From positions 1-34,001 of the forward strand of contig CAMDCV010000043.1 in NCBI GenBank assembly GCA_945890645.1: a stretch of 34,001 bases of DNA, read 5' to 3'. Below the pieces are notes generated by a model, which was not told the DNA's origin, did no database searches, and saw only the letters and a list, made by a program, of their open reading frames with translations. This DNA is from Akkermansia muciniphila. Its GTDB lineage: Bacteria; Verrucomicrobiota; Verrucomicrobiia; Verrucomicrobiales; Akkermansiaceae. Both the position numbers and the translations under genes were made by a program. Shown here one piece after another: positions 1 to 34,001 of the stretch (position 1 is the stretch's first letter; every line of letters starts with the position of its first letter).

Positions 1-3000
1 TCCAAGGTCCAAGTGCCGGAGGTGAGTGCATCGGCGGCGCTGGTATCGATGACGAAGTCGCCGTCGAGGGTGACCGTGCCTGCGCCGCTGATGCTGTTGT
101 TCACTCCGGAGGTGGCTCCGAGGACGAACTTGAGTTGTGCGTTGTCGGCGAGGGCGAAGGTGCCGTCATCCACTACGGTGTTGCCGGTGTAGGTATTGAG
201 TCCGGTGAGAGTCAGTGTGCCACCGGTTGTCTTGATGAAGCCGCCGTTGCCATTGATGGAGGCGACGTTCTTCAGCTCGCCGGATTCGGCGGTGAGGGTG
301 ATAAGCTCAGTGGCGGTGCCGATGTCGTTGCCGCCCAAGTCGAGGGTGCCACCGCTGATCTTGAGGATGGAAGTGACCGCGCCGGTGGCAGTGCCCCTGA
401 CGATATCACCGGTGAGTGTGGTCGTGCCACCGGTGAGGTTCAGGGAGGCCGTCACGGTGCCGCCATTTGCTGAGGTGTTGGTGCCGATGCGGACGGCTGC
501 ACCCATTGAGGTGCTGTTGTTCATGGTGACAGTGCCGCCGCTGACGTTCAACTCGCCGATAGTACTGGCTGCTCCAGCACCACTGTAGGTGCTGTTGCCG
601 ATGTCCACACCGGTGCCGGTCGCACCGACATTGCCAAAGGTGACTGTGCCGCCGGAGAGGTTCACGCGGCTCGTCAGGACAGACGTGGTGGTGACAGTGC
701 CGGTGCGGAAGCCGATGTTGACGTTGGTGGCATCGAGCACGCTGGCGAGCGAGGCATCTCCTGCGCCAAACTTGAACTCGGAGGTCAGTGGGTTCACGAT
801 GTTGACGCGGGCCTGATTGCCCACATTGAGCGAGGTGACGAGGATGTCGGCATCGTGGCTGCTGAAGTCCACGAGGTTGTTGGTGGTCGCCTCGGCGGTG
901 GCGGTAGTTGCGCCGCCGGTGCCGACGTTGAGGGCGGTGGCGCGGCCAGTGGTGTCCGCAGCGCGGATTTTGAGATCGCCGCCCGCGCCGGCGAAGATGA
1001 TCTGGCCAATGTCGCGACTGCCGGTGCCAACATTGATGGTGTTCGCATTGAGGGTGGTCAGACCGGTGCCCAGTTGGAGGGTGTTGATCTGTCCGACCCC
1101 GCTGTTGAAGGCCGAGCCAACTCCCACGCCAATCGTGCCGGCGGTGAGGGTCGCGGTAGCGACCGTGTCGGCGACCACCGGGGTGGGTAGCAGCATCGTG
1201 GCTTTGGTTCCGGTCGTATTGGTGCCTGATCCACTATTGACTCGAATCGTGCCGGTGGGGGTGGTGTTGATCGTGGTTGCGGAAAGCGCCGTGAGGTCGA
1301 GCGTGATGTCTTGCGAAAGAGACGTGTTGGCGTTGGCACCGAAGTTGAAGGTTCCTGCCGCTGCCGTGGAAACGTTGAAAGTGCCTCCTCCGGTCAGGTT
1401 GAGCCGGGTGACGGTGCCGGTGACCGCAGGCGGCGCAGCCCCGATCTGCACATTGTTGTTGATGGTGAGCGTCTGGGCCGCGCCGATCTTGATTTCGTTG
1501 GCGGTGGCCGAGTTGGTATTCACCACCAAGGTCCCGTCGAAGGTGGCGCTGGCATTGGTAAGATCGAGGATGCCCGCCGTGGTAACCGTATTGGCAGAAC
1601 CGAACCGGAGTCCGCCGGTGAGCGTGGGATTGGTGGTGGTGAAGGCCAGCGTGCCTTCGTTGATGGTGGTGGTGCCGCTGTAGTTGTTGGTGGCGATGGC
1701 GCTGAGGCCGGAGAGGGTCTGGGTGCCCGCTCCGAGTTTGGTCACTGCGCCGGTGCCGGTAATGGCATTCACCCATGTGTCGGTGCCAAAGCGGTTGAAG
1801 GCCAGCGTTCCATTGTTGGTCACGCCGCTGGTGCTGCTGATCGTGCCGTCGTTGCCGGACGTGCCGTTGCCCAGTTGCAGCGTGGTGCTGGCGGCGATGG
1901 TGGTCGTGCCCGTGTAGGTGTTGGCATTGGTGAGGGTGTACGTGCCGCCCACCGCCGTGGCTAGATCGATCGTGCCGGTCCCGCCACCGATGATGCCACT
2001 CAGAGTTCCGCCGGTGGAGGCGGTGCCGCCAAGAGTGAGTGTCTGCGTTCCTACCACTCCGCTGGAGATGTTGCCGGTGAGCATTGCCAACGCCGCGCTC
2101 TCCATGCTAATGGTGGAGCTACTGGCGAGACTAATATTTCCACCGAGGGTCGTGGCACCCAAGCGGATCGCCCCGCGGTTCTCGCTGCTGCCCGCACCAT
2201 TGAGGGTGATGCCGCCTGTGAAGGAGGCGGGGGCTGTTTGAACAAAAATCGTCGAACCGGAATCCACGAGCAAGGAACCGGCTACCGTGCCCAAGCTGGC
2301 GGCGTTCCACTTATCGCCTGTGGTGCCCAGGTTGGAAAGTTGGATGGTGCCCGTGAATCCGGTCACGTTGGGCATGCTCGTGTTGCGAGCCGTGGTGCCG
2401 GCTGCAAACTGAAGTTTCAACTGGCCGTCACCGGTGAAGGTGTTGTTGATCGGTATCGTGCCGGACGTGCTGGTATTGTTCAGAACCAGCGTCGAACCCG
2501 CGCCCACCGAGACCGCGCCACTGCCGAGGGCGTTGGTCGTCGTCGTTACGGTGGCCTGGAGAGTGCCGCCGCTGGCATTGATGATGGTACCGCCAGAGTA
2601 GGTGTTGGCTCTGGTAAGGTTCAAGGTGCCCGCGCCGGTCTTGGTGAGGCTCACGGCACCGCCGCCGATGATACCATCCACGGTGAGCGTGTTGGCGTTC
2701 ACCGTGACGGTTCGGTTGGCGCTCATGGTGACAGCGCCGGTGCCGAGGTTGAGATTTTGGCTGCCGGTAAAGGCGAAGTCACCATTCCAGGCCTGGGCAT
2801 TGTTGCCCGCGTTCACGAGGTCTGCAACGGAGCTGTCGAGACTGCCGCCGGTGAGGGAGAGGGTGCCGGAGCCGATGGCGTTCGCACCGCCAAGCACCAG
2901 AATACCGGCATTGAGGATGGTGCCTCCGGCATAACTGTTGGCGTTGTTGATGGTAAGACTGCCGCTGCCATTCTTGGTCAGGCTGCCGCTGGCGATGCCG

Positions 3001-5621
3001 AAGCCTCCGGTCAGGATATAATTCTTGCTGCTGTTGTTGAAGGTGGTTGAGGAAGGCGAGACGTTGGCGGCGATGATGTCGAGCGTGGTCGAACCTGCGG
3101 CCGTGTCGTCAAAGAGCACATCGTCCGTATTGATGAAATCCGTCGCGGTGGCGGCCGTCTGGAGGATCCAGTTGCTGCTGGCTCCTGTCGTGCCCGTCTG
3201 CCAGTTGCCATTGTCCGAGCCAGTCCACTTGGGGGAATCTCCCGAGATCGTAAAAGTGATGGCGCTGCCCGTGTTCGCGAGAGGCGAGGCGGACTGACGG
3301 GCGGTCAGGCCGGAGACCGGGCCCAGGGCAAACTGCGGGAAGCCCGCACCGCCAATGCTTCCGCCGCCGTAGCTGACGAGATTGTAGGTCGTGCCGTTGA
3401 TCCAAGTGGCTGCGCTGGGATTGATGGTCACCGTTCCTGCGGCGTTCGTCGCTAGGCTGGAGGTGATGATCGGAGCCGAGGTGCTGCTGCTGAAGGTATT
3501 GACTGTGGCCGCGCCGTCGAAGGTGAGCGCACCGGTGGTCAAGGAAGCACCAGGGCTGCCATTGTTGTTGGAAATGATAGCACTGACGCTGTTCGCCACA
3601 TTGACGGCGCCCACAGTGCCGCTGCCAGTAAGAGTGCCTGAGCTTAAAGTGACCGTGCTATTGCTGATGGAGCCATTGACGGACAGCGTACCTGCGTTAA
3701 TCGTGGTTGCTCCCGAATAGGTATTGGTTCCGGAAAGCACCATCGTTCCAGCACCGGACTTGCTGAGGGATCCGATATTGGAGTCGGTTGGGTTGTCCAC
3801 TACGGGTGCCGACACCGTGAGAGTGCCGCTGGTGACATTGAAGTCCGTGGTCTTATCGCCCACCACTTTCAACATGATCCAGCCCTTGGTCGGATCCGAA
3901 GTCGAGATGGTGGAGGTTCCGGTGGAGGTGACCGCGCCGTTGATGTTCCAAGCGCCATAGACTGGATCGTTGGGTGGAGACGAGCTGGTGTGCCCGGTGG
4001 TCGAGGTCAAGGTGCCGCCATTGAGTTGGACGTTGTTGAGTGCGTTGTTGGAGGCAATGCTACCGTTGGTTACCACACCGCCAGTGTTAATGATCAACGT
4101 GGGGGCGGTGATGGCAGTATGGTTCGCTCCCAACACGTTGCCGGAGTTGAACTGCAGCGTGCCGCCGTTGTTGACGGTGATGGTGCGTGTGTTCGTGCGG
4201 CTGCCGAAGACAGTGACTCCGGGACTATTGGTGGCTCCCGCGCCAATGAGTGTGCCCGCGTTAACGATGATGTTGCCCGAAAAAGTGTTGGCTCCGGAGA
4301 GGGTGAGCGAGTTCGTACTGAGGCTGCCGAGCGTAAAGTTACCTGCACCGGCGATCACTCCGGCATACGTGCCTGCGGCGGTTTGATTGACGGTGAAGGT
4401 GCGGCTCGTCTGGGTGTTGATGGTGGCGGTGTTAGTGCCGCTGAGGGGTGGGGAAATCGTGCCGCTCAGTGTGCCAGTCGTAGTATCCACGGCGGTGGCG
4501 AGGTTGAGGATGGCGGTGGTTCCGGCGGCTGTAGTGTTGTTGTTGTTTACGGTGAGAGTGCCGGTGGTTGCGCCGAGCGTTCCTCCTGTAGCAACTGTAA
4601 GGGTTCCTTGGTTGAGGATCGTTCCCCCGGCATAGGTGTTGGTACCGAGCGCAGCAGTGCCGGACAGGGTAAAGGTGCCGGTGCCGCTCTTGACAAGTCT
4701 GATGTTGGTTCCACCGCTGCCCAAGAGTCCCCCATAATTAGTACTTGCGCTGCCGTCGATCGTGAGGATGGACAGGGTGCCGCTGGAGTTGAGGACTCGA
4801 TTATCCCGCAGCGTCCCCGTAATGACGCTGGTGAGACCGGCGAGGGTCTGGTTTTTCCCGTTCATATTCAGAGTGATAAGGCGACCGGATCCGGTACCGG
4901 CATTGCCATTAATCGTCAACACCGTAGTCGTCGGCAGTGCATTGGCGACGCCGAGAGTCAGTTGGACACTTGCGTTGGTTGTAGTGCTATCCAGCGTGGT
5001 ATTGCCCGTATAGGTGCTTGCCCCATTGAGGATAAAGGATGCTGGGTTGGGGTTGCCGCCCGCCGTGTTTTGGAGAATCAAACCGCCGGTTCCGCTCATC
5101 GCACCGAGGGTGAAGTTGGGTGATGGGTCCACGCCGCCGCCTGCCCAATTCAGATTGACCGTGGTGGCACCGGTCAGGGCGATCGGGGAAAGGATTTTGT
5201 GGCCGCTGCTATTGACCTGGATAGTCCGGGTGGGGCTGGCGAGGGTAATGGTGCCGCCGCCAGCCGCCCCAACTGTGAGATCTGTCGTTTGGCCGGCTCC
5301 GAAGACAATGCTGGTCGCAGTGACACCGCCAGCTAGAACAGCTACAGCAGCGTTGTTATAGTTCAGCGTAGCCGAACCAAAGTTAACGGTATCGCCAGCA
5401 AGGGTGGCAGTGACAGCACTATGAGTCGCGCCACCGCCAGCCACAGTGGTCCAGAAAGCGTTCGTGCCCCAAGTTCCCGTGGTGTTGCCAAATCCAGCAG
5501 TGCTAGCGTCGGAATCCCAGTAATAGACTGCCGCATGCGCAGAGGACGCAGAGAGCAACGCTGCAATCGCCATAGCGAAGGGAAGAGACAAACGAGCAAC
5601 AGATAACATACGAGGTTTCAT
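1..5621 (-). CDS. Giant secreted PATR-repeat (autotransporter-associated beta-strand) protein, 3'-truncated by window edge
   Basis: The minus frame beginning ATG at 5621 stays coherent to base 3, about 1,873 codons, with no stop in the window, so the C-terminus is missing. It starts with a clear signal peptide (positive MKPR..., hydrophobic core, cleavage near SSAHA/AVYYW). A W-rich opening follows (YYWDSDAST, GTWGTNAFW), as often seen at the start of verrucomicrobial PATR proteins. The rest is Gly/Thr/Asn/Ser-rich and carries repeated motifs of the type GAGTL, NTYSGGT and INAGTL, the hallmark of autotransporter-associated beta-strand repeats (TIGR02601). Such proteins fold as long beta-helices and are exported to the surface. 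Whether this one ends in an autotransporter barrel or a PEP-CTERM anchor cannot be seen. An adhesin or surface role is inferred from family. M5 is an alternative start. No strong Shine-Dalgarno sequence is visible. Confidence 0.9.
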   Translation of the reverse strand, partial: MKPRMLSVARLSLPFAMAIAALLSASSAHAAVYYWDSDASTAGFGNTTGTWGTNAFWTTVAGGGATHSAVTATLAGDTVNFGSATLNYNNAAVAVLAGGVTATSIVFGAGQTTDLTVGAAGGGTITLASPTRTIQVNSSGHKILSPIALTGATTVNLNWAGGGVDPSPNFTLGAMSGTGGLILQNTAGGNPNPASFILNGASTYTGNTTLDSTTTNASVQLTLGVANALPTTTVLTINGNAGTGSGRLITLNMNGKNQTLAGLTSVITGTLRDNRVLNSSGTLSILTIDGSASTNYGGLLGSGGTNIRLVKSGTGTFTLSGTAALGTNTYAGGTILNQGTLTVATGGTLGATTGTLTVNNNNTTAAGTTAILNLATAVDTTTGTLSGTISPPLSGTNTATINTQTSRTFTVNQTAAGTYAGVIAGAGNFTLGSLSTNSLTLSGANTFSGNIIVNAGTLIGAGATNSPGVTVFGSRTNTRTITVNNGGTLQFNSGNVLGANHTAITAPTLIINTGGVVTNGSIASNNALNNVQLNGGTLTSTTGHTSSSPPNDPVYGAWNINGAVTSTGTSTISTSDPTKGWIMLKVVGDKTTDFNVTSGTLTVSAPVVDNPTDSNIGSLSKSGAGTMVLSGTNTYSGATTINAGTLSVNGSISNSTVTLSSGTLTGSGTVGAVNVANSVSAIISNNNGSPGASLTTGALTFDGAATVNTFSSSTSAPIITSSLATNAAGTVTINPSAATWINGTTYNLVSYGGGSIGGAGFPQFALGPVSGLTARQSASPLANTGSAITFTISGDSPKWTGSDNGNWQTGTTGASSNWILQTAATATDFINTDDVLFDDTAAGSTTLDIIAANVSPSSTTFNNSSKNYILTGGFGIASGSLTKNGSGSLTINNANSYAGGTILNAGILVLGGANAIGSGTLSLTGGSLDSSVADLVNAGNNAQAWNGDFAFTGSQNLNLGTGAVTMSANRTVTVNANTLTVDGIIGGGAVSLTKTGAGTLNLTRANTYSGGTIINASGGTLQATVTTTTNALGSGAVSVGAGSTLVLNNTSTSGTIPINNTFTGDGQLKLQFAAGTTARNTSMPNVTGFTGTIQLSNLGTTGDKWNAASLGTVAGSLLVDSGSTIFVQTAPASFTGGITLNGAGSSENRGAIRLGATTLGGNISLASSSTISMESAALAMLTGNISSGVVGTQTLTLGGTASTGGTLSGIIGGGTGTIDLATAVGGTYTLTNANTYTGTTTIAASTTLQLGNGTSGNDGTISSTSGVTNNGTLAFNRFGTDTWVNAITGTGAVTKLGAGTQTLSGLSAIATNNYSGTTTINEGTLAFTTTNPTLTGGLRFGSANTVTTAGILDLTNASATFDGTLVVNTNSATANEIKIGAAQTLTINNNVQIGAAPPAVTGTVTRLNLTGGGTFNVSTAAAGTFNFGANANTSLSQDITLDLTALSATTINTTPTGTIRVNSGSGTNTTGTKATMLLPTPVVADTVATATLTAGTIGVGVGSAFNSGVGQINTLQLGTGLTTLNANTINVGTGSRDIGQIIFAGAGGDLKIRAADTTGRATALNVGTGGATTATAEATTNNLVDFSSHDADILVTSLNVGNQARVNIVNPLTSEFKFGAGDASLASVLDATNVNIGFRTGTVTTTSVLTSRVNLSGGTVTFGNVGATGTGVDIGNSTYSGAGAASTIGELNVSGGTVTMNNSTSMGAAVRIGTNTSANGGTVTASLNLTGGTTTLTGDIVRGTATGAVTSILKISGGTLDLGGNDIGTATELITLTAESGELKNVASINGNGGFIKTTGGTLTLTGLNTYTGNTVVDDGTFALADNAQLKFVLGATSGVNNSISGAGTVTLDGDFVIDTSAADALTSGTWTL
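165..5035 (-). repeat. PATR beta-strand repeat units within the giant protein
   Basis: At least nine diverged copies of an about 30-residue unit can be read on the minus strand. Each has a core like NTYSGGTIINAGTL, usually preceded by KxGxGTLxLxG. Approximate plus-coordinate positions are 165-215, 1645-1690, 1893-1930, 2560-2615, 2900-2945, 3680-3730, 4255-4300, 4612-4645 and 5000-5030. Copies are diverged in DNA and in spacing, so they look like old protein repeats rather than recent duplications. Confidence 0.8.
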
Positions 5622-5717
5622 ACTGGGTGTACGATTGGGTTAGGCTTGGATTTTGTAAAGGCAGAGGTGGGTTTTGATCGAATGCCACGACTCATTTGTA
5701 TAAGTTTGGCGAAATCG

Positions 5718-5765
5718 GACATTCTTTATAGTTATTCTCTCGTACTGTAAACGCAAAAGAATGTC
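5718..5765. repeat. Perfect 10-bp inverted repeat around the putative PATR-gene promoter
   Basis: GACATTCTTT at 5718-5727 is matched exactly by AAAGAATGTC at 5756-5765, with 28 bases between. The arms overlap or bracket the possible -10 and -35 elements of the minus-strand PATR gene, whose start codon is about 100 bases away. A dimeric regulator site is the simplest reading. The arms are visible in the sequence; the function is inferred. Confidence 0.5.
5725..5751 (-). promoter_or_regulatory. Possible sigma-70-like promoter for the PATR protein gene
   Basis: On the minus strand TTTACA (5746-5751) is followed after 15 bases by TATAAA (5725-5730). Spacing is shorter than the preferred 17, so this is a weak prediction. 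It lies in the only sizeable intergenic space upstream of the PATR gene and inside the inverted repeat at 5718-5765. Confidence 0.25.
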
Positions 5766-5802
5766 ATCATTGTTTTTTCATCGTCCATAAATTGATGATA
5801 CG

Positions 5803-5838
5803 CAAAAGCCCTCGGGCGGTGAGGCCGGAGGGCTTTTG
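5803..5838 (-). terminator. Rho-independent terminator downstream of the sugar-kinase operon
   Basis: CAAAAGCCCTC (5803-5813) and GAGGGCTTTTG (5828-5838) form a perfect 11-bp stem around a 14-base loop. Read on the minus strand it lies about 40 bases past the stop of the PfkB kinase and ends in TTTT, so it should end that transcript before the PATR gene promoter. It is symmetrical enough to work on either strand. Confidence 0.8.
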
Positions 5839-5848
5839 TTTGGGGCTT

Positions 5849-5865
5849 GGTGGCAAGATGCCACC
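5849..5865. repeat. Short hairpin with GGCAAGATGCC core, REP-like
   Basis: GGTGGCA-AGA-TGCCACC is a perfect 7-bp stem with a 3-base loop, sitting between the kinase stop codon and the terminator. My recollection is that GGCAAGATGCC-type palindromes recur between genes in some bacterial genomes, which makes a dispersed repeat plausible. I see only this copy here. Confidence 0.4.
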
Positions 5866-5879
5866 GCAACGTTTGATCT

Positions 5880-6977
5880 TCAGCGATCCACCCGAGCGGA
5901 GCCACCGCCGACGAGTTTTTTCACTTCGTCGAGCGTTGCCATGGAGGTATCACCAGGAGTGGTCATCGCAAGAGCACCGTGGGCCGCACCGTAATCAACG
6001 GCGAGTGCTGCATCGTTAAATTCGAGGAAGCCATACGCTAAGCCACTGGCAAAGGAATCGCCACCGCCCACGCGGTCGTAGATTTCCATTTTCGGACGCT
6101 GGATCGATTCGAAAAATTTTCCGTCGTGCCAACATACCGCTGCCCAATCGTTAATGGTGGCACTATGCACATCGCGCAATGTCGTGGCAACCACTTGGAA
6201 ATTGGTGAAATCTTTCACCACGCACTCGATCATATTCTTGAAGTGATCGACATTAATACCGGTGATATGCTCGCTTACGCCTTCCACCTCGAAGCCGAGG
6301 CACGCTGTGAAATCTTCTTCATTGCCGATCATCACATCAACGTAGCGGGCAATCTCACGATTGACTTCTTGTGCTTTCGCTTGGCCGCCGATGGATTTCC
6401 ACAAGCTCGGGCGGTAGTTCAAGTCGTAGGAAACGATGGTGCCGTATTCTTTAGCTTTCTTGCAGGCTTCCAGCACGACGGCAGCAGTCGTTTCCGAGAG
6501 TGCGGCAAAAATGCCACCCGTGTGAAACCAACGAGCGCCATGCTTGCCGAAAACGTCATCCCAGTTAATGTCGCAGGGCTTGAGCTGGCTGGCAGCTGTG
6601 TTGCCGCGATCACTGGTGCCCTTGGCACCGCGCAGGCCGAAACCGCGTTCGGTAAAGTTCAGCCCGTTGCGCACGTCGCGACCGATGCCATCGAATTTTT
6701 TCCACTGAATGAAGCGGGTATCGACTCCGCCTTGCAAAATGAAATCTTCAATCAAACGACCGACATCGTTTTCCGCGAAAGCCGTAACCACTGCCGCGCG
6801 CTTGCCGAAGCAACGACGCATGCCACGAGCCACATTATACTCACCACCGCCTTCCCATGCTTGAAACTGTCGGGTAGTGCGAACGCGTCCATCACCGGGA
6901 TCAAGGCGCAGCATGATTTCGCCCAGCGAGATGATGTCGTAGGCGCAGGATTCGGCGGATTTAATTACGAGGCTCAT
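5880..6977 (-). CDS. PfkB-family sugar kinase, 2-keto-3-deoxygluconate kinase-like
   Basis: This 365-residue protein belongs to the ribokinase/PfkB family. The N-terminal sugar-binding side reads LGEIMLRLDP (18-27) with the glycine-rich WEGGGEYNVARG (41-52). SYDLNYRPSLW (183-193) resembles the conserved block of KDG kinases (KdgK). The ATP/catalytic motif is DRVGGGD (301-307), with D307 the expected catalytic base; the usual GAGD reads GGGD here. The predicted reaction is ATP-dependent phosphorylation of 2-keto-3-deoxygluconate or a similar sugar acid in the cytoplasm. It lies 21 bases after the dehydrogenase stop and is probably co-transcribed, then followed by a strong terminator. Family assignment is firm; substrate is inferred. 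Confidence 0.85.
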   Translation of the reverse strand: MSLVIKSAESCAYDIISLGEIMLRLDPGDGRVRTTRQFQAWEGGGEYNVARGMRRCFGKRAAVVTAFAENDVGRLIEDFILQGGVDTRFIQWKKFDGIGRDVRNGLNFTERGFGLRGAKGTSDRGNTAASQLKPCDINWDDVFGKHGARWFHTGGIFAALSETTAAVVLEACKKAKEYGTIVSYDLNYRPSLWKSIGGQAKAQEVNREIARYVDVMIGNEEDFTACLGFEVEGVSEHITGINVDHFKNMIECVVKDFTNFQVVATTLRDVHSATINDWAAVCWHDGKFFESIQRPKMEIYDRVGGGDSFASGLAYGFLEFNDAALAVDYGAAHGALAMTTPGDTSMATLDEVKKLVGGGSARVDR

Positions 6978-6998
6978 AGTATTTGTTAAAAGGTTCGA

Positions 6999-7976
6999 TT
7001 ATTCAGCAGAAGGAACGATGCCATTGGCACAGAAAACAGGGCCCGTACCATTCAAGAAATTGACCAAGTTGTGGAGTGCTTTCAAAGCCTGACGAGGCAC
7101 GCTTTCATAAGTGCGCGATCCAACGTGAGCCGTGACGATGACTTTCGGGTGGTGCAGCATCGGATCATCGGCGGCGGGAGGTTCCTGTTCCATGACATCG
7201 GTGGCATAGCCGGCAAGTTGGCCGGCGTCCAGTGCGGCGAGGATCGCTTTCGCATCGGCGAGTTCACCGCGGCCCGTATTCACGATAACGGCATCCTTTG
7301 GCAGCAAGGCAAGGCGCTCGGCATTGATGAGGTGCTTGGTATCCGCTGCCAATTTCGTGTGTGGGCTGATGATATCGCAGGTGGCAAAAATCGAGTCGAT
7401 GGAATCATGACGGATGACGCCGTGTTGCGCACAAAATTCGTCGGGCCAAAAGTTCCCATAACCATGAACTTCCATGCCAAAGGCTTTGGCGCGGATGATG
7501 ACTTCCTGACCGATGCGACCAAGACCAATCACGCCAATTTTTTTCGCCCAAAGTTCGTGGCCGGTGAGGCGCAACCATTCGCCCTTGCGCGTGGCATCTA
7601 CGCTGGGGATGAGGTTTTTCACCAATGCGAGTAGAAGACAAAACGTATGCTCCGCAACGGTTGTGTGATTGACGCCGGGCGTAAACATCACCGGGATATG
7701 TTTTTCCTTTGTAGTCGCGATGTCGATCTTATCAAGCCCGATACCATACTTCGAGATGACTTTCAACCGTGGACCGCACTTGTCGAGCACAGCACGAGTA
7801 ATGGCATCATCACCACAAAGAAAGGCATCAAAATCACCCGCTAGTTCAAGCATGCGAGCTTCGCTGAGTGGACCGCGCTCGCGCACGACGTCATAGCCCT
7901 GCGCAGCGAGTAATTCGTGATGAGAACCTGGTGTGTCTTGAAAACTGCAAGTGGTAAGCAATACGCGCGTGGACAT
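6999..7976 (-). CDS. D-isomer-specific 2-hydroxyacid dehydrogenase (SerA/phosphoglycerate dehydrogenase-like)
   Basis: This is a 325-residue NAD-dependent dehydrogenase of the D-2-hydroxyacid family. The Rossmann motif is IGLGRIGQEV (150-159). The catalytic trio is recognisable: R236 in NTGRGEL, E265 in EQEPP and H284 in TAHVGS. The length is that of a simple enzyme without the ACT domain of many SerA proteins. The family interconverts 2-hydroxy acids and 2-keto acids. Because the next gene is a KDG-kinase-like enzyme, a role in sugar-acid catabolism seems likelier than serine synthesis, but this is inference. It is the first gene of the minus-strand pair and is divergent from kup. Confidence 0.85.
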   Translation of the reverse strand: MSTRVLLTTCSFQDTPGSHHELLAAQGYDVVRERGPLSEARMLELAGDFDAFLCGDDAITRAVLDKCGPRLKVISKYGIGLDKIDIATTKEKHIPVMFTPGVNHTTVAEHTFCLLLALVKNLIPSVDATRKGEWLRLTGHELWAKKIGVIGLGRIGQEVIIRAKAFGMEVHGYGNFWPDEFCAQHGVIRHDSIDSIFATCDIISPHTKLAADTKHLINAERLALLPKDAVIVNTGRGELADAKAILAALDAGQLAGYATDVMEQEPPAADDPMLHHPKVIVTAHVGSRTYESVPRQALKALHNLVNFLNGTGPVFCANGIVPSAE

Positions 7977-8100
7977 GATGAGTGCGTGAGTTGCTACGGA
8001 GAAACAAGCGGAGGGTCAAGCACGGAATCATGGGAAAATACTCTCGCCATAGGCCATCACATCCATTACAAGACCCGTCCCACTTGCTACCTCTTCAACC
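7977..8100. other. Divergent intergenic region between the dehydrogenase and kup
   Basis: These 124 bases separate two divergent start codons and must hold both promoters. On the minus strand TTGACC (8014-8019) followed after 17 bases by TAGCAA (7991-7996) is a weak candidate. I saw no riboswitch-like fold; in particular the space looks short for a c-di-AMP (ydaO) element, which sometimes precedes potassium transporters. Confidence 0.4.
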
Positions 8101-9990
8101 ATGGAATCGGGAACTCCTACCTCACAAACCTCTACCCGGTGGAAACTGGCGCTGGCAGCATTGGGTATCGTTTTTGGCGATATCGGCACCAGTCCTCTCT
8201 ATGCGTTTCGCGAATGTTTCAGCGGAAAACATGGGGCACCGATCGTCGCAGAAAACATGATGGGGGCGGCCTCCTTGATAGTGTGGTCTATCCTGTTCGT
8301 TGTGACATTTAAGTATGTGTTTTTGGTGCTTCGGCTCGATAACAAAGGCGAGGGCGGGATTTTAGCACTCGCGGCGCTAGTGCGCGGCAGTCGTGCGGCC
8401 ATGGGAAAAATCGATAAGACATGGGTCTTCGGGCTGGGCTTGTTAGGCGCGGCGCTGATCTACGCTGATGGCATGATCACACCATCGATTTCGGTACTTT
8501 CTGCTGTGGAGGGTTTGAATGTTTTGTCACCAGACATGAAGGAATACGTAGTGCCTGCGGCGTTGGTGATCATTGTTTTGCTATTCATGATTCAACGTCA
8601 TGGCACGGGTAAAGTTGGTGCTTTGTTTGGCCCCGTCTTGCTCATCTGGTTTTCCACTTTGGGAATTTTAGGCTTAAAATGGATTTTCGCCTGTCCTCAG
8701 ATTCTTCTCGCGATTAACCCGGTTAGCGGATTGATGTTTCTCGTTCATGAATGGCGTCACGCGATTCCCCTACTCTCGGCCGTATTCCTCGCCGTCACGG
8801 GTGGCGAGGCACTTTACACCGACCTTGGACATTTCGGTCGCAGACCTATTCGCGTTGCATGGTTCGCAGTCGTATTGCCTTGCCTAGTGCTCAACTACAT
8901 CGGTCAGGCCGCGCTATTAACGCTTCATCCGGATACGGAAAATACCTTTTATAATCTCGTGCCACCGGGCGGTGTGCTGCCACTGACATTGTTAGCCACT
9001 GCCGCCGCCGTCATCGCCAGCCAGGCGCTCATCTCCGGTGCCTTCTCTCTCACTACACAAGCCATCCAACTCGGCTGTATCCCCCGACTTCGTGTGCTCT
9101 ACACTTCCAGCACAGAAAAAGGACAAGTCTATTTGCCGATGATCAACTGGATGTTGATGCTCGCATGCCTGCTGTTGATATCGATCAAACAGTCGTCCAG
9201 CAATTTGTTTCCGGCCTACGGCATCGCGATCTCCATGACAATGACCGTGACTTCGGTCTTGTTCCTCCAAGCAGCCCTCAACGTATTAAAATGGCCGCGC
9301 TGGAAAGCCTACACTGTTTCTGGCGCATTTTTGCTAGTAGATGGAGCATTTCTTTTCGCCAATAGTCTGAAAATCACCCACGGCGGTTGGATGCCATTGG
9401 CGGTAGCATTTCTGATGGTCTTTCTCATGAGCACCTGGCGTTGGGGCCGCGCGCGTTTGGGCAAGCGCATGGAAAAAGCCTCAATCCCCGCCGAACTGCT
9501 CATTGAGGATCTTGAACGCAAAGGCATCCATCGCGTTTCTGGCACTGCCTTTTACATGTGTGGGAAAACCGGAGGCATTCCTCTCGCCCTCTTACACAAT
9601 CTTAAACACAACCAAGTGTTGCATGAGCGAGTCGTACTTCTGCACGTCGAAACGCTGGACGCCTCCCACGCCACCCCAGATGAGCGATACAACATCGAAG
9701 AACTCGGGCAAGGTTTCTTCCTATTGCATCTTCGCTTCGGATTCACTGAAACACCGAACGTGCCAGCCGCTCTGAAAGAATTCCTCACGGGCGACTTCAA
9801 ATACGAACCACAAAAATCCACCTTTTTCCTCGGTCGCGAAACCTACGCCGTCAGTCGTGGACTCAATGCTTGGGAGCGCATGCGCCTAGTGATTTTCGCC
9901 TGGCTCACCCGTAACGCCACTCCTGCGACCGCGTATTTCTCGCTGCCACCTTCACGCGTCGTAGAACTAGGCGCACAGATATCACTCTAA
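8101..9990 (+). CDS. kup: Kup low-affinity potassium uptake transporter
   Basis: This 629-residue inner-membrane protein begins with the family-defining GIVFGDIGTSPLYA (22-35) and continues with about twelve hydrophobic segments to roughly residue 450. RLDNKGEGGILAL and YADGMITPSISVLSAVEGL also match the K_trans family (PF02705). A C-terminal cytosolic domain of about 170 residues follows, as is usual. The protein imports K+ together with protons. Length agrees with characterised Kup proteins (about 620-630). Only 29 bases separate it from the azurin-like gene, so co-transcription is possible, although no functional link is obvious. Confidence 0.95.
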   Translation: MESGTPTSQTSTRWKLALAALGIVFGDIGTSPLYAFRECFSGKHGAPIVAENMMGAASLIVWSILFVVTFKYVFLVLRLDNKGEGGILALAALVRGSRAAMGKIDKTWVFGLGLLGAALIYADGMITPSISVLSAVEGLNVLSPDMKEYVVPAALVIIVLLFMIQRHGTGKVGALFGPVLLIWFSTLGILGLKWIFACPQILLAINPVSGLMFLVHEWRHAIPLLSAVFLAVTGGEALYTDLGHFGRRPIRVAWFAVVLPCLVLNYIGQAALLTLHPDTENTFYNLVPPGGVLPLTLLATAAAVIASQALISGAFSLTTQAIQLGCIPRLRVLYTSSTEKGQVYLPMINWMLMLACLLLISIKQSSSNLFPAYGIAISMTMTVTSVLFLQAALNVLKWPRWKAYTVSGAFLLVDGAFLFANSLKITHGGWMPLAVAFLMVFLMSTWRWGRARLGKRMEKASIPAELLIEDLERKGIHRVSGTAFYMCGKTGGIPLALLHNLKHNQVLHERVVLLHVETLDASHATPDERYNIEELGQGFFLLHLRFGFTETPNVPAALKEFLTGDFKYEPQKSTFFLGRETYAVSRGLNAWERMRLVIFAWLTRNATPATAYFSLPPSRVVELGAQISL

Positions 9991-10019
9991 ATTAAAGGAA
10001 ACTATCAGTAACACCCACC

Positions 10020-10460
10020 ATGATCAAATACCTCCTTCTAGCCCTCTCTCTCATTGCTCCACTCGTCGCAGCGACACCTCCCATCAAAGTGGAAATCACC
10101 GCCAACGACCAAATGCGTTTCAGCACGCGCAAAATCGAAGGCAAGGTGGGTGTACCGATGGAAATCACCATCAAACACATCGGCAAAATCCCCAAAGCTA
10201 GCATGTCGCACAACCTCGTCATTCTCAAACCCGGCTCCCTGATGGCGATGGTGTCCGCCAAGTGCATCCAAGCCAAAGACAACAACTACATCGCCACCGA
10301 TGCCGAAAGCAAAGCCGCCATCATCGCCTACTCCCCCCAACTCGGCCCCGGCGAATCCCACGTAGTGAAATTCACCCCCACCGAAGCAGGCGACTACCCC
10401 TACATGTGCACTTTCCCCGGCCACTTCAGCGAAATGAACGGCACCATCACTGTTAAGTAA
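10020..10460 (+). CDS. Secreted azurin-like type 1 blue copper protein
   Basis: This 146-residue protein has a signal peptide (MIKYLLLALSLIAPLVAA, cleaved near residue 18) and a mature cupredoxin of about 128 residues, the size of azurin. Copper ligands are complete: H64 in SHNLVIL, then C130, H135 and M139 in CTFPGHFSEM, with exactly the C-x4-H-x3-M spacing of azurins. The protein should carry electrons in the periplasm. Candidate partners are the CxxCH proteins encoded at 17841-26647, but nothing in the sequence proves this. An AAAGGA stretch lies about 20 bases before ATG, too far to be an ideal ribosome-binding site. Confidence 0.92.
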   Translation: MIKYLLLALSLIAPLVAATPPIKVEITANDQMRFSTRKIEGKVGVPMEITIKHIGKIPKASMSHNLVILKPGSLMAMVSAKCIQAKDNNYIATDAESKAAIIAYSPQLGPGESHVVKFTPTEAGDYPYMCTFPGHFSEMNGTITVK

Positions 10461-10495
10461 CGTGGCGGGCCCATGGAGCGCGAACTTTCTTTGGC

Positions 10496-10514
10496 CTTCG
10501 TAGCCTCGGCGAAG
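10496..10514. repeat. Small imperfectly extended hairpin, possible dispersed intergenic repeat
   Basis: CTTCG (10496-10500) pairs with CGAAG (10510-10514) around a 9-base loop, flanked by GC-rich sequence from about 10467. The 254-base gap 10461-10714 between the azurin gene and rimO holds no convincing gene. This hairpin lacks a good U-tract, so I do not call it a terminator. Confidence 0.3.
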
Positions 10515-10556
10515 TAGGCAGTCCGCTTCAAAAAAACAAGAGTCTAAGGTCACTCA

Positions 10557-10597
10557 AAAATCCTGCCTTACATCCGTAAAATCCTGCCTTCCTCCGT
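10557..10597. repeat. Two-copy tandem repeat of about 21 bp
   Basis: AAAATCCTGCCTTACATCCGT (10557-10577) is followed immediately by a near copy with a one-base deletion and one substitution (10578-10597). It lies about 120 bases before rimO. It could be a replication-slippage product or a paired binding site; nothing else here supports either. Confidence 0.55.
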
Positions 10598-10714
10598 AGT
10601 AAAAAACGCTACCACAACCAAGCGAAAACCCGTCTCCCAAAAACTTAGAGCCTCACCTCTACTGCCTGAAAGTCTTGCGTCTCCCGCCCCTTTCCGCTAT
10701 CACCCCTCTCCACC

Positions 10715-12118
10715 ATGCAAACCACTGTCGGTCTCATCTCTCTCGGCTGCGCCAAAAATCTCATCGACTCGGAAGTCATGATTGGTCACCTCGCGCAAGC
10801 AGGCATGGCCCTCACGCCCGATGCCGAACTCGCCGACGTACTCATCATCAATACCTGCTCGTTCATCGACATGGCGAAAACCGAGTCGGTCAATGCCATC
10901 TTCGAAGCCGTCAAGGAACGCGCCGAAAATGAAGACCGCGCCCGCCAAAAAATCATCGTCGCTGGCTGTTTATCACAACGTTTCGCCAAAGACCTGCCAG
11001 GCATCATGCCGGAAGTGGATGCCTTCATCGGCCTCGACCAAATCACCAAGGTCGCGCCCATCATCGAAAATCTGTTAGGCAAAAACAATGCCCACGAAGT
11101 CCAAAAAACCGAAGGCCCCTCGGCCACCGAAGACCCGCGCGATTTCGTAACGCTGAAGCCGCAGTACATTCCCGATTACTCGACGCCGCGTATGCGTCTC
11201 ACGCCTGACCATTTTGCCTACGTGAAAATCGCCGAGGGCTGCAATCACACCTGCACCTTCTGCATCATCCCGCAAATCCGTGGCCGCCATCGCTCGCGCA
11301 CGCAAGATTCCGTGGTCAATGAAGTCAAAGCACTCGTCGCCTCCGGCGTGAAGGAAATCAACCTCATCTCGCAAGACACCACCTACTTCGGCATGGACCT
11401 CTGGGATGAATCGCGACCCAAGCCAAACTCCCCCGTCGATTCCACCAAGGGCCACTCACTCGCCAGCCTCTTGCGCGAACTAAATGAAATTCCCGGCGAC
11501 TTCTGGGTCCGTTTGCTCTACACCCACCCCGCGCATTGGAGCGACGAATTGATCGCAACCATCGCCCAGTGCGACAAGGTTGCGAAATACGTCGATATCC
11601 CGCTGCAGCACATTTCCGACCGCATGCTCGTTGCGATGAAACGCGTGACTTCCGGCGATTACATCCGCGATCTTCTCCGCCGCATGCGCGCCGGCATTCC
11701 GAACATCGGCATTCGTACGACATTCATCGTAGGTTTCCCCGGCGAAACAGAGGAGGATTTCCAAGAACTGTTAGAATTCATCGAAGAGTTCCGCTTCGAA
11801 CGCGCGGGAGTATTTTCCTACTCGAAAGAAGAAGGCACACGCGCCAACAAAATGGACGGCCACATCCATCACGCGACGAAAAAATCGCGCTGGAGCCGCT
11901 CCATGCAAGCACTGCAGCGCATTGCCAGCGAAGTCAATCAAGAGCAAGTTGGCAAAGCCGTAAAAGTCTTGGTCGAGCAGCCAGGCATCGCCCGCACCGA
12001 ATGGGATGCCCCCGAGATCGATGGCTCCGTCCACGTCCCCGAAGACATTCCCGTGGGCTCGTTCGCCCAAGTCACGATCAAAGACTGGCGCGGCTATGAT
12101 CTCGTGGCGGCGCGATGA
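10715..12118 (+). CDS. rimO: RimO, ribosomal protein S12 methylthiotransferase
   Basis: This 467-residue radical-SAM methylthiotransferase adds a methylthio group to a conserved aspartate of ribosomal protein S12. Domains in order are: UPF0004 with three cysteines (C12 in SLGCAKNLIDSE, C48 in NTCSF, C85 in AGCL) for the auxiliary iron-sulfur cluster; the radical-SAM core with CNHTCTFC (C176, C180, C183) and GFPGETEEDF; and a C-terminal TRAM domain. The opening SLGCAKNLIDSE favours RimO over MiaB. It starts a run of plus-strand genes that continues into the LPS genes, with a 63-base gap before the DUF1844 gene. Confidence 0.95.
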   Translation: MQTTVGLISLGCAKNLIDSEVMIGHLAQAGMALTPDAELADVLIINTCSFIDMAKTESVNAIFEAVKERAENEDRARQKIIVAGCLSQRFAKDLPGIMPEVDAFIGLDQITKVAPIIENLLGKNNAHEVQKTEGPSATEDPRDFVTLKPQYIPDYSTPRMRLTPDHFAYVKIAEGCNHTCTFCIIPQIRGRHRSRTQDSVVNEVKALVASGVKEINLISQDTTYFGMDLWDESRPKPNSPVDSTKGHSLASLLRELNEIPGDFWVRLLYTHPAHWSDELIATIAQCDKVAKYVDIPLQHISDRMLVAMKRVTSGDYIRDLLRRMRAGIPNIGIRTTFIVGFPGETEEDFQELLEFIEEFRFERAGVFSYSKEEGTRANKMDGHIHHATKKSRWSRSMQALQRIASEVNQEQVGKAVKVLVEQPGIARTEWDAPEIDGSVHVPEDIPVGSFAQVTIKDWRGYDLVAAR

Positions 12119-12181
12119 TTTGGCCAAAATTCCGACATTCTTGCTTTCCCGTTGGTGATTCTGGCGCTATCATCCCCGCTC

Positions 12182-12439
12182 ATGCCGCATGACCCACAGC
12201 CCGATCCGCGATTTGACGACTTCCTTTTTCTACAAGCGCAGAACGCGGGTCTCTTCCTCGGCCAGATTCCGCATCCCGTAACAGGAGAAAAATCCCTCAA
12301 CTTGCGCGCCGCGAAATCAGTGCTCGATTGCTTGGAAATGCTGGAAATCAAAACGCAGAACAATCTCACTAGCAACGAAAACAAATTGCTCGAAGCCGCC
12401 CTCGCCAACATCCGCAACCTCTACCAGAAACACCTCTGA
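12182..12439 (+). CDS. DUF1844 family small protein
   Basis: This is an 85-residue soluble acidic-to-neutral protein. The pattern FLFLQAQNAGLFLGQIPHPV, then NLRAAKSVLDCLEMLEIKT, NLTSNENKLLEAALANIR matches DUF1844 (PF08899), a short helical family of unknown function. The in-frame ATG at 12152 would add ten residues outside the family match, so 12182 is preferred. Its stop overlaps the kdsA start by one base (TGATG), indicating translational coupling within the operon. No function should be assumed. Confidence 0.8.
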   Translation: MPHDPQPDPRFDDFLFLQAQNAGLFLGQIPHPVTGEKSLNLRAAKSVLDCLEMLEIKTQNNLTSNENKLLEAALANIRNLYQKHL

Positions 12440-13272
12440 TGCCACTCGCACCTGTTCCTCATCCATTCACATTCGGCACGATCGAAGCCGGCAAGGGCCA
12501 ACCTTTTTTCATCCTCGGCCCCTGCGCACTGGAAACCGAGGCCTTTGCTTGGGACATGGCTCGCGCACTCAAAGCCATCACGGACCGCACCGGATCACCG
12601 TTTGTTTTTAAGGCATCGTTCGATAAAGCCAACCGCACTTCGGTCACCTCATTCCGAGGCCCCGGCCCCGCCGAAGGCTGTCGTATCCTCGGTGAAATCG
12701 CGAAAGAACTCAACGTGCCCGTCACCACCGACATCCACACCGCGGAACAAGCGGAGATCGCGGCAGAATACATCGATATTTTACAGATCCCCGCCTTTCT
12801 CTGCCGACAGACGGACTTGCTAGAAGCCGCCGCCAAAACGGGACGCGTGGTGAACGTGAAAAAAGGGCAATTCCTCGCTCCGTGGGATACTGTCAATATC
12901 GCCGATAAAATGCGCAGCTTCGGTTGCGAGAAATTTTTCCTCACGGAACGCGGCACGACTTTCGGCTACAACAATCTCGTCGCCGATATGCGTTCGCTCT
13001 ACTGGATGCGCAAGGAAGGAATTCCCGTGATTTTCGATGCCACCCACTCCGTGCAACGTCCGGGCGGCAATGGCGGCACCACTGGCGGCGATGGCGAACT
13101 TGCCCCCGTTCTAGCACGCGCAGCAATCGCCACCGGCATCGATGGACTCTTCATGGAGACACACTCGAACCCCGCCGAAGCACTCTCGGATGGACCTAAC
13201 CAAATTCCTCTTCCCGATATGGAGGCGCTGCTGATCAAACTGCAAGCCCTTCACAACGCCGCTCATGCCTGA
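12439..13272 (+). CDS. kdsA: KdsA, 3-deoxy-D-manno-octulosonate 8-phosphate synthase
   Basis: This 277-residue cytoplasmic enzyme condenses arabinose 5-phosphate with phosphoenolpyruvate to Kdo-8-phosphate, the precursor of the LPS inner core sugar. Recognisable blocks are FKASFDKANRTS (57-68), TTDIHT, FDATHSVQ and METHSNPAEALSDGPNQ. ILGPCALE carries C29 where metal-independent enzymes such as that of E. coli have asparagine, so this should be a class II, metal-dependent KdsA. It overlaps the DUF1844 gene by one base and the next gene by eight, inside an LPS-related operon. Confidence 0.95.
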   Translation: MPLAPVPHPFTFGTIEAGKGQPFFILGPCALETEAFAWDMARALKAITDRTGSPFVFKASFDKANRTSVTSFRGPGPAEGCRILGEIAKELNVPVTTDIHTAEQAEIAAEYIDILQIPAFLCRQTDLLEAAAKTGRVVNVKKGQFLAPWDTVNIADKMRSFGCEKFFLTERGTTFGYNNLVADMRSLYWMRKEGIPVIFDATHSVQRPGGNGGTTGGDGELAPVLARAAIATGIDGLFMETHSNPAEALSDGPNQIPLPDMEALLIKLQALHNAAHA

Positions 13273-14524
13273 GACCCCGTCAATGCCGCGTCTACGTCAC
13301 CGCCTGCGCCATGCGCGCATCGCTCTGCCCATCGCGCTGCTTTGCACTCCCCTCGTCCGCGCCGGCGATATCAACGCGATCTTGGAACGCATGGAACCGG
13401 GCTCGGTCATCGAGGACTTGCTCATCCCTCGCTACGATGAAAACAAAAAAGCATCGCTCGTCCTGCGCGCGGATCGCATGGTCGTGGAGTCATTGAAAAA
13501 CATGACCGCTGAGAATTTGAGCCTGCATCTCATCTCGTCCAAAAATATCCAAACGCTCAACGGCACTTGGTTTTCGATCGCAAAGTGCGACTATGATCTG
13601 ACTACTAGCATCCTACGTAGCGAGTCGGCAGTCGATGTCTTATCTTCCAGTTTCCTCCTTCACAGCAAGGGACTGATCACGAAAATCGAAAAAAATCAAA
13701 CGCACTTCACTGCCTTTCTCCTGCCACCTGTTCACGGATTTCTCAATCCTGATTCTAACGAAAAAACTGCCATGAACCGCACCCGCCAATCTCTTCTACT
13801 CGCCAGCTTGCTGACAGCGCAAGCCGTCGCACAAGGCACCGATGCCGCGCCGTCGACCGAGAAAGATGCCATTTTCGCACTGACTCCGCGCTCGGAGGAA
13901 ATTGACACGCACTTGAAGGACTTCGCCAAAAAGCATAATGTCACCATCGCTCAAATTCCTCTGCCATCGCCGACCGCACCAGTACTCAAACCCGTCGATC
14001 CGGTTGCCGCGATTCCGCAATTTTCTCCTGCCGCTGATGCCCTCGGCTTTGCTTGCAAAGGGGGCGTTTTTTACGACAGCCAAACGGCCTCTCTCACTTT
14101 GCTCAAAGACATCACCGTGCGCAATCCCGACTACGCCATGACAGTGCAAGGCGAAGTGAAAGTTTTTTTCGAACCAGAAGCAGAAAAGAAAACACCCGCA
14201 CCAGACAAAAAAGACGATGCTGTGCCTGCGACAAACTCGCTCGGCAATGTCAAACAATTGCTCGGCAGTGGCGGTGTCGCCTTTGAAGCCACTGACAAGG
14301 ATGGTGTGAAGAATTTCGCTTCGGGTGACTCCGTGGTATATGAAATGGCCACCGAGGAAATTTTCCTCAAAGGCCGCAAGCTCGTGTTTCAACAAGGCAC
14401 GCAAAGCCGTTTCGAATCCGCCTCCCCCGATGCCTGGCTACGATTCAACAAAAGAACCAAAAATTTCACCATGTCCGACGGCTGGAACGCACGACTGACC
14501 CTGCCACAAAATAAGAATCCGTGA
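13265..14524 (+). CDS. LptC/LptA-like composite LPS-transport protein with internal signal peptide
   Basis: This 419-residue ORF overlaps kdsA by 8 bases and ends 6 bases before lptB. Residues 1-33 are a signal sequence. Residues about 36-165 alternate short beta strands in a pattern like LptC (KKASLVLRADRMVVES, LNGTWFSIAKCDYD). A second signal-peptide-like segment begins at M170 (MNRTRQSLLLASLLTAQAVAQ). From about 255 to 415 the pattern resembles LptA/OstA (LTLLKDITVRNPDYAMT, GDSVVYEMATEEIFLKG). Periplasmic LPS bridging with LptB is inferred from position and weak similarity. The internal ATG at 13772 could start a separate protein, or the two genes may have fused. Similarity is too weak to assign symbols. 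Confidence 0.65.
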   Translation: MPETPSMPRLRHRLRHARIALPIALLCTPLVRAGDINAILERMEPGSVIEDLLIPRYDENKKASLVLRADRMVVESLKNMTAENLSLHLISSKNIQTLNGTWFSIAKCDYDLTTSILRSESAVDVLSSSFLLHSKGLITKIEKNQTHFTAFLLPPVHGFLNPDSNEKTAMNRTRQSLLLASLLTAQAVAQGTDAAPSTEKDAIFALTPRSEEIDTHLKDFAKKHNVTIAQIPLPSPTAPVLKPVDPVAAIPQFSPAADALGFACKGGVFYDSQTASLTLLKDITVRNPDYAMTVQGEVKVFFEPEAEKKTPAPDKKDDAVPATNSLGNVKQLLGSGGVAFEATDKDGVKNFASGDSVVYEMATEEIFLKGRKLVFQQGTQSRFESASPDAWLRFNKRTKNFTMSDGWNARLTLPQNKNP

Positions 14525-14530
14525 ACCAGC

Positions 14531-15259
14531 ATGTCTCTTCTCTCCGCCACTCACCTCAGTAAGTCGTATAGCAAGCGTAAGGTCGTCAACGACGTTTCCT
14601 TGACCGTACACTCGGGCGAAATCGTCGGGCTGCTTGGACCGAATGGCGCGGGAAAAACTACATCGTTCTACATGATCGCCGGCCTCGTTCATCCCGATGA
14701 GGGCACGGTCATTCTGGATGGCAAGGACGTCACACGCCTGCCCATGCATCGCCGTGCGCGCCTCGGCCTTGGCTATCTGCCGCAAGAGGAATCCATTTTT
14801 CGCAATCTCAGCGCCGTCGATAATCTCCTCGCGATTCTCGAAACACGCGACGATCTCAACCGCAAGCAACGCCTTGCCCAAGCCGATCATTTGTTGCAAC
14901 GATTTGGCATCGAACGATTGCGCCACTCACAGGCAATCACACTTTCGGGTGGAGAAAAACGCCGACTCGCCATCGCTCGCTCACTTTGTTCCAATCCCAA
15001 AGTGCTGATGCTCGACGAACCTTTCGCAGGCGTCGATCCACTTGCTGTGGAGGACATCCAGCGCATCGTCAAAGAGTTGCGAGATCAAGATGGCTTGGCG
15101 ATTTTAATCACCGACCACTCCGTGCGTGAAACGTTATCGATTGTCGATCGCGCCTTTCTCATTCATGACGGCCATGTGATTTTGCAAGGGACATCGCAAG
15201 AAATCGTCAACAATCCGATCGCCCGTAAAAACTACCTCGGCGAAAATTTCCGCTTCTAA
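14531..15259 (+). CDS. lptB: LptB, ATPase of the LPS export ABC transporter
   Basis: This 242-residue ABC ATPase is a close match to LptB. It has Walker A GPNGAGKTT (36-44), LGYLPQEESIFRNLS in the Q-loop region, signature LSGGEKRR, Walker B VLMLDEPFAGVDP and H-loop ITDHS. The family-typical C-terminal ending is ARKNYLGENFRF. It powers extraction of LPS from the inner membrane with LptF, LptG and LptC; LptF and LptG are not in this window. Its position directly after kdsA and the LptC/LptA-like gene matches the common Gram-negative gene order. Confidence 0.95.
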   Translation: MSLLSATHLSKSYSKRKVVNDVSLTVHSGEIVGLLGPNGAGKTTSFYMIAGLVHPDEGTVILDGKDVTRLPMHRRARLGLGYLPQEESIFRNLSAVDNLLAILETRDDLNRKQRLAQADHLLQRFGIERLRHSQAITLSGGEKRRLAIARSLCSNPKVLMLDEPFAGVDPLAVEDIQRIVKELRDQDGLAILITDHSVRETLSIVDRAFLIHDGHVILQGTSQEIVNNPIARKNYLGENFRF

Positions 15260-15268
15260 CAAATTCCC

Positions 15269-17827
15269 GTGGCCCTTCCGATCGATGACATCCGCGATGC
15301 CCTGGTCCGCGCCGCCATCCCCGGCAGTCGCATCTTGCTGAAGGCTCCTACGGGTTCGGGTAAATCCACCAGTGTGCCGCCATTTCTGACGCCTCGTGAT
15401 GCCAAAGATATCACGCTCGTGATCGAACCACGACGCATGGCCGCGCGATTGCTCGCAACGTGGGTAGCGAAGCAACGCGGCTGCGAAGTCGGCAAGGATG
15501 TGGGTTACGCTGTGCGTTACGATACCCGCTATGGAAAATCGACGCGTATCATTTATCTCACCGATGGAGTCTTTCAACGCTGGATCCAAGAGGACCCGAC
15601 GCTGACGGGCGTGGGCACTGTGATTTTCGATGAGTTTCACGAACGCCGACTCGCCGTCGATGTCGCGCTTGCTCGATGCCTCGATTTGCAAGAGGAAGCG
15701 CGCAAGGACTTACGCGTGGTCGTTATGAGTGCTACTTTGGAAACAGCAGGCCTCGCTGATTATCTCGGACCGCAGACGATCGCGTTAGAGACGGGCGGAC
15801 GCACTCATCCCGTGACCATTCACTATAGGCCTGAACGACCCGCCACTGTGCAGCGCAGCGGCGGACCACCGCGCGATACGCCGCTGTGGGAACGCATCGC
15901 AACTGTAGTGAAGGAAGCGATCGCCGCACCAGAGCCGGGGCATTTGTTAGTGTTCTGTCCTGGCACCTACGAAATCCGCAAGACTTGCGAGTTGTTAGAA
16001 AATGCTTCGTTCACCCGTGGCTGGAATGTTTATCCCCTTTACAGCGCTCTCAACCCACGCGCGCAGGAGCAAGCCATCGAGCAATCGAGCACGCCAAAAA
16101 TCATCGTCGCCACCAATGTCGCCGAAACCTCGCTCACCATCGATGGCGTGCGCACCGTCATCGACTCAGGACTCGCGCGAATTTCTTCGTTCGATGCCCG
16201 ACGCGGCATCGATACTCTCCACATTCACAAAATCTCGCGCGCCTCCGCCGAGCAGCGTGCCGGACGAGCAGGACGCACCGCGCCGGGACAATGTTTCCGA
16301 ATGTGGAGCGATAGTGGCCACGCTCACCGCGCCGCTTTTGACGCGCCCGAGGTGCATCGCGTCGATCTTGCCGAAACCATGCTACTGCTGAAAGCGGCAG
16401 GCATCGCCGATCTGCGCCACTTTCGCTGGCTCGATGCACCACTCGAAGCCTCACTGCAGCGCGCGCTCGTTTTGTTAGAGCAACTCGATGCCCTCGACGC
16501 CGAAGGGAAACTCACCGATCATGGCAAAGCGATGGCTGCTATTCCCGTGCCACCACGTTTTTCACGACTGATGATCGCGGGTCTCGAACAAGGTTGCGTG
16601 GCAGAAGCCTGCTTCATCGCCGCCGCTGTGCAGGGCGATCCAATCTTCACTGGCAAAGGCAATGTCTCGCGCAAGGACTTTCATTTCCCCGGTGCGGGCA
16701 CGGACTTCGCCGCCGAATACCAAGCGCTGCAATCAGCCCAAAATTTTAACTACGATCCGAAAGCTTGTGGTTCCGCTGGCATCTCTGGTCGGGCGGCACG
16801 CGAGCTGGCGCAAGGGTATGATCGCCTCTTGGCACTTGCGAAAAAACAACAATGGCCACTGAGCCGCATGGACTTCGTCGGCAATGTCACCGCCATCGGA
16901 CATGCCATGCTCAGCGCATTCAGCGATCAACTCGCCGTGCGCCTTAGTGCGGGCACTCTCGCCTGTCGCGTCAGTGGCAATCGACGGGGCAAACTCGATG
17001 ACCAATCCATCGCCAAACACGCTGCCGCTTTTATCGCGGTAGAAATGACCGAAGTCGAAGGCCGCGATGTCACCGTTCACCTGCGCCGCGCCACCGCCAT
17101 CGAACTCGATTGGTTAAAAGAACTTTTTCCGTTAGAAATTCATATGACCGATGGCGTTGCCTGGGATGACATGCGCAAACGTGTCGTCGCCCGCAAGGAA
17201 ATCAAATTCCGCGACCTGATTCTCGAAAGCAAAGAAATCGACCAAGGCGTGAATCTTTCTCTCGCAGCGGAAATGCTCGCCGAGCGCGTCATCAGTGGCG
17301 AGCTTACGCTCAAAAATTGGGATGACTCCGTAGAGCAATGGACCGCGCGACTCAATCTACTTTCACGACTGATGCCAGAACTGGGTATGCCCTCATGGAC
17401 TCACGAGGATCGAGTAGCTGCCATCGCTCAAATTTGCCATGGCTCCGTCGCTTACAAAGACATCAAAGAAGCCGCCGTCTGGCCCGTGTTGCGCGATTGG
17501 CTCAACTACCAACAGCATCAATTGTTAGAAAAACATGCGCCCGAGTGGTTCAAGCTCAGCGAAGATCGTCGTGCCAAAATCACCTACCCTGCCGATGGCG
17601 ATCCCTTCATCGCTGTGCGAGTGCAGCATCTTTTCGGCACCTGGGAAACACCGCGCATTTGTGTCGGTAAGCAGCCACTGCTTGTCCACATCTGTGCGCC
17701 GAATCAACGCCCATGGCAGATGACGAAAGATCTCACCAGCTTCTGGGCTAGCGGTTATACGCAAATGAAAAAAGATCTCGCCGGCCGCTACCCCAAACAC
17801 GATTGGCCCGAAAATCCTCAAAAATAA
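15269..17827 (+). CDS. hrpB: HrpB-family DEAH-type ATP-dependent helicase
   Basis: This 852-residue superfamily 2 helicase starts at GTG nine bases after lptB. Motif I is APTGSGKST (26-34), motif II is DEFH (121-124), motif III VVMSATLE, motif V ATNVAETSLTIDG and motif VI QRAGRAGRTAPG. The C-terminal HrpB domain is diagnostic: LLVHICAPNQRPWQMT followed by RYPKHDWPENP. HrpB proteins are putative RNA helicases of poorly known role. Its close coupling to lptB suggests co-transcription but not a role in LPS biology. It ends 13 bases before the convergent PVC heme gene. Confidence 0.92.
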   Translation: MALPIDDIRDALVRAAIPGSRILLKAPTGSGKSTSVPPFLTPRDAKDITLVIEPRRMAARLLATWVAKQRGCEVGKDVGYAVRYDTRYGKSTRIIYLTDGVFQRWIQEDPTLTGVGTVIFDEFHERRLAVDVALARCLDLQEEARKDLRVVVMSATLETAGLADYLGPQTIALETGGRTHPVTIHYRPERPATVQRSGGPPRDTPLWERIATVVKEAIAAPEPGHLLVFCPGTYEIRKTCELLENASFTRGWNVYPLYSALNPRAQEQAIEQSSTPKIIVATNVAETSLTIDGVRTVIDSGLARISSFDARRGIDTLHIHKISRASAEQRAGRAGRTAPGQCFRMWSDSGHAHRAAFDAPEVHRVDLAETMLLLKAAGIADLRHFRWLDAPLEASLQRALVLLEQLDALDAEGKLTDHGKAMAAIPVPPRFSRLMIAGLEQGCVAEACFIAAAVQGDPIFTGKGNVSRKDFHFPGAGTDFAAEYQALQSAQNFNYDPKACGSAGISGRAARELAQGYDRLLALAKKQQWPLSRMDFVGNVTAIGHAMLSAFSDQLAVRLSAGTLACRVSGNRRGKLDDQSIAKHAAAFIAVEMTEVEGRDVTVHLRRATAIELDWLKELFPLEIHMTDGVAWDDMRKRVVARKEIKFRDLILESKEIDQGVNLSLAAEMLAERVISGELTLKNWDDSVEQWTARLNLLSRLMPELGMPSWTHEDRVAAIAQICHGSVAYKDIKEAAVWPVLRDWLNYQQHQLLEKHAPEWFKLSEDRRAKITYPADGDPFIAVRVQHLFGTWETPRICVGKQPLLVHICAPNQRPWQMTKDLTSFWASGYTQMKKDLAGRYPKHDWPENPQK

Positions 17828-17840
17828 TAGTGTCTGCGCT

Positions 17841-20800
17841 TCAGTGAATCGGCTTCGCGTTTGAGGAACTTATCCGCACACGTGGCATTGCTTTTGACTG
17901 CTCCGGTATCAAGAGGCGAAGCGTGTGATTTCCTTTTTTCAGTGCGATGGTGAGCTTGCCCTGCTTGGGGGAAAATTCTTGGCCGTTGATTTCCCAGCGA
18001 CCTTCTGTGGCATCGGTGAGTTCGACGATGACTTCGCCGTAATTGATGACTTCGAATTTTGTATCGGCCACTCGGATGCGCTTGCCTTGTGATTCGATGA
18101 TAGGCATTTCGTTGATTGGGATTTTTCCATTTACGAGTGCGATCAGAGGCGTTGGATTTTTCAAACTTGCATCGCGATGGACGAGCCACTGGCGTAGTGT
18201 GCCGTCTTCATGGACTTTGTAGTCGCCTTCTTTGCCGAGTTCACTCAGGAAGCGCACGAGGTCGGTGAGTTCATCACGACGCAAGGAATGCGTGAGTCCG
18301 GCTGGCATCAAAGAAACGGGGATGATTTCTTTTTTGCTAACGCCGGATTTGGGAAGTGTTCGTGCATTTCCGACGGCATCGGTGAGAAGAATTTCTTTGT
18401 CGTCTTCGCGGGTGAGGAAGCCGGTGTGACTGGCCCCATCGCTCATCTGGATCATCGCAGTCGCGTAGCCTTCTTTGATTTTTTTAGACGGTAGCAAGAG
18501 GCTGTCGATGATGTAATCCACCGGCGCGCTAGAACCGATACTGAGAAGGTTCGGCCCCATCTGTCCGCCCACAGGACCAATCGCGTGGCAGGTCATGCAT
18601 TGCAACTCAAGACGACGATAGAGAATTTCGCCACGAGCCGCATCGCCGCGCTGTTTCACTTCCTCCATGAGTTGTGCCATCTGCGCAGCATTCAATTCAG
18701 TAATGCTGGTGAGTCCACCGGCTTTGGTGAGAGAATCCATGAGCGCCTTGGTATCTCCTCCACTGGAACTGGTTTTTTGCAGCGCTTGGGTAGCTACCTC
18801 TGCGTTGAGTGATTTTCCTTGCAAGGCATTTGCGAGCAATGCGGGACCCTCTTGGCGAGAAAGATACCCATCAATCAATGTTGCAGTTGAGGGAGTGGCT
18901 TTGGTTTGCCCCGTAAGAAATTGCACCACGGCAGGGGTGGCTTTACTGAGATCGAGATGCATCAGAGCTGCAAGAATGCTCGCTTGAGTCGCGGGCTCAT
19001 TGGCAGAAGACAAAATCTTCTGCAGAAAGACCAAAGAATTGTCACCGCCCAGTCGCGCGATGCTGAGCTGCGCGGCAGCTGCTTGAGTTCCTATACTACT
19101 CGCCGTTCCTTCCAGTAGCACGCGGGCTTCTTCCATTTTCCAGAGTCCCGCGAGATGGATAGCAGCCATGGAGACAGAAACATCCGCATGACCGAGCAAT
19201 GGCATCAGCATTTTACTATCGGCAGGACGCAATTGACGTTGTTCCGCGGCAACAATCAAGGCCTGCAAAGCGGCGGTGCGAACGTTGGCTTTGGTATTCG
19301 AATTGTTCGCTAGTGCGAGCACGCGGTCGATCTTTGCTTGATCAACCGTTGTACCGATGATCTTAAGCAATTCGATGCACTGAATTTCGTTATTGGTATT
19401 TTTTTCCACGATGTCTAACAACAGGCCAGAAGCATCAGGCTGATCCGCGGCTTTGAGTGCGAAGAGCAATCCTTGGCTGTTATCGGCAAACGAAATCTCA
19501 CCGCGCTGCAAGGCGGGAAGCCAGAGCGACGAAAGCTCATAGCAACCACGCCACAAGGCGAAGTCGATATTTTCATCCATAGGCTGCTTCAGAACTTCGG
19601 TGGCGATTTCGATGGCGCGTGGTGATCCCCACGCCCGCAAGAGGTTGACAGCTTCGAGTCGAACACGAGGATGCTCATCGTCGCAGTATCGACGAAAGAT
19701 GGTCTCACATTCACGGATGCTAAGCGGCTTTCCTTCCGCATCGGTGATATTTTTCAAGCCGCCTTCAACGATCAACTGACGCACGGCTCGCACCACCACC
19801 GCACGCGTTTGCGGATGATTGGCTTTGCCGTTACTGCCATCAAGCCAGCCGTGCTTCATGATCCACGACCAGTCATTTACGCCCGCGGTTTGGGCAGTGA
19901 AAATGCATTCTACGATCAACTCGGGCGTAGCATTCTCTTTAAGAAAATAGTCAAGCAGTCGCGTCACATTTTCGATCTTACGCGACTTGATTTCCTGTCT
20001 GACCCAGTAGCGCTGCGATTGATCGGGAGACTTCAGTTTTTCTAACAATTCCCCATGGCTGAGTTTTTTGAGATCCACTAGCGGTGAGGTTTCGCTATCT
20101 TTCATAGTGATACGCCAGATGCGACCATGCTCTTGATCACGACGTGAATCGCGGAAATCGACCTCGCCATGCTGGATGATCGGGTTGAACCAATCGGCCA
20201 AGTACAGGGCGCCATCGGGGCCGATGTTGACATCGACTGGGCGAAACGAACCGTGTTTGGAACTAATTAAGTCAGGAAGTTGTTGGGATCGATAGCCGCT
20301 GCCTTGTTCGCTGAGAGCGAAGCGGTTGACCCGGTGACCACGGAAGTCGCACGTGATCAACTGCCCTTGCCATTCTTTGGTGAAATGACTACCAGTGATT
20401 TGCGTGAGTCCGCAATGTTTCGGTTGACCAGGATTCAGCCCCTTGAGAATGCGCGGCAACTGGTTGGGCAGGCATCGGAAAGTCGCACCTGGAAATGCAT
20501 AGTTGATGCCATCGCCGTGGGCCCCATCCGTGGTAAAGCTTTGGCCCCAATCATCGAAGATGTGTCCCCAAGGATTGATCTGCCCCATGGTGAAGACTTC
20601 GAGTCGGCCGGTGCGGGGTTGGTATTGCCAAATGCCGCTGCCTTTCAGACGTCGTACGCCGAAAGGTGTTTCTACGTGGCTGTGAATGTACACACTTTGA
20701 TTGAAGTAAATATTCCCATCGGGTCCACCTTTGATGGTGTGGATGATGTGATGTGTGTCTTCGGTGCCAAAGCCGCTCAGCAGCACCTTGCTCTGATCGG

Positions 20801-21227
20801 CTTTGCCATCGTCATTGGTATCCTGCATGAACAGGAGTTCGGTCGAGTTGCAAACATACACCCCACCATCTTGTGGCCAAATGCCCGTAGGGATCAGCAA
20901 CCCCTCGTAAAATACAGTACTTTTGTCAGCTTTGCCGTCACGGTCGGTATCTTCTAAAATCAGAATCTGGTCGCTCTGCGTTTGTCCTGGTTTGATGTGG
21001 GGATAGATCGCGCTGCTGGCAACCCACAGACGTCCACGCTCGTCCCATGCCATTTGAATGGGTTTGCGCACCATCGGTTCGCTAGCAAAAAGATTCACCT
21101 GCAAGCCCTCCGCAAGCTGAAAGGTGCTCATCTGCTCGTTCGGATCGGTCGAAGGAATTTCCTTCAAACCGCGCTGTGCAAAAGCGTTGGAGCAAACGAG
21201 AAAAACGAAAAGAAAACTGTGTTTCAT
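17841..21227 (-). CDS. PVC-type CxxCH heme-binding protein with propeller-like and HEAT-like regions
   Basis: This 1,128-residue secreted protein has a signal peptide (MKHSFLFVFLVCSNAFA). Residues about 35-370 form the 'membrane-bound dehydrogenase' domain (TIGR02604-like; DRDGKAD, GGPDGNIYFNQS, GPDGALYLADWFNPI), probably a beta-propeller. Residues about 390-830 are helical, HEAT-like repeats (PRVRLEAVNLLRAWG, ADVSVSMAAIHLAGLW). A single c-type heme motif CMTCH (877-881) begins the PVC heme domain (TIGR02603-like), which continues through GPNLLSIG and DYIIDSLLLPSKKIKEGY. A small C-terminal beta domain follows. A periplasmic or exported redox role, perhaps sugar oxidation, is inferred from the family. 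Last gene of the four-gene minus operon, 18 bases after the SGNH gene. Confidence 0.9.
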   Translation of the reverse strand: MKHSFLFVFLVCSNAFAQRGLKEIPSTDPNEQMSTFQLAEGLQVNLFASEPMVRKPIQMAWDERGRLWVASSAIYPHIKPGQTQSDQILILEDTDRDGKADKSTVFYEGLLIPTGIWPQDGGVYVCNSTELLFMQDTNDDGKADQSKVLLSGFGTEDTHHIIHTIKGGPDGNIYFNQSVYIHSHVETPFGVRRLKGSGIWQYQPRTGRLEVFTMGQINPWGHIFDDWGQSFTTDGAHGDGINYAFPGATFRCLPNQLPRILKGLNPGQPKHCGLTQITGSHFTKEWQGQLITCDFRGHRVNRFALSEQGSGYRSQQLPDLISSKHGSFRPVDVNIGPDGALYLADWFNPIIQHGEVDFRDSRRDQEHGRIWRITMKDSETSPLVDLKKLSHGELLEKLKSPDQSQRYWVRQEIKSRKIENVTRLLDYFLKENATPELIVECIFTAQTAGVNDWSWIMKHGWLDGSNGKANHPQTRAVVVRAVRQLIVEGGLKNITDAEGKPLSIRECETIFRRYCDDEHPRVRLEAVNLLRAWGSPRAIEIATEVLKQPMDENIDFALWRGCYELSSLWLPALQRGEISFADNSQGLLFALKAADQPDASGLLLDIVEKNTNNEIQCIELLKIIGTTVDQAKIDRVLALANNSNTKANVRTAALQALIVAAEQRQLRPADSKMLMPLLGHADVSVSMAAIHLAGLWKMEEARVLLEGTASSIGTQAAAAQLSIARLGGDNSLVFLQKILSSANEPATQASILAALMHLDLSKATPAVVQFLTGQTKATPSTATLIDGYLSRQEGPALLANALQGKSLNAEVATQALQKTSSSGGDTKALMDSLTKAGGLTSITELNAAQMAQLMEEVKQRGDAARGEILYRRLELQCMTCHAIGPVGGQMGPNLLSIGSSAPVDYIIDSLLLPSKKIKEGYATAMIQMSDGASHTGFLTREDDKEILLTDAVGNARTLPKSGVSKKEIIPVSLMPAGLTHSLRRDELTDLVRFLSELGKEGDYKVHEDGTLRQWLVHRDASLKNPTPLIALVNGKIPINEMPIIESQGKRIRVADTKFEVINYGEVIVELTDATEGRWEINGQEFSPKQGKLTIALKKGNHTLRLLIPEQSKAMPRVRISSSNAKPIH

Positions 21228-21245
21228 AGAAGGTGTGAAGGAAAA

Positions 21246-22139
21246 TTATTTCTTCGAGAGGGCATCGAAAATCAGTTGTTCTTTCTGCGCGATCAAGGGA
21301 TCGAACTGCGGGATTTCCGCGCCATTGCGACCTTGCTCGTGCTTTCGCGAGCCGAACAAATAGATTTCGTTCTGCGGCCTCCAGCGTTGGAAAAATAGAT
21401 GGTTTTTTACGATGATCGTTTCGCGTAGGGATGGGAATTGCTGTGGCGGCACTTTGCTCGTGAGCCCCAACGACTGCACCAGCAAGGGGGCAATCGTTGT
21501 GTAATCCTGATCGGTGAAAGTCACGCCATTGATCGTGGCCCAATTCTTGTCCTTCATCTGTGCAAACAAATCCGCGTAGCCAAGAGATAGCGACGCTGCC
21601 AACTGCGCAATCGCGGCACTGTAGCGTTCGCGTTCGGCATTGTGGTCGGCAAGTGCAGGATAGCCTTTGGCATCGCGACTCACCGCTGGTGGACTCATGA
21701 GGATGACCTTGGCGCCACAACTGCTTTGGATCATTTGCAGTAAGGTTTTGTAACTGGCCAGGAACGACTCGAGACCCGCCTCACCTTCAAAGGCACCGAC
21801 CGCACCATAGCATGCGATGATGGTCGTCGGCTTAATTTCTGCAAGCTGCTTGCGCAAGCGATCAAAGCCTTCCGCTGGAGGACCAAAATAACTACGGCTC
21901 TCACAACGCGGTGTATCACCACTCCAGCCCAGATTGCGGAAGCGGACATTGTTTCCGACAGTCGCCAGCGTGAGTGCGGTTTCGAGATGGCATTGATTGT
22001 AATCGCGTTCGAAAAAAGTATCGCCCAGCAGGACGACGGTTTCATTTTTCGCAGGAGTCCACACGGGCGCGGCTGAGGATAGCAAGGTGGCGAGTCCGAA
22101 GACGAACATCATTCGAGCAAACATGACGATATTACTCAT
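21246..22139 (-). CDS. Secreted SGNH-fold protein with substituted catalytic residues
   Basis: This 297-residue protein has an N-terminal signal segment and an SGNH/GDSL fold. Block I reads LLGDTFFERD, with threonine at the nucleophile position. Block II keeps the glycine (NLGWSGDT). Block III reads YGAVGAFEG, lacking the asparagine seen as GYNES in the related protein at 33299. Block V reads NGVTFTDQDY, lacking the histidine of NGVH. Hydrolase activity by the classical mechanism is therefore unlikely. The tail (NEIYLFGSRKHEQGRN, EIPQFDPLI) matches what I know of SGNH segments joined to PVC heme proteins. It lies directly upstream of the heme protein gene, suggesting the pair acts together. 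Confidence 0.82.
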   Translation of the reverse strand: MSNIVMFARMMFVFGLATLLSSAAPVWTPAKNETVVLLGDTFFERDYNQCHLETALTLATVGNNVRFRNLGWSGDTPRCESRSYFGPPAEGFDRLRKQLAEIKPTTIIACYGAVGAFEGEAGLESFLASYKTLLQMIQSSCGAKVILMSPPAVSRDAKGYPALADHNAERERYSAAIAQLAASLSLGYADLFAQMKDKNWATINGVTFTDQDYTTIAPLLVQSLGLTSKVPPQQFPSLRETIIVKNHLFFQRWRPQNEIYLFGSRKHEQGRNGAEIPQFDPLIAQKEQLIFDALSKK

Positions 22140-22225
22140 CTAAATCAGCATTCCTGACAATTAAAATTAGCTGCTTTGATTGAACAGGTTGCTTGGACAG
22201 AATTTGTAAAATTACTTTGAGGAGG

Positions 22226-23680
22226 CTACGCCATAATTTCATGGATTGGCTCGATTTCTTCCACACCAACGAGCTTTTGTTCGAGACCGTTGTAGAAATA
22301 GTTTAGTTTGTTTGGATCGATACCCATTTGATGGAGGATGGTCGCGTGAAGGTGCTTCACTTGGCAACGATTCACGACGGCCTGTGAGCCGAGTTCGTCG
22401 GTTTCCCCATAGCTGATGCCGCCTTTGATACCGCCACCCGCCATCCACATCGTGAAGCCATAAGAATTGTGATCACGGCCCGTTCCCGCTGCATATTCGG
22501 CAGTGGGTTGACGACCAAACTCACCGCCCCAGACAACGAGTGTCTCCTCTAACAAACCACGCTGTTTCAAGTCCTTCAACAGCCCAGCAATTGCCTTGTC
22601 AGTATTTCCCGCATGCAAATTATGATTCGTTTCAAGGTCGCCGTGCGCATCCCAGTTGGCATCGTTGTGCGCACCGCCGGAATAAATTTGAATGTAGCGA
22701 ACACCGCGCTCGACCAAGCGCCGTGCGAGAAGGCACTTGCGACCAAAGTCTGCCGTACGAGGTTGATCCATGCCGTAGAGCGCTTTGATGTGCTCAGGTT
22801 CGCGCTCTAGATCAATGGCTTCGGGTGCGGTGCTTTGCATGCGATACGCCAATTCATAACTTGCAATGCGCGATGCTAAATCGGTGTGGTCTTCCCGACC
22901 CTGCAAATGCGAATGATTGACATCACCCAGGTAATCTAACAACGAACGTTGCTGCGTGCGGTTCATTCCGTTTTTATCCGCTAGATTGAGAATCGGATCG
23001 CCCTGCGAACGAAACACCACACCCTGATACGAAGCCGGCATGTAACCCGAGGACCAGTTTTTCGCACCGGAAATCGGTCCTCCGCTTTGATCGAGCATAA
23101 CGACGTAACCGGGCAAATTCTCGTTCATCGATCCCAATCCATAGTTGAGCCAAGAACCTAGTGAAGGCTTGCCGCTTAGCAATGAGCCGCTGTTCATCAT
23201 CAACATCGCCGAACCATGGATCGGTGAATCGGCGGTCATGGAATGGATAAATGCGATATCATCCACGCACTGCGCGGTGTGGGGAAACAAGTCCGAGACA
23301 TACTTTCCACACTGGCCGTATTGCTGGAATTTCCATTTCGGGCCCACCACTCGTCCTTCATTTTTTTTGCCACCGCGCCCGAAAGTTTTGATCGGGATGG
23401 TTTTGCCATCGAGCGGATAGAGCTTCGGTTTATAATCAAACGTATCCATGTGACTGGGGCCGCCATACATGAATAGAAAAATCACCGACTTCGCTTTGGC
23501 GGGGAGTTGCGGTTCACGGGGAGCTAACGGATTCGCCATCATCTCCGCCGCTTGCGCTTGCGAAAAGAATCCACTTTGCCCCAACAAACCAGTGAGTGCC
23601 AGTGACGTGAAGCCCCCACCAAGTTGGTGGATGAATTCACGACGATGGATTTGTCCGCAGAAGTTAGGGATATGAATCAT
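22226..23680 (-). CDS. DUF1501 family secreted protein with Tat-like signal
   Basis: This 484-residue protein is a member of DUF1501 (PF07394), related to the alkaline-phosphatase/sulfatase superfamily. The N-terminus carries HRREFIHQLGGGF (R13, R14), a twin-arginine-like motif before a hydrophobic stretch, so folded export is likely. Family blocks include IFLFMYGGPSHMDTFDYKP, the SPIHGSAMLMMNSG region, YIQIYSGGAHNDANWDAHG and VVWGGEFGRQPT. The biochemical function of DUF1501 is not established to my knowledge. In Planctomycetes and Verrucomicrobia the gene nearly always follows a DUF1549/DUF1553 gene, as here with an 18-base gap, so they likely act as a pair. Confidence 0.93.
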   Translation of the reverse strand: MIHIPNFCGQIHRREFIHQLGGGFTSLALTGLLGQSGFFSQAQAAEMMANPLAPREPQLPAKAKSVIFLFMYGGPSHMDTFDYKPKLYPLDGKTIPIKTFGRGGKKNEGRVVGPKWKFQQYGQCGKYVSDLFPHTAQCVDDIAFIHSMTADSPIHGSAMLMMNSGSLLSGKPSLGSWLNYGLGSMNENLPGYVVMLDQSGGPISGAKNWSSGYMPASYQGVVFRSQGDPILNLADKNGMNRTQQRSLLDYLGDVNHSHLQGREDHTDLASRIASYELAYRMQSTAPEAIDLEREPEHIKALYGMDQPRTADFGRKCLLARRLVERGVRYIQIYSGGAHNDANWDAHGDLETNHNLHAGNTDKAIAGLLKDLKQRGLLEETLVVWGGEFGRQPTAEYAAGTGRDHNSYGFTMWMAGGGIKGGISYGETDELGSQAVVNRCQVKHLHATILHQMGIDPNKLNYFYNGLEQKLVGVEEIEPIHEIMA

Positions 23681-23698
23681 GGTTAAATCAGTGTAAGC

Positions 23699-26647
23699 TT
23701 AATCGATAAAAATAAATTCGTTGAAACTAAAGACGGCGATACAGAAACGTTGCATTGCCACATCGGGATCAAGTTTTTCCTGCTGTTGCATGAGATCGAG
23801 AAATTCAAGTGCACGCTTTAGTTCTGACTCTAACGGTTCACGTTGGAGCGCCAATTGATATGCCATACGAACCTTCGTGGCGGCATCCGCTCCCGCTTCG
23901 CGTTGCAAGCGTTGGGAAAAGGCTTTGGCTTTTTGATGAATAAAATCACTATGAATCATACCCAGCGCTTGGGTCGGCACGATCGTTGCAAAACGCACTG
24001 GACAAGGATTGTCCGTGTCCGCTTGGTCGTGCTCGGTGAGCAATGGCACGGCGAGCGAGCGTTTGCTGACGGCGTAGACAGTGCGACGATTCACTTGATC
24101 GGGCGCGCTCTTGCCCCACTTGCTGCCCTTGGTCGATGATGTCGCGAGCACTTCTTCAGGGATCGGTATGTAGATGCTTGGACCACCTTGTTGCAAATTC
24201 AATTCTCCCGTGACAGCAAGGATATTGTCGCGCAATTCTTCAGAGGTCATGCGTCGTGGCAGGAAACGCCACCACTGTTCATTAGCAGGATCTTTCGCAA
24301 GATTCGCATCGTTACGACGATTCGACATTTGGTAAGCGGCCGAAGTCATGATCATTCGATGCATCGCTTTGATGCTCCAATTTTTTTCAACGAATTCCAT
24401 CGCCATCCAATCTAACAATTGCGGGTGAGTCGCCGCAGTGCCAAGAAATCCAAAGTCGTTCGGCGTGGAACTCAGCCCGCGTCCAAAGTGATGCTGCCAC
24501 AATCGATTCACCATTACCCGAGCGGTGCGAGGGTTATCGGCGCGCGTGATCCACTTTGCCAATGCCAAACGACGCCCCGAACTTTGCGACGCGGCAGTTG
24601 GCATGATCTGAGCGGTTTCGCCCCCGAAAATCAGCGGGAAAGCGGGCTGCACTTCGTCACCTTCCGCATGAGCACTGCCCCGAAGGTGAATAAAGGTCGG
24701 CGGCACTTTCTCCCCATTTTCCGCCACTGTCAGTGCTTGGTCTTTCGATTGCGCGAGAAGTTTATCAATCTCAGTCGTCCGCTCGTTCCAATGGCGATAG
24801 TCTTCGCGTTGGGTATCACTCATGTGCGGATTGTTAACCGCCAGCATTTCACTGCGTAGCGAACGACCTTGAATCATGAGACCCATGTCAAAAAACTGCC
24901 CCCCAGACGATTGTTTTACATGCACAGCGATCACATTACGCCCTGTTTGCAGGGCCGCGATGAAGGCATCAGATACCTCCATTTCTTGATATTTCACCAG
25001 ATACTTTTCTTTTTGGTAGACGGGCTGTCCGTTGCAGTAAATCTCGATATCTTCATCATGATAAAGCGACATCATTAACGAAGTGGGAATCGACTCTAAC
25101 AGAAACGTGGTCTGTAACCAAATGTCCTGCGTGTTCCAATGCGTTTTAACCTTTGCGCCCGGCACGGCTGTTCCAAACCCCGCAGCACCGTGCTTCCACT
25201 GGTGCATCTCGGCGCGGAAGCCAACCTGATTCCAGTCATTGGTCGGCGTATCAAAGGTATAATGCCACTTCCAAGGACGTTTGCGAGCATCGGTGATGAG
25301 GGCGACATCGGCGATAGGACCTGTAATGCCTACCGCTTCGGTACGTTTTCGATACTCATCCTCGGCGCTAGCCATTTTTTCTAACAAAATCTTTTTCTCA
25401 TTTTCCCACTCTTGCGGCTGCGCTGCGGATTTCACATTGGCAGCAGGCAAACTACGCAAGTTGCCATCGCCTTTGACAATCGGTGAGATGTTGCGGAAAA
25501 AAGAGGCGAACTGATAATAGTCCTTCTGTGGAATCGGGTCACCTTTGTGATCGTGACAACGTGCACAACCAACGGTCATGCCCAACATCGTCTCGGTGGT
25601 GATGCGAACATTGTCATCGATGATGTCAAAAGAATGCTGCAACGGATCCGCAGGTTCATCATCCCACTGCATCAAGCGATGATAACCCGTGGCAATCAGC
25701 GATTCACGAGTAGGATGTTCGATTTCATCACCAGCAAGTTGCTCTAACAAAAACTGATCATACGGTTTATCTTGATTGAAAGCATCGATGACATAATCGC
25801 GGTAGCGCCAGATCATCGGCTTTTCGGCATCACGCTCGAAGCCGTTCGATTCCGAGTAGCGTACGAGGTCGAGCCAATGACGACCCCACTTTTCGCCATA
25901 CTGCGGTGAGCTTAACAAGCGATCAATTTGCTTACTCCACGCATCGGGACTCTTGTCATTGTCAAACTCTTTGATTTGCTGCAGGGTCGGTGCCAATCCC
26001 GTGAGGTCGAGTGAGGCACGGCGCAATAATTCCGCTTTGCTCGCTGGTGGATTTGCGATCAAACCGTGCTGCTGGCGTTGGACTTCGAGAAATCGATCAA
26101 TCGGATGAGGAAAGGCCGCGCTCTCCGGCACATTAGGGCGCGTCATCGGTTTATAAGACCAATGCGACTTGGTTTTTTCATTCACCGTCGTCACGTCAGC
26201 CATAGGCTCATGAATTTCGCGCATCAACTCCGCGTCCTCCGGCGTCCACGGAGCACCGCGACGCAACCATTCGGTGATTAAAGCAATCTCCGCATCCGGC
26301 AACTTGTTTTTTGGCGGCATCTGCAAGTCATCATTGCGATACGAAATCACTTCCAACAAAAGACTTTTCTCGGGGTTCTTTTCATTGAATGCCGTGCCAT
26401 GCAAGCCGCCTTTGAGTAGTCCTTTGCGACTTATCAGCTGCAAGCCGCTCTTCATCTTGTAACCTCCCTTGCCATCACTTCCACCATGGCATTCAAAACA
26501 GTTTTTCTCCAGAATCGGCTTCACCTGGTCGCGAAAAAACGCCACATCCTCAGGGTTTTGTGCATAAAGTGCCAAAGTCATACCGTGGCCCATCAACAAC
26601 AGCAAATGGCACACAGGCAAAAAATGGCTGCGGAAAATACGTGGCAT
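23699..26647 (-). CDS. PSCyt1-DUF1549-DUF1553 (PSD1) cytochrome-type protein with a carbohydrate-binding-like insert
   Basis: This is a 982-residue exported protein. PSCyt1 near the N-terminus has CFECHGG (C50, C53, H54). PSCyt2/DUF1549 follows (SKAELLRRASLDLTGLAP, YGEKWGRHWLDLVRY) and contains GCARCHDHK (C361, C364, H365). Residues about 450-600 form a galactose-binding-like beta sandwich (IWLQTTFLLE, DIEIYCNGQPVY, GRNVIAVHVKQ). PSD1/DUF1553 completes the protein (PRTARVMVNRLWQHHFGRG, PRRMTSEELRDNILAVTG). The start at 26647 puts a signal sequence (MPRIFRSHFLPVCHLLLL) at the N-terminus; the open frame reaches upstream to 26794 but would overlap the divergent gene. First gene of the operon. 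Two heme c sites are expected. The substrate is unknown; polysaccharide-linked oxidation is an inference. Confidence 0.92.
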   Translation of the reverse strand: MPRIFRSHFLPVCHLLLLMGHGMTLALYAQNPEDVAFFRDQVKPILEKNCFECHGGSDGKGGYKMKSGLQLISRKGLLKGGLHGTAFNEKNPEKSLLLEVISYRNDDLQMPPKNKLPDAEIALITEWLRRGAPWTPEDAELMREIHEPMADVTTVNEKTKSHWSYKPMTRPNVPESAAFPHPIDRFLEVQRQQHGLIANPPASKAELLRRASLDLTGLAPTLQQIKEFDNDKSPDAWSKQIDRLLSSPQYGEKWGRHWLDLVRYSESNGFERDAEKPMIWRYRDYVIDAFNQDKPYDQFLLEQLAGDEIEHPTRESLIATGYHRLMQWDDEPADPLQHSFDIIDDNVRITTETMLGMTVGCARCHDHKGDPIPQKDYYQFASFFRNISPIVKGDGNLRSLPAANVKSAAQPQEWENEKKILLEKMASAEDEYRKRTEAVGITGPIADVALITDARKRPWKWHYTFDTPTNDWNQVGFRAEMHQWKHGAAGFGTAVPGAKVKTHWNTQDIWLQTTFLLESIPTSLMMSLYHDEDIEIYCNGQPVYQKEKYLVKYQEMEVSDAFIAALQTGRNVIAVHVKQSSGGQFFDMGLMIQGRSLRSEMLAVNNPHMSDTQREDYRHWNERTTEIDKLLAQSKDQALTVAENGEKVPPTFIHLRGSAHAEGDEVQPAFPLIFGGETAQIMPTAASQSSGRRLALAKWITRADNPRTARVMVNRLWQHHFGRGLSSTPNDFGFLGTAATHPQLLDWMAMEFVEKNWSIKAMHRMIMTSAAYQMSNRRNDANLAKDPANEQWWRFLPRRMTSEELRDNILAVTGELNLQQGGPSIYIPIPEEVLATSSTKGSKWGKSAPDQVNRRTVYAVSKRSLAVPLLTEHDQADTDNPCPVRFATIVPTQALGMIHSDFIHQKAKAFSQRLQREAGADAATKVRMAYQLALQREPLESELKRALEFLDLMQQQEKLDPDVAMQRFCIAVFSFNEFIFID

Positions 26648-26690
26648 CTCACAAACTACGCCATAATTCAGAAATTTCTTGCAGGGATTT

Positions 26691-26715
26691 TCGCTAGCGA
26701 CTTGCGTTGCGCAAG
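26691..26715. promoter_or_regulatory. Two adjacent palindromes in the divergent promoter region
   Basis: TCGCTAGCGA (26691-26700) is a perfect 10-bp palindrome, followed at once by CTTGCG-TTG-CGCAAG (26701-26715), a perfect 6-bp hairpin. They occupy the 88-base gap between the start of the PSCyt1/DUF1549/DUF1553 gene and the SOUL lipoprotein gene, 20 bases before the latter. An operator shared by both promoters is plausible but unproven. Confidence 0.45.
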
Positions 26716-26735
26716 ATCGGTGTTTCAGTAGCGCA

Positions 26736-27320
26736 ATGAAAAAATTCACAGCTTTTTTGCCTGGCCTCTTTTTGCTGAGTTCCTGCGCGACCACTGCCGA
26801 AGAAAAACCGGCACCTACCCCAGCCTATGTGAGCGAAGCCCCGCTGCCCAAGGGATGGCCGGCTCCGGGTCCCTACAATGAGGTTAGTACCAAAACACTT
26901 CCTGCCTATCGGGCTGCGTTTGCGAAAGCAGGCGGGCGCGGGTCTTCTTTCTGGACGCTTTTCATGCACATCCAGAAAAACGAAATTCCGATGACGTCGC
27001 CTGTGGAAATGAGCATGACGGCAAAGGATACATCGCTTGAAATGGCGTCGATGGCATTCCTATACCAGAGCGAGGAAGTGGGAAAAACCGGCCAAGCTGG
27101 TGCCGTGGAGGTCAAGGACGTGCCGAAGGCCGAAGTGCTGAGCTATACATGGCAAGGAACTGATAGCAAAGATAACGTCGCCAGAGCCAAGGCCGCGATC
27201 GATGCCGCTCTTGCAGAGAAAAAACTGACGCTCGATCGCTATCGTCTTCTCGGATACAACGGCCCGTCCACTCCCAAACAAAAAGCCACTTGGGAATTGC
27301 AGGCGCTGTTGAAAAAATAG
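26736..27320 (+). CDS. SOUL-family heme-binding lipoprotein
   Basis: This 194-residue protein starts at ATG 26736, which gives a proper lipoprotein signal (MKKFTAFLPGLFLLSSC) with lipobox LSSC and C17 as lipid-modified residue. The mature part matches the SOUL/HBP heme-binding family (PF04832): Y-N-E-V near the start, then the hallmark IPMTSPVEM, and a late ALAEKKLTLDRYRLLGYNGPSTP block. SOUL proteins bind heme or tetrapyrroles, often through a hydrophobic pocket. It would sit in the outer or inner membrane facing the periplasm. It is divergent from the operon that encodes three CxxCH sites, which makes a heme-supply or heme-scavenging role attractive but only inferred. Confidence 0.88.
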   Translation: MKKFTAFLPGLFLLSSCATTAEEKPAPTPAYVSEAPLPKGWPAPGPYNEVSTKTLPAYRAAFAKAGGRGSSFWTLFMHIQKNEIPMTSPVEMSMTAKDTSLEMASMAFLYQSEEVGKTGQAGAVEVKDVPKAEVLSYTWQGTDSKDNVARAKAAIDAALAEKKLTLDRYRLLGYNGPSTPKQKATWELQALLKK

Positions 27321-27384
27321 CACCTCACGAAAATCTGCCGCTTCCGTCTTGCGCCGCTGTGGGTCGCTGCTACGATGCGCGCGC

Positions 27385-27948
27385 ATGCCGAACATTGTTT
27401 ATTTCGACCTCGAAACTCAGCGCAGCTTCAGTGATGTCGGTGGCTTTTCCCAAAAGCACAAGATGGGCATTTCGGTAGCTGTCACTTATTCCACGGCACG
27501 CGGCGGATACATCATTTATCCTGAGAGCGAAATGCAGGCGCTGATCCAGGAACTCACTCGCGCCGATCTCGTGGTTGGCTTTAACCACATTGGCTTCGAC
27601 TATGGCGTGTTGCAGTCGTACTCGGTCTTCGATCTGTTAGAGCAAACCCAGAATCTCGACATGCTCGTCGATATCGAAAAAACCCTTGGCCACCGGCTGA
27701 AGCTTGATTCCATTGCCTCAGCGACACTCGGCACGGGAAAAACGGCCGACGGTCTTGACGCACTGAAATGGTGGCAAGAGCACAAACGCACCGGCAGCCC
27801 CGATCCAATGATGAAGATTGCCGAGTATTGCTGTTACGATGTGAAAGTCACGATGCAGGTGCACGAGTTCGGCGTTGCCAATGGCTTCGTGAAATTCGCG
27901 GACCGCAATGGGAACATACAGCAATGCGCGGTTGATTGGAAAATCTAA
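27385..27948 (+). CDS. Stand-alone DEDDy 3'-5' exonuclease-like (RNase H-fold) protein
   Basis: This 187-residue cytoplasmic protein has the ribonuclease H-like exonuclease fold. Acidic residues are in order: FDLET (D8, E10), GFNHIGFDYGVL (D72) and YCCYD (Y148 to D152), giving a DEDDy set with the expected Y-x3-D spacing. A YprB-like or helicase-associated exonuclease domain is the nearest recognisable group, but here no helicase is fused. It probably degrades or trims nucleic acid; the substrate is unknown. The frame is open from 27349, but ATG 27385 puts the first beta strand at the N-terminus and is preferred. It follows the SOUL gene by 64 bases and converges with the sulfatase gene. Confidence 0.82.
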   Translation: MPNIVYFDLETQRSFSDVGGFSQKHKMGISVAVTYSTARGGYIIYPESEMQALIQELTRADLVVGFNHIGFDYGVLQSYSVFDLLEQTQNLDMLVDIEKTLGHRLKLDSIASATLGTGKTADGLDALKWWQEHKRTGSPDPMMKIAEYCCYDVKVTMQVHEFGVANGFVKFADRNGNIQQCAVDWKI

Positions 27949-27974
27949 CCACGCATGAGCCGTTACAGAGCATG

Positions 27975-30140
27975 TTACAATCCCAGCTCTTTCAATTTCG
28001 CAGACAATGCCGTCCCCCACTTTTCGTAGCTAGCAGCATTGAGGTGCAAAAGGTCAGGCATCACCTCTTTCGACAGAGTGCCATCAGCTTGTAGATACTC
28101 ATTGGTCATATCTAACAAGAAGACGTGCTTATCATCGACATAGGCGGCACACAACCGATTGACTTCATCGTTGAGCTTGCGCAATTCATCATCTTTTCCC
28201 GCACTGCGCGGGAACACACTATTGAGAATGATCTTCGTATCCGGAGAACGGTCGCGGATGAAGTCGATGATCAGTCGCACGCCCATCGCGGTTTCCACGG
28301 GGCTTTGTTTCACTTGACCCGTGTTGTTAGTTCCGATCAAAAGATTGACCGCTTTGGGATTCACATCATTCCACTCTCCGTTGTACAGGCGCCACAACAC
28401 ATGCTCTGTGCGATCTCCTGAAAAACCGATGTTTAGGGTTTTGCGCTCGCCGAAATGCTTCGCAAAAGCTTCCGCTCCTTTGCCTTCCCAGCCTTGCGTG
28501 ATGGAGTCACCGAGGAATACTAAATCGGGATTACCCTTGAGTTTGAGTTGTTGGACTTTTTCCTGATGGCGTGCCGACCACCATTTTTCTTTGAGGCGAT
28601 CTTTCGGCACGGCGGCATCGTTGACCTCATACTCGGCGCGCAAAGTGGTGTATTGTTTTTGCATCGCTGCCAAGACATCCGCATAAGCAGGATCATTATG
28701 GATCGATTTCATCTCCTGCGGATCCTTGACTAGGTCGAACAACTGCCACTCTTTCGTCGCAGGGAAATACATCAGTTTGTGGGTTTCAGTGCGCACGCCA
28801 TCATGTTGCGCCACATTGTGAGTATTTTCTCCGTAGTAGGCGTAGTAAATCGCTTCGCGTGTTTTTTCCTGTTTGCCCTGCAGCACTGGCAGAAAGCTCT
28901 TCCCTTGCATGTGCGCGGTCGCTTTAAGACCGGCGGCATCCAAAAAGGTAGGCGCGTAATCGATATTTTGAATCATCGCCTCAGGCTTGGTGCCGGGTTT
29001 CACCACGCCGGGCCAACGGATTAAAAATGGCATCGCGAGCGACTCTTCAAACATCCAACGCTTGTCATACCAACCGTGCTCCCCGAGATAGAAGCCTTGA
29101 TCGGATGAGTAAATGACGATGGTATTTTTCGCGAGCCCGGAAGTTTCGAGGTATTCCAAAATTCGCCCCACAGATTCATCCACTGCTTTAATCGATAACA
29201 AGTAGTTCTTAATGTAGCGCTGGTACTTCCATTCGGTGATTTGCTTTTCACTCAGTTTACCCGCACGCATCTCAGCAAGAAAGGCCTGATTTTCTGGTTC
29301 ATAGACAGCGTCCCATGCTTTTTTCTGCTCGTCATCCATGCGCGCATACTCACCGTTAGGAAGGTTATTGAAATGCTGGGGAAATTCATTTTTGCCATGA
29401 AAATTCATGTCGTGCCCCCACGATAAATCCTTGGCAATGGTCATGCGTTGGGTCTTCAGAGCTCCGGTGCGGTTGGCATAGTCATCGAACAAAGAGGCAG
29501 GCTGCGGTAATGTTTTGTCTTTATACATTCCGATGTGGCGTAAGGCTGGTGCCCAGTTGCGATGCGGTGCTTTGTGCTGACACATAAGAAGAAATGGCTT
29601 CTTTGGATCGCGACCGCTTTTTAACCAATCCAGAGAGAAGTCCGTGATTAAATCGGTGCAATAGCCTTCATGTTTTTGTGTGCCCTGTGCCGTGATGAAC
29701 TGCGGATTGTAGTAGTTGCCTTGACCGGGTAAAATGTTCCAGTGATCAAATCCTTGCGGTTGGCTCACGAGGTGCCACTTGCCAATGATCGCCGTTTGAT
29801 AGCCACCCGATTGCAAGAGCTTGGGTAGCGTGACCTGATTGCCATCGAAGGTATCGAAGTCATTGCTAAGGTAGCCATTTTTGTGCGAATGCTTGCCCGT
29901 GAGAATGCAAGCGCGCGATGGGCCACAGATCGAGTTCGCGCAGAAGGAGCGACGAAACATCGCGCCTTCTTTGCCGATGCGATCAATGTTCGGCGTGGGT
30001 GCCACCTCTTTGTAGAGTCCCTCATAGGCAGAAATGGCTGCAACCGCGTGGTCATCCGAAAAAATGAATACGATGTTGGGGCGCTCTGCCGCCGCAAGTG
30101 TGAAAGCCGAAAAAGTGAAGAGCAGGAGATTACGAAACAT
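27975..30140 (-). CDS. Secreted sulfatase fused to an SGNH esterase
   Basis: This 721-residue protein has a signal peptide (MFRNLLLFTFSAFTLAAA). Residues about 20-510 are a type I sulfatase: metal-binding SDDH (28-31), and CGPSR (72-76) in which C72 is the cysteine to be converted to formylglycine, followed by LTGKHSHKNG; IIGKWHL and SSDQGFYLGEHGWYDKR also fit. Residues about 535-721 form an SGNH hydrolase with an intact active site: GDSITQG (S546), NIGFSGDR, IGTNNT and DLLH (D696, H699). The protein should remove sulfate and an ester group, perhaps acetyl, from a polysaccharide; the specific polysaccharide is unknown. It requires a formylglycine-generating enzyme encoded elsewhere. It follows the acyl-ACP synthetase gene by 62 bases. 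Confidence 0.92.
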   Translation of the reverse strand: MFRNLLLFTFSAFTLAAAERPNIVFIFSDDHAVAAISAYEGLYKEVAPTPNIDRIGKEGAMFRRSFCANSICGPSRACILTGKHSHKNGYLSNDFDTFDGNQVTLPKLLQSGGYQTAIIGKWHLVSQPQGFDHWNILPGQGNYYNPQFITAQGTQKHEGYCTDLITDFSLDWLKSGRDPKKPFLLMCQHKAPHRNWAPALRHIGMYKDKTLPQPASLFDDYANRTGALKTQRMTIAKDLSWGHDMNFHGKNEFPQHFNNLPNGEYARMDDEQKKAWDAVYEPENQAFLAEMRAGKLSEKQITEWKYQRYIKNYLLSIKAVDESVGRILEYLETSGLAKNTIVIYSSDQGFYLGEHGWYDKRWMFEESLAMPFLIRWPGVVKPGTKPEAMIQNIDYAPTFLDAAGLKATAHMQGKSFLPVLQGKQEKTREAIYYAYYGENTHNVAQHDGVRTETHKLMYFPATKEWQLFDLVKDPQEMKSIHNDPAYADVLAAMQKQYTTLRAEYEVNDAAVPKDRLKEKWWSARHQEKVQQLKLKGNPDLVFLGDSITQGWEGKGAEAFAKHFGERKTLNIGFSGDRTEHVLWRLYNGEWNDVNPKAVNLLIGTNNTGQVKQSPVETAMGVRLIIDFIRDRSPDTKIILNSVFPRSAGKDDELRKLNDEVNRLCAAYVDDKHVFLLDMTNEYLQADGTLSKEVMPDLLHLNAASYEKWGTALSAKLKELGL

Positions 30141-30144
30141 GACT

Positions 30145-30175
30145 AATGATTACGCCGACAAGAACGCAAATCATT
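30145..30175. repeat. 7-bp inverted repeat upstream of the sulfatase gene
   Basis: AATGATT (30145-30151) and AATCATT (30169-30175) are perfect inverted copies 17 bases apart, just upstream of the minus-strand sulfatase start at 30140. Short arms like this can arise by chance. An operator or a weak mRNA hairpin near the ribosome-binding site are both possible. Confidence 0.25.
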
Positions 30176-30202
30176 CAAAAAATGACTGACTTAGCAGATG
30201 AT

Positions 30203-32338
30203 TTAGGAACCAATCGCCAAGTCCACACAGCTTTTAATGTCGAGCTTTCCAGACGCGAGCATTGGAATGTCTGCCACAGGAACGATGCGCTTGGGACACC
30301 ACAACGAGGGAATGCCGGCATCCATGAGTTTATAGCGGAGATCGATGCATTCTTGGTCGAGCGCAAGCCCGGCCACCGTCGATAGAAGGACGATCGCTTC
30401 ACCCTTTTGCGCATCGGGCACACCAACGACCGCGATCTTGCGTTCCGTTTCTTGGTCGAGCCCAAGTGCTTTGGTGATTTCCGCCTCCAGCGTCTCGTGT
30501 GGCACCATTTCGCCCCCAATTTTCGAGAAGCGAGAGATGCGTCCTTCGATGAACAAAAATCCATCATCATCGAGTCGACCCACATCGCCGGTGAGAAACC
30601 AGCCGTCCTTGAGGACTTCAGCGGATTTTTTCGGATTATTCAAATAGCCGTTGAAAACATTCGCACCTTTGAACCAAATCAATCCTTGTTGATCAACCGC
30701 GATGGGTTTTTCTGTCGCAGGGTTGGTAAGTCGCACCGCAATGCCGGGCAGCATCTTACCGACCGAGCCATGACATGAGGAAGGAATTACTGGCAAGCCA
30801 TGGTCGCTGATAGGGTCCGGCAGATTGAGATTAGTCGCAGGCGATGTTTCCGTTAGACCATAACCCTCGTACGGACGAACTCCGAATTTTTCCTCGAAAG
30901 CTACGGCAAATGACTCGGGAAGTTTTTCTGCTCCCGTCACGACCAAGCGCAGCGACGAAAGTTGTTCGGGATCGATGCGTTTCATGTAACCACGCAGAAA
31001 TGTCGGGGTCGAAAGGAAAATGTGCACCTTGTGTTGGTCGATCAATTCCGCAATGCGCTTGCTCTCCGCAGGGCTTGGGTAGGTCACCAAATCGAGGCCC
31101 GCAATGACAGGATACCACAAGGTCGCGGTGCAACCAAACGAGTGAAACAAAGGCAGAGAGCCCAAAATTTTCAGACCTGGTTCGCTTTTGAGACGCGAAT
31201 GAAATTGCAACTCATTTGCCAAGACATTGCGGTGTGTGAGTGAGACGCCCTTCGGCTCGCCGGAAGATCCGGAAGTAAAAAGCAACACGGCTTCATCCGA
31301 GGGCTTTGCTTTCGACAAACGCAAGTGCGCCGCAATGGCTGACGTTGGCAGTATCTTCGACAGCATATACCACAGGCCGATTTTCTTTTTTAACTTCGGC
31401 AGTAAGCGCTCGATCAAAATCAAATCGCGATTCGGTGGCCAAGGAAAGGCCGGGAATTTTCTCACAAAGGGATCGACGGTAATGAAGCGATCCAAGTCTG
31501 CCTGACGCATGGCCGAGCGCACCGCTTCTTGGCTAGCGGTGAAGTTCAAATTGACGGGAACTTTACCCGCGAAAATCACCGCGAGGTTGGCAATTAATCC
31601 GGCCTTGCCCGGGGGCAACACGATGCCCACGCGTGCATGATCCGTTTCCTTGCGAATCACCTTGGATAGCACAATCGCCGCTGCCATGATTTTATCAAAA
31701 CCTAACTGCGAGTCATCCGTGCCATCGAGAATGCGCGCCGAGGTGGCAAATTTTTTCAAGCCCTTTAGCAGGGTCAACCCCAATGTCTGCTTGAGAAATC
31801 CGCGTTGTGAAAACGCTTCCTCCGCTGCTTGCAATAGACGCTCTTGATAGAGTGGGATGCTGGCCTTACCGGCATCGATGAGTGTCGAGATCGCCATCAC
31901 TCCCTCGGGTTGTGACGTGGATCTCTCGATCACAAATCCGCCCTCACGGGGTACATCAATCGCAACGGGCAATACCGGCAACCCAAAGGCACAAAGCATG
32001 CGAAGCACCTTCGAGGGAATGTGGCAAGGCACTGCCGCACGTGCCACCACTTGGCCAGGCAAAAAGATCAATACACCCTGTTTTTCCAAATATTTTTTCA
32101 GCTGTTGGCCGACCAGCACAGGATCATCATCGAGCCCGAACATCGCACCCTGATCACTCTGGATCAACGACTTCACTTCATTGGAGAGAGTCGCCGTTTC
32201 CTCTAGTAGCCAAGTAATGCTACGCCCAGCAAATAGTTTTTTGAAAACCGTAATTTCCGCATGTGACACCCGACCCGGGATGACGAGTTGGCCCGTGGGC
32301 GAAAGGCGATCTTGGCCGATGATGTGATAATGACTCAT
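30203..32338 (-). CDS. Acyl-ACP/acyl-CoA synthetase (AMP-binding) with degenerate PlsC-like N-terminal domain
   Basis: This 711-residue protein has the layout of bifunctional Aas. Residues about 1-190 resemble a PlsC acyltransferase, but the catalytic HxxxxD reads R23-VSHA-E28 and the FPEG block reads FLPG (90-93), so acyl transfer is doubtful. Residues about 210-711 are an ANL adenylating enzyme: P-loop LLFTSGSSGEPKG (350-362), GYGLTETSP, WFLTGDVGRLDDDG and the C-terminal catalytic lysine region ASGKLDIK. It should activate fatty acids to acyl-AMP and load them onto ACP or CoA. ATG 32338 is preferred over an upstream in-frame TTG at 32389 because MSHYHIIGQD begins the domain. It may serve phospholipid repair or fatty-acid recycling. 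Confidence 0.85.
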   Translation of the reverse strand: MSHYHIIGQDRLSPTGQLVIPGRVSHAEITVFKKLFAGRSITWLLEETATLSNEVKSLIQSDQGAMFGLDDDPVLVGQQLKKYLEKQGVLIFLPGQVVARAAVPCHIPSKVLRMLCAFGLPVLPVAIDVPREGGFVIERSTSQPEGVMAISTLIDAGKASIPLYQERLLQAAEEAFSQRGFLKQTLGLTLLKGLKKFATSARILDGTDDSQLGFDKIMAAAIVLSKVIRKETDHARVGIVLPPGKAGLIANLAVIFAGKVPVNLNFTASQEAVRSAMRQADLDRFITVDPFVRKFPAFPWPPNRDLILIERLLPKLKKKIGLWYMLSKILPTSAIAAHLRLSKAKPSDEAVLLFTSGSSGEPKGVSLTHRNVLANELQFHSRLKSEPGLKILGSLPLFHSFGCTATLWYPVIAGLDLVTYPSPAESKRIAELIDQHKVHIFLSTPTFLRGYMKRIDPEQLSSLRLVVTGAEKLPESFAVAFEEKFGVRPYEGYGLTETSPATNLNLPDPISDHGLPVIPSSCHGSVGKMLPGIAVRLTNPATEKPIAVDQQGLIWFKGANVFNGYLNNPKKSAEVLKDGWFLTGDVGRLDDDGFLFIEGRISRFSKIGGEMVPHETLEAEITKALGLDQETERKIAVVGVPDAQKGEAIVLLSTVAGLALDQECIDLRYKLMDAGIPSLWCPKRIVPVADIPMLASGKLDIKSCVDLAIGS

Positions 32339-32423
32339 GGTGAATACTTTGTCGGGCGCTACGCTACCCGCATTTGTCGGGGCTGCCAAACAGGAAATGA
32401 CTAGATGCCGCCCTGATCGAAGT

Positions 32424-33062
32424 TTACTTCTTCACCTCAGGAGGAGCTCCGGGCTGGGCAGGAGTTTTTTCGGGCAACAAGGGAGCCTGCACGGGCGCGG
32501 TGTAGCTTACCGCCTGGAATACCTTATTAAAATTGTGGCGCACGGCTGCAGGAAAGGTCACACGACCAGCTTCAACAAGATTTTCACGCGACAATTTCTC
32601 GGTGAGATTGGCCACGAGGTCGCCTCCCATTTTGACCGCACTGCCCACCGCTCCTTGGGTTTCGCCAAACTTCAGCCCGCTGCGCATGACATCGCTGGTG
32701 ATCTTTTTTCCTTGAATCGCAATGCTGCTTTGCGTGCTGGTGAGTGTGCCATTCGCATCAAAGGTCATTTCCAACGTAGCAAAATCATTGCTGGCGAAGA
32801 CGCCACGGACATAATCAATGCGCACGGAAACAAAAATGCCGCCCTCGGGAGTTGGGGTGATTTCGGGCTTGTAGGTGCGATACTTGCTGCCCGAGAGTTC
32901 ATAATCAGCCGCTTTATCGCGCTTCACATCCCAACCGCCCAGGCTTTCGCCAAGAGCTTGCTGATCCAAGCTGACTTGCGCCTGCAACATCGCAATCGAC
33001 GCACTCCACAATAAGAGGAGCCAACGAGCTGGGGAGAGAAATAGTGTTTGCATGACGCGCAT
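32424..33062 (-). CDS. Secreted protein of unknown function
   Basis: This 212-residue protein, or 209 if translation begins at the second ATG (33053), has a clear signal sequence: LFLSPARWLLLLWSASIAMLQAQ, cleavage near AQA or AQV. I do not recognise a family. The mature part is soluble. GGWDVKRDKAADYELSGSKYR and the alternating strands of GGIFVSVRIDYVRGVF suggest a beta-rich domain, and the C-terminus is Pro-rich (PLLPEKTPAQPGAPPEVKK). It sits 85 bases upstream of the acyl-ACP synthetase gene on the same strand and could be the first gene of that unit. A good -10 element lies upstream. Confidence 0.72.
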   Translation of the reverse strand: MRVMQTLFLSPARWLLLLWSASIAMLQAQVSLDQQALGESLGGWDVKRDKAADYELSGSKYRTYKPEITPTPEGGIFVSVRIDYVRGVFASNDFATLEMTFDANGTLTSTQSSIAIQGKKITSDVMRSGLKFGETQGAVGSAVKMGGDLVANLTEKLSRENLVEAGRVTFPAAVRHNFNKVFQAVSYTAPVQAPLLPEKTPAQPGAPPEVKK

Positions 33063-33132
33063 ATTTTACCCCTCTTTGACTGATCTTCCAACGCTTTATT
33101 CAGGAAAAATCGGCGCCGTCATGCATCGTAGC

Positions 33133-33163
33133 ATTATAGTATCTACTATTTCCGATAGACCAA
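33133..33163 (-). promoter_or_regulatory. Possible promoter for the minus-strand secreted protein gene
   Basis: On the minus strand a consensus -10 TATAAT lies at 33133-33138, with TTGGTC (33158-33163) 19 bases upstream as a poor -35. The implied leader is about 65-75 bases. The region 33063-33298 also has to contain the promoter of the plus-strand gene at 33299, which I could not locate. Confidence 0.4.
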
Positions 33164-33298
33164 CAGCGATCTACGTTTCATACGCAAGTTCCCAGTCGCG
33201 AGTTTTTGCGACACTTCCTACAGTCCCTCATTCGTTAGACCCGGCGGAAAAAGAAGATTCTTGAAACATGCAGTCCCTTACCCGCGTTTATGAATTTT

Positions 33299-34001
33299 AT
33301 GGATCATCGTTTCCGCAACTGGTTGTTCAATCTCCGGCATCTGACAATTGCCACAGGCGTAGCTCTTGCGTCACTACTTCCCGCATCCGCGCAGCTTCCC
33401 CTGCAAAAGGACGATGTGGTTTGTCTCATCGGCAATGCCCTTGGCGACCGCATGCAGCACGATGGTTGGACGGAAACAATCCTCCAAAGCGCGATGGCGG
33501 GTCAGAACCTCTCTCTCCGCAACCTCGCTGTAGCAGGCGATACGGTGACTTCACGCCCGCGCAGCAAAGGCGTGCCCTCGCCCGAAGACTATCTGGCGAA
33601 ATGCAAAGCGGATGTCATTTTCCTCTTCTTCGGTTACAACGAGTCCTTCGGCGGTGAAGCAAAAGTCGCACAGTTCAAGAGCGACATGACAGCCCTGGTG
33701 ACAAAATACCAGACGACGAAATACAATGGCGAGTCAGCACCGCGCATTGTCCTTTTTTCCCCCATCGCTCATGAAAATCTTCGCGACCGCCTCTTGCCCG
33801 ATGGCACGGCAAACAATGTAAATCTCGCGCTCTACACCGATGCCATCAAAAACGTTGCCACGGAAAAAGGGGTAGCTTTCGTGGATCTTTTCACTCCATC
33901 GCAGGCACTTTATGCCAAGGCGAAAAAGCCACTCACGCTCAATGGCGTGCACTTATTGCCGGAAGGCTATCGCCAGCTCGGGGAAGTCATCGCCACTGCG
34001 A
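33299..34001 (+). CDS. SGNH-type N-terminus of a PVC heme-family protein, 3'-truncated by window edge
   Basis: An open frame from ATG 33299 runs off the right edge after about 234 codons. It begins with a signal peptide (RHLTIATGVALASLLPASAQ). The SGNH blocks are: IGNALGDRMQ, with alanine where the nucleophilic serine would be; NLAVAGDT (glycine kept); FGYNESFGG (asparagine kept); and LNGVHLLPEGY (histidine kept). It is related to the SGNH protein at 21246-22139. From family knowledge this segment (SPIAHENL, LYTDAI, FVDLFTP) usually precedes a long TIGR02604/TIGR02603 heme protein in the same chain, so the full gene may be about 3 kb or more. That continuation is outside the window and is inferred. 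Confidence 0.82.
   Translation, partial: MDHRFRNWLFNLRHLTIATGVALASLLPASAQLPLQKDDVVCLIGNALGDRMQHDGWTETILQSAMAGQNLSLRNLAVAGDTVTSRPRSKGVPSPEDYLAKCKADVIFLFFGYNESFGGEAKVAQFKSDMTALVTKYQTTKYNGESAPRIVLFSPIAHENLRDRLLPDGTANNVNLALYTDAIKNVATEKGVAFVDLFTPSQALYAKAKKPLTLNGVHLLPEGYRQLGEVIATA

Follow-up and report, generated by a model that had tools for sequence, protein, structure and literature searches.

A single reading frame joining lptC and lptA, with a putative second translation start, in Akkermansia muciniphila and its relatives

In Escherichia coli, the Lpt exporter genes lie in the order lptC-lptA-lptB. The same order and the same domain families were found at a locus of Akkermansia muciniphila within a DNA stretch of 34,001 nucleotides (the window). 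Whereas lptC and lptA are separate genes in E. coli, here they occupied one frame in which a second signal peptide had become internal, and whereas E. coli LptC has a membrane anchor, the LptC part here began with a cleavable-looking signal peptide. In the accessible text of PMC4986956, the C-terminal end of E. coli LptC is thought to contact the N-terminus of LptA, giving an LptC-to-LptA polarity that is also the one a fusion would have, and the LptC membrane anchor is described as dispensable; a soluble LptC set tail-to-head on LptA would thus be sterically sensible. Clustering of lpt genes is reported, in the accessible text of PMC8871954, for Proteobacteria only among 85 genomes surveyed.

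A second point of comparison is a Salmonella census of genes for N-terminal proteoforms with in-frame internal starts, in which differential localization is named (accessible text of PMC11005335). Like the genes described there, the present locus has one ORF and two putative in-frame starts, the products of which would share a C-terminus. Unlike them, its short product would be a whole ancestral protein whose own export signal lies inside another exported protein, and its internal start would derive from an ATGA gene overlap. No description of a natural LptC-LptA fusion was found in the searchable open-access literature, including the accessible text of PMC8407342, PMC10863985, PMC4986956, PMC8871954 and PMC10094684, and nothing close to a nested-start fusion was found in the same literature, including the accessible text of PMC7897499.

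Reading frame, parts and identity of the lptCA locus

A preliminary description of the window placed one frame between kdsA and lptB, and this was borne out: positions 13265-14524 of the forward strand formed a single open frame of 419 codons with zero internal stops. The features of the locus, in window positions, are as follows.

12439..13272, forward strand: kdsA (KDO-8-phosphate synthase), NF003543 at E 4e-117; shares 8 nt with the fused ORF
13265..14524, forward strand: fused lptC-lptA ORF, 419 aa, with two putative translation starts and no internal stop
13265..13363, forward strand: putative N-terminal signal peptide of the LptC part (SP1), residues 1-33, cleavage site between VRA and GD placed by eye from the sequence
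13373..13759, forward strand: LptC-like region, residues 37-165, from TIGR04409/PF06835 matches in relatives
13727..13813, forward strand: G-poor, weakly structured RNA patch, codons -15 to +13, its extent here borrowed from the family profile
13772..13774, forward strand: putative internal start codon ATG (M170), the ancestral start of lptA, from family conservation, overlaps in split relatives and context score
13772..13831, forward strand: putative internal signal peptide of the LptA part (SP2), residues 170-189, cleavage site between AVA and QG placed by eye
14036..14518, forward strand: LptA-like region, residues 258-418, from TIGR03002 matches in relatives and Foldseek
14531..15259, forward strand: lptB, TIGR04406 at E 2.3e-106; begins 6 nt downstream of the fused ORF

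The hydrophobic N-terminal stretch of the LptC part was also present in relatives, and M170 (ATG 13772) opened a signal-peptide-like stretch, MNRTRQSLLLASLLTAQAVA. A gene for a DUF1844 protein (12152-12439) lay upstream of kdsA, and a gene for a HrpB-type helicase with a GTG start (15269-17827) began 9 nt past lptB; the DUF1844 gene, kdsA-lptCA-lptB and the helicase gene possibly form one operon. The window's genome held two LptF/LptG-type genes (PF03739), and the ATPase gene lptB adjoined the fused ORF. No second match to the fused protein was found within its own genome. Searches of that genome with the PF03968 and PF06835 profiles gave zero matches and missed the fused gene itself; further divergent copies could likewise escape them.

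The two parts had been described from the sequence as LptC-like and LptA-like. The window protein had no Pfam match at E <= 1, neither to PF03968 nor to PF06835, and its NCBIfam matches were weak, the N-terminal half matching TIGR04409 (LptC) at E 0.018 (14.6 bits, cut-off 38) and the whole protein matching TIGR03002 (LptA) at E 0.015 (15.2 bits, cut-off 71.7), so that it fell below both curated cut-offs. When 22 aligned fused proteins of the family were compared with the profiles at a threshold of E <= 0.1, matches were obtained to TIGR03002 in 17 (best 8.9e-7), to PF03968 in 14 (best 4.9e-6), to TIGR04409 in 14 (best 2.5e-7) and to PF06835 in 8 (best 2.1e-5). The LptC/LptA assignment is therefore firmer than the window protein alone would make it, because its relatives match the family profiles; the two Pfam models proposed for checking it recovered part of the relatives and missed the window protein. 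Comparison of the family profile with LptC chains of the PDB gave E 0.058 and weaker.

Structure prediction of the halves, also proposed in the preliminary description, succeeded for one of them. The whole-chain model, built from a four-sequence alignment, had a mean pLDDT of 48, and only residues 331-410 were confident (pLDDT 79-91). The top Foldseek matches were LptA 2r1a (E 1.1e-3) and LptH 4uu4 (E 1.5e-3), with prob 1.00; the LptA half is predicted to fold as LptA (a beta-jellyroll), the confident part of the model being residues 331-410 only. The LptC half modelled poorly in two attempts (pLDDT about 27-58) and gave no meaningful Foldseek match. The LptA part also carried a signal peptide and the lptB neighbourhood, as for LptA.

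Fused and split loci in the family

Of 260 genomes in the family, 247 matched the family profile; 180 of these were classified, leaving 67, and one outgroup locus (L030) brought the classified loci to 181. Duplicate loci (23) were dropped, and L015, cut by a contig end, was left unclassified. The LptC-like and LptA-like parts shared one open frame in 139 of the 181 loci and formed two genes in 42, namely 31 in genus g3, 10 in g9, g12 and g13, and the outgroup. Outside g3 and the outgroup, 138 loci were fused and 10 split. The fused state occurred in each of the 10 genomes belonging to the window's genus, the window's own among them; at one of these loci (L008) the contig ends within the 5' part of the gene. 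In an order-wide search, both parts lay in one stop-free frame only in the window's family, among the matches listed. The arrangement is widespread within one Verrucomicrobiae family.

The preliminary description had named two findings that would count against a fusion. The first, a stop lost through sequencing or assembly error, is excluded, since the fused state is common among relatives (139/181). The second, relatives in which the parts are clearly separate genes together with halves that do not fold as Lpt domains, was found in part: two genes do occur in the 42 split loci, but fusion is widespread and has persisted, and an LptA fold is predicted for the LptA half.

Two side observations concern these loci. 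In family f4, one profile match (G335:C3:775281-776675) ran through LptC and LptA, which shared a frame interrupted by one TAA, an in-frame yet split arrangement outside the window's family. In L006 and L007 the LptC part opened with the lipobox-like motif APAC, and in the split loci L016 and L019 with LPSC; some LptC proteins of the family may be lipoproteins.

An ATGA overlap of lptC and lptA lay at the junction in 23 of 42 split loci, which makes ATG 13772 the former start of lptA. The split genes share with the fused ones their position and start codon and have a similar RNA context, and differ in that lptC has its own stop, making a fusion protein impossible. The ATGA was retained at 96 of 123 fused junctions, and in the +1 frame of the fused genes the first stop was the junction TGA in 80 of 123 and an earlier one in 26. 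A single-base indel in the LptC tail, which is poorly conserved, could accordingly interconvert the fused and split states. On a FastTree phylogeny of KdsA and LptB (181 rows, partly incomplete, with L090 left out and L015 included without a label), the two states required 7 changes, 5 of them remaining once g3 and the outgroup were set aside. The placement of g3 on this tree was ambiguous, so that a single ancient fusion that later split several times is likely rather than proved.

The linker of the fused genes had undergone at least 33 length changes on the tree (122 rows), set against the 5 switches between fused and split counted outside g3 and the outgroup. Linker changes in fused genes are whole codons by definition, and the comparison therefore rests on 33 versus 5: were the frame irrelevant, frame-breaking changes would outnumber in-frame ones. 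For 33 of 38 changes in frame, P was 1.3e-11 on the assumption that a third of indels keep the frame and 2.1e-6 on the assumption that half do. The count is a rough one, as the 33 depend on the alignment and the FastTree topology, errors in which inflate them, and the 5 switches are counted as changes of state on the tree, which may not all be indels; it supports the view that frame continuity is kept by selection. These numbers bear on the idea that the loci switch freely between fused and split by single-base indels, as a neutral accident with no functional consequence. Such an idea would accommodate the five switches, the recurrence of the split state in g9, g12 and g13, and a +1 shift that in 106 of 123 junctions would stop lptC no later than the ATGA and is tolerated, judging by the split relatives. 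It is nevertheless unlikely given 138 fused against 10 split loci outside g3 and the outgroup, 33 linker changes against 5 switches, and an SP2 that differs between the two states (below).

Longer chains also occurred. In g16, 13 of 14 classified loci (L023, L122, L134, L136, L139, L142, L145, L146, L149, L151, L153, L156 and L175) encoded a single chain of LptC with three LptA domains after it, in open frames of about 790-925 codons, some of them incomplete. These LptC-(LptA)3 genes resemble the window's in having LptC in frame with LptA, and differ in having three LptA domains and neither an internal signal peptide nor the RNA signature described below. Twelve of the 13 lacked an ATG near the junction; in the remaining one, L145, the ATG was present with no signal peptide after it. 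Profile matches numbered exactly three in eleven of the 13 genomes, four in G243 and six in G239, so a separate LptA was not evident in most of them. The three-LptA chain is apparently a natural single-chain LPS bridge of fixed length. In g3 loci L182-L205, LptC was separate and the LptA frames of about 760-830 codons had several LptA-like matches; in L176-L181 of the same genus the LptA frames were shorter, about 290-560 codons, with lengths that are perhaps incomplete. Judged from these predicted architectures, the family shows several routes to a more covalent bridge.

Internal start codon, RNA context and second signal peptide

Leaving the three-LptA type aside, 126 fusions were counted, and 123 of them had a start codon at the junction (120 ATG and 3 GTG). 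The 126 include L116, whose LptA matches in two pieces; the junction start was placed by eye in L003, L083, L138, L140, L143 and L144; and L152 was excluded from the start count despite an ATG near its junction, this ATG lying closer to the LptC end. L021 and L118 were fusions without any junction start: the former kept a signal-like stretch with no start codon before it, and in the latter both start and motif were absent. In L127 the ATG was kept and the signal peptide was worn. The three GTG codons occurred in related g9 genomes (L138, L140 and L143) and lend weak support to retention of a start, since GTG is the sole Val codon one step from ATG. Residues flanking the junction were mostly variable, with the exception of Thr at codon -2 (93/123), and certain bases were constrained (with A of the ATG as +1): A+4 in 99, A+5 in 104, C-2 in 111 and C-1 in 93 of 123.

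Starts in the window's genome (stretches L209-L228) had no Shine-Dalgarno sequence; the RNA surrounding them, between about -30 and +45, was G-poor and weakly structured. No Shine-Dalgarno sequence was seen at ATG 13772, and this is no counter-evidence, because motifs of that kind were no commoner at the confident starts of the genome (6% of 34) than at internal ATGs (10%). In a start-context model of 83 confident starts (leave-one-out, AUC 0.93), ATG 13772 outscored 96.7% of 1909 internal ATGs and, among the 83 confident starts, stood at the 39th percentile; a superseded in-sample version with 34 starts had put it at the 99.4 percentile of internal ATGs. It was the top-scoring ATG of the ORF, with M1 lower (90.5%), and was slightly outscored by one GTG, at residue 285 in the LptA part.

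The RNA around the junction was compared, after thinning, in 111 of the 123 junctions, in 12 of the 13 three-LptA genes and at 444 control sites. Mean folding energy was -3.28 kcal/mol at the 111 junctions and -11.24 at the controls, and under synonymous recoding the junction was unusually open (z +0.96 versus -0.15 for the controls, p 7.5e-23). Synonymous avoidance of G reached to either side of the ATG, from roughly codon -15 to codon +13, which points to more than the coding of a signal peptide alone, and the raw dip in G was about as wide as that at starts of the window's genome. The 42 split lptA starts had a similar RNA context (mean dG -4.66, G 0.17). In the 12 thinned three-LptA fusions the signature was absent (-11.41 kcal/mol, z 0.07), and their G-avoidance bins scattered from -2.6 to +2.6. 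By these measures ATG 13772 retains the RNA signature of a start; as in the genes of proteoform pairs, a conserved internal in-frame start in a start-like context was found.

Two rival readings are addressed by these data. One is that the internal ATG and SP2 are relics of an old fusion, acting as a linker in a locus that makes the fusion only; in its favour, the frame is open and apparently maintained, and the 13 LptC-(LptA)3 genes do persist without an internal signal peptide. The RNA signature, however, was lost in the 12 thinned genes of that type and present in the 111 thinned fusions, where the synonymous sites are presumed saturated, and the start codon was retained in 123 of 126, which together make relics a very unlikely explanation. 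Alternatively, two proteins might be made, LptC by programmed +1 frameshifting or slippage onto the TGA of the ATGA and LptA from ATG 13772, with the full-length product rare. The ATGA in 96 of 123 junctions would fit such a mechanism, as would a +1 frameshift within the linker, which in 80 of 123 would stop exactly at it; yet an ATGA is expected anyway from the preferred A after ATG, no common slippery motif was apparent by eye among the junctions, and frame continuity looks selected. We accordingly consider frameshifting of this kind very improbable. Poly-A slippage at the window's own junction (GAAAAAAC) was considered and rejected, being absent from the close relatives L003 and L004.

The hydrophobic core of SP2 was conserved in 123 relatives (median Kyte-Doolittle value of the best 10-mer 2.05, against a background of 1.08) and was less hydrophobic when fused (2.05, n=123) than in split loci (2.40, n=42; p 1.8e-8). 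The difference recurred within g9 (1.88 in 13 fused versus 3.10 in 2 split) and g12 (1.76 in 7 versus 2.73 in 4); in g13 (60 fused versus 4 split) a drop was seen on the 12-residue Hessa measure only (KD p 0.21). SP1 differed little between the states (2.42 fused, 2.54 split, p 0.07), and it exceeded SP2 in 79 of 100 fused loci and also in 28 of 42 split loci. A tree-aware test of SP2 offered 6 independent pairs only, about 5 to 0 (p 0.0625). We read the weakening of SP2 as a probable compromise between exporting free LptA and avoiding a stop of transfer inside the fusion.

The preliminary description had also suggested that SP2 might be cleaved within the fusion or anchor it in the membrane, and neither suggestion is supported, SP2 being weaker than the signal peptides of separate LptA proteins. 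The same evidence bears on a polyprotein, in which only the long protein would be made and signal peptidase would cut at SP2 to free LptC and LptA. Cutting would restore the ancestral pair, and SP2 retained a cleavage-site-like motif in all 123 relatives, by a very loose pattern. Against this, SP2 is weaker in the fused genes, the opposite of what membrane insertion needs; a signal behind an already exported LptC domain would presumably have the wrong orientation to act as one; and retention of the start codon and of the synonymous RNA signature, including its part upstream of the ATG, is left unexplained. A polyprotein is thus very unlikely.

A dual-start reading of lptCA

The reading that we consider probable is that of one frame with two starts, M1 leading to an LptC-LptA fusion and M170 to an exported free LptA. 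Ribosomes initiating at M1 would meet no stop before 14522 and, there being none between the two parts, must read through; the resulting fusion would be exported via the first signal peptide, and the weakened SP2 inside it would be a mere linker. Independent initiation at ATG 13772, where the RNA is G-poor and unstructured and has no Shine-Dalgarno sequence, would yield LptA with its own signal peptide. The LPS bridge would start at the inner membrane with the fusion, acting together with LptB2FG, and would be lengthened by free LptA. That both proteins are produced, exported and used in this way we infer from sequence. It weighs against a dual start that the fusion is evidently not essential, as split relatives exist. 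A fusion with a retained signal peptide and a translational restart at ATG 13772 had been offered as alternatives; the present data favour both at once, and the choice between them falls away.

A larger claim can be built on the dual start, namely that lptCA is a working gene-within-gene giving a covalent LptC-LptA base and free LptA, with SP2 under two opposing needs (to export LptA when N-terminal, and to cross the translocon without stopping when internal), and that LptC-(LptA)3 later fixed the length of the bridge. This fuller picture we hold to be about evenly poised.

The number of LptA subunits per periplasmic LPS bridge is given as unknown in the accessible text of a 2023 review (PMC10094684). 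In natural LptC-LptA and LptC-(LptA)3 chains, the ratio of LptC to LptA would be partly or wholly fixed by the gene, through which the question of subunit number becomes testable. The nested start would in addition offer a clear-cut example of an export signal active at the N-terminus yet ignored in mid-chain, and of a gene fusion that left the downstream gene intact.
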